Of a stretch of DNA of 64,000 bases, positions 1 to 64,000 are shown piece after piece. The translations under genes and the position numbers were made by a program. Position 1 is the first letter of the stretch. The number at the start of each line of letters is the position of its first letter. This stretch comes from Dehalococcoidia bacterium (lineage in GTDB: Bacteria; Chloroflexota; Dehalococcoidia; Lucifugimonadales; UBA1123). Location of the stretch: assembly GCA_009838465.1 (NCBI GenBank), contig VXRN01000027.1, forward strand, positions 1 to 64,000, given 5' to 3'. The notes beneath the pieces are model-generated. The model did not search any database and was not told the origin of the DNA. It saw only the letters and a list, made by a program, of their open reading frames with translations.

Positions 1-19
1 TCTCATACAAGTTTTATGC

Positions 20-95
20 TTTACCTACCCCTGTCAGCTCCCAGAGGGTGAGGGTTAGGGTTAGGGTCACGAATCACTTTTGTGATGCTTCCGCG
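20..95. repeat. Dispersed GGGAGAGGG-family repeat, partial copy
   Basis: The left edge carries a partial copy of the dispersed intergenic repeat: a TACCTACCCCTGTCAGCTCC segment, a GAGGGTGAGGGTTAGGGTTAGGG run, then GTCACGAATCACTTTTGTGA and GCTTCC. The same tail recurs near 22,500 and, inverted, near 46,540. It lies directly upstream of the xylulokinase gene. The TTAGGG doubling is a local variant of the usual TAGGGTGAGGG. Confidence 0.75.
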
Positions 96-154
96 GCAGT
101 CGCTCATCTTGACCGCCGCCTGGAACTGCCGTAGCCTCCCTTCTGGAGAAGACC

Positions 155-1657
155 ATGCCGCAGCATTACCTTGGAATAGACGTCGGCACCACCGCGGTCA
201 AAGCGCTCGTCGTGAACGAACTTGGATCGGTCGTCGGAGAAGCAGAATCGCCTCTTGAGGTATCGGTTCCAAGGCCCGGATGGGCGGAACAGAATCCCTC
301 CGACTGGTGGCAGGGTACGGTTCATGCGGTCAGGGCCGCGTGCGCGCAGGCAGACATACGCGAGGTCGAGTCAATCGGGTTGTCCGGCCAGATGCACAGC
401 TCGGTAGTCCTCGGCGATGCGGACACAGCGCTCAGGCCCGCGATCCTGTGGAACGACGTTCGTACCACCGCCCAGTGCCGCCTCATAACCGACGGTATTG
501 GCAAGACGGGCCTGCGTCGGTTGGTGGGCAATCCCGCTCTCGAGGGATTCACCGCGCCTAAGTTGCTTTGGATGCGCGACGAGCAGCCCCACCTGTTCGA
601 CCGGGTACGTTCGCTCCTTCTGCCAAAGGACTACCTGCGCCTGCTTATGACGGGCGAGAAGGCAACCGAGCCTTCGGACGCTGCTGGCACCCTGCTGTTC
701 GACATACGGCGGGGCCGCTGGTCCGAAGAGATGCTTGACGCGCTCCAACTCGATCCGGCGATACTCCCGCCCGTCCTACCTTCGACCGTCGTTACCGGTG
801 GACTCACCACCGCTGCCGCCGAAGCGCTCGGACTGCGACCGGGCACGCCCGTAGTCGGCGGCGGCGCGGACAACGCGGCGGCGGCCGTCGGCTCTGGCGT
901 CGTCGGGCAGGGCGCTATGCAGACCTCCATCGGCACCTCCGGCGCGGTGGTCGCGCCTATAGAGCGGCCCCGCGTAGATCCTGCTATGCGCATACACTCA
1001 TTCAACCACGCGGTCGCGGACACCTGGTACCTGATGGGAGTGGTCCTGTCTGCGGGTGCGGCCCTGGACTGGTTCAGACGCGCCTTGTCGGGGCCAGGTG
1101 GGATGCCCCCTACATACGACGAACTGACAGCCGAGGCTGCCGCCGTTCCACCGGGCACCGACGGTCTGACTTTCCTGCCTTACCTGACCGGAGAGCGCAC
1201 GCCCCACTCCGACTCGAATGCGCGCGGGGTCTTTGCCGGTATGCACACAGGACACCATCGAGGACACCTCACGCGTGCCGTAATGGAGGGCGTAGTCTTC
1301 GCACTGAGAGACTCGCTTGAGTTGATGCGACGCCTCAGAGTTGACGCGACCGAGGCCGTAGCGGTCGGCGGAGGCGCGCGCAGCTCATTCTGGCGCCGGA
1401 TGCAGGCCGATGTACTCGGCGTACCCGTGGTTACCGTGGGGCCGCAGGGAGGTGCTCCGTATGGATCTGCCGTTCTCTCCGCCGTGGGCTCCGGCGGGTT
1501 AGAGTCCGTCGAAGAGGCGTGTGGCGCGTGGATTCAGCCACTCGACCGCATAGAACCCGACCCTGAGACTGCCGCCATTTATGACGAAGCCTACGAGCGT
1601 TACCGCAAGCTATACCCACGTCTCAAGCGCCACTTCTCCGAGCAGGCGCAGGACTAA
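155..1657 (+). CDS. xylB: Xylulokinase (FGGY carbohydrate kinase)
   Basis: ATP-dependent sugar kinase of the FGGY family, most like xylulokinase, which phosphorylates D-xylulose to xylulose 5-phosphate for the pentose phosphate pathway in the cytoplasm. The first phosphate-binding loop is DVGTTAVKALVV (residues 9-20). A SGQMHS motif near 78-82 corresponds to the SGQMHG substrate segment. GGGADN (236-240) holds the likely catalytic Asp239, and a C-terminal VGGGARSSFW segment is typical of the second FGGY domain. The 500-residue length fits the family. ATG follows a GGAG ribosome site. Ribose 5-phosphate isomerase B lies 11 kb downstream, but the gene stands alone and no xylose isomerase is seen. 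Another ketose or polyol substrate cannot be excluded. Confidence 0.9.
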   Translation: MPQHYLGIDVGTTAVKALVVNELGSVVGEAESPLEVSVPRPGWAEQNPSDWWQGTVHAVRAACAQADIREVESIGLSGQMHSSVVLGDADTALRPAILWNDVRTTAQCRLITDGIGKTGLRRLVGNPALEGFTAPKLLWMRDEQPHLFDRVRSLLLPKDYLRLLMTGEKATEPSDAAGTLLFDIRRGRWSEEMLDALQLDPAILPPVLPSTVVTGGLTTAAAEALGLRPGTPVVGGGADNAAAAVGSGVVGQGAMQTSIGTSGAVVAPIERPRVDPAMRIHSFNHAVADTWYLMGVVLSAGAALDWFRRALSGPGGMPPTYDELTAEAAAVPPGTDGLTFLPYLTGERTPHSDSNARGVFAGMHTGHHRGHLTRAVMEGVVFALRDSLELMRRLRVDATEAVAVGGGARSSFWRRMQADVLGVPVVTVGPQGGAPYGSAVLSAVGSGGLESVEEACGAWIQPLDRIEPDPETAAIYDEAYERYRKLYPRLKRHFSEQAQD

Positions 1658-1659
1658 TC

Positions 1660-1890
1660 CCCTCTCCCTTGAGGCGCTCACAAGCGTGGGTGAATATGCA
1701 GTCAGCTACGAATACCGGTCAACAAACTCCCTCTCCCAGAGGGTTCACAGTGGTAGGTAAATGTGCGGTCAGCTACGAATACCAGCCGACAGATCCCCTC
1801 TCCCTCAGGGAGAGGGCTAGGGTGAGGGTGAAATACCTACCCTTCTCAGCTCCCAGAGGGTGAGGGTGATATACCTACCCCAATCAGCCT
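1660..1890. repeat. Dispersed GGGAGAGGG-family repeat cluster
   Basis: Several imperfect copies of one cassette fill the space between two convergent genes. Each holds GGTAGGTAAATGTGCAGTCA, CTACGAATACCAGCCGACAG and a CCCTCTCCCTCAGGGAGAGG palindrome followed by CTAGGGTGAGGGTGAAATACC. Closely similar cassettes occur near 26,450-26,620 and 33,120-33,300. The open frames read through it are artefacts of the repeat. Confidence 0.85.
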
Positions 1891-1905
1891 CCTTGAACGA
1901 AAACT

Positions 1906-2595
1906 CTACCAGTCCAAACCCACCGACTTCGTAAGAAACTCCGAGAAGGGTGCGGCGACGGCACAGGCGTCGGCATACGCCTCGATGAAGTCCGGCGCGC
2001 AGGCGTCTTCCTCCGTGAAGCGCGTGGTCGCCACGAACGACTTGAGCTTCAGATGGTCTATCAGCGGATGGTCCGCGTCAATTCCTCTCGGAGGACGCTT
2101 TAGCGACTCCCCTTCCAGCGTATAGACCGATGTGAAACCGTCTTCGTTGACGATGCTCCTCCACCTCTCCGGGTTCGCCACTATCGAGCCCCTGATCTTG
2201 CCCACCGTGGCTGAGTTCGGACGCCAGATACCGGCTCCGGAGAACACCATTCCCGGCTGGAGATGTAGGTAGAGTCCGGGGCCATGCACCTCGCGTCCCA
2301 CCTCGTGCCGGAAATGCATTCCCGCGTTGGTCTTGTAGGGGCTCTTGTCCTTCGAGAATCGGACATCCCTGTAAATGCGGAATATAGACCCGCCCGACAG
2401 TCTTGGATCGGCCACCATGTGTGGACTGATCTTATGGAGCTTGTCCCCGAAGTCCGCGACGAAGTGGACGAGAGCGTCGCGCACGTCCCGCTCGTAGCGC
2501 GCCTTGTTATCCTGGAACCACTCTCGATTGTTGTTATCCGCAAGCTCCGACAGGAACTCGAACAGGGCGGGCGTGAAGTGCGCTGAATTGGTCAT
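1906..2595 (-). CDS. DUF2461 / TIGR02453 family protein
   Basis: Protein of the DUF2461 (TIGR02453) family, about 229 residues, biochemical role unknown. Family hallmarks are visible: NNNREWFQDNKARYE near the N-terminus, then RIYRDVRFSKDKSPYKTN, then GLYLHLQPGMVFSGAGIWRP. I chose the ATG preceded by GGAGAG over the upstream in-frame GTG, which would add 12 residues. It converges with xylulokinase across a repeat cluster and stands alone. The family assignment is firm; no function should be inferred from it. Confidence 0.88.
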   Translation of the reverse strand: MTNSAHFTPALFEFLSELADNNNREWFQDNKARYERDVRDALVHFVADFGDKLHKISPHMVADPRLSGGSIFRIYRDVRFSKDKSPYKTNAGMHFRHEVGREVHGPGLYLHLQPGMVFSGAGIWRPNSATVGKIRGSIVANPERWRSIVNEDGFTSVYTLEGESLKRPPRGIDADHPLIDHLKLKSFVATTRFTEEDACAPDFIEAYADACAVAAPFSEFLTKSVGLDW

Positions 2596-2749
2596 CGTCT
2601 CTCCAGATTCTATTGACGGTGTGATGCTCACTCATGTAATGCGAATGATGACCATTTTAAGAGTGACTGAGCGCCAGCCTCTAGGTGTACGAGGTCCTTT
2701 AGCCGGCAGGGCCATTTCAAAGTCTTCCCCAGTTTCTTATAAGACTACA

Positions 2750-3018
2750 CATTCAGCGCTGCATACGCTGTAATACGAACATACAAACTAATTGAGGGGC
2801 GTGTACGACGATGATTCTGAACCTTGATATACATAAGCGCGAAGTTATGCTGACTCAATTTCTGAGGGACAGAAAATTTTTATGTAGCTAAACTCAGGTG
2901 AACTCAGGTGAATCTCTGGTGTTTTAATCACCTGTTGGTCACCAGTTGAGCCACCAGTTGCCACCTGCGGGTTTATAAACGAAAGTATATGACATGGTGA
3001 ATCCGGCCCATAGAATGG
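2750..3018. repeat. Inverted dispersed element with helically phased CAGGTG/CACCTG array (copy 1)
   Basis: This stretch matches the reverse complement of a segment near 44.25-44.53 kb over about 270 bp. Shared blocks include TAATACGAACATA, TGAACCT, ATACATAA, TCTCTGGTGTT, AATCACCTGTTG and TTTATAAACGAAAGTATATGAC. It holds CAGGTG at 2895 and 2905, CTGGTG at 2916, and CACC(T/A)G at 2929, 2940, 2952 and 2962, so neighbouring sites are 10-13 bp apart. The DUF1800 gene starts about 120 bp downstream. No credible gene lies between 2,596 and 3,136. Role unknown; a protein-binding array or a degraded mobile element is possible. Confidence 0.8.
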
Positions 3019-3136
3019 CCGACTTTGCAAAGGCACTGTTTAGCCAGACGGCCTTCTTGCCATCACCCTATGCGTTGGATATAGTACAGGCAACCCTTCG
3101 GGAGGCGCCGCGCGAGCGGCAGCCACAGGAGATACC

Positions 3137-4540
3137 ATGACCCAGTCGGACATCGCGCTCATCGCCCACCTGATGCGCCGCGCGGGCTTCGGGGCTACGC
3201 GCGAAGAGCTTGATGAATATGCATCGAGGGGCTACGAGGCCACGGTCGAGGACCTACTCGACCCGCAGGATACCGAGTGGCTCGGCGACGACATGGTGAG
3301 GCGCTTCGACCTCGAGGCGTCCGGCATGATAAACGCCCCCGGCTCCTCCCGCAACTGGGTCTATCGCATGATAACCACCAACGCGCCCCTGCTGGATAAG
3401 ATGGCCCTCTTCTGGCACGGCATCTTCGCCACCGGCGTCCCGAAAGTTATCAATGGCAGAGTCCTCTACGACCAGATCAACACCTTCCGAAGGCACGGCA
3501 TGGAATCCTTCGACTCCATTCTGCTCAGGCTTGCCAAAGACCCGGCGATGATCGTCTGGCTCGACAACCAGGAAAACCACGGCGATGCTATCAACGAGAA
3601 CTGGGCGCGCGAACTGCTCGAACTCTTCTCTATGGGCGTCGGCAACTACACCGAAGACGACATCAAGGAGTGCGCCCGCGCCTTTACCGGCTGGACCATC
3701 GGCAACACAGAGTACATGATGGTGCGCTCGATGCGGGACTCGGACTGGCCCTACGGCAGAATCGCATACCACTTCGACTACCGCCCCGAAGACCACGACA
3801 ACGGTGAGAAGACCTTCCTGGGGCACACGGGCAACTTCAACGGCGAAGACATCATCGCTATCATTTGCCGGCAGGAGTCCACCGCGCGTTTCATCTCCAG
3901 GCATCTCTACCACTTCTTCGTCGCCGACGAACCTCCCGTTCCGGCCTGGCCGTACACCCCGCCGAGAGACCCTGAGGCAATTGACATCCTCGTCCGCGCC
4001 TACTTCGACAGCAACTACGACATCAGGTCGGTCCTCAGGACGCTCTTCAACTCCGACTTCTTCAAGTCTGAGGATGCGCGATACAGGAAAGTCAAAGGCC
4101 CCGCAGAGTTCCTCGTCAGCGTGCTTCGCATGACCGGCGAGTTCGATATGCCCCGCAGGGACATGATCCCAAGATACAGGCAGACCGTGTGGATGGGACA
4201 GGAACTCAGCAATCCGCCCAGCGTGGAAGGCTGGCACGAGGGCGCTGAGTGGATAGACACGGGCACCCTCGTGGAGAGGATCAATTTCGCCTCCGAGCAG
4301 TTCGGCGATACCGGAAAGCCGGGCGTCAGCGCGATGATTGACAAGATCTGCCGCGAGGACACCGAGCGACTCTCATCCGAAGCCCTCGTAGATCGCTGCC
4401 TGGACGAGATGGGCGCGTTTACGGTCTCCGACAAGACGCGCGACACGCTTGTCCGCTTTGCCGGGGATGGCCGCAGCCGTGAGAGCGTCGCGCACCTCCT
4501 CAGACTCTCGGCCTCCACCCAAGAGTTTCAGTTGGCCTAG
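3137..4540 (+). CDS. DUF1800 domain-containing protein
   Basis: DUF1800 family protein of 467 residues, function unknown. Typical segments are visible: HLMRRAGFGAT near the N-terminus (where the family often begins its domain), LDKMALFWHGIFATG, NTFRRHGMESF, then WARELLELFSMG and CARAFTGW in the middle. The ATG follows AGGAGAT. In many bacteria DUF1800 genes are paired with DUF1501 sulfatase-like genes; here the partner is an NHL-propeller gene beginning four bases after the stop, so the two are probably co-transcribed. No signal peptide is obvious. An unusual repeated element with phased CAGGTG sites lies directly upstream. Confidence 0.88.
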   Translation: MTQSDIALIAHLMRRAGFGATREELDEYASRGYEATVEDLLDPQDTEWLGDDMVRRFDLEASGMINAPGSSRNWVYRMITTNAPLLDKMALFWHGIFATGVPKVINGRVLYDQINTFRRHGMESFDSILLRLAKDPAMIVWLDNQENHGDAINENWARELLELFSMGVGNYTEDDIKECARAFTGWTIGNTEYMMVRSMRDSDWPYGRIAYHFDYRPEDHDNGEKTFLGHTGNFNGEDIIAIICRQESTARFISRHLYHFFVADEPPVPAWPYTPPRDPEAIDILVRAYFDSNYDIRSVLRTLFNSDFFKSEDARYRKVKGPAEFLVSVLRMTGEFDMPRRDMIPRYRQTVWMGQELSNPPSVEGWHEGAEWIDTGTLVERINFASEQFGDTGKPGVSAMIDKICREDTERLSSEALVDRCLDEMGAFTVSDKTRDTLVRFAGDGRSRESVAHLLRLSASTQEFQLA

Positions 4541-4544
4541 AACC

Positions 4545-5549
4545 ATGCTCGAGTACTGGCAGACCATAGGCATCGTCGCGATGGAGGGACGCGGCTTCGA
4601 GTATCCCACCGATACGGTCGTGGCTCGCAACGGACGCCTCTACGTGCCCAACCGCTCCAGGGACTTCGGAGAGCGCGGAGTCAGGGTCACCATCTTCGAC
4701 CTCGACAGCGAGTACTACGGCACCTTCGGGCACCTGGGCGAGGACGACGGTCAACTGATCTCGCCAACGTGCGCCGCCGAGAGCAGCCAGGGGCAAATCT
4801 ACGTCGCCGACGACTATATGCACCGCATCACCGCCTTCGACTACGACGGCGGCTTCATAACCAACTGGGGTACGCATGGCCCCGCCGAGGGCGAACTGAA
4901 CGGCCCGTCCGGCGTCGCCTTCGATTCCGACGACAACATCTACGTCGCCGACACCCACAACAGCCGCATCCAGAAGTTCACCTCGTCGGGTACGTTCCTG
5001 AACGCATTCGGTTCTCAGGGGTCATTTGAGGGACAGTTCAGGCTGCCCTGGGGTCTGACCGTCGCTCCCAACGGAGACCTGTACGTGACTGACTGGGGCA
5101 ACGACCGGATACAGCGATTCTCGCCCGAAGGCGACTTCGTTGCGGCCTACGGCGCTTCGGGACGGGGAGACGGCGAACTCCGACGCCCATCCGGCGTAGC
5201 CGTAGATGAGAGCGGCCGTATGTACGTGTCCGACTGGGGCAACGAGAGGGTGCAGGTGCTCGATCCTGACGGAGCTCCGATCCAGGTTCTCAGGGGCGAG
5301 GCCACCCTGTCCAAGTGGGCAGCAGGCTTCATGGAGACCAACCGCGAGGAGGCGGACGCCAGGGCCACCGCCGATCTCAGCCCCGACCTCCCCGAAGTCT
5401 ATGGCGACGACCCTCACACCCAGTCCGCGCACGTGGAGAGCCTATTCTGGGCGCCCGTGTCCATCAAGCTCGACGCCGCTGGCCGCGTCTATGTGACCGA
5501 GGCCAACCGCCACAGAATCCAGATATACCGCCGCAAGTCTTCTTCCTAA
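4545..5549 (+). CDS. NHL repeat beta-propeller protein
   Basis: About 334 residues made almost entirely of NHL repeats, each ending in a YVAD/YVTDWGNDRIQ-like strand: (L)YVPNRSRD, IYVADDYMHRI, IYVADTHNSRIQKF, LYVTDWGNDRIQRF, MYVSDWGNERVQVL and VYVTEANRHRIQIY. Six units suggest a six-bladed propeller, a scaffold for binding ligands or proteins and in some families a lyase or lactonase. I chose the ATG four bases after the DUF1800 stop; the longer frame would overlap that gene. No signal peptide is visible. The tight spacing suggests an operon and perhaps a physical partnership. Catalytic activity cannot be deduced. Confidence 0.88.
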   Translation: MLEYWQTIGIVAMEGRGFEYPTDTVVARNGRLYVPNRSRDFGERGVRVTIFDLDSEYYGTFGHLGEDDGQLISPTCAAESSQGQIYVADDYMHRITAFDYDGGFITNWGTHGPAEGELNGPSGVAFDSDDNIYVADTHNSRIQKFTSSGTFLNAFGSQGSFEGQFRLPWGLTVAPNGDLYVTDWGNDRIQRFSPEGDFVAAYGASGRGDGELRRPSGVAVDESGRMYVSDWGNERVQVLDPDGAPIQVLRGEATLSKWAAGFMETNREEADARATADLSPDLPEVYGDDPHTQSAHVESLFWAPVSIKLDAAGRVYVTEANRHRIQIYRRKSSS

Positions 5550-6388
5550 AAGCTTGGCTTGGTGACGTGGGGTGTTAGCTGGAGTTCGTGAGTCCAGCAC
5601 GACTTGTCCTGGGTGTGCAGGTAGTAGAATGCCTCGGCGATGCTGACCGGGTTGATCAGCGATTCAGGATGTTGCTGGGCGCGAGGCATAGCCCGCGTTC
5701 CAGGAGAGTCTATCGTGCCATCTATCACCACGTTGGCTACATGCACGCCGTACTCCGAGTATTCCTCGGTCAACGCCTGCGCCAGCGTCCGCATCATCAC
5801 CCTCGGATAGTACAGCGACTGTCCGGTGTAACGCTTCTTGCCCCGCAGTGACGACGAGTTGTTGGAAATCAGAAAAGATCCCTCACCCCGCTCCCGCATC
5901 GCGGGCAGCACCTCTTGGGCCACCAGGAATGGGCCAGTGACTGAGATGTGCTGCGCGGTTTCGATTATCTCGAAGGGAATGTACTCCAGCAGTTCTTGCT
6001 CCGGCGGAAGGTCGCGCCCCTCCAGGTAGCCCGCGTTATAGACCAGTACGTCCGGGTCTCCGGCCTGCTCCCGTATCTGGGCGAACGCATTCGATATCGA
6101 GTCGCGCGATGCCAGGTCCAGCTCGACAATCATGCTTTCACCACCCTGTTCGGCAATAGCTTCCTCCAGCGCAGCCGCGTTGGAGGCATTGCGAGTTGTC
6201 AGCACGGTCAAGAAGCCCTCTTGCGCGAACTTCTGGGATATGGCTCCTCCCACGCCCCAGCGCACGCCGACAGGCAGATCGCTGTCGTCCAGGTCCCCGC
6301 CGTGGATCAAATGCGTATTGCGGCCGTCTGACTGCCACTTGGACGTCGCCCCTATTACAACGGCCACCGGTTTTCGGTTCGAGTTCAT
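5546..6388 (-). CDS. Atypical SDR-family protein
   Basis: Short-chain dehydrogenase/reductase fold, 280 residues. The N-terminal VIGATSKW strand is followed by about 20 extra residues before GVGGAISQKFAQEG, so the usual TGxxxGxG dinucleotide loop is interrupted by an insertion. The NAG motif is present as YNAGYLEG, and SNNSSSLRG occupies the catalytic serine strand. The expected YxxxK is SLYYPRVMMRTLAQ: tyrosines are there but the lysine is replaced by Arg or Val. NADP-linked reductase activity is therefore uncertain; a binding or altered-chemistry role is possible. It converges with the NHL gene, with the two ends overlapping by four bases. Confidence 0.8.
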   Translation of the reverse strand: MNSNRKPVAVVIGATSKWQSDGRNTHLIHGGDLDDSDLPVGVRWGVGGAISQKFAQEGFLTVLTTRNASNAAALEEAIAEQGGESMIVELDLASRDSISNAFAQIREQAGDPDVLVYNAGYLEGRDLPPEQELLEYIPFEIIETAQHISVTGPFLVAQEVLPAMRERGEGSFLISNNSSSLRGKKRYTGQSLYYPRVMMRTLAQALTEEYSEYGVHVANVVIDGTIDSPGTRAMPRAQQHPESLINPVSIAEAFYYLHTQDKSCWTHELQLTPHVTKPSF

Positions 6389-6514
6389 GTCTGACTCCTT
6401 TCATAGATATATCTGTATGTCGGACTCCCACGGTAGCAGAAAGTTGATACCGAGTGGGCGGTCGTTCCATGAGACGATTGCAAAAGTCCCCTGTTCCTTG
6501 ATGGGATCATCAAA

Positions 6515-6600
6515 GGTAGGTAAATATGCAGCCAGATATGACCACCAATCAACAAACCTCCTCTCCTGAGGGAGAGGGCTGGGGTGAGGGTGTTTAGCTT
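6515..6600. repeat. Dispersed GGGAGAGGG-family repeat
   Basis: A single cassette: AAGGTAGGTAAATATGCAGCCA, TATGACCACCAATCAACAAA and CCTCTCCTGAGGGAGAGGGC followed by TGGGGTGAGGGTG. It sits between the SDR gene and the MFS gene, both read leftward. Confidence 0.8.
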
Positions 6601-6637
6601 CAATACCATCCATTACTGAGCAGCGGAAAGGCCCGTC

Positions 6638-7861
6638 TCACTCCTCCTCACGATCAGTCCGTATATGGACGAGGGACGAGCATATAGAGAGCAGGATCGG
6701 GGCGAAGCTGATGATCATCATGGCGAGTCGCAGGTCGCCGAGGCTGTCCTGGAGGGCGCCGACCAGCGCGGGACCGGTGGCGACTCCGAACGTGCCGAGG
6801 GTCATCATGAAGGAGAGGGCGACGGCTGACTCTCGCGGCCTTATGCCGGGCAGGTAGAACGGGATCGAGTTGAGGACCGGCCAGTATCCCTGCGCCACAC
6901 CACTGACGAGTGTTATGACGATGAGCAGCGGAATCGAGTCCGTAAGGGTCATTGCCAGATAGGTTACCACCATAGTGACGCCGATGGCCTGGAGTATGTT
7001 CCTGCGCCTGCCCCCGCTCACCCTCGGCACGATCCGGCTGAGCACGACACCCGACGGCCCGCCTGTTGCGATGCCGATTGCCAGCAGCAGCCCGGTCCAG
7101 TTTAGCGATACGTCGTACACATCCAGCATCAGGGTGGGGTAGAAGTTCACGAAAGACGACCACGCCATTGTCGTTCCCATGGAGCCGGCGCCCGCTATCC
7201 AGAGCTCTTTGTATCCCAGCACGCGCTTGATGATTCCGAGCCTGTCGCCGCCGGTGTCGGTCTCCTGCTGCTCGGATTCGGGGTCTTCTTCGCCATCGCT
7301 TCCTAGAATCGTCCAAAGTACGGCTAATACACCGAGCGCCACCGCGAAGGTGAATAGGACGCTCCTCCAGTCGTCTTCGACGCGACTTAGGATAATCGGT
7401 GTCAAGACCAGCCCTCCACCCACGACCAGCCCGAACAGCAGGTTGTACACGCTGGATACCAGGATGAACTCCCTCGGTGTGAACAACCTGTGCATGAGAA
7501 GAACTCGGGCGGGCTCTCGCGCGAGGGTAGAGATGCCGAAGCCCAGCCGTCCGAGCAGCAGGACGCCGAAATTGGGACCCCAGCTCTGCACGAACATCAG
7601 CGCAGAGCTCAGCGTGAAGGTGACTGTGGTAAGAATCTTGGGCCTGTATCTGGACACCCACCAGCTTATGGGCAACGTCAGGAACAGGTTTCCCAGGAAC
7701 GCCGCCGAGCCGTAGAACCCCTGCTGTGTGGGGGTAAGCCCCAGGTCGGCGCTGATCGAGGGAAGCAGCAGGCCGACGCTTATGACCATCATGAAGCCCG
7801 CGACGCTCGACAGAAGCCAAAGCCCCATGATTGCCCAGCGGTGCCTCATTGGATTGGTCAT
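6638..7861 (-). CDS. MFS transporter
   Basis: Major facilitator superfamily permease of about 407 residues, predicted inner-membrane with twelve hydrophobic spans. Helices begin at WAIMGLWLLSSVAGFMMVISVGLLL; a conserved acidic/basic loop follows (WWVSRYRPKIL), with a long charged central loop (DGEEDPESEQQETDTGGD) between the six-helix halves, as MFS proteins have. I prefer the ATG preceded by GAGGA; an in-frame start 20 residues earlier lacks a ribosome site. The substrate is not identifiable. Neighbouring SDR genes suggest uptake or export of an organic compound, but this is only context. Confidence 0.88.
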   Translation of the reverse strand: MTNPMRHRWAIMGLWLLSSVAGFMMVISVGLLLPSISADLGLTPTQQGFYGSAAFLGNLFLTLPISWWVSRYRPKILTTVTFTLSSALMFVQSWGPNFGVLLLGRLGFGISTLAREPARVLLMHRLFTPREFILVSSVYNLLFGLVVGGGLVLTPIILSRVEDDWRSVLFTFAVALGVLAVLWTILGSDGEEDPESEQQETDTGGDRLGIIKRVLGYKELWIAGAGSMGTTMAWSSFVNFYPTLMLDVYDVSLNWTGLLLAIGIATGGPSGVVLSRIVPRVSGGRRRNILQAIGVTMVVTYLAMTLTDSIPLLIVITLVSGVAQGYWPVLNSIPFYLPGIRPRESAVALSFMMTLGTFGVATGPALVGALQDSLGDLRLAMMIISFAPILLSICSSLVHIRTDREEE

Positions 7862-8014
7862 CTGCGTCCTCGGCGGCGAGCGGTGCGCCTGGATAGTCTG
7901 TACGGGGATACTTATTACCAAACGGGCAGACCTGTCAAGCAGGAATCTATATCAATGTGGTATGTAGAGGGAATCACCCTCACCCCTAATACTAAGTCCA
8001 CATGAATACGTCAC

Positions 8015-8135
8015 GTCTTACTACCGCACCCGTCATTCCCGCGAAGGCGGGAATCCAGGAGTTGGGGGCGGCCTGAATGTATCAAGAACAACTGGTCGTG
8101 GTACTAGACCTCTCCCATCAAGGGAGAGGGGACTT
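8015..8135. repeat. Two palindromic repeats in a 365-bp gene-free stretch
   Basis: An ATTCCCGC-GAAG-GCGGGAAT hairpin at 8035-8054 matches the widespread CATTCCCGCGAAxGCGGGAATCC element. A CCTCTCCC-ATCAA-GGGAGAGG palindrome follows at about 8109-8129. The rest of the space between the divergent MFS and SDR genes (7,862-8,226) should hold both promoters, but no clear hexamer pair was recognised. Confidence 0.75.
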
Positions 8136-8226
8136 TTGCGGCGGTAATCGAAGGGGAAATGCGTCTGTGGAAATATGTACAATGGACGCGAATCCGAATT
8201 TCATATTGAGGACAGGAGAAAGACAG

Positions 8227-9018
8227 ATGGATCTCGAACTGAAAGGCAAGACCGCCCTGATTACCGGCGGGAGCAAGGGAATAGGCAAGGCCATCGCCAT
8301 CGCGCTGGCCGAGGAGGGCGTGGACGTTGCCATCGCAGCCCGCTCTCAGGACACGCTGGACGAGGCGGCCGAGGAGATACGGTCGGCCACCGGACGAAAG
8401 GTGGTCGCCATCTCTGCCGACGCGACTAAGTGGGACGATGTTCAGAGAATGGTCGAGACGACCGTTTCCGAACTCGGCAGCGTGGATATTCTTGTAAACA
8501 GCGCGGCGATGGTCGGCGGGCAGGTGCGCGGCACCATTGACGAGGCGGAAGAGAAGGACCTGATAGAAGACCTGGACACCAAGGTCGTGGGCTACTTCAG
8601 GAGCATCAAGGCGGTCGTGCCGCACATGCGCGCGAAGAAGTGGGGCCGGATCATCAGCATCGGCGGCGTGTCGGCGCGCCAGTCCACGATCTACGGGCTT
8701 CGCAACGCCGCGGTCGTCCACATGACTAAGACGCTCTCCGACCAGCTAGGTCCGGACGGCATCACGCTGAACGTCGTCCACCCCGGCCTTACCCTCACCG
8801 ACACGATCAACGAGCGTCTGGACAACCAGGCCGCCCAGCAGGGCGTGTCGCGCGAAGAGGTTAACGCCCAAGTGGGCCAGAACGTCGCCATTCGCAGGCC
8901 GATCAATCCTGAGGAGCTTGCCTGGCTCACAGCTTACCTAGCCTCCCCAAAGGCGGAGTGCATAACCGGCGAGACGATAGCTGCGGGCGGCGGAGCCCTC
9001 GGCGCTGTCCACCAGTAG
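8227..9018 (+). CDS. SDR-family oxidoreductase with YxxxN in place of YxxxK
   Basis: SDR protein of 263 residues with classical TGGSKGIG cofactor loop, NSAAMVGG (NAG strand) and a VVHPGLTLTDT C-terminal PG motif. The catalytic tetrad position reads YGLRN, so the lysine that lowers the tyrosine pKa is asparagine. This pattern usually means altered or lost redox chemistry, although the cofactor loop looks intact. The ATG chosen follows a GGAG at a good distance; an in-frame extension of 50 residues has no homology. The gene is the first of two tandem SDR genes on this strand. Confidence 0.86.
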   Translation: MDLELKGKTALITGGSKGIGKAIAIALAEEGVDVAIAARSQDTLDEAAEEIRSATGRKVVAISADATKWDDVQRMVETTVSELGSVDILVNSAAMVGGQVRGTIDEAEEKDLIEDLDTKVVGYFRSIKAVVPHMRAKKWGRIISIGGVSARQSTIYGLRNAAVVHMTKTLSDQLGPDGITLNVVHPGLTLTDTINERLDNQAAQQGVSREEVNAQVGQNVAIRRPINPEELAWLTAYLASPKAECITGETIAAGGGALGAVHQ

Positions 9019-9207
9019 AACAGCCAAACACCATCTTGACCCAGCGGCCCTCGTCCCCGACCGAACCTGTCGGCGCGAGGGCTGCCACGCGCTGCACTCC
9101 CGCCGCCCACGCTCTGCTGCCAAATCTATCCCAGGCAGTAGTCTTTCAGTCGGTCCTTTGGTAGCCCGGCCTTGCACAGACTAGGGTGTGGGTGCGATGA
9201 TACCCAG

Positions 9208-9987
9208 ATGGACAAGATGCGTCTGAAAGATAAAGTTGCATTGGTCACCGGGGCAGGGTCCGGTATCGGACGGGCGGTCGCTATGCTTTTCGCTCATGAG
9301 GGGGCAAGTATTGTCGCTTCCGACATTTCGTCCTCGAACGCCCGGGAAACCGCTAATGATGTGAAGGCATCGGGTGGGCACGCAAGTGCCGTTTCCGGCG
9401 ACGTGTCGGTCGGGGAAGACGCCGAGAGCATGGTAAGAGCGACGGTCAGCGAGTTCGGGCGGCTGGACATACTGGTCAACAGCGCCGGAATCAGCGCGCG
9501 AAACGCTCTCCCGGAGGGTGCGTTTCCAGAAGCGGTCTGGGATAGAGTGATAGACGTGAATCTCAAGGGGACGTACCTCGTGTCCTGGTACGCCGTCCCG
9601 GAGATGGAGAATGCGGGCGGCGGCTCGATAATCAACCTAGCCTCCACAATGGGTTTGGTGGGCTACCCCGCCGGTTTCGGAGGAGGATTCAATCCATATC
9701 CACCTTCCAAGGGTGGTGTAGTGCAGTTCACACGCACACTCGCAATAGACAGCGCGCGCAATAATATAAGGGTCAACTGTCTTTGCCCCGGCTTCGTTGC
9801 GACCAACTTTACCAGGAGTCTGACCGAGGACCCGGAGACGAACGCCTTCCTGGAAGAGCTTCACCCGATGGGCAGGCTGGGAAGGCCGGAGGAGATAGCG
9901 AATGTCGCGCTCTACCTAGCCTCGGACGACGCTAGTTACGTCACCGGCGCCGCTCTGACGGTGGACGGCGGCTACACCGCGCAATAA
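9208..9987 (+). CDS. SDR-family NAD(P)-dependent oxidoreductase
   Basis: Classical SDR of about 259 residues. TGAGSGIG forms the dinucleotide loop, NSAGISARN the NAG strand, INLASTMG holds the catalytic Ser and YPPSKGG the intact YxxxK pair; CPGFVATNF and LASDDASYVTGAALTVDGGY close the domain. This is the 3-oxoacyl-ACP reductase/glucose-dehydrogenase-like group, whose substrate cannot be told from sequence. Three starts are possible within 15 residues (TTG upstream, ATG here, ATG three codons later) and none has a strong ribosome site. Unlike the two other SDR proteins nearby, it retains all catalytic residues. Confidence 0.88.
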   Translation: MDKMRLKDKVALVTGAGSGIGRAVAMLFAHEGASIVASDISSSNARETANDVKASGGHASAVSGDVSVGEDAESMVRATVSEFGRLDILVNSAGISARNALPEGAFPEAVWDRVIDVNLKGTYLVSWYAVPEMENAGGGSIINLASTMGLVGYPAGFGGGFNPYPPSKGGVVQFTRTLAIDSARNNIRVNCLCPGFVATNFTRSLTEDPETNAFLEELHPMGRLGRPEEIANVALYLASDDASYVTGAALTVDGGYTAQ

Positions 9988-10058
9988 GCCCTCAACCGTT
10001 TATAAGAGACAATCCCGGGCGAGTGAGACTCTGTTCGGGTTATGATCATTCTGTCCGA

Positions 10059-10077
10059 ATAAGGGTGAAGGCTCAGC
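10059..10077. repeat. 19-bp sequence shared with the region upstream of mrp
   Basis: ATAAGGGTGAAGGCTCAGC occurs here, overlapping the stop codon of the VLRF1 gene, and again at 19,988-20,006. Here it is part of a GAAGGCT-CA-GCCTTC inverted repeat, which could fold at the 3' end of the leftward transcript. Confidence 0.6.
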
Positions 10078-10819
10078 CTTCCTCGAAGAAGGTCACGCTG
10101 CTCTTCCAGACCTCTCGTGAAATGCCCTTGAGGGCCTTTTGGTTGGGTTGCGCTACCGGAAGACGGCGTGCAAGCGTCTTTGACTTTAGTTCGCGCTGCA
10201 TCAACGGACAACGTTTTACAAATCCGTTCAACGTGCCGCGTTCGCCACCCAGCAGTACATAATCCATCTCGTCCAGATACGGCGTGAATATGGCCCGGGT
10301 AACCTCACTCGTCTTGTCATACAGTTCGCGGATAAGACGCTCTCGACTGCGTTCGAAGCGGCGCTGGGACTGCCCACCAGCGCGGTGCCGGTTCTTCATG
10401 TAGCGCGAGTCGGTCTTCGTGGCGACGAGGGACTCGCCTCTCAGAACACCCACCGCGTATCGGCCGAGACGCAGCAGCACAACGCCGATCACGGGTCGGG
10501 AACTTAGCAGGCTACGCAATTCACCGATATGAGCACCTGCGGCTCGGATGTCGGTGTCCAGCGGTATTGGCGGCCTGATTGCCACAGTCCTCTCGACGGT
10601 GGTGAAGACAGCCACTCCCGTGTCGCTCGTACCCAGAGCCTCCAGGGCGATCGTAATCCGAAAGCGTTCATCCTCGGACTTCGGCAGAAGACGCTCATAG
10701 TCTCGCTCGACAAGCGTGCGGACCGATACATACACGCTCGCGGCACAACCTTCGGCCTCGATGTCATTCAGCAGGCCGAGGACGCCGTTTTTGCCAATCT
10801 GCTTTGTGGTCTTGTTCAT
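10073..10819 (-). CDS. VLRF1/Vms1-type GGQ protein, putative peptidyl-tRNA hydrolase
   Basis: A 248-residue protein with a RHRAGGQSQRRFERSRE segment, GGQ at residues 148-150. This matches the catalytic loop of the eRF1-like VLRF1 domain found in eukaryotic Vms1/ANKZF1 and in bacterial relatives, which release stalled nascent chains by cleaving peptidyl-tRNA or its acceptor end. The preceding beta strands (VIGVVLLRLGRYAVGVLRG) and following helix (LIRELYDKTSEVTRAIF) fit that fold. The C-terminus is short and basic, with no ankyrin or VIM extension. Likely cytoplasmic and ribosome-associated. The ATG is clear; neighbours (SDR, hydrolase) give no functional hint. Family assignment is from the motif only. 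Confidence 0.75.
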   Translation of the reverse strand: MNKTTKQIGKNGVLGLLNDIEAEGCAASVYVSVRTLVERDYERLLPKSEDERFRITIALEALGTSDTGVAVFTTVERTVAIRPPIPLDTDIRAAGAHIGELRSLLSSRPVIGVVLLRLGRYAVGVLRGESLVATKTDSRYMKNRHRAGGQSQRRFERSRERLIRELYDKTSEVTRAIFTPYLDEMDYVLLGGERGTLNGFVKRCPLMQRELKSKTLARRLPVAQPNQKALKGISREVWKSSVTFFEEG

Positions 10820-10952
10820 TGTATTGCAGGTTGACGCTGAGATACTGAAATATCATCGGACTTGCGAACGCAGACAGGACTTCTCGTCAACGACTCCATT
10901 CTCTCCCCACGATGCAACACCATCGCATCCCCGCCATTGCCACGAACCAGAG

Positions 10953-10984
10953 GGACTTCCAGCGCGTGGGAAGGCTGGAAGTCC
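10953..10984. other. Perfect 11-bp stem hairpin
   Basis: GGACTTCCAGC and GCTGGAAGTCC flank a 10-base loop in the 192-bp gap between two leftward genes. No T run follows on either strand, so it is not a standard intrinsic terminator. It could act as a processing or transcript-end hairpin for the hydrolase gene to its right. Confidence 0.6.
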
Positions 10985-11011
10985 ACTTGCCAAGCGATCT
11001 GTGATAACAGG

Positions 11012-13027
11012 CTAGGCCGTCCCGTTTCCGTTCATCCAGTAGTCGTAGCGAGAGGCGGCCATCTCGGCCTCTCGCTCTATGTCCTCTTCGAGGATGTATC
11101 CCTCCGCAGCCAGGTCCGAGGCGGCCTGTCTCACCTGTTCGACATAGTCATCTCTGGACTCGTAGCGCTCCTCTATCGCGGGTCTCGGATCACCGGCCGC
11201 TTCCCGGTCCTCTTTGGACTTGTGGAACGGCAGTGTCCAACCCGCCAGTCCTCCGGTGATTCCAATTACGAGGCCAGGGTTGCCGTTGTCTGCGTGGCGC
11301 AGGTTCCAGCCGGTGTTAGTGGCGAGCGGAACGCTGACCGACGGCAGCCGGATTCCTCCGACCTCGTTGCCGTCGTCATCAACGTCGGACACTATCGCCG
11401 GGTACTCCTCGCCCTGCTCGGCAGGCAGCTTGACGGTGCGTCCCAGGTGAGTCTCGTCGCCGTAGTCAAGGCGCATCGCTCTCGTAACTTCGGGCGGGAA
11501 TGTCACCGAGGGGATACGCTCGAACTTCTCGCGCAGTGTGTAAGACTCAACTCCTGTGCCGTCGTCCAGGCTGGGATGGCGGGAGGTGGGGGCGGGAGCG
11601 TCGCCCCTGACCCAAGCGTCCAGATTGTTCAACTGTGCCCTTTGCAGCGGCGAATAGTCAACGGCGTTATAGGGCAACTGACCCTTGAGGGCATCCATCT
11701 GCCGGATGGTCTCGGGCGGGAAGGTTCCTGTGCCGTGCTGAGTGCCCGCGAAGTGGTATCGGCGCACATTGTCGGATTCGGCTGCATCGGTCATCGCGGC
11801 GAAGTCGGTGTGTACAAGCGCGGCGTCGCCCCGCCAGTATTCAGCGGAGGTGTTGGTGAACATTATCTTGGGGACATTTCCGCTCTCTTCCAACCGCGCA
11901 GTCAGGGAGCCGCTTGCGCCGGTAACCGGATCAGTCATCTCTACGTCTGAGAACGGGAACAGTTCAGGGATTATGTAGCACACGTCCTTTGAGGGTTGTC
12001 CGAAGCGCAGGTTGAACTCGCCGCGCATGCCACCCGCTATGTGCGGGATGATGCCGTCCAGGGCGATGCGGCCCTTCTCATCGTTGTTGAGTCCGTAGTA
12101 GATGTAGGTCCTGAGGAAGCGGCCGCTCTGGGACGCGCCGAAAGCGTGGGCGTAGTCTATCGTGCCCGCGCACGGGTTCCCGTCCGCCTCTGACTCGTAC
12201 TTGAGGAAGGACACTATGTCCCGCACAGAGGCCATTCCAACCCCGACAACGTCGGTCCCGGTAGTAGTATAGACGAGCTGGTAGATGCGGCCGGGCTCGA
12301 AGCCATTTCTGAGATAGACGTGGTTCAGGTCCGGCTCTACCTGCTCATCCTCGACACGGACGAACTGGAATTGGTCCCTGGCTATGTCTGTGGCGGGGCC
12401 GTTGGGGTGGTCGCGCACGGTGAGGGTAGCGCCAGGTTCGTGCGGGTCGGTCGGCGGGTGCGGGTCGTGAATCCTGTCGGCGAGCAGGAACACGTTCGTC
12501 GGCTCGTTGCACTGGAACTGGCAGAGCATACGTCCCGTGAGGCCACTGCCATTCGGGTTCAGTGCCTGGGGAGCGTACAGGCTGATGCGGTCCGGGTCAT
12601 CCGCCGGAACGTCTGACTGCCAACCGCAAAATACGACGGTGTACCCCTCGCGCATCAGGAAGCCGTTGCCCGGATGCAGGGGCGCGCCCGGGTCCATGGC
12701 GCGGGGCGAACTGTTGAATCCGAGGATCGTCTTACGCCCGCGGTTGACCACATCGAAGATCATGCTGCCTCTGCCCCGGTCGGGGTCGGCGGGCTGGAGC
12801 ATCTCGAAGTCAGCCGAGAAGTGAACGCGGCCCTCGGAGTCTCTAGGCGCCAACTCTATGTCCGTGATGGCGGTGTTGTTAGGATGAAGCGGGTCAACCG
12901 AGAAGTGTGCGGTTCCCTTGAGATGGTTATACGCTCCCACGTCGCCGAATGTCTGTCCACCCGCGAACGGGGTTACGCTGGTTATATCGAGCTTGGTTAC
13001 TGGCAAGTCCAAATCCCCTTTCTTCAA
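11012..13027 (-). CDS. Large alpha/beta hydrolase domain protein
   Basis: A 671-residue protein of the alpha/beta hydrolase group found in putative secreted or cytoplasmic esterases (the Abhydrolase_10-type family). The nucleophile elbow is GASQSGRF near the middle, with Ser as the expected nucleophile. Supporting family-like segments are FDVVNRGRK, MREGYTVVFCGWQSDV and HFAGTQHGTGTFP, the last possibly supplying the catalytic His. No signal peptide is seen, so it is probably cytoplasmic. Substrate unknown; ester or amide hydrolysis is inferred from the fold. The leftmost ATG is used; a TTG or GTG start within the first residues is possible. Confidence 0.84.
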   Translation of the reverse strand: MKKGDLDLPVTKLDITSVTPFAGGQTFGDVGAYNHLKGTAHFSVDPLHPNNTAITDIELAPRDSEGRVHFSADFEMLQPADPDRGRGSMIFDVVNRGRKTILGFNSSPRAMDPGAPLHPGNGFLMREGYTVVFCGWQSDVPADDPDRISLYAPQALNPNGSGLTGRMLCQFQCNEPTNVFLLADRIHDPHPPTDPHEPGATLTVRDHPNGPATDIARDQFQFVRVEDEQVEPDLNHVYLRNGFEPGRIYQLVYTTTGTDVVGVGMASVRDIVSFLKYESEADGNPCAGTIDYAHAFGASQSGRFLRTYIYYGLNNDEKGRIALDGIIPHIAGGMRGEFNLRFGQPSKDVCYIIPELFPFSDVEMTDPVTGASGSLTARLEESGNVPKIMFTNTSAEYWRGDAALVHTDFAAMTDAAESDNVRRYHFAGTQHGTGTFPPETIRQMDALKGQLPYNAVDYSPLQRAQLNNLDAWVRGDAPAPTSRHPSLDDGTGVESYTLREKFERIPSVTFPPEVTRAMRLDYGDETHLGRTVKLPAEQGEEYPAIVSDVDDDGNEVGGIRLPSVSVPLATNTGWNLRHADNGNPGLVIGITGGLAGWTLPFHKSKEDREAAGDPRPAIEERYESRDDYVEQVRQAASDLAAEGYILEEDIEREAEMAASRYDYWMNGNGTA

Positions 13028-13142
13028 TTCGGGGTGATTGTATCATCGCAAGTGTCGGTTCGCACCAGCGGTTGACGCTGCCGCGACTCACTTCCTACAC
13101 TGAGAAAACCGTGCGGCACAGGACTGATCGAAAGGGGCGGAC

Positions 13143-13598
13143 ATGCGTGTAGTCATAGGAGCGGACCACGGGGGATACCCGCTGAAGGAAGAGTTGAAGG
13201 GATACGTAGAGTCCCTGGGACACGAGATAGTGGACGTGGGCGCTCACGAACTCGATCCGGCGGACGATTTCCCCGACTTCACCAAGTCGGTTGCTGAGTC
13301 GGTGACCTCAGGCGAGGCGGCGCGCGGCATAATGATCTGCGGCAGCGGGGTTGGCGCGTCGGTGGCGGCGAACAAGGTGAAGGGAGTGCGCGCGAGCGTC
13401 TGCCACGACACCTACTCGGCGCACCAGGGCGTCGAACATGACGATATGAACGTACTGTGCATGGGAGCGCGAATCATCGGAATCGAGATTGCGCGGGAAT
13501 TGGCGGACGCATTCCTGTCGGCTGAGTTCGTTCCTGAAGAGCGATTCCAGCGCCGCCTCGACAAGGTGCTGGATATGGAGTCGAACTTCGGCGGGTAG
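13143..13598 (+). CDS. rpiB: Ribose 5-phosphate isomerase B
   Basis: RpiB/LacAB family isomerase of 151 residues, interconverting ribose 5-phosphate and ribulose 5-phosphate in the non-oxidative pentose phosphate pathway. Diagnostic segments are GADHGGYPLKEEL at the N-terminus, GIMICGSGVGAS with the catalytic Cys, and CHDTYSAHQGVEHDDMNVLCMGAR with the conserved His and Asn residues. Length is normal. The ATG follows a GGGGCGG ribosome site. It starts about 115 bp from the divergent hydrolase gene. Together with the xylulokinase gene it suggests pentose use, although the two are not adjacent. Confidence 0.93.
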   Translation: MRVVIGADHGGYPLKEELKGYVESLGHEIVDVGAHELDPADDFPDFTKSVAESVTSGEAARGIMICGSGVGASVAANKVKGVRASVCHDTYSAHQGVEHDDMNVLCMGARIIGIEIARELADAFLSAEFVPEERFQRRLDKVLDMESNFGG

Positions 13599-13624
13599 CT
13601 TGGCAGACACATCAAGGTCCGACC

Positions 13625-13800
13625 AGGTGGAGTTTCACCCTCTCCCACGGGTAGCTCACAAGGGTAGGCAAAAATCCCTTCCCCCTTGATGGGGGAGGGT
13701 TAGAGCCTGCCCCGTACTTGATACGGGGATGGGGGTGACTCCGCTAATCCACGTTCAATGCCTACCCCTTTCAGCCCACGGGGAGAGGGGGCTAATCATT
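13625..13800. repeat. Dispersed repeat cassette with GGGGGAAGG/GGGAGAGGG palindromes
   Basis: A cassette of GCTCACAAGGGTAGGCAAAA, TCCCTTCCCCCTTGATGGGG, GCCTGCCCCGTACTTGATAC and GGGGATGGGGGTGACTCCGC, ending in TACCCCTTTCAGCCCACGGG. Near-identical cassettes lie at 16.1, 28.2 and (inverted) 45.4 kb. It separates convergent genes. Confidence 0.85.
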
Positions 13801-13810
13801 GGTCAGTGGA

Positions 13811-14311
13811 TCATCCATATTCTGCGCCCAGCAGACAGGCGACCAGTGTCTGGTTCTCCTCGGCATCCTCGAAAGCCTCGGAAATTCGCGCAACGTCGTC
13901 GTCGGTCTCGACCATGTAGTGCCTGATGCCCCAAGCATCGAGGATCGGCTCGGTGAACACGCCGGCGGAGTCGGTCATCTGGCCGCCTTCGCCCATCCAG
14001 CCCCTGTATCCCACGACCATGACCATGGGTATGCCCAGATCTATCCCCATGCCGCGGATTGAATCGCCCGCCTCGAACATACCGGTGTTCTGAATCAGCA
14101 CGACGGGCTTCTTACCGCCTATCCACAGTCCTGCGGCGATGGGCATGGACTCGCCCTCCCGGCAGATGGGCACGAGCTTCAGGTCTTCGTCCGAGATGAT
14201 CTGGTTGTACATGAAGTTGGTCTCGGTGTCCGGCAGCCAGACGATGTGCGTAACGTCGTTCTTCTTGAACTGCTCGATGATGGCCGACGGACTGAGGCTG
14301 ATCTCTGCCAT
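13811..14311 (-). CDS. TPP-binding protein, sulfopyruvate decarboxylase alpha-like
   Basis: A 166-residue protein resembling the N-terminal (pyrimidine-binding) domain of thiamine-diphosphate decarboxylases, in the size class of the alpha subunit of sulfopyruvate or phosphonopyruvate decarboxylase. Visible segments: THIVWLPDTETNFMYNQI, CREGESMPIAAGLWIGG (with the Glu expected to activate the cofactor) and VVLIQNTGMFEAGDSIRG. The pyrophosphate-binding GDG...NN half is missing, so a separate beta subunit would be needed, and none is adjacent. A full-length TPP enzyme occurs at 31.4 kb, but it carries its own N-terminal domain. Start at the ATG after GGAG; the upstream in-frame ATG adds 25 unlikely residues. 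Confidence 0.8.
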   Translation of the reverse strand: MAEISLSPSAIIEQFKKNDVTHIVWLPDTETNFMYNQIISDEDLKLVPICREGESMPIAAGLWIGGKKPVVLIQNTGMFEAGDSIRGMGIDLGIPMVMVVGYRGWMGEGGQMTDSAGVFTEPILDAWGIRHYMVETDDDVARISEAFEDAEENQTLVACLLGAEYG

Positions 14312-14430
14312 GGGACGGTTCTCCGTGGGGTTGTTGATGGTGGGAATTATATGAGGGGCGACTAAAGTGGTCAACGAGTGTTGCATAAGTCAGGTCTTTC
14401 CGCTATTCGATGGGAGGGTGGAGACAAAGT

Positions 14431-14703
14431 ATGAACAAGTCGGAAATGGAAAGGGAGTTGCTGCTGGGGGACTCCATCGTCGCCTTTACGGGGGCTGTAT
14501 TTTGGGCGATTTCAGGGAGGCCGCTGTTTGGCACGGAGTCGTTGTCCGAGCCCGAAATCGGCTTGACGGACTTCCTTGCCTACTTCTACACAGCGATTGG
14601 CGCGGCGCTCATGATTCTTGCGCTGCTGCTTGCCCTGGGTTCCATGCTGCCGTTTCTTCGCAGCGGCGCGAGCAGCCGGCGATGCGATTCTCCCCGATTC
14701 TGA
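14431..14703 (+). CDS. Small membrane protein, unrecognised
   Basis: About 90 residues with a good GGAG site before the ATG. A first hydrophobic segment (IVAFTGAVFWAISG) and a stronger second one (FYTAIGAALMILALLLALGSMLPFL) suggest two membrane passes. No family was recognised. It starts 119 bp from the divergent TPP-binding gene and overlaps the next small ORF by 22 bases in another frame. It could be genuine or a decayed gene; the ribosome site favours expression. Confidence 0.5.
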   Translation: MNKSEMERELLLGDSIVAFTGAVFWAISGRPLFGTESLSEPEIGLTDFLAYFYTAIGAALMILALLLALGSMLPFLRSGASSRRCDSPRF

Positions 14704-14891
14704 AGATACTCACTTTGATCGGTCTGGTTCTGAGTTGGAACTCGGTAGCGAATGAATTGCCCCAGGACCAGTGGTGGTACGACTATCTCTTCTACATCGG
14801 GCTGCTGATAGTTTTTCTCTTTGTAGCGAATGCATCGAGGTCTGTCATAAATGGGCTGTGGCGACGGGTGTCGAGGCGGATGCGACACTGA
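14682..14891 (+). CDS. Small membrane protein, unrecognised
   Basis: A 69-residue ORF with two hydrophobic stretches (ILKILTLIGLVLSWNSV and YDYLFYIGLLIVFLFVA) and a basic tail (RRVSRRMRH). It begins inside the end of the preceding small membrane ORF, which could mean translational coupling. A single ancestral gene split by a frameshift is also possible. No family recognised and no clear ribosome site. Confidence 0.4.
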   Translation: MRFSPILKILTLIGLVLSWNSVANELPQDQWWYDYLFYIGLLIVFLFVANASRSVINGLWRRVSRRMRH

Positions 14892-14964
14892 CTCATCAGG
14901 AGCCACTGTACATTGGAATGGCCCCGATTTAGGATGCAGTCTATGTGGAGTAGGAGAAGCCAAG

Positions 14965-15129
14965 ATGCCCACGGTGAAGACCGACAACGCCGAGATCTAT
15001 TACGAATCTCACGGAGAAGGACCTGCGATAGTCCTGTCGCACTGCGCGGCTGGCAATACCCTGGCCTGGTGGCAGCAGGTGGCCCACTTCGCCTCGACTT
15101 ACAAGTTCCTTGAAACCGAACGATTCTAG
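14965..15129 (+). pseudogene. Truncated alpha/beta hydrolase (N-terminal remnant)
   Basis: Starts at an ATG after TAGGAG and reads MPTVKTDNAEIYYESHGEGPAIVLSH, then AAGNTLAWWQQVAHFASTYKF. This is the start of a typical alpha/beta hydrolase up to the first helix; it stops after 54 residues. The usual HG oxyanion segment reads HCAAGN. The nucleophile elbow and catalytic Asp/His are absent, and the next 76 bases show no continuing hydrolase frame before the HepT gene. It looks like the stump left by a deletion that brought in the toxin-antitoxin pair. Confidence 0.7.
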
Positions 15130-15193
15130 GGCAGCATGGCCGGTTTGCTGTCGCTCGAAATCATAATACTCTTTAGCCGTTCCCGCCCCGTGT

Positions 15194-15199
15194 TACAAT
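15194..15199 (+). promoter_or_regulatory. Possible -10 box for a leaderless hepT-mntA transcript
   Basis: TACAAT lies only six bases before the hepT ATG and no purine-rich ribosome site is present. A transcript starting 6-7 bases downstream of this box would begin at the start codon. The -35 region (CTTTAG) is weak. Inference only. Confidence 0.4.
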
Positions 15200-15205
15200 G
15201 TATTC

Positions 15206-15631
15206 ATGGCGACCACCAACACCGACTTCCTCATGCGCTGCATAGGCACATTGGAACTGGCGCTGAAGCAGTTACAGCAGCACGAGCCGGGAGAATTCAT
15301 ATACGAAGTCTTCCGTTCGGCCTGCGTCAAAGAGTTCGAGATAATCCTCGAACAGTCCGGCAGCCTGCTGAAAAAGCGACTCAGGCCCTACTTCGCGTCC
15401 AACCGACAGGCTGACAGCCTCGCTTTCAAGGATATATTCCGATATGCGGCGAAGCACGGTCTTATCTCAGTGCAGGCATGTGAGCGATGGTTCGAGTACC
15501 GTGATAACCGGAACGATACCGCGCACCTCTACGGGGAGGATTTCGCCGAGACCACGCTCGCTCTGCTTCCCCAATTCATAGCGGACGCGAAGGAATTGGC
15601 GAGTGTAGTATCGGAGGATCCGCATGAGTGA
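15206..15631 (+). CDS. HEPN toxin / nucleotidyltransferase substrate-binding protein (HepT-like)
   Basis: A 141-residue all-helical protein of the HI0074 / HepT group. The conserved tail motif is YRDNRNDTAHLYG, which contains the RNxxxH (Rx4-6H) signature of HEPN ribonucleases. The downstream gene encodes the matching minimal nucleotidyltransferase and overlaps it by eight bases, as in HepT-MntA modules. In characterised modules the HEPN protein is an RNase toxin and the nucleotidyltransferase neutralises it by adding AMP to a tyrosine near the active site. The module lies next to a truncated hydrolase, suggesting a horizontally gained insertion. Confidence 0.85.
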   Translation: MATTNTDFLMRCIGTLELALKQLQQHEPGEFIYEVFRSACVKEFEIILEQSGSLLKKRLRPYFASNRQADSLAFKDIFRYAAKHGLISVQACERWFEYRDNRNDTAHLYGEDFAETTLALLPQFIADAKELASVVSEDPHE

Positions 15632-15938
15632 CCGACTGCGCCTGCCAAGCCGCTATCGTCAGCAGGTGGAAGATATACTCCGCGAGAATATGCCGCAGGT
15701 TGAGGCGTGGGCCTACGGTAGCCGCGTCAACGGCGAAAGCCATGAAGCGAGCGACCTCGACCTCGCGCTCCGCGCCCCCGGACTACGGCCTATACCAGGC
15801 GTGGATATGGAGGCGCTTCGCGAAGCGTTCAGAGAGTCGAACATACCCATCATCGTGGACGCGCGCGACTGGTCTAAACTACCCGAGTCCTTCCATGAGG
15901 AAATAGAGCGTGACTATGTATCCTTGAATGGAAACTGA
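15624..15938 (+). CDS. Minimal nucleotidyltransferase antitoxin (MntA-like)
   Basis: A 104-residue MNT-family protein. The polymerase-beta fold signature reads WAYGSRVNGESHEASDLDLAL: GSR followed by a metal-binding DLD pair. The third carboxylate is probably in PIIVDARDW. Such proteins act as the antitoxin in HEPN-MNT systems by modifying the HEPN partner, which here is encoded directly upstream with an eight-base overlap. The length is normal for the minimal class. Start at the ATG inside the hepT end; translation is likely coupled. Confidence 0.87.
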   Translation: MSDRLRLPSRYRQQVEDILRENMPQVEAWAYGSRVNGESHEASDLDLALRAPGLRPIPGVDMEALREAFRESNIPIIVDARDWSKLPESFHEEIERDYVSLNGN

Positions 15939-16059
15939 ACTCTCACTGATCCCAGAGTTCCAGCTTGTGCATTGCCCGGCGCCATCTTCATTCATAAGAT
16001 ACATGGCCTTTCGACTATCAACGCTGAGCGACGCTCACATACCAATCTGGCTTCCATCT

Positions 16060-16245
16060 CCATAGCGGCGTCCCTTGTGGGCGCCCTTCATTCTCCCTCC
16101 CTCTGGGCTCACAAGGGTAGGCAAAAGTCCCTTCCCCCTTGACGGGGGAAGGTTAGGATGGGGGTGACTCCACTGATATAATTTCGATGCCTACCCCTAT
16201 CAGTTCCCTCTGGAAGAGGGCTAGGGTGAGGCTCGGTTCCTACCG
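16060..16245. repeat. Dispersed repeat cassette upstream of uvrB
   Basis: It contains GGCGTCCCTTGTGGGCGCCC, GCTCACAAGGGTAGGCAAAA, TCCCTTCCCCCTTGACGGGG, ATGGGGGTGACTCCACTGAT and TACCCCTATCAGTTCCCTCT. The rest of the 424-bp space between mntA and uvrB shows no gene. The uvrB promoter is probably in the AT-richer 16,250-16,350 part. Confidence 0.82.
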
Positions 16246-16362
16246 AATGTTGATGTTTATGCGATAGCTTCTAAATTGACCGGCCTCGAACCGTGATGAA
16301 ATTCCGCCGAAACCTGATAAAATTGAATCAGAATACGCCAGTGCCAAAGAAAGGGAGGGACA

Positions 16363-18336
16363 TTGCCTGACTTCGAGATAGTCTCCGACTTCCAGCCCAC
16401 CGGAGACCAGCCGCAGGCCGTAGAACAGCTTGTGAACGGCATGGATCGCGGGATGATCCACCAGACTCTAATGGGAGTGACCGGCAGCGGCAAGACGTTC
16501 ACGATGGCGAACGCGATTCAGGAACTTCAGCGTCCGACGCTGGTCATAGCGCACAACAAGACGCTCGCCGCCCAGCTCGCCACCGAGTTCAAGGAGTTCT
16601 TCCCCAACAACGCGGTGGAATACTTCGTCAGCTACTACGACTACTACCAGCCGGAAGCCTACCTGCCGCGCACCGATCTCTACATCGAGAAGGACGCGGA
16701 CATCAACGAAGAACTGGACAAGCTCCGGCACGCGGCCACGCGCGCGCTTCTGACCCGGCGGGATGTGCTGATTGTAGCGTCGGTGTCGTGCATATTCGGC
16801 CTGGGATCCCCACAGGAGTACCAGGGATTCATGGCCCACGTGCGCCGGGGCGAAATAAGGAGTCCGAGCAGGCTGGCCAGGCAGCTTATTGACATACAGT
16901 ACGAGCGTAACGACTTCGATCTGGCGAGGGGCCGGTTCAGGATACGCGGCGACACGATGGAGATACTCCCCGCCTACGAGACGGTCGGTGTGCGGATCGA
17001 GTTCTGGGGGGACGAGGTGGAGCGCATCGTGGAGATGGATCCGCTGACGGGCGAGATACTCGCCGACCGCAACGAGGTCCAGATATACCCGGCCAAGCAC
17101 TTCGTTACCTCGCAGGAGAGGATGCAGACCGCAATCCAGGACATCGAGGACGAGCTCCAGGAGCAGGTCCGAATCCTGAACCGGCAGGGCAAGCTGCTGG
17201 AAGCACAGCGTCTGGAACAGCGCACCAGGTACGACGTTGAGATGCTGCGAGAGACCGGGTACTGTGCCGGCGTGGAGAACTACTCCCGCCACCTCGGAGG
17301 ACGCGAAGAAGGCAGCACTCCATATACACTGATGGACTACTTCCCGGAGGACTATCTTCTGTTCATAGACGAGTCTCACATGACGCTGCCGCAGATACGC
17401 GCCATGTACAACGGTGACCGCGCCCGCAAGGACGTGCTGGTAGAGTACGGATTCCGCCTGCCGTCCGCGCTCGACAACCGCCCGCTGAACTTCGGCGAGT
17501 TCGAGCAGGCCGTGAACCAGATCGTCTATGTGTCGGCGACGCCCGGCCCATACGAGTACGAACACTCCCAGCAGATGGTCGAGCAGGTGATACGGCCTAC
17601 CGGTCTGACCGATCCAATCATCGAGGTCAAGCCCACTGACGGGCAGATTGACGACCTGCTGCACCAGATAAAGCTGCGCGTTGACCGTGGCGAACGCTGC
17701 ATCGTGACCACACTCACCAAGCGCATGGCAGAAGAACTGGCTGACTTCTTGCGGGAGATGGGCATTCGGACCCACTATCTGCACTCCGAGATAGATACGC
17801 TGGAGCGAAGCGAGATACTGCGCGACCTGCGCCTCGGCGTCTATGACGTCATAGTGGGCATAAACCTGCTCAGGGAGGGTCTTGACCTTCCCGAAGTGAG
17901 CTTGGTGGCAATACTGGACGCGGACAAGGAGGGCTATCTGCGCTCAACGACCTCGCTCGTGCAGACAATCGGACGTGCGGCGCGCCACGTTGACGGCCAC
18001 GTCGTCATGTACGCGGACAGGGTGACCGACTCGATGAAGCGCGCGATAGACGAGACCGAACGCCGTCGCGAGATCCAGCAGGTTTACAACCGCGAGAACG
18101 GCATAACGCCGCAGAGCATCCAGAAGACGGTGCACGACATAACCGAGCGCGTGAAGGCGATAGCAGAGACGCGAGAGAGCTATGCGGTGGACTCGTCCGA
18201 TATGCCGAAGGACGACATTCTCAGGCTCATAAAGGACCTTGAGTCTCAGATGCGTACTGCCGCCAGGTCGCTGGAGTTCGAGAAGGCCGCGCTGCTGCGT
18301 GATCAGATAACTGACCTCAGAAAAGTGGTGGTATAA
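16363..18336 (+). CDS. uvrB: Excinuclease ABC subunit B
   Basis: UvrB, the damage-verifying helicase-like subunit of nucleotide excision repair; it is loaded by UvrA and recruits UvrC. At 657 residues it is of normal length. Walker A is [10 protein letters not shown] near residue 38, followed by [13 protein letters not shown] and the [12 protein letters not shown] hairpin that wedges into [14 protein letters not shown] holds the DExH-like box, and the C-terminal UVR domain ([28 protein letters not shown]) binds UvrC. Translation starts at TTG after AGGGAGGG; no in-frame ATG fits. No uvrA or uvrC lies nearby, which is common. Confidence 0.97.
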
Positions 18337-18405
18337 TTTGATGCTATACATCATGTAAAATGGCTATATACGATATATCGCAACTTGACAGCAGGAGGAT
18401 TTGTC

Positions 18406-19449
18406 TTGCGTGTGGGCTGGAGGTGGACTTCGCCAGGATACGGGTTTGCGCTCGTAGTCGCGGCCATTGCGCTGTTGAGCGTTGCCTGCGCGTCCGAGGT
18501 GAGTGAAGGCCAGGGGACACTGCCCGCGGATACTCAGGCGAATCTGCTGCCCAACGTTGACTTCGTTGGGTATCTCTACTTCAATCCATCTACGTCCTCT
18601 ACGGTTGACGTCAGGCGCTTCCTGCCCTCCGGTGGCGCGGAGGTGCTCCCCCCTGAGAAATCGGAGAGCGTGGAGGTCTCAAGCGCGACGATTCTGACAG
18701 CGACCGAGGGAGATATAGCCGCGATGTTGGAATTCGTGAGTGTAGAGGACGCTCAGCGGGTACACGAGCTCTACGGGGAGTACCCGGAGGATGCCGCGAT
18801 ATGGAGTAAGCTCGATTCCAGTACCGTGGAGGTGGTGAGAGGCAGCTCCGAGTGGGCGCAAAGCATCAGAGACAAGCTGGACACGACCACAGCAGACACC
18901 AGCACGATAATCACGATTAGTGAAAAGAGTCCGCAGTCATGGGCTCTAATGACGAATCTGCCGACCTCCGAAAACGACCCGCCCGTAGCGGCGGGCCTGA
19001 TCTCTCCGGACGATAAGCTCATCGAGGATATCGAGACCAACGTAGGGGTGGACCTGTCCGATCTCGACATCGCGTTCGGTAACATAGGGGCCCAGAGGCT
19101 CGCTTTCGCAATATACGGCGATGTGCCGATAGACATTTCTCAGGAAATAGATTTCCGATTCCTGACGCTCCACGACGTCGGTATGGTGATAGTAGCTCAG
19201 ACCGGCTATCCGGGCTTCGCGCTCTCGTTCCTGGTGAAGACGATTGCCGGACGCATCGGAATGGAGACGATAGAACTCGGCAGCGCCAACGCGCGCTATC
19301 TGGAGACGGAACACGCTCACGTGGTCCTCAAGAACAAGGGCAGCCTGATATACGCCGCCCTCGCCGACGACCGCCGCGACGCCGAACAACTCATGCTGCG
19401 CGCGCTTGCGGACAGGCCGGACGTTCCAGATAGACCCGATGGGCGCTAG
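18406..19449 (+). CDS. Exported lipoprotein, unrecognised family
   Basis: About 347 residues, starting at a TTG eight bases after AGGAGG. The N-terminus has arginines, a hydrophobic core (FALVVAAIALL) and a lipobox LLSVAC, so it should be cleaved by signal peptidase II and anchored by the lipidated Cys. The mature part is acidic and rich in beta-like segments (SSATILTATEGDIAAMLEFVS, LAFAIYGDVPIDIS). No catalytic motif was recognised; homologues may exist as lineage-specific lipoproteins. It follows uvrB by about 70 bp and may share its transcript. Confidence 0.72.
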   Translation: MRVGWRWTSPGYGFALVVAAIALLSVACASEVSEGQGTLPADTQANLLPNVDFVGYLYFNPSTSSTVDVRRFLPSGGAEVLPPEKSESVEVSSATILTATEGDIAAMLEFVSVEDAQRVHELYGEYPEDAAIWSKLDSSTVEVVRGSSEWAQSIRDKLDTTTADTSTIITISEKSPQSWALMTNLPTSENDPPVAAGLISPDDKLIEDIETNVGVDLSDLDIAFGNIGAQRLAFAIYGDVPIDISQEIDFRFLTLHDVGMVIVAQTGYPGFALSFLVKTIAGRIGMETIELGSANARYLETEHAHVVLKNKGSLIYAALADDRRDAEQLMLRALADRPDVPDRPDGR

Positions 19450-19527
19450 TCGGACGCTTTTGACACTAATTGCACTCGTAGTTACAATTGACCCAACCGA
19501 ATGAGAAGTATGCCCGGAGGCAGTCCG

Positions 19528-19839
19528 ATGACCACCCAGACTCTCACCAAAGACGACGTTTACGAAGCCCTGAAAGACGTCTATGACCCTGAAATTCCCG
19601 TGAACGTCGTGGATCTCGGCCTGATATACGGTGTTGAGGTCGAGGAGGGCAACGTGGACGTCACGATGACCCTTACCTTCGCCGGATGCGGAATGGGTCC
19701 GTACATCGCGCAGCAAGCCGAGTGGCGTATAGCCGAGATGGACAGTGTCGAGGACGTCAACGTCGAGCTTACTTTCGACCCGCCCTGGACGCCTGACTTG
19801 ATTACCGAAGATGGCAAGAAATTGCTCGGTCTGGACTAG
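19528..19839 (+). CDS. MIP18/DUF59 family Fe-S assembly protein
   Basis: A 103-residue MIP18 (DUF59, PaaD/SufT-like) protein thought to help mature iron-sulfur proteins. Characteristic are YDPEIPVNVVDLGLIYGV at the N-terminus and a FAGCGMGPYIA segment with the conserved Cys, then FDPPWTPDLIT. I chose the ATG after GGAGG rather than one nine codons upstream. The next gene encodes an Mrp/NBP35-type ATPase, a Fe-S carrier, so the two probably work together. The pairing of DUF59 with Mrp is common in bacteria, sometimes as a fusion. Confidence 0.9.
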   Translation: MTTQTLTKDDVYEALKDVYDPEIPVNVVDLGLIYGVEVEEGNVDVTMTLTFAGCGMGPYIAQQAEWRIAEMDSVEDVNVELTFDPPWTPDLITEDGKKLLGLD

Positions 19840-19987
19840 CTTTCAGGATTCGGCGCGGGAGACTACGCTGAACAACCATTACGAAGAATTGACGAAGGGG
19901 CGGCCTGGTTCGGGTCGTCCCTGTGCTTGATGTCATAAGAAATAAGTCAGGGTTGCGACCTTGGCCAGCCTACAACCATCTTGTGAG

Positions 19988-20006
19988 ATAAGGGTGAAGG
20001 CTCAGC
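19988..20006. repeat. 19-bp sequence shared with the 3' end of the VLRF1 gene
   Basis: ATAAGGGTGAAGGCTCAGC ends 41 bases before the mrp start codon. It is an exact match to 10,059-10,077. Its role is unknown; it could be part of the mrp leader. Confidence 0.55.
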
Positions 20007-20047
20007 TTTCTTTGTGGCGGCTAGCCCGGACAGGGCGGGAGATTACG

Positions 20048-20860
20048 ATGACCCAGCAGATGGACCCCAATCAGCAGGCCCAGGCGAGGGCCAGAGTCGA
20101 GGCGATGCGCCGCCAGTTCGAGCAGAAGCGCGCCATATCCGAGTCCCTGTCGAGGATCACGCACAAGGTGGGCGTGTATAGCGGCAAGGGCGGCGTCGGT
20201 AAGACTACCGTGGCGGTGAACCTTGCGGCGACGCTGGCAAACGACGGCGCGAAGGTCGGCGTGCTGGACGTGGACATAGACTGTCCGAACGTGATTCGCG
20301 CCATGAAGGTCGCGGAGGCGCCGCTCGTCGGCGAAGACCGCAAGATGATCCCGCCGGAGCGGTTCGGCGTGAAGGTCATGTCCATGGGATTCTTCCAGCA
20401 GGACGAGGAAGAAGCGATCATCTGGCGCGGCCCGATGATTCACAACGCCATCAACCAGCTCTTGCAGTCCACGGAATGGGGGGACCTGGACTACCTGCTG
20501 ATAGACCTGCCTCCGGGTACGTCGGACGCGCCGCTGACCGTGATGCAGGCACTCGACATGGACGGGTTCGTGGTTGTCACAACGCCGCAGGAGTTGGCGA
20601 AGATAGACGCGATACGTTCGGTGAACATGATAAAGAAGCTGCACATCGAAGTGCTGGGCGTGGTCGAGAACTTCTCAGGAGACATTTTTGGGTACGGCGC
20701 GGGGGAAGAACTTGCCGAACACCTCGAAATACCGTTCCTGGGAAGAATAGAGATGCGCGCCGCTTACCGGGACACGTCTAGGCCCGCGGTTCTCAATGAT
20801 AATGAGGTATTGGGAGAATACAGGGGGATTGCGGAGGGAGTTACGTCAGGACTTTCCTGA
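20048..20860 (+). CDS. mrp: Mrp/NBP35 family P-loop ATPase (Fe-S carrier)
   Basis: MinD-like P-loop NTPase of the Mrp/ApbC/NBP35 family, about 270 residues. Deviant Walker A is YSGKGGVGKTTVAVNLA; GVLDVDIDCPN and LIDLPPGTSDAPLTV are the switch and Walker B regions, and VVVTTPQELAKIDA is typical. These proteins carry and transfer Fe-S clusters in the cytoplasm. The usual CxxC near GVVENMS is absent: the segment reads GVVENFSGDIFGYG, so cluster binding may differ from classical Mrp. The ATG follows GGGAG. Upstream is a MIP18-family gene, a typical functional partner. Confidence 0.9.
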   Translation: MTQQMDPNQQAQARARVEAMRRQFEQKRAISESLSRITHKVGVYSGKGGVGKTTVAVNLAATLANDGAKVGVLDVDIDCPNVIRAMKVAEAPLVGEDRKMIPPERFGVKVMSMGFFQQDEEEAIIWRGPMIHNAINQLLQSTEWGDLDYLLIDLPPGTSDAPLTVMQALDMDGFVVVTTPQELAKIDAIRSVNMIKKLHIEVLGVVENFSGDIFGYGAGEELAEHLEIPFLGRIEMRAAYRDTSRPAVLNDNEVLGEYRGIAEGVTSGLS

Positions 20861-20873
20861 ACCGCTTTCTTCT

Positions 20874-20907
20874 GAAAAAAACGACGGAGGGGTCATGCGG
20901 CCCTCCT
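20874..20907 (-). terminator. Intrinsic terminator
   Basis: Reading leftward, GGAGGG-loop-CCCTCC is followed by CGTCG and a run of eight T residues. It suits the end of the leftward HEPN-like gene beginning at 21,309. It sits in the convergent gap with mrp and may also limit read-through from that side. Confidence 0.75.
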
Positions 20908-20928
20908 GTTTAGCTTACAGAGCTTAAC

Positions 20929-21309
20929 TCACCGCCCGTTGGAATTCTCCCCACGCCTCAAAATATCTAACAGAGCCTTTACTTCCTCGATTTCCTGACC
21001 TATGTGATCCAGAGACTTCTGATCCTGGTAGAAATTCCCGTGCATACTATTGGCAACAGAAAACAAAGTTTTGACCCTGGGTTCTTCCAATTCCGCCGCA
21101 AGCCTATCGGATATTCTGAAAGCGTCGGCATGAGTGACGTATCTCCAGCCTCGCTGCGCTGCCAAATGCTTGAAATAGTGCGCGACTGCGCCCCAAGCCT
21201 TCTCCGAAGCCTGAATCCTGTCTCCCTCGGCAAGTTTTTCCTCGGCGTGCAGAATCAGCCTCTGGCTGTGAACATAATGCGCCTCTATCGGCTCATATCT
21301 TAAGGTCAT
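20929..21309 (-). CDS. Small helical HEPN/PaREP1-like protein
   Basis: A 126-residue, predominantly helical protein. The pattern LILHAEEKLAEGDRIQASEKAWGAVAHYFKHLA, then a His-containing segment (THADAFRISDRL) and SMHGNFYQDQ near the end, resembles PaREP1/HEPN-type proteins that bind nucleotides or RNA. The canonical Rx4-6H ribonuclease motif is not clear, and no nucleotidyltransferase partner is adjacent. Assignment to this fold is an inference from the helix pattern; the gene itself is supported by its isolated clean frame and a terminator just after it. Confidence 0.6.
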   Translation of the reverse strand: MTLRYEPIEAHYVHSQRLILHAEEKLAEGDRIQASEKAWGAVAHYFKHLAAQRGWRYVTHADAFRISDRLAAELEEPRVKTLFSVANSMHGNFYQDQKSLDHIGQEIEEVKALLDILRRGENSNGR

Positions 21310-21382
21310 ATCATCCCAAAACCATGCGCATGGGCGCTACTGCGGACCCATGCGCATTCTCCTAACTAGTTTTCTGACCGGA

Positions 21383-21814
21383 CTACTCGCGCTCCGGCAG
21401 AGCGGCGACGGCGTATCCGGGGGTGGTGCGCTGGCCCTCGTGGGTCTCGAGCCAGATTTCGCACTCGACGATGTTCTCGTCATCCTCCTGGTACTTCTTC
21501 TTGACGACGCCCTTGGCGAAGACCGGGGTTCCGGGAACGTCCATGCCGCGATACTGGACGCTGAGCTTCTTGAGCGTTCCCCACTCGCCGATCCAGTCGG
21601 TCATCACCTGCCCCAGGAATGCGTTCTTGAGCGCCCCGTGCAGGATCACGTCGGGCAGGTTATTGTTCTTGGCATAGTTCAGATCGTAGTGGATCTGGTA
21701 ATAGTCGCCGGACGCGCCGGCGTACTTGACCAACTGCTGGGTGGTTGGGTCCTTGCGCAGGGTGGGAATATCCATTCCCTCTTGCACGTCTTCGAAATAT
21801 ACCTGTTCTGCCAT
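21383..21814 (-). CDS. MaoC-family dehydratase (hotdog fold)
   Basis: A 143-residue MaoC-like hydratase/dehydratase subunit. ASGDYYQIHYDLNYA carries the Asp/His hydratase-2 motif and DVILHGALKNAFLGQVM is the typical following helix. These enzymes hydrate or dehydrate 3-hydroxyacyl-CoA type substrates. ATG follows GGGAGGAA. It is the second gene of a pair; the first encodes a FAS1-like dehydratase domain 34 bp upstream. The two single hotdog domains probably assemble as a heteromeric hydratase, as in (R)-specific enoyl-CoA hydratases of actinobacteria. Confidence 0.88.
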   Translation of the reverse strand: MAEQVYFEDVQEGMDIPTLRKDPTTQQLVKYAGASGDYYQIHYDLNYAKNNNLPDVILHGALKNAFLGQVMTDWIGEWGTLKKLSVQYRGMDVPGTPVFAKGVVKKKYQEDDENIVECEIWLETHEGQRTTPGYAVAALPERE

Positions 21815-21848
21815 GAAATTCCTCCCTTGGCGTTCTTTAATTCCCTCG

Positions 21849-22307
21849 TTACGGCTGGTAGCTGATCCCTGTGGTCCTCTGGATCGCTACCGTCGTACCG
21901 AACTGGTTTACATATTTGGTCTCGCGCTGTATGAACAGCATATTGCCCAGGCGTCCGGGACGCTCGAAGATATTGGATATCATGGTGGACACCGCTATGC
22001 GGTCTCCTGGCCGCACCGGCTCGTAGTATTCCCACTCGCTTCCGCCGTCCAGGTTAGCGGAATATGGGCTGCTGACGTCCACCTTCATCTCGCCCGAACG
22101 AAGCGAGCGGAAGAACGTCGGCGGCGCGACCATTCCGCCGTACCTCGACTGCCTCGCTGCCTCTTCGTCGTTGTAGATCGGGTTGGTGTCGCCGATGGCT
22201 TGGGCGAACTTGATTATCGACCCTTTCTCCACGTCGTTTACATAGACCTCGGACTCTACTCCGACAGCCGCTCGCATTTCATCCGTGATCACCGATTCCT
22301 GAGTCAT
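21849..22307 (-). CDS. FAS1-like MaoC N-terminal dehydratase
   Basis: A 152-residue hotdog protein of the MaoC_dehydrat_N (FAS1-like) type. FAQAIGDTNPIYNDEEAA and YGGMVAPPTFFRSL are the hallmark segments, and YYEPVRPGDRIAVSTMI lies in the beta sheet. Members often lack or share catalytic residues with a MaoC partner. Here the partner gene follows after 34 bp on the same strand, giving an apparent bicistronic operon. ATG is preceded by GGGAG. Substrate chain length cannot be read from sequence; a role in degrading a CoA-linked compound is likely. Confidence 0.88.
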   Translation of the reverse strand: MTQESVITDEMRAAVGVESEVYVNDVEKGSIIKFAQAIGDTNPIYNDEEAARQSRYGGMVAPPTFFRSLRSGEMKVDVSSPYSANLDGGSEWEYYEPVRPGDRIAVSTMISNIFERPGRLGNMLFIQRETKYVNQFGTTVAIQRTTGISYQP

Positions 22308-22394
22308 TTACAAACACTCCCGGACAGTGAATACCTGCCTCTGAAAATCTCGTCCAAGTTTAAGACTGAGGCCGCTAGCTGTCAAGAAACAGGA

Positions 22395-22515
22395 AACATC
22401 AAATATCTGGTGCGCGTCTATAACACGACTGTCGGAATCGGTAGCGCAACAGTCCCCTCTCCCTCTGGGAGAGGGCTAGGGTGAGGGAGACGAACCGCTT
22501 CTGTGATGCTTCCCA
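22395..22515. repeat. Long repeat unit, inverted partner near 46.6 kb
   Basis: It reads CTGGTGCGCGTCTATAACAC, GTCGGAATCGGTAGCGCAAC, then the CCCTCTCCC...GGGAGAGGG palindrome and ACGAACCGCTTCTGTGATGC. The reverse complement of the whole unit recurs near 46,530-46,645 with few changes. A tail of the same unit is at the left end of the window. Confidence 0.85.
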
Positions 22516-22523
22516 AGAAACAC

Positions 22524-22554
22524 TTGACAGCAGCATGGCTTTTTCAATGATAAT
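22524..22554 (+). promoter_or_regulatory. Candidate sigma-70-type promoter
   Basis: TTGACA and GATAAT are separated by 19 bases, about 40 bp before the binding-protein start. The -35 is a perfect consensus; the spacing is a little long. It would drive the branched-chain amino acid binding-protein gene. Confidence 0.5.
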
Positions 22555-22593
22555 CACAGTCAAATAATCCCTCTTTTGGTGTCTAAGGAGAGA

Positions 22594-24051
22594 ATGATGA
22601 TGAATGATGCAAGATACTTTCTCGTATTCGGACTCGTAGCTATCGCGCTTCTATCGCTGGCCCTCGCCTGCGGTACGGAGACCGTGGAAGTTCCGGTAGA
22701 AAAAGTCGTGACTCAGGAAGTGGTCAAGGAAGTGATGGTGCCGGGTGAGACCGTCGTCGTCGAGAAAGAAGTCGTCAAGACCGTCGAGGTGCCGGGTGAG
22801 ACCGTCGTCGTCGAGAAGGAAGTCGTCAAGACCGTTGAGGTGCCGGGCGACACCGTCGTCGTTGAGAAGGAAGTCATGGTCGAGGTGGAGCGCGATAACC
22901 TGCCTCCCCTGATCGTCGGCAACCTCAACGCTTTCACCGGCTCCATCGCCGAGTTCGGCCCGCCGCTCCGAAATTCCGTCCAACTTGCCGCAAGCCACGT
23001 CAACCGCGCCGGTGGAGTCGGCGGTGGCTCCATGCTGGTCATTAGCCGCGACACCGCGGTCAACCCCGTGCAGGGAGTTGACGCCGCCCGCGCCCTCGTT
23101 GACGTAGAAGGCGCGGTCGCCATCGTCGGTGCGCTCTCCAGCGGCGTAACCATCGCATCCGCCCAGTCGGTCACCATTCCGAAGGGTGTACTGCTCATAT
23201 CCGGAGCGTCCACCGCCCCGGCCATCACCACCCTTGAGGATGACGACCTGCTCTTTAGGACTACCCCCTCCGACGCCGCCCAGGGCGCCGTCCTCGCGCG
23301 CCTGGCGGACGAGCTGGGCTACCAAACCGTCGGAATCATGTATATCAACAACGCATACGGTGAGGGGCTGGCCGCTCAGTTCGAGGAGAGTTTCGCCGAG
23401 TATGGCGGCCAGGTAACCGCCAAGGTTCCGCACGAGGATACCCAGCCCACCTTCGCCTCCGAACTCGAGAAAGCCACCGAAGGAAACCCCGACGCGCTAG
23501 CCGTGATGAGCTACACTGGGCAGTCCAGGGTTTACGTGCGCGAGGCCCTCGAAGGCGGCTACGCCGACACCTTCCTGTTCGTGGACGGCGTCAAGGGTTC
23601 GGAGTGGATAGACGAGATAGACGCATGGGACGAGCTTGACGGAACGCTCGGCACCGCTCCGGGCAGCGAGGGCAACCCCGCCCTGAGCATCTTCGAGACG
23701 GCTTACGAAGAGACCTATGGCTTCCCCGTAACTCACCCATTCATGGCCGAACACTACGACGCCACAGTGCTCATAGCGCTCGCCGCCGCCAAGGCCGGCA
23801 GCACCACCGACTCCGCCGCCATACGCGACGCTCTCCGGTTCGTCGCCAATGCGCCGGGTGAGGTCGTCGGACCCGGACGCGACGGCATATCTCGCGCCCT
23901 CCGCCTCATCGCCGAGGGCAAGGACGTAAACTACGAAGGCGCCGGCGGCATAGTGGACTTCGACGAGAACGGTGACGTCTTCGGAACCATCGAAATCTGG
24001 CAGGTCAAGGACGGCGAAATCCAGTCCACAGGCAGATTCGAACTCCCCTAG
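22594..24051 (+). CDS. Branched-chain amino acid-type ABC substrate-binding lipoprotein
   Basis: Periplasmic-binding-protein type I receptor (LivJ/K family, 485 residues). A signal peptide ends in a lipobox SLALAC. After it comes a low-complexity stalk made of three exact or near-exact 51-bp DNA repeats encoding VPGETVVVEKEVVKTVE-like units. The receptor domain begins at PPLIVGNLNAFTGS and contains DAARALVDVEGAVAIVGALSSG. It probably delivers amino acids or small carboxylates to the LivHMGF transporter encoded convergently to the right. Three consecutive ATG codons follow AAGGAG; the second or third is best spaced. The stalk would hold the receptor away from the membrane. Confidence 0.92.
   Translation: MMMNDARYFLVFGLVAIALLSLALACGTETVEVPVEKVVTQEVVKEVMVPGETVVVEKEVVKTVEVPGETVVVEKEVVKTVEVPGDTVVVEKEVMVEVERDNLPPLIVGNLNAFTGSIAEFGPPLRNSVQLAASHVNRAGGVGGGSMLVISRDTAVNPVQGVDAARALVDVEGAVAIVGALSSGVTIASAQSVTIPKGVLLISGASTAPAITTLEDDDLLFRTTPSDAAQGAVLARLADELGYQTVGIMYINNAYGEGLAAQFEESFAEYGGQVTAKVPHEDTQPTFASELEKATEGNPDALAVMSYTGQSRVYVREALEGGYADTFLFVDGVKGSEWIDEIDAWDELDGTLGTAPGSEGNPALSIFETAYEETYGFPVTHPFMAEHYDATVLIALAAAKAGSTTDSAAIRDALRFVANAPGEVVGPGRDGISRALRLIAEGKDVNYEGAGGIVDFDENGDVFGTIEIWQVKDGEIQSTGRFELP
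22738..22890 (+). repeat. Three tandem 51-bp coding repeats
   Basis: Units start at 22,738, 22,789 and 22,840, each beginning GTGCCGGG(T/C)GA. They encode the charged stalk of the binding lipoprotein. The first two differ by a few bases and the third carries Asp in place of Glu, implying recent duplication. Confidence 0.9.
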
Positions 24052-24054
24052 TTC

Positions 24055-24232
24055 CCAATAATTCCCTCTCCCCCTGGGAGAGGGTTAGGGTGAGGGTACC
24101 GACTCCGCCCTACTAACTCGTAGGGGCGTCCCTCGTGGACGCCCCATATGCTTCTCGTATAGGCATCCCTCACCGTTGTCCCGCCCCCCTCTCCCTTGAG
24201 GGAGAGGGCTGGGGTGAGGGTGCCTGACTCAC
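24055..24232. repeat. Two GGGAGAGGG palindromes plus a GGGGCGTCC inverted repeat
   Basis: CCCTCTCCCCCTGGGAGAGG with TTAGGGTGAGGG at the left, GTAGGGGCGTCCCTCGTGGA in the middle, and CCCTCTCCCTTGAGGGAGAG at the right. The right unit runs into the 3' end of the livM reading frame and supplies its last codons. Confidence 0.82.
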
Positions 24233-25270
24233 TCTCCGCCGAACCTCACCCAGTATCCCGTTGGGCCGAACGAGCATCACCGCCACTATCAGGACCCCTA
24301 TCATGAAGAAGCGGAAGTTGGGGTCTTCGAGCGCCTCCGGCAGGAACTGGAGCGCGTCCGGCAGGAACTGGAGCGCGTCCGGCAGGAACTGCGTACCCGT
24401 CCATATACCCCACACCACGAACGCCCCGACGATAGCCCCAAGGTTGTTCCCGGTACCACCCACCATCAGCATCGCCCATATCACGAACGTCGCGAGCAGA
24501 GGGTCGAATGTCTGCGGCGCTAGGAAGCGGATGTGGTGCGCGTACAGCGCACCCCCGATTCCCATTATGACCGCCCCAAGCACGAACGACTGGAGCTTGA
24601 AACCGAACACGTCCTTTCCGCTCGCCTCCGCTGCCACCTCGTCCTCTCGTATCGCCTTTAGCACTCGGCCCCACGGCGAATTCACGGCCCGCTGAATCGC
24701 CACGAATAGGCCCGCCAGAACTACCAGGACCACGACCAGGTACAGGTAGTCGTATCTCTCCGGCGCCACCCACTCTCCGAGAAATTCCGGTATGCGATAG
24801 AGTCCCTTCGACCCATTCGCCACCCACTTCTCATTCAGGAAGAACAGGCGCACCGCCTCTGCGATTCCGAGCGTCGCAATGGCCAAATAGTCGTCATTCA
24901 AACGCAGCGTTACGTAGCCTATGACCAGCGCAATCAGGGCGCACGCCAGGCCTGCGCCGCCAAGAGCCAGTACAAACCACAGGTCCAACCCCATGTCCAG
25001 AAATCCGGTCTGCGCCCAGTCGCCTCCGAACACGAAGTCCTCGAACTGCGCCGAATCAGGAGGCGGCGTTGTCAGAAGCGCCGAGGTGTACGCTCCGACT
25101 GCGAAGAAACCCGCAATCCCGATATTGAACAGCCCCGTGTATCCCCAGTGAACATTCAGACCCAGCGCGAATATCGAATATATCCCCGCCATGATGGCGA
25201 AGCCCACCGCGTAGTTCACCACGCCCATCAACTCCATACTAGCGCTGCCTCGCTGCGGAACCGCTTCCAT
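24170..25270 (-). CDS. livM: Branched-chain amino acid ABC permease LivM
   Basis: Membrane permease of the LivM family, 366 residues. FALGLNVHWGYTGLFNIGIAGFFAVGAY near the start, IATLGIAEAVRLFFLNE and VLKAIREDEVAAEASG (the coupling helix contacting the ATPases) are characteristic, and VRPNGILGE closes the conserved part. Two oddities: a QFLPDAL heptapeptide is present three times in a row, encoded by a 21-bp tandem repeat in a periplasmic loop, and the last ~15 residues (PSPQPSPSRERG) are translated from an intergenic repeat. Last gene of the leftward livGFHM set. The start could also be the ATG eleven codons on. Confidence 0.93.
   Translation of the reverse strand: MEAVPQRGSASMELMGVVNYAVGFAIMAGIYSIFALGLNVHWGYTGLFNIGIAGFFAVGAYTSALLTTPPPDSAQFEDFVFGGDWAQTGFLDMGLDLWFVLALGGAGLACALIALVIGYVTLRLNDDYLAIATLGIAEAVRLFFLNEKWVANGSKGLYRIPEFLGEWVAPERYDYLYLVVVLVVLAGLFVAIQRAVNSPWGRVLKAIREDEVAAEASGKDVFGFKLQSFVLGAVIMGIGGALYAHHIRFLAPQTFDPLLATFVIWAMLMVGGTGNNLGAIVGAFVVWGIWTGTQFLPDALQFLPDALQFLPEALEDPNFRFFMIGVLIVAVMLVRPNGILGEVRRRVSQAPSPQPSPSRERGAGQR
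24329..24391 (-). repeat. 21-bp tandem triplication inside livM
   Basis: Three head-to-tail copies of a 21-bp unit (on the coding strand CAGTTCCTGCCGGACGCGCTC; one copy has a single change giving Glu for Asp). It encodes QFLPDAL three times in frame. Confidence 0.92.
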
Positions 25271-25274
25271 GACG

Positions 25275-25330
25275 CGAATATCCCTTCCCCCTTGACGGGG
25301 GAAGGTTAGGATGGGGGTGCACCCTTCTAT
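25275..25330. repeat. Short dispersed repeat between livH and livM
   Basis: ATCCCTTCCCCCTTGACGGG, GGAAGGTTAGGATGGGGGTG and CACC form a partial cassette of the family seen at 13.7 and 16.1 kb. It lies in the 81-bp gap between two permease genes of one operon. Confidence 0.8.
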
Positions 25331-25351
25331 ACACTAAGTGAAACAGCCTCA

Positions 25352-26374
25352 TCACCCCGACCCTCCGAACAGCCCCCTCGGTCTCGCCAGCAGCATCACT
25401 ATCATGATCCCGAAGGCCACCGCGGGCTTGTAGCTCGGATTTATCCATTGCGTCGAAACCTCCATTGTCACCCCTATCGCGAACGCCCCTACCAGCGCGC
25501 CATACGGATTCCCGATGCCTCCCAGTATGACCGCCGCGAACAATGGAATCAGGAACTTCCACCCCATTATCGGTATCATCTGCGCCTGAGACACCGACAG
25601 CAAGACCCCCGCGATTGCTGCCAGTCCACCGCCGGTGGCCCACGTCCACCGGATAACATGCTGCGTGTTTATGCCGGTCACTCGGGCGAGATCGGGGTTG
25701 TCCGCCGTCGCCCTCATCGCCTTGCCCATCTTGGTATGCGTCAGGATTACGTATATGCCCGCCACGAGCGCGACTGCCGCCAACCCGATGAACACGCTGT
25801 CCGGCGGAAGGCGCACGTCCATCGGCAGCCGGAATACCTGTCTCGACTCTCGCGGAAATGCCTGCGCGTCAGTCGTCCAGAATATCTGCACCAGTCCGCG
25901 CAGCGCGATGGCGACCCCCAGAGACGCCATCGAGAGCATCACCACATTGACGCCACGATCCCTCAGTCTCCGGTAGATGCCCATGTCCAACAAAATCGCG
26001 CCGCCCGCGACTATCGTGGTGCCGATGGGCAGCGCTATCAGCAGCGGGTATCCGAACGTGAAAGGCCCAAGTCCCGCGCCCTCTATGCCAATTGGGGCCA
26101 ACAGAGACTGGACGATGAAGAACGTCACATACGCGCCCATCACCATGTAGTCGCCGTGCGCGACGTTCGCGAACTTCAGTATCCCGAATATGAGAGTCAG
26201 GCCGATTGCTCCCAGCGCGATGATCGCTGCCAGGAACAGACCGTTCACCACGAGCGACATCTTCACACCGGGCAGGGCCCCGGCCAAGAGCGTAACAATC
26301 ACCAGCGCCGCCGTCACGCGCCATGGCGTCCACCCGGCCATGAACCAAGCAGATCTCTGCCTAATCGTGGTCAT
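25352..26374 (-). CDS. livH: Branched-chain amino acid ABC permease LivH
   Basis: LivH-family permease, 340 residues, about eight membrane spans. GAIGLTLIFGILKFANVAHGDYMVMGAYVTFF is the family signature; GKAMRATADNPDLARVTGIN is the ATPase-coupling helix. GGIGNPYGALVGAFAIGVTMEV closes the domain, followed by PRGLFGGSG. The N-terminus has an extra hydrophobic stretch (WRVTAALVIVTLLAG). ATG follows GAGAGG. It forms the channel with LivM; LivG and LivF, encoded upstream on the same strand, power it. Confidence 0.94.
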   Translation of the reverse strand: MTTIRQRSAWFMAGWTPWRVTAALVIVTLLAGALPGVKMSLVVNGLFLAAIIALGAIGLTLIFGILKFANVAHGDYMVMGAYVTFFIVQSLLAPIGIEGAGLGPFTFGYPLLIALPIGTTIVAGGAILLDMGIYRRLRDRGVNVVMLSMASLGVAIALRGLVQIFWTTDAQAFPRESRQVFRLPMDVRLPPDSVFIGLAAVALVAGIYVILTHTKMGKAMRATADNPDLARVTGINTQHVIRWTWATGGGLAAIAGVLLSVSQAQMIPIMGWKFLIPLFAAVILGGIGNPYGALVGAFAIGVTMEVSTQWINPSYKPAVAFGIMIVMLLARPRGLFGGSG

Positions 26375-26399
26375 AGTTACCTCTCGTCATCTGTATGTT

Positions 26400-26625
26400 G
26401 AAAATCCCCTCTTCCTCGACAGGCTCACAAGGGTAGTAAAATATACAGTCAGCTACGAAAACCGCTCAACAAATCCCCTCTCCCTCAGGGTTCACAAGGG
26501 TAGGCAAATGTGCAGTCAACTACGAATACCAGCCGACAGATCCCCTCTCCCTCAGGGAGAGGGCTAGGGTGAGGGTGAAATACCTACCCTTCTCAGCTCC
26601 CTCAGGGTGAGGGTGATAGGCCTGA
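26400..26625. repeat. Dispersed repeat cluster splitting livF from livH
   Basis: Two tandem partial cassettes plus one full unit (GGTAGGCAAATGTGCAGTCA, CTACGAATACCAGCCGACAG, CCCTCTCCCTCAGGGAGAGG, CTAGGGTGAGGGTGAAATACC). It matches 1,760-1,870 almost base for base. It fills the 254-bp space between two genes of one transporter operon. Confidence 0.88.
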
Positions 26626-26628
26626 AAC

Positions 26629-27333
26629 CTACCCTCCCAAATACAGCCTTGCTATCTCAGGATTGTCCAGCAGCGCCGGCCCCCTGTCCTCCAGCCTGTT
26701 CTCCCCTGACGACAGCACATATCCCCTGTCCGACATACTCAGCGCCTCCCGTGCGTTCTGCTCCACCAGCAGTATGGACACGCCCATAGAGTTCACGCTC
26801 CGTATGCGCTCGAACACCGAACCCATCATCAGCGGAGACAGCCCCGCCGATGGCTCGTCCAGCAGCAGCATCACAGGGTCCAGCATCAGCGCCCGCGCTA
26901 TCGCCAGCATCTGGCGTTGTCCCCCGGAAAGGCTTCCCGCGTTCCGGTTCGGACGGTCCGCCAGGTCCGGGAATATCTCGAACATCTCCTCGATTCTCGC
27001 TCGGTAGTCGTCCTTGCGGATGAACGCCCCCATGTCCAGGTTCTCCCGTATCGTCAGCGACGGAAAGACGTTCGCCGTCTGCGGAACGTAGCACAGTCCG
27101 CTCCTCACAATCTGCTCGGGCGCCATGTTGGAAATCTCATTGCCCCTGAACATCACGCTGCCCGATCCGACGTTCACAAGCCCAATTACGGACTTCATAA
27201 GCGTGGACTTGCCGCAGCCGTTTGGCCCGATGATAGTAACTATCTCTCCGGTATCCACGGTTATGGACACGCCATGCAGGATTTCGGTCTCCCCGTATCC
27301 TGCAACTATGTCTCGCGCTTCAAGCAGGGCCAC
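26629..27333 (-). CDS. livF: Branched-chain amino acid ABC ATPase LivF
   Basis: ATP-binding subunit, 234 residues. Walker A is GPNGCGKSTLMK, the signature LSGGQRQMLAIARAL, and Walker B VMLLLDEPSAGLSP. The start resembles LivF proteins (ALLEARDIVAGYGETEILHGVSI), and the C-terminus ends at the usual LYLGG. GTG start after AGGAGG. It overlaps the livG end by 14 bases, so translation is coupled. Together with LivG it drives transport through LivHM. Confidence 0.95.
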   Translation of the reverse strand: MALLEARDIVAGYGETEILHGVSITVDTGEIVTIIGPNGCGKSTLMKSVIGLVNVGSGSVMFRGNEISNMAPEQIVRSGLCYVPQTANVFPSLTIRENLDMGAFIRKDDYRARIEEMFEIFPDLADRPNRNAGSLSGGQRQMLAIARALMLDPVMLLLDEPSAGLSPLMMGSVFERIRSVNSMGVSILLVEQNAREALSMSDRGYVLSSGENRLEDRGPALLDNPEIARLYLGG

Positions 27334-28096
27334 CTATCACCCCTCCTAAGTACACTTCCAGCACCTGCGGGTCGCTCTGAACTTCGCCCGGCGTCCCCTC
27401 CGCTATGACAGATCCGTTCGCCATCACGATAACCGGGTCGCACAGCCGCGCCACCAGTTCCATGTCGTGCTCGATGAGCAGGAAGGTAACACCCCGTTCG
27501 TCGCACGCCCGCCGGATGTCCGCCGCCAGGTCGCCCAGCAGCGTCCGGTTCACCCCCGCCGCAGGCTCGTCCAGCAACACCATCTTCGGCTCCGCCATCA
27601 GCGTTCTCGCAAGTTCCAGCAGCTTCTTTTGCCCTGTGGAAAGGTTGCCCGCGTACTCGTCCGCCAGGTGCGATAGCCTCACGAACTCCAGCGTCTCCAT
27701 CGCCCGCTCCTCTATATCCCGCTCCTGGCGCGCCACCCGCCACGGCGTCAGCCACGACGCCCAGAGTCTCTCCCCTGTCTGCCGCGCCGGGACCACCATC
27801 AGGTTCTCCAGGACCGTCATCCCCTTCATCTCCCTGGGAATCTGGAACGTTCGCATCAGACCGCGCGCGAACGTCTGGTGCATCTTCGACCCGTGTATCT
27901 CCTCCCCGTCGAATATAATCCGACCGCCGGAGAGGGGAATCGCCCCCGAAACCAGGTTGAACAGCGTCGTCTTGCCCGCGCCGTTCGGCCCGATAAGCCC
28001 CGTTATCGTGCCGCGCATCACATCCAGGCTGCAATTGTCCACCGCCCGGACGCCGCCAAAGTCCTTGACCGCATCCCGCACCTGGAGAAGTGGCAT
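27320..28096 (-). CDS. livG: Branched-chain amino acid ABC ATPase LivG
   Basis: ATP-binding subunit of about 258 residues. MPLLQVRDAVKDFGGVRAVD is the usual LivG start, with Walker A GPNGAGKTTLFN, signature LSTGQKKLLELARTL and Walker B MVLLDEPAAGVN. FLLIEHDMELV holds the switch His, and the C-terminus reads VLEVYLGG. I placed the start at the ATG before PLLQV because the longer TTG frame has no ribosome site and no homology. First gene of the leftward set G-F-H-M; the receptor gene is convergent at the other end. Confidence 0.92.
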   Translation of the reverse strand: MPLLQVRDAVKDFGGVRAVDNCSLDVMRGTITGLIGPNGAGKTTLFNLVSGAIPLSGGRIIFDGEEIHGSKMHQTFARGLMRTFQIPREMKGMTVLENLMVVPARQTGERLWASWLTPWRVARQERDIEERAMETLEFVRLSHLADEYAGNLSTGQKKLLELARTLMAEPKMVLLDEPAAGVNRTLLGDLAADIRRACDERGVTFLLIEHDMELVARLCDPVIVMANGSVIAEGTPGEVQSDPQVLEVYLGGVIGGPA

Positions 28097-28174
28097 TGAT
28101 TCTGTCAAACGACGCTCCGACGAGGTATTTCGCGCTTCGATCAAGACGCCAGGCCAGTATATAACATCAGAAGA

Positions 28175-28360
28175 TTTCAGAAGTCCCCTCTCCCTTGAGG
28201 GCTCACAAGGGTAGGCAAAAGTCCCTTCCCCCTTGACGGGGGAAGGTTAGGATGGGGGTGACTCCGCTAATCCAAGTTCAATACCTACCCCCTCAGCTCC
28301 CTCAGGGAGAGGGCTGGAGCCTGCCCCGTACTCCGATACGGGGGTGAGGGCGATTTACAT
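28175..28360. repeat. Dispersed repeat cassette
   Basis: GCTCACAAGGGTAGGCAAAA, TCCCTTCCCCCTTGACGGGG, ATGGGGGTGACTCCGCTAAT, TACCCCCTCAGCTCCCTCAG and GCCTGCCCCGTACTCCGATA. Close to the cassettes at 13.7 and 45.4 kb. Lies between tRNA-Ser and livG. Confidence 0.87.
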
Positions 28361-28419
28361 GGCTTTGCTGCCACCGTGAAGGGCAACCGAAAGACCCTGA
28401 CTTGATAATGGAGAGGAAA

Positions 28420-28512
28420 TGGCGGACAGGGTGGGATTCGAACCCACGAGAGCCTGTCTAAGACCCTACGCCCTTAGCAGGGGCGCGCCTTCAGCCGCTC
28501 GGCCACCTGTCC
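28420..28512 (-). tRNA. tRNA-Ser (GCU anticodon)
   Basis: A complete class II tRNA on the minus strand. Acceptor stem GGACAGG pairs with CCTGTCC, followed by G and an encoded CCA. The D arm is GCCGAGCGGCTGAAGGC, the anticodon stem CGCCC-CTGCTAA-GGGCG gives anticodon GCT (codons AGC/AGU). A long variable arm is present, and the T arm is GTGGG-TTCGAAT-CCCAC. The open frame reading through it (VGFEPTRA) is an artefact. Confidence 0.97.
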
Positions 28513-28851
28513 ATGGTATCCGGCTCGACCGACATTTCGGCCCGAACCGGGAATTGCAGTACGAATACTGTACATTAGACCGATACTCAGCGGCAAGTTC
28601 TGGACGACGCCCGAACCTGTCCCTCGATGGACGAGGCTACCATGCGCAGTACTCGGAGTTCGCTGGGGGTCGGAGGATGAAAATCATCATCGGACACGAT
28701 CAGACTTCGGACGCTCTCAGCCACCTCTTCGGCCTGCGCATCGTCCATCCGCTCATGGAAGAGATGTATGATAACGGTCCCATCCTCATCGTGTCCTGCG
28801 CGAACGAATCTGCCTGTAGTGAATCTTCTTTGAGTGAGAAAGGAGATTAAA
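28513..28851. other. 339-bp stretch without a recognised gene
   Basis: Between the tRNA-Ser 5' side and the next gene. I see no convincing frame on either strand and none of the palindromic repeat family. A small CAGTA-CGAA-TACTG inverted repeat lies near 28,557. It should contain the tRNA promoter reading left and that of the exported-protein gene reading right. Confidence 0.5.
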
Positions 28852-29502
28852 ATGATCAAGAGGATAGCGACAGGCAAAACCGTTTCTGTGACTGCTATAG
28901 CAGTAGTCGCATTGATTGCCGCCTTTGCAATTGTGCTCGTCAACCGAGTGGGCGGCGAAGCTAGCCCCTCCGAACTACCAAGTATGACGCTTGTCTATGA
29001 GGTCTATGGCCCAGCAGTTACTGTAGGTCAGAACGCAGTAGATCCCTATAAGGAAACCCGACGATTGGAGTACCGGTCAAAGAGTGACTGGACCGAGACC
29101 GTGATCGAGTCACCCACAATAGACCTTGGAAGGTATGGGAGTGGTAGCAACGTCGGTTCATACCGCACGTTGAAAGGCAGAGTACTCACAGAATACGATC
29201 CGCTAGACGGGAGTACCGAAGAGAGCACCATTGATGAGGGCGTGACCCATATACCGAATGCGGCCTTTATGTTTGTTCATACGTCTCCAGTCAAGCCTCT
29301 CGGCAATGTTCAGGGCGTTTCAATAGCTACTGAAGCAAAAATCTGTTTCAACAGCGAATGTGAAGAGAACGCAGGTGGTGTCAAGTACAGTGCTAATGGT
29401 GTGAATCTGGTAGTGCTTGAGGGTGATAATTGGATCATTCCTCTCGAATTTGGAAATGGATTCGTCTTGAGATCAGCTAACATACAAGCTTCAAGACCTT
29501 AG
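28852..29502 (+). CDS. Membrane-anchored exported protein, unrecognised
   Basis: A 216-residue protein that starts at an ATG after AAGGAG. Basic N-terminus, then one hydrophobic helix (VSVTAIAVVALIAAFAIVLV) that could be a signal anchor or an uncleaved signal peptide; no lipobox. The extracellular part has short beta-type segments (MTLVYEVYGPAVTV, RRLEYRSKSDWTETVIES), LPxxG-free, with two Cys close together (ICFNSECEEN) that could form a disulfide. Base composition looks lower in GC than its neighbours, hinting at acquisition. No domain recognised. Confidence 0.6.
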   Translation: MIKRIATGKTVSVTAIAVVALIAAFAIVLVNRVGGEASPSELPSMTLVYEVYGPAVTVGQNAVDPYKETRRLEYRSKSDWTETVIESPTIDLGRYGSGSNVGSYRTLKGRVLTEYDPLDGSTEESTIDEGVTHIPNAAFMFVHTSPVKPLGNVQGVSIATEAKICFNSECEENAGGVKYSANGVNLVVLEGDNWIIPLEFGNGFVLRSANIQASRP

Positions 29503-29572
29503 GTTATACCCATTCCGAGTAACGTCGTCGTGTTCCCTCGGTTGCACGCCGGATATTTGATGCTTCCACCGT

Positions 29573-29612
29573 TCGTCCTGAGCTTGTCGAAGGGAGCTTG
29601 TCGAAGGACGAT
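29573..29612. repeat. GTCCTGAGCTTGTCGAAGG dispersed repeat
   Basis: CGTCCTGAGCTTGTCGAAGG is immediately followed by a second half copy (GAGCTTGTCGAAGGACG), giving an inverted-repeat arrangement. The element is widespread in bacteria, where it yields SLSKG-type artefact peptides when translated. Here it abuts the signal peptidase remnant. Confidence 0.8.
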
Positions 29613-29613
29613 C

Positions 29614-29874
29614 TTGGCTGCTATTGAACTGGACAATGGGCATGTCATTCGAAATGGCGAACCGCTGGGTGAACCCTTCGTTGCAAACTACGACAGGCGC
29701 ACCAGTAACCTCGTAACAGTGCCGGAAGGCACATATTACGTGTTGGGTGCCAGCCGTCCAATGTCCAGCGACTCGCACCACTGGGGATTCATGTCGGACG
29801 AGTACATCATCGGTCGCGCCTGGCTCAGCTACTGGCCCTCCGTCAGGATCGAGTTCCTCCACGCCCCCTGGTAA
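29614..29874 (+). pseudogene. Remnant of signal peptidase I (C-terminal part)
   Basis: The frame reads VIRNGEPLGEPFVANYD, VTVPEGTYYVLGASRPMSSDSHHWGFM and IIGRAWLSYWP. These are the last conserved boxes of S26 signal peptidases (YFVMGDNRxxSSDSRxWG and IIGKAxxxYWP). The GDNR box has decayed to GASR. The N-terminal membrane anchor, the catalytic Ser box and the Lys box are missing; a dispersed repeat sits directly upstream. It cannot be an active peptidase. Confidence 0.72.
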
Positions 29875-29963
29875 GGTCACGGCGCAAGCCCACCCGAAAC
29901 GCGCTGTACCGATCCTGAATATCCCAATATCCAGCAAACCCTCGAAGAGGCTCGCCGCTCGGC

Positions 29964-29981
29964 AATCCTGATTCAGACAAA
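29964..29981 (+). repeat. AATCCTGATTCAGACAAA motif
   Basis: An 18-base motif just after the signal peptidase remnant. It recurs with one change at 53,568-53,585, and twice with T for A inside the coding linker of the next gene (30,661 and 30,765). Confidence 0.7.
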
Positions 29982-30080
29982 TTCCCTCTTGACAACCTGT
30001 CCGAACATTCGTACTCTATATCCGTGTACAGAACTTACGTGCGCCACGATAATTGATAACTCATAATTTCTAATTGAAAA

Positions 30081-31283
30081 TTGCCCAAGATAAGACCAAA
30101 CCCACAACTCAAACAAATCGTCCTCGAAGAGACCAACGAAGGACGCGATGTCGTTCGCTACCTCAAGAGCACCTTCATGCAGGTCGAAGATGGCGTGAAC
30201 CTCTTCGGTCTCAGACACAAAGACTATGCTCGCTCGCACAAGATAGCCGCAGCCCGCATCCTCGCAAGAATCGGCCTCGAAGAAGGAAAGCGCTACCTCA
30301 GGAGAAACTACGTCCGGACTCCCTTCAGAAGAGTCCATCCCGAAGAAGAAGACGCCCCAAAGAGAGACATGGCCGCATCCACCGCTGAGTTGTACCGTCT
30401 TGTCAAGAAGGAGACCAACGACGGCAGAGACATCATCATCCGCTTCGTCGGCATAATGAAGGGCTATTATCCTGAGTACAAGCCCCACCTGCGCATGGCC
30501 GCAGCCAAAGAACTCATCCGCCAGATTGAGTTCGACTACGACGACGAGCCAAGCGAGACCGCAACCGCGTCCGTCGTGTCCACCCCCGGACCAGCCACAT
30601 CCTCCGAATCCAACTCCGATTCACAGCCAACCAATCCTGTAAATCCCACACATCCTACAAATCCTGATTCTGACAAAATCACAGCCCATCACCAAAATCA
30701 CACCAATCACAGTTCAGACTCCGACTCACAGCCAGCCAATCCTGTATATCCTACACATCCCGAAAATCCTGATTCTGACAAAGAGCCCAATCCCCCTTCC
30801 GACGAAATCACAGACTATCAGCCCAATCACACAAATCACAGTTCAGACAAAACCGTCTCCCTCGCCGATGTACAGCGCCAAATGCACATCCAGGACGGCT
30901 CAGTACACTATCGGGACTACGCCGCCCAACACGCCAGAGAAGCCGAATCCATCTACCAGTCCATCATCCGCAGAGCCTCATACCGCCGAAACCTGCAAGA
31001 CGCAAAGCGCGAGGCCGAAGAACTCATAGGACAATTCGACCTGTTCATGCAAGAACGCGATCCCGAATACCAGCCTATCGCCGTTCCCGACAACCTCATC
31101 ACAACCTCCCTCACCCAGAGTATGGACGAAACCAGGACCTACCCCTTCGACCCCGCCGACTTCTTCGACCTCGACCAGGACTACTTCTACTACTGCATGT
31201 GTCGTGTGTGCGAGCAGTGCGACGAACTCGACTACTTCTTCGAGTTCATGCGCGAACTCGAAGAGGAATACGAGGACCCCTGA
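30081..31283 (+). CDS. Unrecognised 400-residue protein with duplicated helical domain, repeat linker and Cys cluster
   Basis: No known family was recognised. The N-terminal 170 residues contain two related helical segments: IVLEETNEGRDVVRYL...KIAAARILARIG and LVKKETNDGRDIIIRF...RMAAAKELIRQI. A Pro/Asn/Ser-rich linker (about 175-270) follows, with two copies of NPxxPTHPxNPDSDK and three of NHTNHSSD-like text. The linker DNA is made of dispersed AATCCTGATTCTGACAAA units. The C-terminal part is helical and acidic and ends with a CMCRVCEQC cluster (CxCx2Cx2C) that could bind metal. TTG start without a clear ribosome site, so the true start is uncertain. Isolated between a remnant gene and a TPP enzyme. 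Confidence 0.65.
   Translation: MPKIRPNPQLKQIVLEETNEGRDVVRYLKSTFMQVEDGVNLFGLRHKDYARSHKIAAARILARIGLEEGKRYLRRNYVRTPFRRVHPEEEDAPKRDMAASTAELYRLVKKETNDGRDIIIRFVGIMKGYYPEYKPHLRMAAAKELIRQIEFDYDDEPSETATASVVSTPGPATSSESNSDSQPTNPVNPTHPTNPDSDKITAHHQNHTNHSSDSDSQPANPVYPTHPENPDSDKEPNPPSDEITDYQPNHTNHSSDKTVSLADVQRQMHIQDGSVHYRDYAAQHAREAESIYQSIIRRASYRRNLQDAKREAEELIGQFDLFMQERDPEYQPIAVPDNLITTSLTQSMDETRTYPFDPADFFDLDQDYFYYCMCRVCEQCDELDYFFEFMRELEEEYEDP
30661..30782 (+). repeat. Dispersed-repeat units within a coding linker
   Basis: AATCCTGATTCTGACAAA occurs at both ends of this interval, and blocks such as GCCA(A/G)CCAATCCTGTA(A/T)AT recur just before each. The units are in frame and encode NPDSDK. Confidence 0.85.
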
Positions 31284-31366
31284 CCACCCATTCACAATTT
31301 ACTTCTCGCGGGATAGAATATCGGGCATAGCTAACGCAAACCAGATACTACGAGGAGTGTCCCGAG

Positions 31367-33088
31367 GTGGAGAAACGAGCGATTAGGGGCCATGCGTCCC
31401 AGGTAATGGTCGAGCAGCTGGCCGCGTCCGGCGTCAAGTACGTATTCAACAACTCCGGCTCACGCGAGGCGCTGTTCTTCGATACGCTGCACGCCCACCC
31501 GGACATCCACGGAATCCTGGGTCTGCACGAAGGCAGCGTTACCGCCATGGCCGGCGGGTACACGCAGGTCAAAGCCGATCCCGGAGTGATGGTCGTACAC
31601 CTCGGCGCCGGACTCGCCCAGAGCATGGGTCAGCTCATCAACGTCTGGTGGGGCGGCCTTCCGGTCGTCGTAATAACCTTCGCGGGGGATACCGGCAGCT
31701 TCGCCGACAGGATAAGCCTCGACCTGAGCCACAGCTTCGGGCCAACGTCCATCGCCGCGCCCATGACCAAGGAGAACTGGACGGTCGTCGAACCGCAGGG
31801 CCTGCCTGCCGCCATAGAGCGCGCGCTGAGGGTCGCCGCCACTCCCCCGGTCGGGCCCGTCCATCTCGCCGTTTACGACAGTATGCTCGGCCCCGCGCCG
31901 GTGGATACCGAGATAATCCATGGCGATATACCGGAGGTCAGGGCGGGCTATCCGTCCGACGACGACATGGAGCGCGTCGCGCTCGCGCTGCACGAGGCCG
32001 AGCGTCCGCTCATATACGCGGGCGACGGCATCTGGAAGAGTGGGGCCGAGGCCGCTGTTACGCAGATTGCCGAGCGGTTCGGCGCGGCGGTCGCCACCGG
32101 TATGAACGACCTGCGCGGCGTCCCCATCAAGCATCCGCAGCACGCGGGCTACTTCCCGCGCGCCGTCCAAGCGCTTCAGCCCGACCTCATCCTGTCCATA
32201 GGCTCACGACACGGAGGCGCTGGCACTGCGTCGGACTACGACGGCTTCGGCGGCAACGCCAGGCTCATAGCCATAGGCGCGGACGTAGAGAACCTGAAAA
32301 ACATGCCCGGCCTGGATCTCGCCATCCTAGCCGACGAACGCCGCGCGATGGAACGCCTCGCCGCTCTTGTGCAGAGCGAGACGACCCCGGAGCGTTACGA
32401 CGACCGCCGCCAGTGGGCAAGAGAGAACTCGACCTCGCTCAGGAACGAACGCCGCGCCGCGCTCGACAGGCCCGCCCAGGATGGCCGCGTCCGAGCGCTG
32501 CCCATCATAGAGGCGCTGGACGAGGAACTGGAGCGGCTGGGAGGCGGCATCGTCACCACCGAGCAGTTCGCGGTACCGCAGGACGTCGTTGCCGGAGACA
32601 ACGGCCCGGGCAATAATATGTACCTACGCCCCGCCGGAGGCTCCGAAGGCTACGGAGTCGGAGCTCCAATAGGCGCAAAACTCGCCGCGCCGGACAAGCC
32701 CGTCGTCGGACTGGTGGGCGACGGCTCGCTCTACTACGCCGACAGCGGCCTCTGGACTGCCGTTCATCACAACATCCCCGTGCTCTACCTGATTACCAAC
32801 AACGAGGCATACGGAATCGTAGCGGGAGCGTTCGGACGCGCCGAGGGCAACATGCTCGAGTCGGGCGACTACGGTGGAGTCGCGCTCACAGGCATGGATC
32901 CGACCAGGATAGCCGAAGGCTTCGGAATGGAGGCCATTGATCTGACCGACGAGTCCAAGGCCAACGACACCATAGCCGAGGGCCTGCGAATCGTCGAGAA
33001 CGAGCGCCGCCCATTCCTCATCAACGCGCATATGCCGATGGGCCTGCCCGAAGGCGGACGCCCGGCCCAGCAATTCAAGTTTGCTTAG
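31367..33088 (+). CDS. Thiamine-diphosphate-dependent enzyme (acetolactate synthase/benzoylformate decarboxylase-like)
   Basis: A 573-residue three-domain TPP enzyme. The N-terminal domain has LHEGSVTAMAGGYTQV with the cofactor-activating Glu; the central domain binds nucleotides in many relatives (RPLIYAGDGIWKSGAEA). The C-terminal domain has the diphosphate motif GDGSLYYADSGLWTAVHHNIPVLYLITNN. It resembles the acetolactate synthase/benzoylformate decarboxylase superfamily of uncertain substrate; 2-oxoacid decarboxylation or carboligation is expected. GTG start after GAGGAG. Not linked to ilv genes; ilvE is 14 kb away. Confidence 0.9.
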   Translation: MEKRAIRGHASQVMVEQLAASGVKYVFNNSGSREALFFDTLHAHPDIHGILGLHEGSVTAMAGGYTQVKADPGVMVVHLGAGLAQSMGQLINVWWGGLPVVVITFAGDTGSFADRISLDLSHSFGPTSIAAPMTKENWTVVEPQGLPAAIERALRVAATPPVGPVHLAVYDSMLGPAPVDTEIIHGDIPEVRAGYPSDDDMERVALALHEAERPLIYAGDGIWKSGAEAAVTQIAERFGAAVATGMNDLRGVPIKHPQHAGYFPRAVQALQPDLILSIGSRHGGAGTASDYDGFGGNARLIAIGADVENLKNMPGLDLAILADERRAMERLAALVQSETTPERYDDRRQWARENSTSLRNERRAALDRPAQDGRVRALPIIEALDEELERLGGGIVTTEQFAVPQDVVAGDNGPGNNMYLRPAGGSEGYGVGAPIGAKLAAPDKPVVGLVGDGSLYYADSGLWTAVHHNIPVLYLITNNEAYGIVAGAFGRAEGNMLESGDYGGVALTGMDPTRIAEGFGMEAIDLTDESKANDTIAEGLRIVENERRPFLINAHMPMGLPEGGRPAQQFKFA

Positions 33089-33114
33089 GCCGTGTTGACA
33101 TTTATCGTCATTCG

Positions 33115-33340
33115 TATGGTAAATATCCCCTCTCCCTGAGAGTTTACAGGGGTAGGTGAATGTGCAGTCAGCTACGGATACCAGCCGACAGGTCCCCTCT
33201 CCCTCAGTGCTCACAAGGGTAGGTAAATGTCAAATCAGCTATGATCTCCAGTCAATAGATCCCCTCTCCCTCAGGGAGAGGGCTAGAGTGAGGGTGAAAT
33301 ATCATTTAGTAATTCCCGCGAAAACGGGAATCCATACGTG
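33115..33340. repeat. Dispersed repeat cluster and ATTCCCG hairpin
   Basis: Two partial and one full GGGAGAGGG cassettes (GGTAGGTGAATGTGCAGTCA, CTACGGATACCAGCCGACAG, CCCTCTCCCTCAGGGAGAGG), then ATTCCCG-CGAAAA-CGGGAAT at about 33,315-33,334. It fills most of the 304-bp space between two rightward genes. Confidence 0.86.
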
Positions 33341-33392
33341 TAAATTGTGGCCTGGTTAGCTGCAAATTACCTTAATAGGGAGTCTTTTCGAG

Positions 33393-33965
33393 ATGCCAAG
33401 ATGGGAAAAGCGCGAGTTCAACCTGCCACCCACTCACAGATGGCAGGCGCGAAAGGGCAACAAGATATTCATCGCCGACAGGGGAGCGGTTCAGTTCGAG
33501 TACCCCGGCGATTGGGTAGCCTCTCCCGGAGAACACTCCTTCTGCTTCTACGACAAGCCGGAGCCGGACGACGACATACGGCTGGAGTGTTCGATGATTC
33601 GTATGCCCCCCATCAAGGACGACGACTGGAGCGGGCTTCCGCTGGCCGATCTGTTGGAGAACACGGTTCTGACCTCGGACGAGAGAGGAGTTACCAAGAC
33701 TGGCAGAAACCGCCGCGTCCTGCGTCCTAACATGGAAGCGGAGTGGCTGGAGGTTGACTTCTTCGATTCGAGTCAGGACCGCTGGGCGAAGTCACGTATG
33801 TGCCTGGCGCGCGGCAAGGGCATCCAGGCGTTCATAACGATGGACTACTGGCCGGAGGACACCCCCACGGTCCGCCGTGTCTGGGACGATGTGCTTCGCT
33901 CCCTCAAGCTCGGTGAGTACATCAGTAACCCGTTCCGGGGGCCGCAGAGAAGGGAACAATCCTAA
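33393..33965 (+). CDS. Conserved-looking protein, possible PsbP/DcrB-type fold
   Basis: A 190-residue protein without signal peptide; ATG follows GGGAG. The order IFIADRGAVQFEYPGDWVA, IRLECSMIRMPP, AEWLEVDFFDSSQDRWAKSRMCLARGKGIQAFITMDYW and VRRVWDDVLRSLKLGEY recalls small proteins of the PsbP/DUF1795 fold: a beta strand with YPGDW, a long antiparallel sheet and a final helix that closes it. This is pattern resemblance only. Its 3' end overlaps the convergent amidase gene by four bases. Function unknown. Confidence 0.65.
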   Translation: MPRWEKREFNLPPTHRWQARKGNKIFIADRGAVQFEYPGDWVASPGEHSFCFYDKPEPDDDIRLECSMIRMPPIKDDDWSGLPLADLLENTVLTSDERGVTKTGRNRRVLRPNMEAEWLEVDFFDSSQDRWAKSRMCLARGKGIQAFITMDYWPEDTPTVRRVWDDVLRSLKLGEYISNPFRGPQRREQS

Positions 33966-35365
33966 ACGGCAGGGTGCATCTTGCTCCACTCTGTGGCCTG
34001 CTCATACGCATGTCCCACCCTGCAAAGCAGCGGCTCGGACAGATGCTTGCCCACGAACTGGAGGCTTAGAGGCAGTCCGTCGCTGCTGAACCCGCACGGA
34101 GTGGAAAGCGTAGGCGCGCCGTTGAAGTCGTAAGGCACGGTGTAGCGCTGGAAAGCAGTCCCTCGCCGTGAGTCCATCGGTCCGTACAGCATCTCCGGCG
34201 TTACGGGATAAGCAGGGCCTATGGTGGACGGGCAGGCCATCACATCTATCTCCCTGAATGCCTCTCGTATCAGGCCGTTGCATTCGGCGCGCATATTGTT
34301 GGCTTCGGCGTAGTCCGCACCCGACTTTCCCGCGCCCATGTCCAGCCATCCTCGGAACCAGGGACCATAGTCGTCCCTGCGCGACGGATAGTTCTCGCGG
34401 TGCGCCGCCACCGCCTCCGACGAACATAGCACCGGCCAAGCTGGGAGGTACTTGTCCACATCCGGCATCCGGATGTTCACTATCTCCGCTCCAAGCTCTT
34501 CAAGGATTCTCACACCGTCCAGAACCGCTTGGGCCAGTTCGGTAGCAACGCCGTCGCTAACGTGGTTTTCGTCCAGGCCGATCCTGATGCCCTGGACGTC
34601 TGCTTCTATGTCAGCAACCATGTCAGGCACAGGGTCAGACAGCGACGTCGGGTCATTCGCGTCATAACCCGCGATTGCCTGGAGCATTATGCCCGCGTCT
34701 GTCGAACTGCGCGTCATAGGTCCGACGTGATCGAGCGACTCTGCCAGCGCGAGCACGCCATAGCGGCTGACCCGGCCCCAGGTCGGCTTCAGTCCCACGA
34801 TTCCACAGGCCGCCGCCGGAAAGCGTATCGAGCCGCCTGTGTCGCTCCCAAGCGAGCCGAAGCACAACCCGGCGGCGGTCGCAGAACCAGACCCACTCGA
34901 CGACGATCCGGCCCATCGGTTGTTGTCCCAGGGATTTAAGGGTATCTGGAGCGCGGGGTTGTAGCCGCCCATAGCTCCTTCGGTGAGGTTCAGCTTGCCC
35001 AGCAGTACCGCTCCGGCAGACTCCAGCCTCTTCACCACGGTCGAGTCGAAGTCAGGGACGTGTTCCATGTACACCTTCGCACCACCCATCGTCCGAACCC
35101 CGTTCGTGAAGCACAGGTCTTTGACCGCTATCGGGACGCCGTGCAGTGGCCCCTGATATTCCCCGGCGGCTATTTTGTTTTCGGCCCTCTGTGCTGAAGC
35201 CACCGCATGTTCGGACATGACCGTGGCGTAGCTCTTCAGATACCCGTCCAGCGCATCAATCCGTTCGAGCATCGAGTTCGTCACCTCGACTGGCGACAAC
35301 TCCCGCGACTCTATGAGCGCGGCTACTTCGGTGATAGTCATATAGTGGAGCGGCGTGTCTGCCAT
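33962..35365 (-). CDS. Amidase (amidase-signature family, GatA-like)
   Basis: A 467-residue amidase-signature hydrolase. The catalytic Lys is in GVPIAVKDLCF, the first Ser in WAGSSSSGSGSATAAGL, and the nucleophile loop is GSDTGGSIRFPAAACGIVGLKPT. No GatB or GatC gene is nearby, so it is more likely a free amidase acting on an organic amide than the tRNA-dependent amidotransferase. The first Ser loop has four serines instead of the common GGSSGG. ATG follows GGGAGGAAGG. Predicted cytoplasmic. Confidence 0.92.
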   Translation of the reverse strand: MADTPLHYMTITEVAALIESRELSPVEVTNSMLERIDALDGYLKSYATVMSEHAVASAQRAENKIAAGEYQGPLHGVPIAVKDLCFTNGVRTMGGAKVYMEHVPDFDSTVVKRLESAGAVLLGKLNLTEGAMGGYNPALQIPLNPWDNNRWAGSSSSGSGSATAAGLCFGSLGSDTGGSIRFPAAACGIVGLKPTWGRVSRYGVLALAESLDHVGPMTRSSTDAGIMLQAIAGYDANDPTSLSDPVPDMVADIEADVQGIRIGLDENHVSDGVATELAQAVLDGVRILEELGAEIVNIRMPDVDKYLPAWPVLCSSEAVAAHRENYPSRRDDYGPWFRGWLDMGAGKSGADYAEANNMRAECNGLIREAFREIDVMACPSTIGPAYPVTPEMLYGPMDSRRGTAFQRYTVPYDFNGAPTLSTPCGFSSDGLPLSLQFVGKHLSEPLLCRVGHAYEQATEWSKMHPAV

Positions 35366-35413
35366 GGTGCCTTCCTCCCGATTCTGGATGCGACGGACAA
35401 AAGATACAATACA

Positions 35414-37321
35414 TTATTCCGCGGACAATCGCTCTCGCACCTCGTCCGCTGTCTCGCCCGTGACCGGCGCTATCAGGTTTTCTATCAACCAGTCCGACAG
35501 CAGGCCGGACAGCGTCCCGGAGAGAACCCCAACGGCTTCGGCTTCCCGCAGAACCCTGATGAGCAGGTCCAATGACTCATTGGCGGACAGTCTCAGCCTC
35601 GCTTCGTCCGGCATCTCGCCCGTGACCGGCGCTATCAAATCTATGATGAACCCGTCTGAAATCAGGTTGGCCAGTGTGTCCGAGAGACTTCCCAGGTCTC
35701 TCGCTTCCGTCAGAACGAGGATGAGAAAATCCAGCGAAATGGGCGTCGGAGTTGGGGTCGGCTCAGGCGTGGGTTCCGGGGTTGGGGTAGGAGTCGGCTC
35801 AGCGCCTCCAGCTCCGTAATAGTTGCCCGCCAGGTCGCGAACATCCCCCACCATCTCGACCGTGGGGGTTGCATCAGCCGCAAGAGGCGGCACAGTGAGG
35901 AATACGTAATCCTTCCGCCCGTCGAATACCTCGGCCTTGAGCGGAGTGTCCCCATCCACACTGAAGTCTGAAGCCTGGACGGTGGAAGGGTCCACGTCTT
36001 CGCTGAAGCGCACCAGGATGCTGTCGTTTCGCGCCTTCGCCGGGTCATGCTCGGTTTTGTCGTCGCCGTCCTTGGATCGGTCCCACCAGCGGCCCGTTGT
36101 GACACCCCTTATAGTGGGGCCGGTGTTGTCAATTCTAACCGCGTGCGGTACACAACCGGCGACGTGAATCGCGACGGTGACCTCGGTCCCGTCCAGTTCA
36201 GCCCTGGGAAAATCCGGCGGGAAGCATGGGTGGAATGTGTCGTCCGACGGTCTGGGCTTGTCTAGAATGCCCAGATTGCCAGCGGCGTCCAGGGCCAGCG
36301 CCCACCAGTAGATCGTGGCGTCCGAACGGATGTCGAAGGAGTGGGGCAATCCCATCCTGACCCGGAAACCTCCGTCTATGGAGTGAACGTGTCCGCGGCG
36401 TTCGTCGTTAACCCTGTATTCCTCCGCCTGTTCGATGATGCCGTCGTCGTCCTTGTCAACGGCGAAGATGACCCATACGCTGTCTTCGTCAGCAACGCCG
36501 GAGCGGGCGTCGGTCACATCGAATTCTACTTCGGGGTCGGCCCTCTGCGAGTGGTTGTGAACAGGCATGATGTTGGAGAATACCGGGGGAGTTGTCTCCA
36601 CCGTCAGCTTCCTGGTGATAGCGCCGACCGGATCCGCGTCCATGTAGGTCAGCGTGATTGTATCGTCCTTGCCGACCTTCAGGCGCGGGGGGCTGGAGTC
36701 CGGGTTTGAGTTCCTCAATCCCACGTTTACGACGAGGCGGAAGACGCCGCTGGTCGGTGTGGTCTCCCTCAGCGTCGTCGTGAAACCCGTCGGGTCGGCC
36801 TGGGACTTGATCCTTACCGCGTCGCCGGTATCGTGTATTCTGGCTCCCCAGTAGCGGACATAGACGGTCCCTGTGTGTGGGGCGATCAGGTCAACTCGAC
36901 CGTCTGCTCTCACCCGATCAACCGTCAGTTCGGAGCCGTCCAGCTCGAACACGTTCACATCCCGTTCGTTTACGAATCCGTCGTCGTTCCTGTCCACAAC
37001 AGGGACATTTTCCAGGTAGAAGGTGCGCTCGTTGTTCAGCGTCACTTCCTCGGCCGGCGCGCAATCATCGCAATTATCGCGGGCCCCACCCGGGACATTC
37101 ACATGATTTATTACACCTGCCCTTATGCCGGACAGGTCAGGGTCAGTCAACTCCAGACCGATTTGTCCGGCCTGCCTGACCCATGTTTGATCTTCATCAA
37201 CGTCGGACGGATCGTAGAATCTCAGCGCACCCGTATCGGAGAAGGCTGGAAGAACGGCAGTGAGGGACAGGATAAGCGCCACAAACAGGGCCAGTGATAT
37301 GAACCGCGTTCCGCTTTTCAT
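35414..37321 (-). CDS. Exported protein with Ig-like repeats and duplicated C-terminal domain
   Basis: About 635 residues. A signal peptide (FISLALFVALILSLTAVLPAFS) leads into a beta-rich region with repeated DGRVDLIAPHTGTVYVRYWG-type segments and a SbsA-like ending (ILVRFSEDVDPSTVQASDFSVDG). A PTPTPEPTPEPTPTPTP linker follows, then two direct repeats of about 54 residues, each ending LIAPVTGE(M/T)xDExRxRLSA(N/E). The tail has no LPxTG or membrane helix, so how it is retained at the surface is unknown; the repeats may bind something. ATG after AGGAGGG. The function is probably structural or adhesive, which is inferred. Confidence 0.8.
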   Translation of the reverse strand: MKSGTRFISLALFVALILSLTAVLPAFSDTGALRFYDPSDVDEDQTWVRQAGQIGLELTDPDLSGIRAGVINHVNVPGGARDNCDDCAPAEEVTLNNERTFYLENVPVVDRNDDGFVNERDVNVFELDGSELTVDRVRADGRVDLIAPHTGTVYVRYWGARIHDTGDAVRIKSQADPTGFTTTLRETTPTSGVFRLVVNVGLRNSNPDSSPPRLKVGKDDTITLTYMDADPVGAITRKLTVETTPPVFSNIMPVHNHSQRADPEVEFDVTDARSGVADEDSVWVIFAVDKDDDGIIEQAEEYRVNDERRGHVHSIDGGFRVRMGLPHSFDIRSDATIYWWALALDAAGNLGILDKPRPSDDTFHPCFPPDFPRAELDGTEVTVAIHVAGCVPHAVRIDNTGPTIRGVTTGRWWDRSKDGDDKTEHDPAKARNDSILVRFSEDVDPSTVQASDFSVDGDTPLKAEVFDGRKDYVFLTVPPLAADATPTVEMVGDVRDLAGNYYGAGGAEPTPTPTPEPTPEPTPTPTPISLDFLILVLTEARDLGSLSDTLANLISDGFIIDLIAPVTGEMPDEARLRLSANESLDLLIRVLREAEAVGVLSGTLSGLLSDWLIENLIAPVTGETADEVRERLSAE

Positions 37322-37444
37322 ACCGTATCCCTCCTGTGAGTCTCGACTAGTGTTTAATCCGAGAGCGCCCACCTCTTAGTTTGAAATACGATGTGTGTTA
37401 ATCGGGGGGATTCTCCCAGTGTCCCCGGTACCTGGTTCGCCGCG

Positions 37445-38488
37445 CTAAACCAGCGGCAGCGTTACTCTCTCGCCCCGCTGCATACTGATGTTCACCGCGT
37501 CTGTGAACTCCATATATCGAACACCGTCGAAGAAGTTGGTGTGGGTTACGGGCTCGATCCCCCGTATGGCGTTGATGAACTCCTCCTCGACACGCCAGTC
37601 GCCCTGCTTCTCCTCTGGAATCTCGATCTCGGAGAGGTCGCCGTCGCCACGTCGTCCGCCGTTGACGGTCATGGAAGCGGAGTCCACGTGAACGGTGCCC
37701 TCAGAGCCGAATATCCATACCTGGTCGTCCGGGGCGAGTCCCGTGACGGTGCTGAGTCGCATTCTCGCGACCGGACCGGACGCGAACTCTATCAGGATCT
37801 CGATGTGGTCAGGTATCGCTATGTATGCCAGTCCGCCGTCCCATCCTTTTCGATGCGTGACGTTGACGCGGCCAATGGCGGTGACGGCAGCAGCAGGTCC
37901 GAACCAGCGCATTATCGCCTCGTACCATATTCCCATCTGCATAATGTTGTTGCCGGACAGGTCTCGGCTGTGCCGCCAATGAAGTTCGGCGTCCCTGTCC
38001 ACGAACCCGCCCTGGTGTACGGTTATGTCCACCGACAGCACGTCGCCGAAGTAGCCGTCCGTGATGAGGTCTTTGATCGTATTGTCTATTTTGAGCGTGT
38101 GAGGCGCAGGGACAATCTGAGTCACCAGGTGGGGCTTGAGAAGGGATGCATCGAGCATCTCTCTCGCCTCTTCGGAGTTCATCGCCATACGCGCTTCGGT
38201 CAGCACGTGCTTGTCCGCGTCCAGCGCTGCCAGCACAAGGTTGCGGTGCATATAGGGCCAGGTGCCAATGCAAATCGCGTTGGTATCGTCTGCCTCGATG
38301 AGATCAATCCATGAGTCATAGACCGTACTGAGTCCGAAATCGTCCGCTACGCGCTGACCGGACTCGCGGCTGCGGTTGGCCACGCTGACGCTTTCGACAC
38401 CGTCAATCTCGGCGAAGCCGGGCAGATGTCGCAGTCGTGTGTTGCCGCCCGCTCCGACATAGCCGATTCTGATAGTTCCGTCTGTCAT
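37445..38488 (-). CDS. Gfo/Idh/MocA-family oxidoreductase
   Basis: A 347-residue NAD(P)-dependent dehydrogenase of the Gfo/Idh/MocA family. IRIGYVGAGGNTRLRHLPG is the Rossmann loop, and VLTEARMAMNSEEARE corresponds to the EKPxxx region with Glu-Ala rather than Glu-Lys-Pro. The second domain has GYFGDVLSVDITVHQGG and WHRSRD(L)-like His-containing text. Substrate unknown; family members act on sugars, inositols or bile pigments. ATG follows GGAGGG. It is the last gene of the leftward run that begins with the peptide ABC transporter. Confidence 0.88.
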   Translation of the reverse strand: MTDGTIRIGYVGAGGNTRLRHLPGFAEIDGVESVSVANRSRESGQRVADDFGLSTVYDSWIDLIEADDTNAICIGTWPYMHRNLVLAALDADKHVLTEARMAMNSEEAREMLDASLLKPHLVTQIVPAPHTLKIDNTIKDLITDGYFGDVLSVDITVHQGGFVDRDAELHWRHSRDLSGNNIMQMGIWYEAIMRWFGPAAAVTAIGRVNVTHRKGWDGGLAYIAIPDHIEILIEFASGPVARMRLSTVTGLAPDDQVWIFGSEGTVHVDSASMTVNGGRRGDGDLSEIEIPEEKQGDWRVEEEFINAIRGIEPVTHTNFFDGVRYMEFTDAVNISMQRGERVTLPLV

Positions 38489-38550
38489 TAGAAGTTTCCC
38501 TCCAGGGATGTTGGATAATACGGTTCAGTTTTAATCTTCGGAGCATTATG

Positions 38551-39312
38551 TCAGCCCGCCGCCTCGGCGTGTCCTCCGAGGCTGACCATCTCAGGCCTCA
38601 GCCAGGTCGAGCGTCCATAGTTTGTCGCCCTGCCGACATGGAATCCCTCCACGGGAGCGAAATCCCCGGCCCTAAGCGCCTCCAGCAGATCGGCCTCGTT
38701 GCGGACGTCTCCCTTGAATGCGGTCACTCCCCTCGCAAAGCCGTCGAGCGAGTGTGCGTCCGAACCGCCCGTTCCCCAGTATCCCATGACCGCCGCCACT
38801 TCCTGGGCGAAGCGATTCTCTTCCTCGATGTTTCCGCCGTTGACTACCTCGATCTCGTCAACGATCTCGAACACAGGATGTTTGGACGCTTCCTCTGCCG
38901 TCTTCGGGATGTTGTCGGCATCCTGGAACAGCATATTCTGGGTATAGTTGGGCAGGTCGAACAGGAACCTGAACGGATGCGCCAAGATCAAGAATCCGCC
39001 AACCTTGTCCACCTCCCGCCTGAGGGTGCGTATGACCTCCACTCCGTCACCGTAGCCCGCGACGTGACCGTCCAGGCCCATGGTGATGACGTGCCCAAGC
39101 GGAGTATAGACCTCAAGCGCGCGGATCAGCACGATGTCATCTACGGTCGCTTCGAACGCCTCGAAGTCGTGGCGGGGCCATCCGTCGTGTTCAGTCACCA
39201 TGATGCCCGTCAGCCCGAGGCGTCGCGCGTCGGCGACCATCTCATCTGGTGTCAGGCCGCTGTCGGCGCTGCCCTGGTTAGTGTGTACATGAAGGTCGAA
39301 TAGCGAGGCCAC
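38551..39312 (-). CDS. PHP-domain metal-dependent hydrolase
   Basis: A 253-residue PHP protein with all signature metal-binding loops: FDLHVHTNQGS at the start, MVTEHDGWPRHD, ILAHPFRFLF and GGSDAHSLDGFA. Members hydrolyse phosphoesters, often with three metals (as in histidinol phosphatase). GTG start after GAGGAG. It lies 62 bp upstream of the Gfo/Idh/MocA gene on the same strand. The natural substrate is not known. Confidence 0.9.
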   Translation of the reverse strand: MASLFDLHVHTNQGSADSGLTPDEMVADARRLGLTGIMVTEHDGWPRHDFEAFEATVDDIVLIRALEVYTPLGHVITMGLDGHVAGYGDGVEVIRTLRREVDKVGGFLILAHPFRFLFDLPNYTQNMLFQDADNIPKTAEEASKHPVFEIVDEIEVVNGGNIEEENRFAQEVAAVMGYWGTGGSDAHSLDGFARGVTAFKGDVRNEADLLEALRAGDFAPVEGFHVGRATNYGRSTWLRPEMVSLGGHAEAAG

Positions 39313-39371
39313 TTGAATATATCTCCTCGTGTTTACTCCGTTTGCTGTCCGGGAACGGCAGTAGCATAATC

Positions 39372-39764
39372 TTAGCAGGTATCGAGAACGCCGCCTATGA
39401 TGCTGCGAACTTCACCGGAGTCCTCATAGAGTCGCCAGAACGCGCCTGTCAAAGGATCACTTACGGTCCATTCCCGCATATCCCTTTCATAAAAGTCATT
39501 CGTGCGAGGTTGGCGCAGCCATGTCGCTGTGAACCTATCTAAGTGAGACAGGTACTCGTCCGGAGTGGCGCAGGACTCACGGATGTAGTCGGCTACCATC
39601 GAAATCGCCTGATGCCGCGTGTACGTCGGCGTATTGGCCAACGTTGCCGCCGCCCTCGTCTCTTCCGACGTTGCGAGTTGTCGCTCAGTGCCGGGAATCC
39701 TTCCCACGGAAGCTATCACCAGGATCGCAATAGCCGCGCCGAACACTATCACATATTTCAACAT
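39372..39764 (-). CDS. Small membrane-anchored protein, unrecognised
   Basis: A 130-residue protein with an N-terminal hydrophobic helix (YVIVFGAAIAILVIAS), likely a signal anchor. The soluble part is helical then ends in two short segments, REWTVSDPLTGAFWRLYEDSGEV and LDTC with a terminal Cys. No family recognised. It starts 15 bp after the permease stop, in the same direction, so it is probably co-transcribed with the transporter. No clear ribosome site. Confidence 0.6.
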   Translation of the reverse strand: MLKYVIVFGAAIAILVIASVGRIPGTERQLATSEETRAAATLANTPTYTRHQAISMVADYIRESCATPDEYLSHLDRFTATWLRQPRTNDFYERDMREWTVSDPLTGAFWRLYEDSGEVRSIIGGVLDTC

Positions 39765-39779
39765 GGGCCGGACAAGCCC

Positions 39780-40766
39780 CTAAATCTGGCGCAGCCTGGG
39801 ATCCCACCTGTCACGCAGCCAGTCGCCTATGAAGTTGAATGACAATACTGTCAGAAAGATCGCTATTCCAGGGAAGAAGGCGACCCACCACGCCGAGCCG
39901 AGATACTCACGCCCATTGGATATATCCGCGCCCCATGACGGCGTGGGTGGCGGAACTCCCGCGCCCAGGAACGAAAGTATGCTCTCTGACAGAATTGTGT
40001 TTCCCACCTGGAGGGTGGTCGCTACGACGACCGTATTGGCGACGGCGGGCCACAGGTGCCTGGCCATAATCCTGGGGGTGGAAGCTCCGGCAACTTTAGC
40101 CAACGCGATGTAGTCGAAGTTGCGGACCTGCAATGTCTGGCCGCGCACGAGGCGCGCGATTCCAGCCCAGGCGCCAAGCGCCAGCACTCCCGCGACGATG
40201 GTAAAACTCTGGCCCAACACGAACACAAGCGCAATCGCGATGAGGATGAACGGCACCGCGCTGAACACGTCTATGGTACGCATGATTATCTCATCAATCC
40301 AACGTCCGAAGTACCCTGCGACCAGCCCCACCGTGGTTCCGAATATCGTACCTATGGTGATGGCGATTGCAGCCAGGCTCAACGAGAGACGCGCTCCGTA
40401 AATTATCCTGCTCAACAGGTCGCGTCCCAACTGGTCTGCTCCGAGGAGGAAATGATAGACGTCCTGGTTTCTTCCCAGGGGTATTCCGTTGGTGTTGCAG
40501 GACTGGAACTTGTTGGTGAGTTGGCCCTCTTCGCATGGGGGGTACCACGGAGGCGCTCCCAGAACCGCGCGAAGCTGGTCTTTCTCAGGCTCGTAGGGGG
40601 CTACCCAGGGAGCGAATACGGCACAAAGTACCAATACGATCAATATAAAGAATGGTATCAGCGGCCACCGACGGAATACGTACAGCGTCCGCTGAAGCGT
40701 GGACTCTTTCCCCAGCTCATCGAGATCGGAGGGCGTCATTGAATGCGCCGGAGTGGTCAATTGCAT
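39780..40766 (-). CDS. Peptide/nickel ABC transporter permease (DppC/OppC-like)
   Basis: A 328-residue permease with about six spans. VFAPWVAPYEPEKDQ after the first helix and LLGADQLGRDLLSRIIYGARLSL are the DppC family hallmarks. FDYIALAKVAGASTPRIMARHLWP is the ATPase-coupling loop. A Cys-containing insertion (PPCEEGQLTNKFQSCNTNG) sits before the GADQLGRD segment. ATG after a GAGG. It follows the DppB-like gene by four bases. Confidence 0.93.
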   Translation of the reverse strand: MQLTTPAHSMTPSDLDELGKESTLQRTLYVFRRWPLIPFFILIVLVLCAVFAPWVAPYEPEKDQLRAVLGAPPWYPPCEEGQLTNKFQSCNTNGIPLGRNQDVYHFLLGADQLGRDLLSRIIYGARLSLSLAAIAITIGTIFGTTVGLVAGYFGRWIDEIIMRTIDVFSAVPFILIAIALVFVLGQSFTIVAGVLALGAWAGIARLVRGQTLQVRNFDYIALAKVAGASTPRIMARHLWPAVANTVVVATTLQVGNTILSESILSFLGAGVPPPTPSWGADISNGREYLGSAWWVAFFPGIAIFLTVLSFNFIGDWLRDRWDPRLRQI

Positions 40767-40770
40767 ATCC

Positions 40771-41718
40771 TCATGAGTATCGAATTCTCGGGTCTATCGC
40801 CGCATACAGGAGATCTATCACAAAGACCATAAGAACATAGGCGACAGTCAGTACCAACACCCCTCCGGTCATCAACGGAAAGTCGTTGTTTATGACTGCG
40901 GTGTAAACCATCTGGCCCAGCCCTGGCCAGGCAAACACAGTCTCGGTCACGACCGTTCCCCCGATAAAGCCCACCAGGATGAGCGCAGAGAAAGTCAGCG
41001 GCGGTATCAGAGCGTTCTTGAAAGCGTGCTTCCAGACCACCGCGTTGGCTCCCACGCCCTTGGCCCTGGCCAGCTTGACGAATTCGGAGTCCAATACCTC
41101 CAGCATCGAGGATCTCACGAGCCTCATAAGCCCGGCGGATGCGAGCCAGCCCAGAGTTATCGCGGGCATGATGAAATACGTCAGGCGGTCAAAGAATCCT
41201 GTGGCGTCATGTCCGCGAGTTCCGGATGGCAGCCAGTCGAGATTCACCGAAAATATCAATATAAGCATTATGCCCAGCCAGAACGGCGGCAGCGCCTGGC
41301 CGAAGACCGCGAAGGTCCTTCCTATGACGTCCCATATCGTCCCGCGTTTTACCGCGGACAACATACCAAGAGGGATGCCGGTCAGCAAAACAAAAAGTGT
41401 AGCCGACAGACCAAGCTGAAGGCTGGCTGGAGCGAACCCCACTACCATCTGCATCACAGGCTGGCCGGTCTTCAGAGAATATCCAAAGTCGCCTTGAAAT
41501 ATACCCTTGCCTATCCATATGAAGTATTGAAAGATCAGCGGCTTGTCGAGATGGAGGTCTTTCCCCCATTGCTCCCACTGTTCGGGCGAAACATATCCAA
41601 CGTTCAGCATGACGTTACGGGGGTCGCCCTGGAGCCTTGACAGCACGAATACGAACAGGGTGGCGGCGATAATTGCCATTACCAGAAATGCAAGGCGTCT
41701 GATAACAAATGTCCTCAT
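40771..41718 (-). CDS. Peptide/nickel ABC transporter permease (DppB/OppB-like)
   Basis: A 315-residue permease. RRLAFLVMAIIAATLFVFVLSRLQGDP at the start and FGYSLKTGQPV are family marks; the coupling helix is LDSEFVKLARAKGVGANAVVWKHAFKNALIPP and the end has FVIDLLYAAIDPRIRYS. Works with the DppC-like partner and the solute-binding lipoprotein encoded upstream. No DppD/DppF ATPase genes are in this window, so the energy-coupling subunits must be shared or encoded elsewhere. Confidence 0.94.
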   Translation of the reverse strand: MRTFVIRRLAFLVMAIIAATLFVFVLSRLQGDPRNVMLNVGYVSPEQWEQWGKDLHLDKPLIFQYFIWIGKGIFQGDFGYSLKTGQPVMQMVVGFAPASLQLGLSATLFVLLTGIPLGMLSAVKRGTIWDVIGRTFAVFGQALPPFWLGIMLILIFSVNLDWLPSGTRGHDATGFFDRLTYFIMPAITLGWLASAGLMRLVRSSMLEVLDSEFVKLARAKGVGANAVVWKHAFKNALIPPLTFSALILVGFIGGTVVTETVFAWPGLGQMVYTAVINNDFPLMTGGVLVLTVAYVLMVFVIDLLYAAIDPRIRYS

Positions 41719-41776
41719 ATGTCACGCCCCTGTCGTCGCGCGCTATCCCGAGCCTCAGGCTTATGCCAGAAATCCG

Positions 41777-41812
41777 ATAGCTGCCCCAGCGGAAAGATGC
41801 AGGGGCAGCTAT
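41777..41812 (-). other. Intercistronic hairpin between binding protein and permease genes
   Basis: ATAGCTGCCCC and GGGGCAGCTAT form a perfect 11-bp stem with a 14-base loop. Read in the transcript direction it is not followed by a T run. Such stems between a binding-protein gene and its permease genes often stabilise the upstream mRNA and lower read-through. Inference from position. Confidence 0.65.
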
Positions 41813-41843
41813 TTTCAGTTCAGCAGACGGGTTTGTCCTACTT

Positions 41844-44087
41844 CTACTTCTTGGCGGGAACCACAGTCTCGAACGAGTTGGGAAGCTCGTATGGCTTGAG
41901 GTTCCAACTCTCGACCGTGTCGGGGTTCAATCCGATCAGCACGGGAACTTCGACCACGCCGGAAGTCAGAGTCATGTCGTACGCCCAGTCCAGGATCCTC
42001 TCGCGAGATGCGAGGTTCTCTTCAGAGCCTTTGGCCTGTACGCGGGTCTCTTCTCTGTTGGACCAGTAGCGGTTGTCCTCGATGCTGGGGTTCCAGCCAC
42101 CGGCAGGAAGCGGCCACAGACCGCCGCCGGGCAGCGTGCCTCCACCCTCGCCCAGGCGACCGTGCTTGCTGGTCGGACCCCAGCGAGTCATCCACGGCAC
42201 GTGGAGCTGGCGGCCGAGCATGGTCGGGCGGCGCGAGGAGTACTGCGTGCTGTCTATCCAGGGCTCGAGTCCCAGATTCTCTTTCCACTGCCCAACGGTA
42301 GCTTCGCAGACCTCCAGCGAGGTGCCGTTGCCCTGCGAGCAGAAGAACTCGAACTCGAATCCGGGTTCCACACCCGACTCGGCCAGGTGCTGCTGCGCGA
42401 GGTCGGGATCAAAAGCGTAGCTCCAGCGCTCCTTGTACTCGGGGTGCGTCTGGTGCAGCGTCATTCCGGGGAAGGCTCCGCCATAGACGGCTCCGCCATA
42501 TCCTCCGGTAACGGAGGCGGCGATGAGTTCGCGGTCTATCGCGAAGGCGAGCGCCTTGCGGAAGGCCTTTGCCTTAAGCATGGAAGGTGTCTCGTAGGAG
42601 AACTTGTCGGTGTCGTTGTAGTCGAAGCCCACCGAGTCTTCAGTGAACCGAGAGTCCATACCGTCGAACTCGACAAGCTCGAAGTTGGCGACTTCACAGC
42701 CCACGCCGGGGGTATCCTGAATAGCGGGATCGGACCTGTCTATGCCAACACACTCGGTGCGGGGGTCGCCGATCCAGGGGTACTTGTCGGAGGGTATGAA
42801 GCCCTGGCGAAGCACCGGCCTGCCGGAAAGGTCCTCGTCACCCAGTGTGGAATTCGGGGGATATCTGAACGACCAGTCGTTGCCCGCGAAGTAGAAGAAG
42901 TTGCCATTGATGGCGTCAAGTCCCTGGTGGAACTGGAAGCCTTCGTCTTCAAGCCGGCCAACGTCTTGTATGGAGGCCATGGCTATGTCCGCCGCGCCGG
43001 TCTGGAGCATCGCGGATCGCTGCTGGGCCTCGTTTGCCTGGATGAATACCAGCCTGTCGAAGCCCGCGTTCGCGCGCCAGTGATCAGTCCTGGCCTCAGA
43101 CTCGATTCTCTCAGCAGGAAGCCATTCGTGGACTACGAACGGGCCGGAACCGTGCGGCACACCGAAGGTATCGCCCAGTTCGTCATAGAGCTGCTTGGAC
43201 TGCATCCAGATCGCGTCCTGGCAGATCGAGGAAGCGTCCTGCAGACCGTCCGACCGGAACGCTCTGTTCTCGGCTACCGCCACATACTTGCTCTCAGCGT
43301 GCCAGGGCTTGTAATACTCGTAAGCCTGAGACGAGTTGGAGTGAGCGGAGCTTGTGTCCTCGGAACCGGCGTCGTTGAACGACCATGCCACGTCTTCGGC
43401 GGTCAGTTCGCCAACCCTAGTGAGTTCTCCGTCAACCGAGCGGTAGAAGTCAATGCCTTCGCGGACGAACACTCTGATCGTTCCCTGACTTGCGATATCC
43501 GAAAGGTCCGCGTCGTCCAGAGACTCGCCGGTCTGTTCATTCTCGAGAGTCTTTCCACCCAGTTTGACCATGCCACCGGACTTGGAGGGAAGTTCCCACT
43601 CCCAGCCCGTGGCTACGAACGGGGCGTGGCATGCCTCTCCGGTAGCCCTAATCGGGTTGCCCTGATCGTCGAACGTAGGCTCCCAGCCGAGCAGAGGCTC
43701 CTGGAAGCCGAAGAAACCGTGGAACAGAACGTCGGGCCATGTGCCCTTGACGTTGCGGAACTGGGGCGTTCCCACGTTGTCGAACGCGACGGTTATGGTC
43801 ACGCTCTCCATGGTCTCTTCCATCATCGCCGCGGTCGGAGCGGGCGCGGGCTGGGCCGCCGCCGTGGGCGCGGCCATAGCAGGCGCGGGCTGAGACGGAG
43901 CCGCCGCGGTTGGGGCGGCAGGAGCGGGCGCCGCCGGGGCAGGAGCGGCAGGGGCCGGAGCTGATGGAGCCGCCGGTTCCGTATCTGCATCCGAACTACA
44001 TGCCAATGCGAACGCGGCTACCAGCGATACCATTACTGCCAGGCCGAATGCCAATCGCCATTTCGATTGAACACGCTTAAATGTCAT
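41844..44087 (-). CDS. Peptide-type ABC transporter substrate-binding lipoprotein
   Basis: About 747 residues, longer than the usual 500-600 of the SBP_bac_5 family. Start at the ATG after GGGAGG. A signal peptide leads to lipobox FALAC, followed by an Ala/Pro-rich stalk (APAAPAPAAPAPAAP) and then the binding domain. Typical are VFVREGIDFYRS, LTAEDVAWSFNDA and TPSMLKAKAFRKALAFAIDRELIA. Two insertions rich in Cys and acidic residues account for the extra length. It is probably the receptor for a peptide, opine or similar solute, passing it to the two downstream permeases. Confidence 0.92.
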   Translation of the reverse strand: MTFKRVQSKWRLAFGLAVMVSLVAAFALACSSDADTEPAAPSAPAPAAPAPAAPAPAAPTAAAPSQPAPAMAAPTAAAQPAPAPTAAMMEETMESVTITVAFDNVGTPQFRNVKGTWPDVLFHGFFGFQEPLLGWEPTFDDQGNPIRATGEACHAPFVATGWEWELPSKSGGMVKLGGKTLENEQTGESLDDADLSDIASQGTIRVFVREGIDFYRSVDGELTRVGELTAEDVAWSFNDAGSEDTSSAHSNSSQAYEYYKPWHAESKYVAVAENRAFRSDGLQDASSICQDAIWMQSKQLYDELGDTFGVPHGSGPFVVHEWLPAERIESEARTDHWRANAGFDRLVFIQANEAQQRSAMLQTGAADIAMASIQDVGRLEDEGFQFHQGLDAINGNFFYFAGNDWSFRYPPNSTLGDEDLSGRPVLRQGFIPSDKYPWIGDPRTECVGIDRSDPAIQDTPGVGCEVANFELVEFDGMDSRFTEDSVGFDYNDTDKFSYETPSMLKAKAFRKALAFAIDRELIAASVTGGYGGAVYGGAFPGMTLHQTHPEYKERWSYAFDPDLAQQHLAESGVEPGFEFEFFCSQGNGTSLEVCEATVGQWKENLGLEPWIDSTQYSSRRPTMLGRQLHVPWMTRWGPTSKHGRLGEGGGTLPGGGLWPLPAGGWNPSIEDNRYWSNREETRVQAKGSEENLASRERILDWAYDMTLTSGVVEVPVLIGLNPDTVESWNLKPYELPNSFETVVPAKK

Positions 44088-44250
44088 ATTTTCCTCCCCT
44101 TTCGTCTTTAGTGACGCGAGTGCCGCCACCCTGAACGAAGACATAGCTACTTAATGTTACTGATCAATAGTGCATATAATCACAATTTTTTGTTCCAAAA
44201 GTCAAATCCGGCACCTGCGAGGCAGAGCTTTTCGTAGTCGGGGCTGAACA

Positions 44251-44530
44251 CATTCCGTGGGACGGATTCGCCTGGTCATATACTTTCGTTTATAAAGCGA
44301 CAGGTGGCAGCAGGTGGCTTAACTGGTGAGCGACAGGTAGGCAACAGGTGATTAGAACACCAGAGATCCACCTGTTAATCACCTGCGTTAGCTTTGGGAG
44401 AGATTTTTCGCTACTCCGATTTTGGGCCAGCATAACCGGATATTTATGTATGTCGAGGTTCAGGATCATGGTTGGACACGCTTCGCTATTAGTTGATATG
44501 TTCGTATTATAGTGTATTCAGTGCACGAAT
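44251..44530. repeat. Inverted dispersed element with helically phased CAGGTG/CACCTG array (copy 2)
   Basis: The reverse complement of the element at 2.75-3.02 kb. CAGGTG-type hexamers start at 44301, 44311, 44323 (CTGGTG), 44334 (CAGGTA), 44345; CACCAG at 44358; CACCTG at 44369 and 44380. Neighbouring starts are 10, 12, 11, 11, 13, 11 and 11 bp apart, and the order mirrors copy 1. It lies in the 571-bp divergent space between the binding-protein gene (its start about 165 bp away, in the same relation as copy 1 to DUF1800) and the response regulator. Confidence 0.82.
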
Positions 44531-44566
44531 ATGCAGTGCTATGGGAAACTCAGGAAGGCTCTGAAA

Positions 44567-44586
44567 AGTCCTCGGTGGCGAGGACT
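44567..44586. other. Hairpin upstream of the response regulator
   Basis: AGTCCTCG-GTGG-CGAGGACT forms a perfect 8-bp stem about 75 bp before the regulator start codon. It could be an operator half-site pair or a leader structure. Not seen elsewhere in the window. Confidence 0.5.
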
Positions 44587-44658
44587 GCCGCCGTTGGTTC
44601 CCGACTCGGTTACGTCTGATATACTTGTCCCCCGTAGAATCTTTGCAAGGGATGGTCT

Positions 44659-45339
44659 ATGTCTTTGGAGAGCGCGCCGGCGAGAGGGCCGCGCGAAGAA
44701 CATGAGCTTGTCGCGCTGCTGCGCAGGCAGGAGGTCAACTCGGTGTTTCTGTCCTCGGACAGCGACCCCGCGATGGTGGGCAACAACCTGGAATCCGCCC
44801 CCGCACTTGCCCTGATAGATACCGCGTATATGACGTCCTTCGAGGTGGAAAAGTACGCGCAGGCTTGTACGGATGCCGGCGTTCCGGCTATCGCGCTGGT
44901 GCCGCGCACCCGCGTGCCGGGACTCGAACCCTCGCTTCCGCTGGCCGATTTCATTACCAGCCCGCCCGACCCGGACGAACTAGTAGTCAGGGCTCGCCGG
45001 GTTCTCGAATCGGGAAAGCAGCATAAAGATGACGACAGCCACATCATCCGCGCGGGCGACATTCAGATAGACACCTCCAGCTACGACGTGACGATACGCG
45101 GAAGTCGCATAGGACTCACGTTCAAGGAGTACGAACTCCTGAAGCTGCTGGCGGAGAACCCGGGCAGGGTGTTTTCCAGGTACGCGCTGCTCAACCAGAT
45201 CTGGGGGTACGAATACTTCGGCGGTACCAGAACCGTTGACGTCCATATCCGTCGCCTCAGAAGCAAGATACAGGATGCCGAGCATAACTTCATCGAAACC
45301 ATCTGGAACGTCGGATACAGGTTCAGGGAAGAGAGATAA
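44659..45339 (+). CDS. OmpR/PhoB-type response regulator with degenerate receiver
   Basis: A 226-residue DNA-binding regulator. The C-terminal winged helix is classical: LTFKEYELLKLLAENPGRVFSRYALLNQIWGYEYFGGTRTVDVHIRRLRSKI. The N-terminal domain keeps a receiver-like order, with LALID (Asp54) at the phospho-acceptor position. The acidic pair normally before beta-1 is absent, and the conserved Lys of the KP loop is replaced in FITSPPD. Phosphorylation is therefore doubtful and no histidine kinase gene is adjacent. Start at an ATG after AAGGG. It is divergent from the transporter operon and could regulate it. Confidence 0.88.
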   Translation: MSLESAPARGPREEHELVALLRRQEVNSVFLSSDSDPAMVGNNLESAPALALIDTAYMTSFEVEKYAQACTDAGVPAIALVPRTRVPGLEPSLPLADFITSPPDPDELVVRARRVLESGKQHKDDDSHIIRAGDIQIDTSSYDVTIRGSRIGLTFKEYELLKLLAENPGRVFSRYALLNQIWGYEYFGGTRTVDVHIRRLRSKIQDAEHNFIETIWNVGYRFREER

Positions 45340-45359
45340 ATGACTATCTCAAAACCTAA

Positions 45360-45535
45360 TCGGAAGGGATTTCACCTCCATCCCCGTATCAAGTACGGGG
45401 CAGGCTCTAACCTTCCCCCGTCAAGGGCTGAGAGGGGTAGGTATTGAACTTGGATTGGTGGAGTCACCCCCATCCTAACCTTCCCCCATCAAGGGGGAAG
45501 GGACTTTTGCCTACCCTTGTCGCTCGTTTCCGGCG
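45360..45535. repeat. Dispersed repeat cassette, inverted orientation
   Basis: CCCCGTATCAAGTACGGGGC, AGGCTCTAACCTTCCCCCGT, AGGGGTAGGTATTGAACTTG, GTGGAGTCACCCCCATCCTA and TCAAGGGGGAAGGGACTTTT. It is the reverse complement of the 13.7 and 28.2 kb cassettes. Lies between the regulator and ilvE genes. Confidence 0.87.
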
Positions 45536-45582
45536 CTCGTTTTTGGATAGTTACTAAGTAGAACAAAAGAGGGAGATCCGAT

Positions 45583-46509
45583 ATGACACAAGAGAGAGTC
45601 GCTTACGTAAATGGCAAGATAGTGCCCGAGAGCCAGGCCGTGGTCTCGATACGGGACAGGGGATTTCTCCAGGGCGACGCGGTGTTCGACACCACACGAA
45701 CCTTCGGACACAGGATATTCAGGCTGGACGAGCATCTGGACCGTTTCTTCAACTCGCTCAAGTACATGAGGATAGACCCCGGCCTGTCCAAGCAGGAATT
45801 CGCCCGCATAACGATGGAAGTCCTGGATGCCAACCTTTCCCTGATCGGCGAGGATGACGACTACTGGGTCAGCCAGCGCGTCTCCAGGGGCGTAATGGTT
45901 GACAGCGAGTACGTGCCGACCGTGGTTATCGAGTGCGCGCCGCTGCCGTTCGACGTGAGGGCCAAGTATTACAGGGATGGGCTGCCGGTAATCGTTCCGT
46001 CGGTGCGCCGAACTCCGCCGGAGGCGCAGAGTCCCAGGGCAAAGGTGCACAACTACGTGAACCTGGTGCAGGCGGAACTAGAGGCCAAGGCGCACAATCC
46101 CGACGCCTGGCCCATATTGCTAGATACCAACGGCAACCTGGCCGAGGGGCCAGGAAGCAACATATTCGTCGTGAAGGACGGTGAACTGCTCACTCCCAAA
46201 GAGCAGTATGTGCTGTCGGGCATCAGCCGACGCGTGACGATAGAACTTGCCCAGGAACTCGGCATCGCCGTCCACGAGGCGGACATTGACCTGTATGACG
46301 CCTACACCGCGGATGAGGCGTTCGTCACCTCCACCAGCTTCTGCATCTGCCCTGTGTCGTCGGTCAACGGCTCGGAGATCGGAGACGGTTCTGTTCCGGG
46401 TCCAGTCACCGACAGGTTGACGAAAGCGTACAGCGGCATGGTGGGGATTGACATCGAGGCACAGTACCTTGCCCGGTTGGACAATGCGACCAGCGGATGG
46501 GCGCTGTAA
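45583..46509 (+). CDS. ilvE: Branched-chain amino acid aminotransferase-like, PLP fold type IV
   Basis: A 308-residue class IV aminotransferase. RDRGFLQGDAVFDT near the start, RAKVHNYVN with the PLP-binding Lys154, LLDTNGNLAEGPGSNIFVVKDG for the cofactor phosphate, and TSTSFCICPVSSVNG near the end fit branched-chain aminotransferase and its close D-amino acid or aminodeoxychorismate-lyase relatives. Substrate choice inside class IV cannot be settled by eye. The next genes, hicB-like, thrB and aspartate kinase, belong partly to amino acid biosynthesis. The ATG has an acceptable purine-rich leader (GAGGGAGATCC). Confidence 0.87.
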   Translation: MTQERVAYVNGKIVPESQAVVSIRDRGFLQGDAVFDTTRTFGHRIFRLDEHLDRFFNSLKYMRIDPGLSKQEFARITMEVLDANLSLIGEDDDYWVSQRVSRGVMVDSEYVPTVVIECAPLPFDVRAKYYRDGLPVIVPSVRRTPPEAQSPRAKVHNYVNLVQAELEAKAHNPDAWPILLDTNGNLAEGPGSNIFVVKDGELLTPKEQYVLSGISRRVTIELAQELGIAVHEADIDLYDAYTADEAFVTSTSFCICPVSSVNGSEIGDGSVPGPVTDRLTKAYSGMVGIDIEAQYLARLDNATSGWAL

Positions 46510-46519
46510 ATCGTCTGCA

Positions 46520-46650
46520 GACCTTTGGAAGGATCACAAAAGTGGTTCGTGACCCTCACCCTAACCCTCTCCCAAGGGGAGAGGGGACTGTTGCGCTACC
46601 GATTCCGACGGTCGTCTTATAGACGCGCACCAGATACTTGATGCTTCTCA
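46520..46650. repeat. Long repeat unit, inverted partner of 22.4 kb
   Basis: TCACAAAAGTGGTTCGTGAC, CCTCACCCTAACCCTCTCCC, GGGGAGAGGGGACTGTTGCG, CTACCGATTCCGACGGTCGT and TTATAGACGCGCACCAG. It is the reverse complement of the unit at 22,395-22,515 with about a dozen differences. Confidence 0.87.
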
Positions 46651-46668
46651 GATCTTGGAGAGATAGAC

Positions 46669-46926
46669 ATGGCTGCAAGACCAGTGCTAAGTGAATACAT
46701 TGGCCAGACAATGGAGCAGGCCGAGTATGTCAAGCTGGAGGACGAATCCTATGGCGGGAGCATTCCGGCTTGTGTCGGAGTTCTGGCCTTTGGCGAAACC
46801 CTCAGAGATTGTGACGCCCAACTGCGTTCGACCCTTGAAGACTGGACATTGCTTGGGCTGAAACTCGGACATCCACTTCCAATAGTGTCCGGAATTGATC
46901 TCAACACGGACCCGAAACGTGGGTAG
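46669..46926 (+). CDS. Orphan HicB-family antitoxin-like protein
   Basis: An 85-residue HicB-type protein. EYVKLEDESYGGSIPACVGVLAFGETLRDCDAQLRSTLEDW is the RNase-H-like HicB core, and LLGLKLGHPLPIVSGIDLN the typical end. No DNA-binding tail follows and no HicA toxin gene (short dsRBD-like protein with a conserved His) lies on either side. ATG after GGAGAGATA. Its 3' end overlaps the homoserine kinase start by eight bases, so it is embedded in a biosynthetic operon. It may have lost the toxin or have a different role. Confidence 0.82.
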   Translation: MAARPVLSEYIGQTMEQAEYVKLEDESYGGSIPACVGVLAFGETLRDCDAQLRSTLEDWTLLGLKLGHPLPIVSGIDLNTDPKRG

Positions 46927-47818
46927 TAGGATCACAGTCAAAGTTCCCGCGACATCGGCCAACATGGGGCCGGGCTTCGATTGCCTCGGTATTGCACTCG
47001 ACATCTGGAACATCGTTAGCGTGGAGGTCGGCGGACGCGGATTCGAGATATACGGACACGGCGAAGATGAACTTCCCAGAGACGAATCCAATCTCGTGTG
47101 GTCGAGTATTGCCAGAGTATTCAAAGAGGCGGGCATCTCCATGCCCGCCATGTCGCTGACCTGCCACAACGATATACCGACAACTCGAGGGCTTGGCTCC
47201 AGTTCAGCCGCGCTTGTTGGCGGTCTTGTGGCGGGCAACGAGCTCTGCGGCAGCCCTTTCACCAAGGAAGAACTGCTCCAAATAGCGGCGGACACCGAAG
47301 GACATCCCGACAATGTAGCTCCCGCCCTGTTCGGCGGAATGCAGATAGCTGTTTCTCAGGACGGCAGAGTCGTCAGCGCGCCCGTTCCGTTCCCGGAAGA
47401 CCTGTCCGCAGTCTTGTATGTCCCCAACACGTCTATGCCGACCGAGGAGGCGCGGGGCCTTTTGGGAGATAGCGTGCCTAGATCGGACGCAGTGTTCAAC
47501 ATAGGAAGGGCCGCGCTGCTGGTTCGCGCCCTTGCAACCGGCGATCTGGAACATCTGGACATCGCCACCGACGACCTCCTTCACCAGCCGGCCCGTCAAA
47601 CGATCTTCTTCCCGATGAAGAACATCATCAGGGCGGCGCTCGGCGCTGGCGCACTGGGCGCGTTCCTGTCGGGCGCGGGCTCGACGGTGCTCGCGTTCGC
47701 CACCGAGAAGGAGTTCACAATCGGCTACGAAATGGCCGATGCCGCGGTGAAGTCGGGGCTGAGCGGAGAGGTGGTCATAACCAGGCCGACTGGCTTAGGC
47801 GCGCATACGCTGACATGA
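46919..47818 (+). CDS. thrB: Homoserine kinase
   Basis: GHMP kinase of about 299 residues that phosphorylates L-homoserine in threonine synthesis. ITVKVPATSANMGPGFDCLGIALD is the signature start, PTTRGLGSSSAALVGGLVAGNEL the ATP-binding loop, and AGALGAFLSGAGSTVLAF the C-terminal glycine-rich segment. I chose the GTG that overlaps the preceding gene; a TTG eight codons earlier is also in frame but has no motif support. An aspartate kinase gene follows after 100 bp, placing the first and a later step of the threonine route together. Confidence 0.93.
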   Translation: MGSRITVKVPATSANMGPGFDCLGIALDIWNIVSVEVGGRGFEIYGHGEDELPRDESNLVWSSIARVFKEAGISMPAMSLTCHNDIPTTRGLGSSSAALVGGLVAGNELCGSPFTKEELLQIAADTEGHPDNVAPALFGGMQIAVSQDGRVVSAPVPFPEDLSAVLYVPNTSMPTEEARGLLGDSVPRSDAVFNIGRAALLVRALATGDLEHLDIATDDLLHQPARQTIFFPMKNIIRAALGAGALGAFLSGAGSTVLAFATEKEFTIGYEMADAAVKSGLSGEVVITRPTGLGAHTLT

Positions 47819-47918
47819 CAATCCCGAAATGAAATTTGACATACGACCTTCCATCGCGCTAAACCTTCATAGCGGAGATATTCAACTTCCGACTCCAGCA
47901 GCGGATGCAGCATAAGAA

Positions 47919-49151
47919 ATGGACCTCATCGTACAGAAGTATGGCGGGAGCTCGCTTGCCGACGCCGAGAAGATAAAGAACGTGGCGGGCCGCATCGCTC
48001 GCGCGAAAGAAGCCGGAAATAGCGTCGTCGCGGTGGTGAGCGCGATGGGCGACTCCACGGACGAACTCATAGAACTCGCATCCCAGGTGTCCGACAGCCC
48101 CGACCGCCGCGAACTGGACGTACTGCTTTCGACCGGCGAATTGCGGTCCTGTGCGCTGGTGGCCATGACGCTTATGTCGCTGGGACACAAGGCGGTCAGC
48201 CTGAGCGGAGCGCAGGCCGGGATTCGGACCGATTCCCAGTTCGGAATGGCGAAGATAGCCGAGCTCGATCCGCAGCGCATAACGAATGAACTGGACAAGA
48301 ACAAGATCGTGGTGGTCGCCGGATTCCAGGGAATCACCCCGGACATGGACACGACCACGCTGGGGCGGGGCGCGTCCGACCTGACCGCGATAGCCCTTGC
48401 AGCCGGACTGAATGCCAGCCGCTGCGAGGTCTATACCGACGTGGAGGGTATATACACCGCGGACCCCCGCCTGGTGCCCGACGCGGCCAAGTTGGACGAG
48501 ATTAGTTTTGAAGAGATGCTGGAACTTGCCAGCTATGGAGCAAAGATGAACCCGCGCTCGATTGAGCTTGGCATGGTGTACGACACCCCCATACTGGTTG
48601 CATCCAGTTTCTCAGACGCGCCGGGTACGCTGATTCATGGTGAAGTTGATATGAACAAGAATGTGGGTGAAATAAGAAATCGGGTGGTGAGCGTCGCTAC
48701 CGACCCCAATGTAGCCAAGGTAACCGTGCAGGGAGTAACCGACAGGCCGGGCATAGCCGCCAGTTTATTCGAGCCGCTCGCCGCAGAGGGCATAAGCGTG
48801 GACGTCATTGTCCAGAATGCCAGCGCGGGAGGAAAGACCGATCTTACTTTCACCATCAAGCGCGAAGACCTCGCAAGGTCCGAAGACGTGGTGCGACAGG
48901 TGGCCGAAGGCATGGACAGCGATAAGGTGGTGTCCTCGACCGGACTTGCCAAGGTGAGCGTCGTGGGAACCGGTATGCAGGACGCTCCAGGATACGCGAG
49001 CACGATGTTCCGCGCGCTGGCCGACGAGGGCATAAACATCGAGATGATAACCACGTCGGAAATACGCATCACCTGTATCGTGTCCGAAGAGCAGATGGGC
49101 GAGGCGTCTCGCGCGCTTCACGCCGCTTTCGACATAGCATCTCCACGGTAG
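47919..49151 (+). CDS. Aspartate kinase
   Basis: A 410-residue monofunctional aspartate kinase, first step of the lysine/threonine/methionine branch. VQKYGGSSLADAEKIKN, GRGASDLTAIALAAGLNASRCEVYTDVEGIYTADPRLV and EMLELASYGAKM are catalytic-domain hallmarks. Two C-terminal ACT domains (about 265-335 and 345-405) are the expected allosteric sites for Lys or Thr. Like lysC/ask enzymes of similar size, an internal start making a beta subunit is conceivable but not shown. ATG lacks a strong ribosome site (CAGCATAAGAA). Confidence 0.95.
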   Translation: MDLIVQKYGGSSLADAEKIKNVAGRIARAKEAGNSVVAVVSAMGDSTDELIELASQVSDSPDRRELDVLLSTGELRSCALVAMTLMSLGHKAVSLSGAQAGIRTDSQFGMAKIAELDPQRITNELDKNKIVVVAGFQGITPDMDTTTLGRGASDLTAIALAAGLNASRCEVYTDVEGIYTADPRLVPDAAKLDEISFEEMLELASYGAKMNPRSIELGMVYDTPILVASSFSDAPGTLIHGEVDMNKNVGEIRNRVVSVATDPNVAKVTVQGVTDRPGIAASLFEPLAAEGISVDVIVQNASAGGKTDLTFTIKREDLARSEDVVRQVAEGMDSDKVVSSTGLAKVSVVGTGMQDAPGYASTMFRALADEGINIEMITTSEIRITCIVSEEQMGEASRALHAAFDIASPR

Positions 49152-49203
49152 TACACTGGACACTGGCGCCGAACTCCACAGCGATCCGGACTGGAACTAT
49201 GCG

Positions 49204-49935
49204 GTGGATACATCCGAAAGACCACATCTATCTGTAATCATTCCCGCTTTCAACGAGTCTGAGCGGATCGTGTCGACGCTGGACGAGGCAGTCGCCTACC
49301 TGAACGCGCAGACGTACAGTTGGGAGATACTCGTCGTTGACGACGGCAGCGCAGATGATACCGCCGGCCTGGTGAGCCACGCCGCGCAGAATACCGACGG
49401 AATCCGGCTGCTCCGCAGGGAACACTTCGGCAAGGGCTGGGCGGTCAGGGCCGGTATGCTGGAGGCTCGCGGCAGGTACAGGTTTATGTGCGACGCCGAT
49501 CTCGCCATGCCCATCGAATGGCTCGACAGGTTCATGGAGAAGATGGACGCGGGAGTGGACATCGTAATAGGCTCGCGGGAGATAGCAGGGGCGCGTCGCC
49601 TGGACGAGCCGATGTACCGCCATGTCATGGGAAGGGTCTTCAACTGGGTCATTCGAGCGGTTGCGGTAAGAGGATTCCAGGATACTCAGTGCGGGTTCAA
49701 GTGTTTCAGCGAGGATGCGGCCAACCGGCTTTTCAGTCGTCAATACACCAAGCGAATGGGATTCGACGTCGAGATACTGTATCTCGCGCTCAAAATGGGC
49801 TATTCGGTCGTTGAGATGCCGGTTGAGTGGCATTACCAGACCGGAAGCAAGGTCAGGCCCGGCGTGGATACCGTAGATATGGTGAAGGACACGTTTCTGA
49901 TAAGACTCAGAGATATACTCGGCAAGTACCGCTGA
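49204..49935 (+). CDS. Family 2 glycosyltransferase (dolichyl-phosphate glucosyltransferase-like)
   Basis: A 243-residue GT-A glycosyltransferase without membrane helices. SVIIPAFNESERI is the nucleotide-sugar binding start, VVDDGSADDT the first Asp motif, FMCDADLAMPIEW the DxD metal motif, and QDTQCGFKCFS the polyprenyl-phosphate-type acceptor segment. Members move glucose or mannose to a polyprenyl phosphate. Followed 52 bp later by a second GT2 of the DPM type. GTG start, weak leader. Confidence 0.88.
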   Translation: MDTSERPHLSVIIPAFNESERIVSTLDEAVAYLNAQTYSWEILVVDDGSADDTAGLVSHAAQNTDGIRLLRREHFGKGWAVRAGMLEARGRYRFMCDADLAMPIEWLDRFMEKMDAGVDIVIGSREIAGARRLDEPMYRHVMGRVFNWVIRAVAVRGFQDTQCGFKCFSEDAANRLFSRQYTKRMGFDVEILYLALKMGYSVVEMPVEWHYQTGSKVRPGVDTVDMVKDTFLIRLRDILGKYR

Positions 49936-49987
49936 AAGCGAGAGTCCGCCAATTCACCCCGACACATTCAGGCTTAGGTGAGAGTCA

Positions 49988-50707
49988 ATGCCCTCCGGAA
50001 GAGTCGCCGTTGTAGCGCCAACCTATAACGAAGCCGCAAATATGCCCGAACTGGTCAGCCGCCTGTTTTCGCTTGGCATAGACGACCTGCGCCTGTACAT
50101 CGTGGACGACAACTCGCCGGACGGCACAGCCGAGGTCGCGCGTGGCCTGTCCGGTGAACACGACGGCAGGATAGAGGTCATATCCAGGCGGGCCAAACTC
50201 GGCCTTGGCACCGCATATGTGACCGGATTCACCAGGGCCCTGGAGGACGGCTGCGACTACGTGGTGCAGATGGACGCAGACCTGTCTCACGTACCGGATC
50301 ACCTGCCGGTCATGCTCCGCAAGCTGGAAGGGGCCGATGTGGTGGTCGGCTCGCGTTACACCGAAGGCGGCGGTTCAGACCCTGGCTGGGGTCTCAAGCG
50401 ACGCCTGCTCAGTTCATTCGGCAATCACGTAATCAGACTCGTCACCGGCCTCGGAGTGAAGGACGTGACATCCGGGTTCAAGGCGTACACTGCTGTCGCG
50501 CTGGGTTCCCTCGACATGGACTCGTTTCGCTGCAAAGGCTTCGGGTTCCAGTCGGAAGTGGCGTTTCAGTGCCAGTCCAAAGGGTATGTAGTATTAGAAC
50601 ATCCTATAGTCTTCATAGATAGAACTAAGGGCAAATCCAAGATGTCAATGCATATAATAATTGAGGCTATCTGGAAATTGACCTTACTAAGGTTAAGAAG
50701 ACTCTAA
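49988..50707 (+). CDS. Polyprenol monophosphomannose synthase (Dpm1-like GT2)
   Basis: A 239-residue GT2 resembling dolichol-phosphate mannosyltransferase. VVAPTYNEAANM, YIVDDNSPDGT, YVVQMDADLSHVPDHLP and VGSRYTEGG are all family hallmarks, and GVKDVTSGFKAY precedes a C-terminal FIDRTKGKSKMS. No membrane domain follows, as in bacterial soluble versions. Product would be a lipid-linked mannose used for glycolipid or protein glycosylation; the second half is AT-richer than the first, visible in its codons. ATG lacks a clear ribosome site. Confidence 0.9.
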   Translation: MPSGRVAVVAPTYNEAANMPELVSRLFSLGIDDLRLYIVDDNSPDGTAEVARGLSGEHDGRIEVISRRAKLGLGTAYVTGFTRALEDGCDYVVQMDADLSHVPDHLPVMLRKLEGADVVVGSRYTEGGGSDPGWGLKRRLLSSFGNHVIRLVTGLGVKDVTSGFKAYTAVALGSLDMDSFRCKGFGFQSEVAFQCQSKGYVVLEHPIVFIDRTKGKSKMSMHIIIEAIWKLTLLRLRRL

Positions 50708-50804
50708 TACTGTCGTCAAAATACCTCAAAATACCTTGCGGAGACCTTGCCGCATTTTTCCGGTTTTCGCTAAGATTCTCAGACCTTTCCGGGAGGCGAT
50801 TCAA

Positions 50805-51662
50805 ATGAACGCTCGCGCACTGGACGAAAAGATAAAGAACGAAAGGGCCAAGAAGGCCGTTGCTCTCGCGATGAAAAACAGGTGGGAAGAGGCCGTTGCG
50901 GTCAACCAGACCATCGTGCGCGACTTCCCCGAAGACATTGGCTCGTACAACCGACTCGGAAAGGCGCTGAGTGAACTTGGTCGCAACAAGGAAGCCCAGG
51001 AAGCGTTCCGCTCGGTGCTCATGCGTTCGCCCAATAACTCAATCGCCAAGAAGAACCTCAGCAGGCTTATGAAATTGTCGGACGCCGACGCTCCGCGTGT
51101 TGCGAAGACCGCATCGCGCAGGTCGCAGACCTTCATAGAAGAGAGCGGAAATGCCGGCGTCACCTCTCTCATCAAGCTGGCGGCATCCGACACTCTTGCC
51201 AAACTCACCCCTGGGGACATGATGCATCTCGAACCGGCTGGGTCAGGGATGATCGTGAAGGACGAAACCGGCGCCTATGTCGGTCAGGTCGAGCCGAGAG
51301 TGGGAACCCGCATCGCGCGCCTGGCGAAGGGAGGCAACCTGTACGAGGCAGCCGTCACCAGCGTCGAGGAGCGTGAGCTGGCGATCATCATACGAGAGAC
51401 ATACAAGACGCCAGCCCAGTCGAGTATAGTATCATTCCCGTCGCGCGGTGGAGCCGATTACAGGGTCTATGTGCCGAGCGCGGTCATGGGATATGAGGTG
51501 GCGGACGGGGACGACGAAGAGCGCGAACTCGCGGCTGTCGCCGTCAAAGACTGGTCGGACGACGATACCGAGCCCGGGGACGACGAAGCCTTCTCCCCTG
51601 TCATACACAGGATAATCAACTCCCCTGCCGCCGACATCGCGGGCGTGGACGACGACTTCTAG
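50805..51662 (+). CDS. TPR protein with unrecognised C-terminal domain
   Basis: About 285 residues. Near the N-terminus two TPR-like helix pairs are visible: AVALAMKNRWEEAVAVNQTIVRDFPED and YNRLGKALSELGRNKEAQEAFRSVLMRSPNN. A basic linker follows, then a beta-type domain (GDMMHLEPAGSGMIVKDETGAYVGQVEPR, YRVYVPSAVMGYEVA) that may be an RNA- or protein-binding fold, and an acidic tail. ATG after GGGAGG. A strong terminator follows, so it ends its transcript. No function assigned. Confidence 0.75.
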   Translation: MNARALDEKIKNERAKKAVALAMKNRWEEAVAVNQTIVRDFPEDIGSYNRLGKALSELGRNKEAQEAFRSVLMRSPNNSIAKKNLSRLMKLSDADAPRVAKTASRRSQTFIEESGNAGVTSLIKLAASDTLAKLTPGDMMHLEPAGSGMIVKDETGAYVGQVEPRVGTRIARLAKGGNLYEAAVTSVEERELAIIIRETYKTPAQSSIVSFPSRGGADYRVYVPSAVMGYEVADGDDEERELAAVAVKDWSDDDTEPGDDEAFSPVIHRIINSPAADIAGVDDDF

Positions 51663-51684
51663 CGGAAAGTATCAGTACACTTAT

Positions 51685-51716
51685 GAGGGCCGGTGTTTCA
51701 CACGCCGGCTCTTTTT
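51685..51716 (+). terminator. Intrinsic terminator after the TPR gene
   Basis: GGCCGGTGT-TTC-ACACGCCGGCTC forms an interrupted stem followed by CTTTTTC. It lies 23 bp after the TPR gene stop. Confidence 0.75.
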
Positions 51717-51976
51717 CATTCCACGTCCGACTCTGCCAGCGGTCTCGGGCGGTAGTATAACCCCCAACGCTGCATGAGTTCTTCCACCCGCTCGTCCTCC
51801 AGCTCCATTAGCTGCCTGAAGAAGCCTGCCATAGCGTGCGCGTGCATCAGCTCCTCAGAACACACCCACGACGACTCCGCCGGTACCACGTACAGCAGAC
51901 CGTTCTGATGCTCGCATTCGAGTTCCACGCGCTTCCCGCCTGTGTCCGTCTTTATATTCAGTCCAAACTCGCTCAT
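51716..51976 (-). CDS. Small protein, unrecognised
   Basis: An 86-residue leftward ORF converging with the TPR gene. It has an N-terminal beta-rich part with one HxCxx-like LECEHQNGLLYVVPAESSWVCS, then a helix (AHAMAGFFRQLMELEDERVEELMQRWG) and RPRPLAESDVE. Two Cys residues and a His could bind metal but no known family is recognised. Isolated, with its own apparent start. Confidence 0.55.
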   Translation of the reverse strand: MSEFGLNIKTDTGGKRVELECEHQNGLLYVVPAESSWVCSEELMHAHAMAGFFRQLMELEDERVEELMQRWGLYYRPRPLAESDVE

Positions 51977-52058
51977 ATATAAAAACCCCTGACTTTCTCG
52001 AATCGCGGAGTTTTCCGCCTTCCAAATTATACCAACCGACTACAAACGACTAAATTGC

Positions 52059-52064
52059 TATAAT
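52059..52064 (+). promoter_or_regulatory. Candidate -10 box for the MBL hydrolase
   Basis: TATAAT with an imperfect -35 (CCGACT) 17 bp before it and the start codon 34 bases after. Followed by a GGGAGG ribosome site. Confidence 0.5.
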
Positions 52065-52097
52065 CACCTGCGAAACAACACCGACCGGGAGGTAAAT

Positions 52098-52739
52098 ATG
52101 ACGGTCCACTTCCAGGATGACACCATTGCGATTCATATGATCCAGTGCGGCCCCTACGGAAACAACGCCTATATCGTCGTCTGTCCCGAGACGAACGAGA
52201 GCATCGTGATAGACGCTCCCCCTGACCCGGGTGCGCTCATCCAGGCGGCACAGCAGACAGACGTCAAGTTGATCCTCATCACACACAACCACTTCGACCA
52301 CATCGAGGGACTCGAAGAAGTCGTCTCAGTGCTCGAAGCGCCCGTCGCCATAGGCCATGACGACGCGGATGCGCTCGCCGACGCGGCCCAAATCAGAATA
52401 GCCGACGGCGACGAGATCTGCGCCGGGAACGTTACGCTGACCGCCATCCACACTCCCGGACACACCCCTGGCTCCACCTGCTTCACATTCGGCCCACACC
52501 TGTTCACCGGAGACACCCTCTTCCCAAACGGCCCCGGCAGGACGGGGAGCCCTGAGAACCTGAAGCAGCTGATCGGAAGCATCACGAGCAGACTGTTCAC
52601 TCTGGACGGCATCGGCACCTTCTTCCCGGGACACGGTGATCTTGGCGACCTGACCACAGAGATGGGCAAGTACAAAGTGTTCGCGTCCAGAGAACACCCC
52701 GACGACCTGCAAGGCGACGTCGAATGGCTCAAGAGCTGA
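52098..52739 (+). CDS. MBL-fold metal-dependent hydrolase (glyoxalase II-like)
   Basis: A 213-residue metallo-beta-lactamase-fold hydrolase. THNHFDHIEGLEE is the HxHxDH metal motif, HTPGHTPGSTCF holds the next His, GDTLFPNGPGRTG the bridging Asp, and FFPGHGDLGDL the last His. This arrangement is the glyoxalase II/hydroxyacylglutathione hydrolase type used on thioesters. Glutathione itself may not be the thiol in this lineage. ATG after GGGAGG. Confidence 0.92.
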   Translation: MTVHFQDDTIAIHMIQCGPYGNNAYIVVCPETNESIVIDAPPDPGALIQAAQQTDVKLILITHNHFDHIEGLEEVVSVLEAPVAIGHDDADALADAAQIRIADGDEICAGNVTLTAIHTPGHTPGSTCFTFGPHLFTGDTLFPNGPGRTGSPENLKQLIGSITSRLFTLDGIGTFFPGHGDLGDLTTEMGKYKVFASREHPDDLQGDVEWLKS

Positions 52740-52779
52740 CACAACTGCCGATACAGTTCGACGTGCAAGGCGACGCAGA

Positions 52780-53487
52780 GTGACGAGCGGACACGAATAC
52801 GGTGAAGTGCGCTGGGGAATCGGCGACATGGTTCTCGCCACCGCCATCAGCCTCGGCGCGTTCGGCATATTCTTCCTGGCGATAGGCGGTATATCCACCG
52901 TGAATCGGTGGGACGGTGACCTGTCCCGCCTGGCATGGCTGGCCGCCATAGCCGAGAGCGTTCTGCTGATATCTGTATGGCTGATAGTCGTCAAGAAGTA
53001 CCGCCTTTCCTGGAGCGCCGTCGGAGTGCGGCTGCCCTCCGCAGGAGGGGCGTTCCTTCTGGCCGCCGCCACTCTACTGGGAAGCCTTGCCTTCACCAGC
53101 GCATACGCCTTCATCGTATCCGGGCTGGGGTTCGATGCTCTTGTCCCCGAACCGCTGCCGGCAGGACTCGCCGGGGATGGCGCGGTCGTAGCGCTGACCG
53201 CTCTGGCCCTGGGCGCGTGGGTGCCGTTTGTGGAGGAAGTCTTCTTCAGGGGTTTTCTGTTCGCGGGACTTGCAGCAAGGTACGGACTGTACGTCGGCGT
53301 CGCCGTGAGCGCTGTCCTGTTTGCGCTGGTACACTTCTCTCCGGCCACCATCATTCCGATATTCGTTACCGGAGTGCTGTTCGCGTTGGTGTATCATACA
53401 ACCAGGTCAATATGGATACCCATAGCAGCCCACTCCGCCCAGAACATACTGGCCCTTCTGGCCTCTCGATACGTCCCCCTGCCCTGA
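52780..53487 (+). CDS. CPBP-family intramembrane metalloprotease
   Basis: A 235-residue membrane protein of the CPBP (Rce1/CAAX protease-like) family with about six helices. The first motif is FVEEVFFRGFLFAGL, the second LVHFSP and the third AAHSAQN. These place glutamates and histidines for a metal in the membrane plane. Members process membrane-bound peptides; in bacteria some give bacteriocin immunity. GTG start, 40 bp after the MBL gene. No partner substrate is apparent. Confidence 0.88.
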   Translation: MTSGHEYGEVRWGIGDMVLATAISLGAFGIFFLAIGGISTVNRWDGDLSRLAWLAAIAESVLLISVWLIVVKKYRLSWSAVGVRLPSAGGAFLLAAATLLGSLAFTSAYAFIVSGLGFDALVPEPLPAGLAGDGAVVALTALALGAWVPFVEEVFFRGFLFAGLAARYGLYVGVAVSAVLFALVHFSPATIIPIFVTGVLFALVYHTTRSIWIPIAAHSAQNILALLASRYVPLP

Positions 53488-53567
53488 GGGACGATAACGG
53501 ATTGCCCAGTTGAGCAAATCATCACCGCACAAGAAATGGATATTCTGAAAACCCCTTAAATCCGAAA

Positions 53568-53585
53568 AACCCTGATTCAGACAAA
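53568..53585 (+). repeat. AACCCTGATTCAGACAAA motif
   Basis: Ends ten bases before the trpA start. Differs by one base from the copy at 29,964, and the sequence just before it (ATTCTGAAAACCCCTTAAAT) resembles the ATCCTGTAAATCC units in the 30.6 kb coding linker. Confidence 0.7.
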
Positions 53586-53595
53586 GAGGCTGAAA

Positions 53596-54402
53596 ATGCC
53601 AAACAGAATTGATACAACGCTAAGCAGACTACGCGAGAACGGGCAGCAGGCACTCAGCCCATTCGTCACCATCGGCTTCCCCGATATTCCCACTTCCGAG
53701 TCGCTGGCTCGCGTCCTACTGGAATCCGGTAGTCATATGCTCGAACTCGGCGTGCCCTTCAGCGATCCGCTTGCCGACGGCCCCACCGTCCAGATGTCGA
53801 GCTACCGCGCGCTCCAGAACGGCGTCACAGTCTCCAGGTGCATTGAAGCCGTCAAGAACCTACGATGTAGCGGAGTCGAATCCCCGCTGATACTCATGGG
53901 CTACTACAATCCCTTTCTCCGATACGGCCTCGAAAGATTCCTTGACGATGCCTCCGCCGCCGGCATGGATGGCATGGTAGTCCCGGATATGCCCACCGAG
54001 GAAGCGGCGCAGCTATCCGAAATGGCCGCGGAGCGCGGTATCCACCTCATCCCGCTTCTCGCGCCCACAAGTTCCGATGAGCGAATTCGGGATGCTTGCG
54101 AATCGGCTGGCGGATTTATATACTGCGTTAACTTTATTGGGGTTACAGGGGCGCGCAGACTGAGTTCACAGTCAACGCCTGCACTCGTCGAACGCATCAG
54201 GCGGTACACCGACCTTCCCATACTCGTCGGCTTCGGAGTTTCGCGGCGGGAGCATCTTGAGGAGATAGCCACTTACGCGGATGGGGCTATTCTGGCAAGC
54301 GCGCTTTTGGACGCGATTGTCAAGGCTCCAGAAGACAGACAACTCGACACCGCGCGAGACTTCATGCACGCACTCATAGGAACTAATGACAGGGGCAGCT
54401 AG
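53596..54402 (+). CDS. trpA: Tryptophan synthase alpha chain
   Basis: A 268-residue TrpA that converts indole-3-glycerol phosphate to indole and glyceraldehyde 3-phosphate, working with TrpB. LELGVPFSDPLADGPTVQ holds the catalytic Glu and PFSDP motif; GMDGMVVPDMPTEEA the catalytic Asp; GFIYCVNFIGVTGARR is the phosphate loop, where CVN replaces the more usual CVS. GVSRREH closes the barrel. No trpB is nearby. It overlaps the start of the aroH gene, linking two aromatic-pathway steps. Confidence 0.94.
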   Translation: MPNRIDTTLSRLRENGQQALSPFVTIGFPDIPTSESLARVLLESGSHMLELGVPFSDPLADGPTVQMSSYRALQNGVTVSRCIEAVKNLRCSGVESPLILMGYYNPFLRYGLERFLDDASAAGMDGMVVPDMPTEEAAQLSEMAAERGIHLIPLLAPTSSDERIRDACESAGGFIYCVNFIGVTGARRLSSQSTPALVERIRRYTDLPILVGFGVSRREHLEEIATYADGAILASALLDAIVKAPEDRQLDTARDFMHALIGTNDRGS

Positions 54403-54778
54403 ATTGAGTAAGGTAAGGGGAATCCGAGGCGCTACCACCGCCGATTCGAACGACAGGGAAGCGATCCTGGACGCAACGAGTGAACTGTTGGAAGAGCTTG
54501 TACAGGCAAACGAGGTTGACACGGACGACATAGCCGCGGTCACTTTCAGCGCCACGAAAGACCTTGACGCCACGTTCCCCGCCGTCGCCGCGCGCGTCCA
54601 CATGGGCTGGACGGATGTCGCCATGATGTGCGGTCACGAGATGGACGTGCCGGGCGGACAGGAACGCTGCATCCGCGTGATGATTCTCGTCAACACCGAC
54701 AAGCGTCCCGATGAACTCGAACGCATCTACCTCCGCGACGCCGCCAACCTCCGCGCCCGCGACGGCAAGCAAGGCTAA
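54386..54778 (+). CDS. aroH: Chorismate mutase (AroH type)
   Basis: A 125-130 residue chorismate mutase of the BsAroH fold, which rearranges chorismate to prephenate. VRGIRGATTADSND at the start, SATKDLDATFPAVAAR in the middle and CIRVMILVNTD at the end carry the family Arg residues that hold the substrate. Two starts fit: ATG inside the trpA end, or TTG at 54,404 preceded by AGGGG. With the second, the protein begins MSKVRGIRGATT, close to known members. Coupled to trpA. Confidence 0.9.
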   Translation: MTGAARLSKVRGIRGATTADSNDREAILDATSELLEELVQANEVDTDDIAAVTFSATKDLDATFPAVAARVHMGWTDVAMMCGHEMDVPGGQERCIRVMILVNTDKRPDELERIYLRDAANLRARDGKQG

Positions 54779-54884
54779 GCCTTGACCCTTAAAAGGCCAT
54801 CCCAGCATTGGTCGCGTAAGATTAACCATCCACTCTCCCGATGTGAGAGTGAAAACTGAAAAATAACCACCAGGAGAGAACCCC

Positions 54885-55250
54885 ATGGAAGTAATCAAGA
54901 ACGGCTCAGTACCCGAAGAAGACGCGACCAACGCCCCGCTGTTCTACGGCGGCCCCGTAAGCCGTCAGCCAATAGTCGGCGCGCAGAGCGACTTCTTCAA
55001 CTTCGCCCAGGTCAACTTCTACGACGGCGCGAAGAACAAGTTCCACTCCCATACCACCGACCAGGTGCTGTTCGTTACCGGAGGCGAGGGGATCGTCGCA
55101 ACCGAGGAGGAGGAGATAGTCATAACCGAGGGCGATACCGCCTTCATTCCGTCCGGAGAAAAGCACTGGCACGGCGCGGTTGACGGCAAAGACTTCTCCC
55201 ACATCTCCCTCACCGGCATCGGTAGCGAGACCACCCAGTACGACGACTGA
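54885..55250 (+). CDS. Cupin-domain protein
   Basis: A 121-residue single cupin. NFAQVNFYDGAKNKFHSHTTDQVLFVTGGEG is motif 1 with two His and the later Glu position replaced; TEGDTAFIPSGEKHWHGA is motif 2 with the third His. A metal site is therefore likely. Such small cupins may be isomerases, dioxygenases or sensors. ATG after AGGAGAGAAC. A terminator follows directly. Confidence 0.88.
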   Translation: MEVIKNGSVPEEDATNAPLFYGGPVSRQPIVGAQSDFFNFAQVNFYDGAKNKFHSHTTDQVLFVTGGEGIVATEEEEIVITEGDTAFIPSGEKHWHGAVDGKDFSHISLTGIGSETTQYDD

Positions 55251-55270
55251 TTGTCAATCGGCTCACTCTG

Positions 55271-55294
55271 AAGGGGGCGTTTTCGCCCCCTTTC
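55271..55294 (+). terminator. Intrinsic terminator after the cupin gene
   Basis: AAGGGGGCG-TTTT-CGCCCCCTT, a perfect nine-base stem followed by TCC. It ends 44 bp after the cupin stop codon. Confidence 0.85.
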
Positions 55295-55299
55295 CTTAT

Positions 55300-55503
55300 G
55301 AAATCAAGACATCTGAGGCCCGACTGCGAGATGAAATCAGGGCGACCGAGACCCGCTTGAATAGACGTATTGACGGGACTAACCAGCGCATTGACGAGGC
55401 CAATGCCGAGGTCAGGATTCTCATCAACGACGTTGGAGTTATCAAGGGCGCTCTTGGCGTCGCGACCCAGAGCCGCGAGAGAGAGGTGGCGGAAAGAGCC
55501 TAG
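55300..55503 (+). pseudogene. Coiled-coil protein remnant
   Basis: The frame reads SEARLRDEIRATETRLNRRID then TNQRIDEANAEVRILINDVG, then ends. A heptad coiled coil is clear, but the frame has no plausible start after the terminator and is only about 65 residues long. Likely the tail of a lost coiled-coil protein; possibly a short expressed peptide from a TTG. Confidence 0.45.
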
Positions 55504-55566
55504 TCGCTCCTCTCTTTGACTTCCTACATCCATAGTATTTCGGGCGCCTACCAGGATCACATCTCA

Positions 55567-56457
55567 ATGCCCATCTCACCCATCGACCCCCACCCCCGAA
55601 AGCGCGTTTCCGTGCTGGACACCGAAATATCCTACGTGAACACCGGAAGCGGCGCGCCCGTCGTCTTCCTGCACGGCAACCCAACCAGCTCCTATCTGTG
55701 GCGCAACATCATCCCTCACGTTCAGGACGGCGCGCGCTGCCTCGCTCCCGACCTCGTTGGCATGGGGGACTCGGGCAAGATGCCCTCCGGCACGTACAGG
55801 TTCGTCGAGCACGCGCGATACCTGGACGCCTGGTTCGATGCCCTGGGACTCGACAGCGACGTGACTCTGGTGTGCCACGACTGGGGTTCTGCGCTGGCGT
55901 TCCACTGGGCGCACAGATTCCCCGAGCGCGTCGCCTGCATAGCCTACATGGAGGCAATCGTTCAGAGCCTCACCTGGGAGCAGTGGCCTGATGCCGCCCG
56001 CCGCGTCTTCCAGGGATTTCGCTCGGACGCGGGCGAGCAGATGGTCCTGGACAACAACGTATTCGTCGAGCGCGTCCTGCCGGGCAGCATCATCCGCGAT
56101 CTCACCGACGACGAGATGGATGTCTATCGCAGGCCCTACCTGGAACCTGGCGAGTCTCGCAGGCCGACTCTCTCATGGCCTCGGGACATTCCGCTGGACG
56201 GTGAGCCCGCCGACGTGGTCGAGATAGTTGACGCTTACTCCTCTTGGCTCTCGGAGAGCGACATCCCCAAGCTGTTCGTCAACGCCGAACCGGGCGCGAT
56301 TCTCTCCGGAGAACAGCGTGAGTTCTGCCGCACCTGGCCGAACCAGCGAGAGGTAACGGTCAGGGGAGTCCACTTCATACAGGAAGATTCGCCCGACGAG
56401 ATAGGCGAGGCAATCGCGGAGTGGCTCGCGGACATTGGTCTGTGGAGCGCGGAGTAG
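55567..56457 (+). CDS. Haloalkane dehalogenase
   Basis: A 296-residue alpha/beta hydrolase of the haloalkane dehalogenase subfamily, which cleaves carbon-halogen bonds to give an alcohol and halide. FLHGNPTSSYLWRNIIPH carries the halide-binding Asn and oxyanion motif; VCHDWGSALAFHWA contains the Asp nucleophile and the halide-binding Trp; the catalytic His should be in GVHFIQED. LYVNAEPG-type text holds the Glu charge relay typical of HLD-II enzymes. Start at the ATG before PISPIDPHPRK. The next gene follows directly. Confidence 0.9.
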   Translation: MPISPIDPHPRKRVSVLDTEISYVNTGSGAPVVFLHGNPTSSYLWRNIIPHVQDGARCLAPDLVGMGDSGKMPSGTYRFVEHARYLDAWFDALGLDSDVTLVCHDWGSALAFHWAHRFPERVACIAYMEAIVQSLTWEQWPDAARRVFQGFRSDAGEQMVLDNNVFVERVLPGSIIRDLTDDEMDVYRRPYLEPGESRRPTLSWPRDIPLDGEPADVVEIVDAYSSWLSESDIPKLFVNAEPGAILSGEQREFCRTWPNQREVTVRGVHFIQEDSPDEIGEAIAEWLADIGLWSAE

Positions 56458-57048
56458 GTGGCAAGCGAAGAGAAGGTAAGGGTCTTCGTCGCCGTGGAAC
56501 TCCCGGACACGGTGAAAGCCGAGTTCGCTGGACTGGCAGCCGCGATAGACGCGCTGGGCGTTAGGGGGGCGCGAACGGTCAGGCCCGAGGGCATCCACCT
56601 GACACTCAAGTTCCTGGGTGACGTGAGCGTTGAGCGTGTCCCCGAAATCAGGGATGCTATGGACTTCGCATCAGACGAAGTGGCACCGTTCGACCTTTCG
56701 CTGGGAGACGCGGGAGTATTCCCCAATCCCAGGGCGACACGTGTGCTTTGGGTTGGAGTTGAAGGCGACCTGGACAGTCTGGGTCGGCTGCAGCAGAGAG
56801 TGGAAGAGAGTCTGGCTGAACTGGGATTCAGGCCGGAACGGAGGGGATTCAATCCACACATTACCGCAGGACGAGTGCGGGACAGAGTTTCCAACGCGGA
56901 CAGGCGGAGAGTAACGGAAACTCTCTTATCGCATGAGTATGTGCGACCCCCGATACGGGTAGAGAGCATAAGCCTCATACGGAGCACCCTGCACCCGGAC
57001 GGCGCGATGTACGAGCCGATTTACGGCGTAGGTTTGGGCGGCGACTGA
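56458..57048 (+). CDS. thpR: RNA 2',3'-cyclic phosphodiesterase
   Basis: A 196-residue two-H phosphoesterase (ThpR/LigT). The two catalytic HxT motifs are HLTLKFLG and HITAGR. RVFVAVELPDTVKA is the start typical for the family and SISLIRSTLHPDGAMYEPI closes it. It hydrolyses 2',3'-cyclic phosphate ends of RNA and possibly related nucleotides. GTG start immediately after the dehalogenase stop, so it is co-transcribed with it. Confidence 0.92.
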   Translation: MASEEKVRVFVAVELPDTVKAEFAGLAAAIDALGVRGARTVRPEGIHLTLKFLGDVSVERVPEIRDAMDFASDEVAPFDLSLGDAGVFPNPRATRVLWVGVEGDLDSLGRLQQRVEESLAELGFRPERRGFNPHITAGRVRDRVSNADRRRVTETLLSHEYVRPPIRVESISLIRSTLHPDGAMYEPIYGVGLGGD

Positions 57049-57061
57049 GTTATCGCGTTAA

Positions 57062-58276
57062 TCAGGGCCGGCCCGACCAGTCCGCGGTCACGGTATCCAG
57101 CGCTTCCTTGACGTCAGGATGATCCCGGTTCAGCTTCAGCGTGGGCAGTTTGCGTATGTAGCCTGAGTACTCGTCGAAGTCCTCGTAAGTCTCCCTCGTG
57201 AACAGGCCGTCTTCGATGGCCTTGTTCATGGCGCGTACCAGGTAGTCGAAGTCAAGTTGCATCCAGGGCTGCTGGCTGAGATTCTGGGTAAGATACCTGA
57301 AAGTTATGTAACGGCTGCGCTGTTCAAGACTGTCGCAGAATCTTATGGTGTCCTTGGTGATGGCGCCCGACGCCGGATCATCGTCGCCCTGATACCCTAA
57401 GTCGTTCCTGAAAGCCGGCTGCGGGCCGTCGTACTCAATGGCTTCGGAGTCGTCTTCGATGCTGTCGAAGTCTGCCCCGGTGGACATTACCCAGTCCACC
57501 AGGCCCTCCGTGACCACCTTGACGTAGCCTCTGTCGTAGGCGTCCATGACAAGTGGCTTGAACTTGGTATATCCGAACCTGTTCTCGTCGAAGTCCCTGA
57601 TCCGATGCGTAAGCAATGGCTTGAGCGCGGCCAGAACGATTGGGCTCTTCCGGTCGTTCGTTATATCCTTGATCGACTCGTACACTTCGCGCAATTCGTC
57701 AGAGACGGGTTCTTCCGGTGTATCGGGAGAATCGGGCAGCGATGCGGTCATGTTTCGCTGTACGGAAGGCTCCACGTCCAGGTCGTAGAACTTCACCCAG
57801 TCCGCGCTTTCGGTAAGTCTTGGGGATGCCGTCCAGCTCAGAGCGACGATGGCGACGAACTTGCCATATGGCCTGAGCGTCTTGACCAGATGTATGAAGT
57901 CGCCGTCGCCCGACACCAGCATGTAGGTGTCTATGTTGGGGTATCGAAAGCAGAACTCCACGCAGTCCGCCGTTAGCTTCACGTCCACGCTGTTCTTGCG
58001 AACAGAAGACACGATTCCGTCCCGGTCGTTCTGATAGACGCGGCCTGGAACGTACACCGGCTCTATGCCCGCCGCGTACAGCCGTCTCGGATCGTTGAAC
58101 ATGATGTGATTCTGGAAGTCGGCGTATGCTCGCGCGACTACGACCCTGCCCAGCGCCTGGGCTTCTTCCATGATCGCGCTGATGTTGGGCGCTAGATTCT
58201 GCTGCTGCAAGCCGAACCGGATATTTTCCCAGTCTAAAAGCAGGGCTATCTCGCGGTTTCCTTCTTCCTTCATCAT
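57062..58276 (-). CDS. NYN-domain protein with a LOTUS/OST-HTH-like region
   Basis: A 404-residue protein. The first 180 residues form a NYN (PIN-like) RNase domain: IALLLDWENIRFGL, KNSVDVKLTADCVE and YMLVSGDGDFIHLVKTLRPYGKFVAIVAL give the acidic active-site residues. After a linker comes ELREVYESIKDITNDRKSPIVLAALKPLLTHR then FGYTKFKPLVMDAYDRGYVKV, which resembles an OST-HTH (LOTUS) RNA-binding domain. The last 130 residues are unassigned helices. It is probably an RNA-processing or decay factor. ATG start with weak leader; convergent with thpR. Confidence 0.85.
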   Translation of the reverse strand: MMKEEGNREIALLLDWENIRFGLQQQNLAPNISAIMEEAQALGRVVVARAYADFQNHIMFNDPRRLYAAGIEPVYVPGRVYQNDRDGIVSSVRKNSVDVKLTADCVEFCFRYPNIDTYMLVSGDGDFIHLVKTLRPYGKFVAIVALSWTASPRLTESADWVKFYDLDVEPSVQRNMTASLPDSPDTPEEPVSDELREVYESIKDITNDRKSPIVLAALKPLLTHRIRDFDENRFGYTKFKPLVMDAYDRGYVKVVTEGLVDWVMSTGADFDSIEDDSEAIEYDGPQPAFRNDLGYQGDDDPASGAITKDTIRFCDSLEQRSRYITFRYLTQNLSQQPWMQLDFDYLVRAMNKAIEDGLFTRETYEDFDEYSGYIRKLPTLKLNRDHPDVKEALDTVTADWSGRP

Positions 58277-58419
58277 AATAGCGCTCCAAAAATTTTCAAA
58301 AAGGATTGGTCTTCCGCACAGGGATATACGATCCAGCAGGCAGAATGGCTTTGGTTGCGTCAGTCCGAAAATATAAGGCGCGTTCGCCTACAGCGATTAT
58401 AGCAGGGAATGCCATTAGA

Positions 58420-60309
58420 CTACCCTGACGCCAGCGTCCACTTTTCCCAGGCATCCTCTATGTCTTGCTGCGTCTCAGCGTACTCTTGCCCAAGCCGCGT
58501 TATTGCGTCCGTGTCGCGGCGCTCTGAGGCGGTTTCGAGCTGCTTCTCTATGTTGGACACCTTGGACTCAAGCTCGTGGATCAAGGTCTCGTAGTCCACT
58601 GCCTGGGACTGCACGGACGACTTGGTCTTTCGTTCCTGCTTGCGCGACTCGCGTTCACGCCTGCGGTGCCTTGCGCGGGCGCGCCGGGAGACAGGCTCGG
58701 GTTCCGGCGGGCGGTTCGCGCGCATCCACTCCGCGAACCCTCCGCTGAACGGGCGAACGGTTCCCTCCTCGATAGCCCAGATCCGCTCGGCCATTATGCC
58801 GATGAAGTGTCGGTCGTGCGAAACGAAGAGCAGCGTCCCATCAAACGATTCGAGCGTATCTTCGAGCGCCTCCCGGCTGGCAATGTCGAGGTGAGTAGTG
58901 GGTTCGTCCAGAATGAGGACGTTGGGATAGGTTATCAGCAGTCGCGCCAGGGACAGCCTCGTTCGCTCTCCACCCGACAGCGCGCTCACCTGCTTGAATA
59001 CGTCATCGTCCTGGAACAGGAAGCGCGCGAGATAGTCCCGCGCCTCTCCGATAGGTATGTTGCGGATTTCCAAAAAGGCTTCCAGCACGTTCTTGTCGTC
59101 CGGAAGGTTCCATGTCCCCTGGTTCAGATACCCGGTTTGAACGTTGTGGCCCAACCTGACTGTGCCCGAAAGCGGCGCCTGTTCACCCAGTATAGTGCGG
59201 ATCAGCGTCGTCTTGCCGATGCCGTTCGCGCCGACTATGGCCGTCCGCGAGCCGCTCTCCACATCCATGTCGGACATGGTGAGCAGGGTCGTCCGGGCTT
59301 CTCCTTCGGTGAATCCGACGGACAGGCCGCGCAGACTTAACGCGATATGCCCCGTGCGAGATGCGTTGGCCGCGCCTATGGAGATTGTCTTTTCGCTCTT
59401 CGGCGCTTCGATGCGCTCCAGCCTGGCCAGGCGCGTCTCGCGCCCCCTGGCCTCCCGGGAACGCTGCCCAGCCTTGTATCGCTGGATGAAGAACTCTTCC
59501 TTGGCGATATGCTCCTGCTGCCGCTCGAATTCCTTCTGCTGTCGCTCAATCTGGGCGCGCTTCAATTCCCTGTACTGCGAGTAGTTACCTGGAAACCGCT
59601 GTAATTTTCCGCGCTCCATCTCCCAGATTTCGGAACAGACGCGGTCGAGAAAGTAACGGTCGTGAGATACCACAACCACCGCGTACTTGAAGCCGGACAG
59701 GAAGTCTTCCAGCCAGGTCAGGCCATCGAAGTCCAGATAGTTGGTGGGCTCGTCCAGCACCAGCAGGTCCGGGTCTGTCAGCAGCGCGCGGGCGAGGGCC
59801 GCCCTCGTGCGTTCCCCGCCGCTGGCCGCTGACGCCGGGGTGTCCAGCGTGTCCAGCGTCATGCCCACGCCTTCGACTACACGGTCCATGCCGTTCTGGT
59901 AGTCGTATCCACCCAGGTCCTCGTACTCTTCGAGCAACTCGGCGTATCGCGTCTCAGCCCGCCGTCGCACAGCGCCATCTCCCTGTTGTATTGCCAGCGC
60001 GCTGTTGGCGAGCTCGTCTTCGAGGTCGAAAAGTTTCTGGAACGCGGACTGCACCTCGTCCCTCAGAGTTCCCGGCGCGTCGTGCTCAGGCATCTGGGAA
60101 ACGTAGGCGACGCGCAGGCCCGAACTCATGGATACATAACCCGCGTCCGGTTCGAGGCCGCCAGTCAGAACGCGCAACAAGGATGTCTTGCCGCTTCCAT
60201 TCGGGCCAACCAGGCCGATTCGAGCATGTTCACCGACCTCGACGCTCACGTCGGCGAATATCTCCATTTCGCCGTAGAAGAGCTTCAGTTGTGAGGCTGA
60301 AAGCAGCAT
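58420..60309 (-). CDS. ABC-F family ATPase
   Basis: A 629-residue ABC-F protein with two ATPase halves and no membrane domain. Walker A GLVGPNGSGKTSLLR near residue 32 and GANGIGKTTLIR in the second half; signatures ASGGERTRAALARAL and LSGGERTRLSLARLL; Walker B LLVLDEPTNYLDFD and VLILDEPTTHLDIA. The interdomain linker is long and basic (RAQIERQQKEFERQQEHIAKEEFF). The C-terminal coiled coil has many Arg. Such proteins act on the ribosome E site in translation or antibiotic protection; subgroup not determined. It runs leftward from the SRPBCC gene. Confidence 0.93.
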   Translation of the reverse strand: MLLSASQLKLFYGEMEIFADVSVEVGEHARIGLVGPNGSGKTSLLRVLTGGLEPDAGYVSMSSGLRVAYVSQMPEHDAPGTLRDEVQSAFQKLFDLEDELANSALAIQQGDGAVRRRAETRYAELLEEYEDLGGYDYQNGMDRVVEGVGMTLDTLDTPASAASGGERTRAALARALLTDPDLLVLDEPTNYLDFDGLTWLEDFLSGFKYAVVVVSHDRYFLDRVCSEIWEMERGKLQRFPGNYSQYRELKRAQIERQQKEFERQQEHIAKEEFFIQRYKAGQRSREARGRETRLARLERIEAPKSEKTISIGAANASRTGHIALSLRGLSVGFTEGEARTTLLTMSDMDVESGSRTAIVGANGIGKTTLIRTILGEQAPLSGTVRLGHNVQTGYLNQGTWNLPDDKNVLEAFLEIRNIPIGEARDYLARFLFQDDDVFKQVSALSGGERTRLSLARLLITYPNVLILDEPTTHLDIASREALEDTLESFDGTLLFVSHDRHFIGIMAERIWAIEEGTVRPFSGGFAEWMRANRPPEPEPVSRRARARHRRRERESRKQERKTKSSVQSQAVDYETLIHELESKVSNIEKQLETASERRDTDAITRLGQEYAETQQDIEDAWEKWTLASG

Positions 60310-60318
60310 TTCGACGCC

Positions 60319-60747
60319 TCAGGACTCGAGGATGCGCTTGAGTTCGCGGTGGTCGGACTCGAATTGTGACTGCACCCTTTTCCTCATGGCCGACTCTACC
60401 AACGCCGTCATTCCGGGCAAGTTGAATTCGGAAACCGAATGCAGTTGCGCGCCTCCCTCAAACGGCTTGACGTCGTACGCGAGGCTCATTGGAAAGGGAC
60501 CGTCCGTGCTGTGAGCGGCATACCTTTCGCCCGGAAGGAACTCCGTTACTGCGAATTCATGCGACAGTCTGCGCTGCATGACCTCGGTGACTACACGGCA
60601 GGTCGCTCCCTGTTCCACTGGGCCCTGGGACGTCTGGCTAGCCTCTACTACATTCTCGGCCCAAGAGGGCAGGTTCTCCACCCTGGTCAGGTACTCCATC
60701 ACTTCTGCTACGGACCGGTTGATTGTTATCGTGGTCTCTACTCTCAA
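60319..60747 (-). CDS. SRPBCC-family protein
   Basis: A 142-residue START/Bet v1-like protein. ITINRSVAEVMEYLTRVENLPSWAENVVEASQ is the typical first helix-loop, followed by antiparallel strands and the closing helix AMRKRVQSQFESDHRELKRIL. These bind hydrophobic ligands. It ends nine bases before the ABC-F gene start in the same direction. No catalytic residues assigned. Confidence 0.82.
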   Translation of the reverse strand: MRVETTITINRSVAEVMEYLTRVENLPSWAENVVEASQTSQGPVEQGATCRVVTEVMQRRLSHEFAVTEFLPGERYAAHSTDGPFPMSLAYDVKPFEGGAQLHSVSEFNLPGMTALVESAMRKRVQSQFESDHRELKRILES

Positions 60748-60761
60748 TGTGCCTCGCCTTG

Positions 60762-60977
60762 CTATCGGATTATTTTTATGATCACTCTGAAACGGCGCAT
60801 CGAGCAGCTAGGCCGTAGTTCCACGACTTCGACTATCTCGGCCTCTTCGAACCTGCTCTCCTCCTCGAAAGTCATGCTCGCTTCGGGCAATTCGGAACGG
60901 CGTATCTGCCCAACAGGACGACCGTTCTCATCCACGAGAAACCAGGTGAAGGTCGGAAGACAGGTCTGGGATGTCAC
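60762..60977 (-). CDS. Small protein, unrecognised
   Basis: A 71-residue leftward ORF just upstream of the SRPBCC gene, co-directional with a 14-bp gap. A beta hairpin (FTWFLVDENGRPVGQIRRSELP) leads to an acidic helix (FEEESRFEEAEIVEVVEL) and basic end. Possibly a small regulator; no family known. Confidence 0.45.
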   Translation of the reverse strand: MTSQTCLPTFTWFLVDENGRPVGQIRRSELPEASMTFEEESRFEEAEIVEVVELRPSCSMRRFRVIIKIIR

Positions 60978-61180
60978 AGGGACTCGCTCTTTCGGAGAAA
61001 TGTCAGCCCTAAGTGTACATTTCGCGCATACGGAGGGTCTAGTGACGATGAGATGACCGCAAAAGCTGTGTAGTTCTGAGGATCTTCTAAGGCCCTGACT
61101 TCTTGACGAGAGTATGTCTCGATGAATATAAGTAACTCACAGGAATTGTCCACGAGTTAGCTCGCAATGGGGTGTGGAGC

Positions 61181-62086
61181 ATGAAAGTCCTGATTTCGGG
61201 TTCGAGCGGTCTCATCGGAACGGCGTTGGTCAGAAACCTTGAGTCTTCGGGCCACAGCGTTACGAGACTGGTGCGTCCGGGCTCTTCGAGCGCTGCCGAG
61301 TGGGTAGCCTGGGATCCCGCGACAGGTTTGCTGGACGCCCGGCAGTTGGAGGGATTCGACGCGGCGATTCACCTGTCCGGCGAGAATGTCGCCTCCGGCC
61401 GCTGGTCCGCGGAGCAGAAGTCGCGCATCAGGGACAGCAGGGTCAAGAGTACGGAACTGCTTGCAAGCGCACTCGCCGGGCTGGACAGTCCGCCCAAAGT
61501 CTTCGCCTCCGCCTCCGCCACCGGCTACTACGGGGACAGGGGTGATGAACTCCTGGCTGAAGACGCCGCTTCTGGGTGGGACTTTCTGGCCGATGTCAGC
61601 GTCGAATGGGAAAACGCCACAGCACCCGCCTCGGACGCCGGAATCCGCGTTGCGAATATGAGGATAAGCGTCGTGCTGACCGCCTCGGGCGGAATGGTGG
61701 CGACAGTGGGGCCGATATTCAGGCTCGGACTCGGTGGCAGGCTGGGATCCGGGGCGCAGTACCTAAGCTGGATATCCAGGCGGGACATCGTCCGGGCCAT
61801 GGAGTGGATTCTGGAACATGACGACCTGAGCGGCCCGGTAAACCTCTGCTCACCCAACCCGGTTACCAATGCGGAATTCACTCGAACGATGGGCAGACTG
61901 CTCAGAAGGCCTACCCTGTTTCCGGTTCCAAGGTTTGCCCTGAGAATCACCCAGGGCGAGATTACCGATATGCTGCTGGCAAGCGTCCGCGCCACGCCCG
62001 GGAAGCTCAGCGCGAGCGGCTTCGAGTTCCACCATCCGAACCTGGAGGACGCGCTGAGGTGGGCGCTGACGGATACGGAGGTTTAG
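61181..62086 (+). CDS. TIGR01777-family NAD-dependent epimerase-like protein
   Basis: A 301-residue extended-SDR of the TIGR01777/YfcH/SDR39U1 family. VLISGSSGLIGTALVRNL is the Rossmann start, SGENVASGRWS, FASASATGYYGDRGDE and LTASGGMVATVGPIFRLGLGG are characteristic, and a DUF1731-like C-terminal part (ITDMLLASVRATPGKLSASG) closes it. The YxxxK of active epimerases is replaced by YYGDR. Physiological role unknown; some relatives affect cell division. ATG after GGAG, close spacing. Confidence 0.9.
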   Translation: MKVLISGSSGLIGTALVRNLESSGHSVTRLVRPGSSSAAEWVAWDPATGLLDARQLEGFDAAIHLSGENVASGRWSAEQKSRIRDSRVKSTELLASALAGLDSPPKVFASASATGYYGDRGDELLAEDAASGWDFLADVSVEWENATAPASDAGIRVANMRISVVLTASGGMVATVGPIFRLGLGGRLGSGAQYLSWISRRDIVRAMEWILEHDDLSGPVNLCSPNPVTNAEFTRTMGRLLRRPTLFPVPRFALRITQGEITDMLLASVRATPGKLSASGFEFHHPNLEDALRWALTDTEV

Positions 62087-62090
62087 GGCG

Positions 62091-63266
62091 CTACTCGCCT
62101 CGTATCCCGTGGGTGGGGAAGATTAGCCGGTGCACGGTCTGGACGCTGGACTCGGCGAAGGTGCGGGAGTCCGCGATGATCTGCTCGTCGAGGGCGAGGT
62201 TGTCGGGGTCGCGTAGGGATTCCACTCCGTGCTCCGCGCCATAGTCGCTCGGAATGTCATTGCTGAAATTCTGCCCGGACAGGACGCCGTAGGCCATAGT
62301 CCAGGCGCGCGCGACTGCCTGGAGGTCGTATCCGCCGCCGCCCAGGGCGAGCCACTTGCCAGGCGACGCCTTGCGAAACTCGGACACCGCCTCCGCGAAC
62401 CCCTGTACGGTCAGCGCGAGGTGGGTTATCGGGTCGCGGTAGTGCGAATCAATGCCGAGCTGGGTTACTATCACGTCCGGCCTGAAGGCGTCGAGCAGGT
62501 GCGGGACCGTCTGCCGGAACGCCCACAGGTAAACCTCGTCCGACGTATAGGGATACAGAGGCACATTGACCGAGTACCCTCTTCCTATGCCCGTTCCCGT
62601 CTCCTGAACGAAGCCGGTGCCTGGAAACAGGAACGCGCCCGATTCGTGGAGCGAGATGGTCAGAACCCTGTCGGTCGCGTAGAAGGCGTGCTGAACGCCG
62701 TCGCCGTGATGGCAATCTATATCCACGTAGGCGACTTTCATCCCCTCTTGCAGAAAGCGGTGGATGGCGATTACAGGGTCGTTGAATACACAGAAGCCGT
62801 AGGCATGGTCGGGCATTGCGTGGTGCAGGCCGCCGGCTATGTTGAAGGCGGCGTTCGCCTCCCCGGCTATCAGCATTTCGGCGGCCACGACGGACGCGCC
62901 CGTCGAGAGCGCGGCCGCTTCGTAGATACCCGGGTAGTGCGGATTGTCGCCCGGCCCGAAGTTGAAAGCGGCGGGATTCACATCCGCTCGTCCCGACCCT
63001 ATCGCCTCGACCCCGTTCACGTAGTCCGGCGTGTGAAACCACTCCAGTTCCGACTTGGTGGCCTCTCTCGCCCCTTGAACGCTGGACGAATCGGAGTCGA
63101 ACGCGCCATACGAGTCTAGCAGGTCGCGAGTGTACCGGAGTCTCACCGGCTTCATGGGGTGCGTGTCGCTCAGCGTGTGTTCCGACATCCGGTTGTCATA
63201 CAGGAATACCGTCCTGCCGGTGTGGTTTGCGTCGGTTCGGGAATCTATGGTCATATATAGTCTCAT
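62091..63266 (-). CDS. AcuC-like histone-deacetylase-fold protein
   Basis: A 391-residue class I deacetylase relative (AcuC). GGLHHAMPDHAYGFCVFNDPVIAI has the two His of the charge relay and the loop; YVDIDCHHGDGVQHAFY the Asp and His Zn ligands; VTQLGIDSHYRDP the second Asp ligand; and GGGGYDLQAVARAWT the C-terminal glycine motif. These remove acetyl groups from lysines or from small amines, for example acetyl-CoA synthetase in Bacillus. Start at the first in-frame ATG, or at ATG four codons on. Divergent from the oligopeptidase gene. Confidence 0.92.
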   Translation of the reverse strand: MRLYMTIDSRTDANHTGRTVFLYDNRMSEHTLSDTHPMKPVRLRYTRDLLDSYGAFDSDSSSVQGAREATKSELEWFHTPDYVNGVEAIGSGRADVNPAAFNFGPGDNPHYPGIYEAAALSTGASVVAAEMLIAGEANAAFNIAGGLHHAMPDHAYGFCVFNDPVIAIHRFLQEGMKVAYVDIDCHHGDGVQHAFYATDRVLTISLHESGAFLFPGTGFVQETGTGIGRGYSVNVPLYPYTSDEVYLWAFRQTVPHLLDAFRPDVIVTQLGIDSHYRDPITHLALTVQGFAEAVSEFRKASPGKWLALGGGGYDLQAVARAWTMAYGVLSGQNFSNDIPSDYGAEHGVESLRDPDNLALDEQIIADSRTFAESSVQTVHRLIFPTHGIRGE

Positions 63267-63331
63267 TGCTCAAGGTGTCTTGATGCCCGTCATCCTACAT
63301 AAATCCATAATCTTTGCAAAGGGAGTCGAAG

Positions 63332-64000
63332 ATGTCCGAACTACCCACACCGCCTTTGGCCGGGAAGCGACCTCACAGCTACACCCGGCACGGAATAACG
63401 ATAGAGGACCAGTGGCACTGGCTGCGCGACCCCGGTTACCCGAACGTGGACGATGCCGATGTGCTGGCCTATCTCACCGCGGAAAACGACTACTTCCAGG
63501 CTAAGATGTCTCCCCACAAGGAGTTGACGGAGGCGATTTTCGAGGAAATCAAGGCGCGTGAACAGCCCGACCTTTCCAGCGTGCCATGGAAGCGTGGCGA
63601 GTGGTACTACCAGTGGCGTTACGAAGATGGAAGCCAGTATCGCATGTGGCAGCGCTGGCCTGCCGACGACCCGAACGCGCGGGAGGCGCCAACCACCAAC
63701 GCGCGGATGATTCTGGATGAACCTGCGCTGGCGGAGGGCTTCGAGTACTTCCAACTTGGGGCGATGTCGGTGAGCAACGACGGCGCTCTGCTTGCCTACG
63801 GTACCGATACCGACGGCTCTGAGCGATACACGATAGTAGTCAAGAACTTGACCACTGGCGATTTGCTTGGAGACAGCATCGAGAACACCGCCGGAGGCGT
63901 CGTGTGGGTCGCCGAGGACGCGTCGTTCTTCTATGTCGTGTTGGACGAGAACTGGCGCCCATACCAGGTGCGCCTGCACACACTCGGCGAACCCGTCGAA
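63332..64000 (+). CDS. Oligopeptidase B, 5' part (runs off the window)
   Basis: The first ~223 residues of an S9A oligopeptidase (PtrB-like). HSYTRHGITIEDQWHWLRDP is the typical start, LTAENDYFQAKM and EIKAREQPDLSSVPWKRGEWYYQWR the beginning of the seven-bladed beta-propeller. The catalytic Ser/Asp/His are beyond the end. Family enzymes cut short peptides after basic residues. ATG after GGGAG. Confidence 0.9.
   Translation, partial: MSELPTPPLAGKRPHSYTRHGITIEDQWHWLRDPGYPNVDDADVLAYLTAENDYFQAKMSPHKELTEAIFEEIKAREQPDLSSVPWKRGEWYYQWRYEDGSQYRMWQRWPADDPNAREAPTTNARMILDEPALAEGFEYFQLGAMSVSNDGALLAYGTDTDGSERYTIVVKNLTTGDLLGDSIENTAGGVVWVAEDASFFYVVLDENWRPYQVRLHTLGEPVE

Follow-up and report, generated by a model that had tools for sequence, protein, structure and literature searches.

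The window analyzed here, a 64,000-nucleotide stretch of DNA from an uncultured Dehalococcoidia bacterium, carries two copies of a noncoding element, each located upstream of a protein-coding gene. The first copy is a mobile element of ~332 bp that extends from 2707 to 3038 and precedes a gene for a DUF1800 protein (3137–4540, plus strand; Pfam PF08811, E 5e-103). Its terminal inverted repeats (CAGGGCCTTTKCAAAGTY) occupy 2707–2724 on the plus strand (CAGGGCCATTTCAAAGTC, with one mismatch to CAGGGCCTTTTCAAAGTC) and 3021–3038 on the minus strand (reverse complement CAGTGCCTTTGCAAAGTC). They are bordered by a 9-bp target-site duplication, TTTAGCCGG at 2698–2706 and TTTAGCCAG at 3039–3047, whose halves are identical at eight of nine positions. 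The first-pass annotation had placed the element at 2750–3018 (~270 bp), and this span has been corrected to include both ends and the duplication.

Between its ends, the element has an elaborate internal organization. The −10 box of a predicted promoter, P1, is found at 2769–2774 on the plus strand (GC-TGTAAT here, where aligned copies have the consensus GCTAnAAT). A left palindromic box, O_L (ATACATAA-N8-TTATG), occupies 2829–2849 and is present in 77 of 78 class-1 copies (see below for classes). It is followed on the plus strand by an AGCTAA box (2886–2891), invariant in 30 aligned copies, which separates O_L from the array proper. The array comprises three forward units (CAGGTG, CAGGTG, and CTGGTG; 2895–2921, plus strand, starting at 2895, 2905, and 2916) and four reverse units (CACCTG, CACCAG, CACCAG, and CACCTG; 2929–2967, minus strand, starting at 2929, 2940, 2952, and 2962), so that the start-to-start steps among the seven units are 10, 11, 13, 11, 12, and 10. 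A right box, O_R (TATAAA-N6-TATATGA; 75 of 78 class-1 copies), lies at 2974–2992 and ends ~144 bp upstream of the DUF1800 ATG.

The second copy, also of class 1, lies on the minus strand at 44225–44576 (ends approximate, the terminal repeats being degenerate) and has its parts in the same order. These are the predicted P1 −10 box (TATAAT; 44506–44511, minus strand), O_L (ATACATAA-N8-TTATG; 44431–44451), an array of three forward and five reverse units (44301–44385, minus strand), and O_R (TATAAA-N6-TATATGA; 44276–44294), which ends ~188 bp upstream of the likely ATG of a gene for a family-5 solute-binding lipoprotein (SBP_bac_5; 41844–44087, minus strand; Pfam PF00496, E 2e-32). Both copies had been recognized in the first-pass annotation by long common blocks, over which they do align, and its description of seven or eight phased hexamers in one orientation and then the other matches the 3 + 4 and 3 + 5 units seen here. 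It had also correctly placed the copies upstream of the two genes; the distances that it gave, ~120 and ~165 bp, are replaced by those measured from the end of O_R. The window contains exactly two instances of a 22-mer, TTTATAAACGAAAGTATATGAC, versus 0.00 expected from shuffled sequences. CASSTG hexamers show no excess across the window (65 found versus 69 expected), and the unusual feature of the array is its phasing and arrangement, not the abundance of its hexamer in the window. Encoded divergently beside copy 2 is a winged-helix regulator of the OmpR/PhoB type (44659–45339, by Pfam), and this protein is a natural first candidate for binding to the array.

The two copies in the window, which the first-pass annotation took as the full count, greatly underrepresent the family. 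With the window copy as a DNA query, 44 matches were obtained in the window's own genome (G000), ~35 of them clear. A sequence-only model built from 30 copies recovered 43 strong class-1 matches in G000 and at least ~48 in a species of the same genus (G002), and no matches in 58 other relatives. Both G000 and G002 derive from uncultured Dehalococcoidia and are apparently metagenome assemblies, with 6.4% contamination in G000. Weaker matches to the model proved to have the same architecture with other units, and these constitute further classes, which we have named 1 to 5 by unit sequence for this analysis. At least four unit specificities occur on the one frame (CWGGTGA, the CTGGG of class 2, the CAGGG of class 5 in G002, and the GCWGGTA of class 4), and class 3 has CACCTGAA. 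Approximately 29 copies of class 2 are present in G000, a number that, like all per-class counts given here, is a lower bound. In total the element has ~100 copies, each of ~330 bp and without an open reading frame. A eukaryote-like E-box reading of CAGGTG was dropped because the CTGGG and CAGGG units found in other classes do not fit that motif.

The distribution of these elements is narrow. A pattern that specifies only O_L, AGCT, and O_R, and leaves the unit sequence open, has at least 60 exact copies in G000 and 51 in G002, with no matches to the reversed control in either genome. It is absent from G001, G003, and other members of the family, and among 245 other genomes of the order it gave single isolated matches in three. 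Among 84,980 GTDB species, a set that may not contain the window's own genome, the class-1 pattern was confined to CATOSI01, which is an uncultured Dehalococcoidia bacterium. Viral contigs were without the class-1 pattern, and a phage origin was rejected on these grounds. A weak class-2 match in G006 (L136) is located within coding sequence and was judged to be due to chance. An expansion of OmpR-type regulators was considered for the cassette-bearing species and set aside, as the difference is small (six each in G000 and G002 versus four and two in G001 and G003).

The geometry of the cassette is strict. Parts are arranged in the order −10 box (GCTAnAAT), O_L (ATAA-N8-TTAT), AGCT, forward CWGG units, reverse units, O_R (consensus TATAAA-N6-TATATG), and gene, with three forward units and then four or five reverse units per array. 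Among 70 parsed class-1 copies, forward units are stepped by 10 or 11 bp and reverse units by 10 to 12 bp, and the distance between the cores of the last forward and first reverse units is 14 bp in 69. Most whole class-1 cores are 155, 166, or 177 bp long. The distance from O_L to O_R is 130–132, 141–144, 153–154, or 165 bp in class 1 and 152–154 bp in class 2. This quantization in 11-bp steps therefore keeps both boxes on one face of the DNA. Approximately 98% of units have A or T at position 2, which is what recognition that treats A·T and T·A alike would give. In class-5 copies, O_L is a near-perfect palindrome. Of the aligned copies, 98% have a GC dinucleotide ahead of a hexamer resembling TANAAT, a value slightly favored by a scan that rewarded GC, and no clear −35 box for P1 was found in the aligned copies.

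The elements also have the features of a MITE (miniature inverted-repeat transposable element), namely terminal inverted repeats, target-site duplication, short length, noncoding sequence, and many copies. Because many copies end in inverted repeats flanked by 9-bp target duplications, the array can be said to ride in a MITE. The terminal repeat has 45 matches in G000 and 55 in G002, where its reversed control has 0 and 5, and no more than two in either G001 or G003. Two complete cassettes of class 5 (L197 and L198) lie between exact 9-bp duplications, and thus the whole unit, from one end to the other, has transposed. In many class-1 copies, including that of recA, the module is present without recognizable ends. 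The alternative offered in the first-pass annotation, that the sequence might be what remains at one end of an old mobile element, was correct with regard to mobility. The element includes no transposase gene. A search among repeat pairs yielded no autonomous transposon bearing these ends. An ISAs1 transposase was considered as a partner and rejected because the ends adjoining the ISAs1-type transposases that were checked do not match.

Several related structures share the same ends. Four elements of ~123–148 bp in G000 (L167, L168, L169, and L170, on C23, C67, C69, and C22) have these terminal repeats and no array or promoter, and two of them (L167 and L170) are flanked by exact 9-bp target duplications. 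A class-4 array lacking a clear left box is found on the reverse strand at L168, near the short array-free element. In G002, a 1.4-kb stretch with these ends (L135/L194; C2:1028007–1029404) carries a class-2 array and, after it, a gene resembling those for HNH endonucleases (Pfam HNH_3, under the cut-off), with no target duplication seen.

The cassettes are oriented relative to genes. By codon-usage gene calls, 109 of 118 copies have a downstream gene in the same direction, at a median distance of ~90–100 bp from cassette to start codon. Where the flanking genes are co-directional, 35 elements point toward the gene downstream and two do not, for which the one-sided binomial probability would be near 5e-9 under the assumption that copies are independent. 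Another 50 copies reside in divergent intergenic regions and are uninformative because either orientation would do, and few are in convergent regions. Seven of the 118 copies (L026, L028, L086, L091, L122, L138, and L182) are directed at the 3′ end of a convergent gene, and these might give a stand-alone transcript. Convergent-gene sites common to both species are L026/L122 and L086/L138. The genes downstream are varied and, as judged by reading translations (with Pfam applied to window genes only), include recA, nusA, tyrS, ftsY, aroC, argC, pyrB, and genes for trigger factor, DUF1800 and DUF1501 proteins, and enolase-superfamily enzymes.

Comparison of orthologous sites in the two species reveals both retention and turnover. 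A cassette precedes recA in both species, and its core is 91% identical versus 64% for the sequence just upstream. A GAAC-ATGTATTTAC element, which we read as a LexA-type native promoter element, lies between the cassette and recA and is shared by G001 and G004–G007, which have no cassette. Since these relatives have the native promoter alone, the cassette was added above it, and P1 would not be needed at this gene because the native promoter is interposed. At other orthologous sites the class differs between G000 and G002: 2 and 1 for the SDR and sulfatase genes, 1 and 5 for nusA, pcm, and L023/L195, 3 and 5 for a nucleoside hydrolase gene, 4 and 1 for L078/L132, and CTGGG and CAGGG for a DUF1501 gene. 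For the SDR, sulfatase, nucleoside hydrolase, and L023/L195 sites, both flanks align and the cassette, including its promoter, differs. These differences could have arisen by independent insertion, local replacement, or recombination.

The cassette lies downstream from a predicted promoter and ahead of genes, and its forward and reverse units are complementary. These features could be read as those of a structured 5′ leader RNA, in which the two sets of units would pair as a hairpin and so control termination or translation. One class-1 cassette (L027) has a SAM riboswitch directly downstream (L027:1702–1822), and therefore the two would share one leader. We consider this explanation quite improbable, and it was rejected as the main reading on the basis of covariation, variant independence, and folding. 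RNAalifold predicted four pairs from 30 copies, without any covariation, and the variants of forward and reverse units are independent (p 0.11 and 0.51). A variant that breaks pairing with a C·A mismatch (CAGGCG; 29 of 159 forward units) is more common than the G·U-compatible variant of the reverse units (11 of 225). Furthermore, the spacers do not favor folding, as real arrays have no folding advantage over controls with shuffled spacers (mean z +0.42, sense strand), and Rfam covariance models have no match at the element. The 11-bp quantization fits duplex DNA. Because forward and reverse units do not covary, the array probably consists of sites in duplex DNA. Indeed, a helically phased array of protein-binding sites had been one of two readings offered in the first-pass annotation, and it gains from the lack of covariation, the 11-bp steps between O_L and O_R, and a spacing (including the nearly invariant center) far stricter than the sequence between units. 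The interpretation in that annotation is partly borne out: it had treated the binding array and the mobile element as alternatives, and the evidence favors both together.

We consider it probable that these elements are small mobile promoter-operator cassettes forming a family specific to this lineage, that is, MITEs with a predicted cooperative operator array. The copy number, ends and duplications, geometry, predicted promoter box, orientation bias, and retention or turnover at orthologous genes speak for this view. Points against it are the seven copies directed at a 3′ end, the native promoter between cassette and recA, the small difference in the number of OmpR-type regulators, and the failure to find an autonomous transposon among repeat pairs. 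Two other explanations must be weighed against this one. The terminal repeats, target duplications, gain and loss of units, and recent bursts of a single class in each species (class 2 in G000 and class 5 in G002) would all be produced by a passive MITE with an internal minisatellite, whose unit number changes by slippage, whose spread is selfish, and whose location merely reflects tolerated insertion. This is unlikely given the orientation bias of 35 versus 2 where informative, the fact that old copies without terminal repeats have kept the −10 box and a constant center spacing, the conservation of the recA core relative to its upstream sequence, and the presence of different classes in the same orthologous slots. 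The array might instead serve the transposon by providing sites for an accessory protein of the transposase or for an element-encoded repressor, in which case the classes would resemble immunity groups and effects on the host would be secondary. That the array travels with the terminal repeats, that each species has its own recent class, and that the 1.4-kb element in G002 combines these ends with a class-2 array and an HNH gene are in keeping with this idea. We also regard it as having little chance of being correct, since the module, promoter included, persists in many class-1 copies without terminal repeats, is positioned in the middle of the element rather than at its ends, and since no autonomous element was found among repeat pairs.

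For the promoter-operator cassette that we favor, the mobility, geometry, orientation, and retention are shown by the comparisons above, and we infer promoter activity at P1, protein binding, and the direction of the effect on the gene. The sigma-70-type promoter P1 would transcribe the downstream gene, and a DNA-binding protein would cooperatively occupy the 11-bp-spaced CWGG units as two facing runs. The same protein or another may bind the two palindromic boxes kept on one DNA face, and the resulting nucleoprotein complex, just downstream from P1, would modulate transcription into the gene. Newly transposed copies may bring other unit specificities and replace older copies, and thus genes would keep a cassette while its specificity changes.

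A broader and more tentative proposal, of which we are rather doubtful, is that the two species run a distributed regulatory layer of interchangeable mobile operator cassettes at ~100 mostly unrelated genes, rewired by transposition. If true, cassettes are swapped for others of different specificity at the same gene, such that the network is rewired while each gene keeps a cassette. The two species represent a natural experiment, with the same gene under a different class in each, and the pair could show whether mobile elements supply operators and how the site repertoire of a regulator turns over.

MITEs that carry promoters are already known. Our literature search yielded no report of MITEs bearing a helically phased two-sided array of seven to eight sites in which several specificities share a fixed frame, and nothing relevant on repeats in SAR202 or sponge Dehalococcoidia. 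The PHO boxes of Streptomyces, which are bound by PhoP, consist of several 11-nt units with cooperative binding and unequal affinity (PMC7866108). The units described here are likewise ~11 bp apart. However, PHO boxes are direct repeats only, at fixed promoters of phosphate genes, and are not mobile, whereas the units here run in both orientations, the genes downstream are not a phosphate regulon, and the element does not belong to the PHO-box family. Correia elements (CREE) of Neisseria are small MITEs with >120 copies, mostly just upstream of genes, that carry promoters of a sigma-70-like type, some of them also with an IHF site that affects the neighboring operon (PMC10969869). The likeness is that of a promoter-bearing MITE upstream of genes, with the promoter being a predicted one here. 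No 11-bp-phased inverted array, phased palindrome pair, or interchangeable unit classes are described for Correia elements, and the present element is not a member of that family, as judged from its terminal sequence CAGGGCCTTTKCAAAGTY and its host, an uncultured member of the Dehalococcoidia related to CATOSI01, rather than by alignment to the Correia sequence itself. Finally, the BrickBuilt MITE of Porphyromonas gingivalis is intergenic, contains a tandem repeat array with promoter activity, and has 19 copies in strain ATCC 33277 (PMC4596501). It resembles the present element as an intergenic MITE holding a repeat array, but its array is made of 23-bp direct repeats without spacers and its promoters are bidirectional, whereas the cassettes described here carry 11-bp-spaced hexamers in facing runs and are placed directionally relative to genes.
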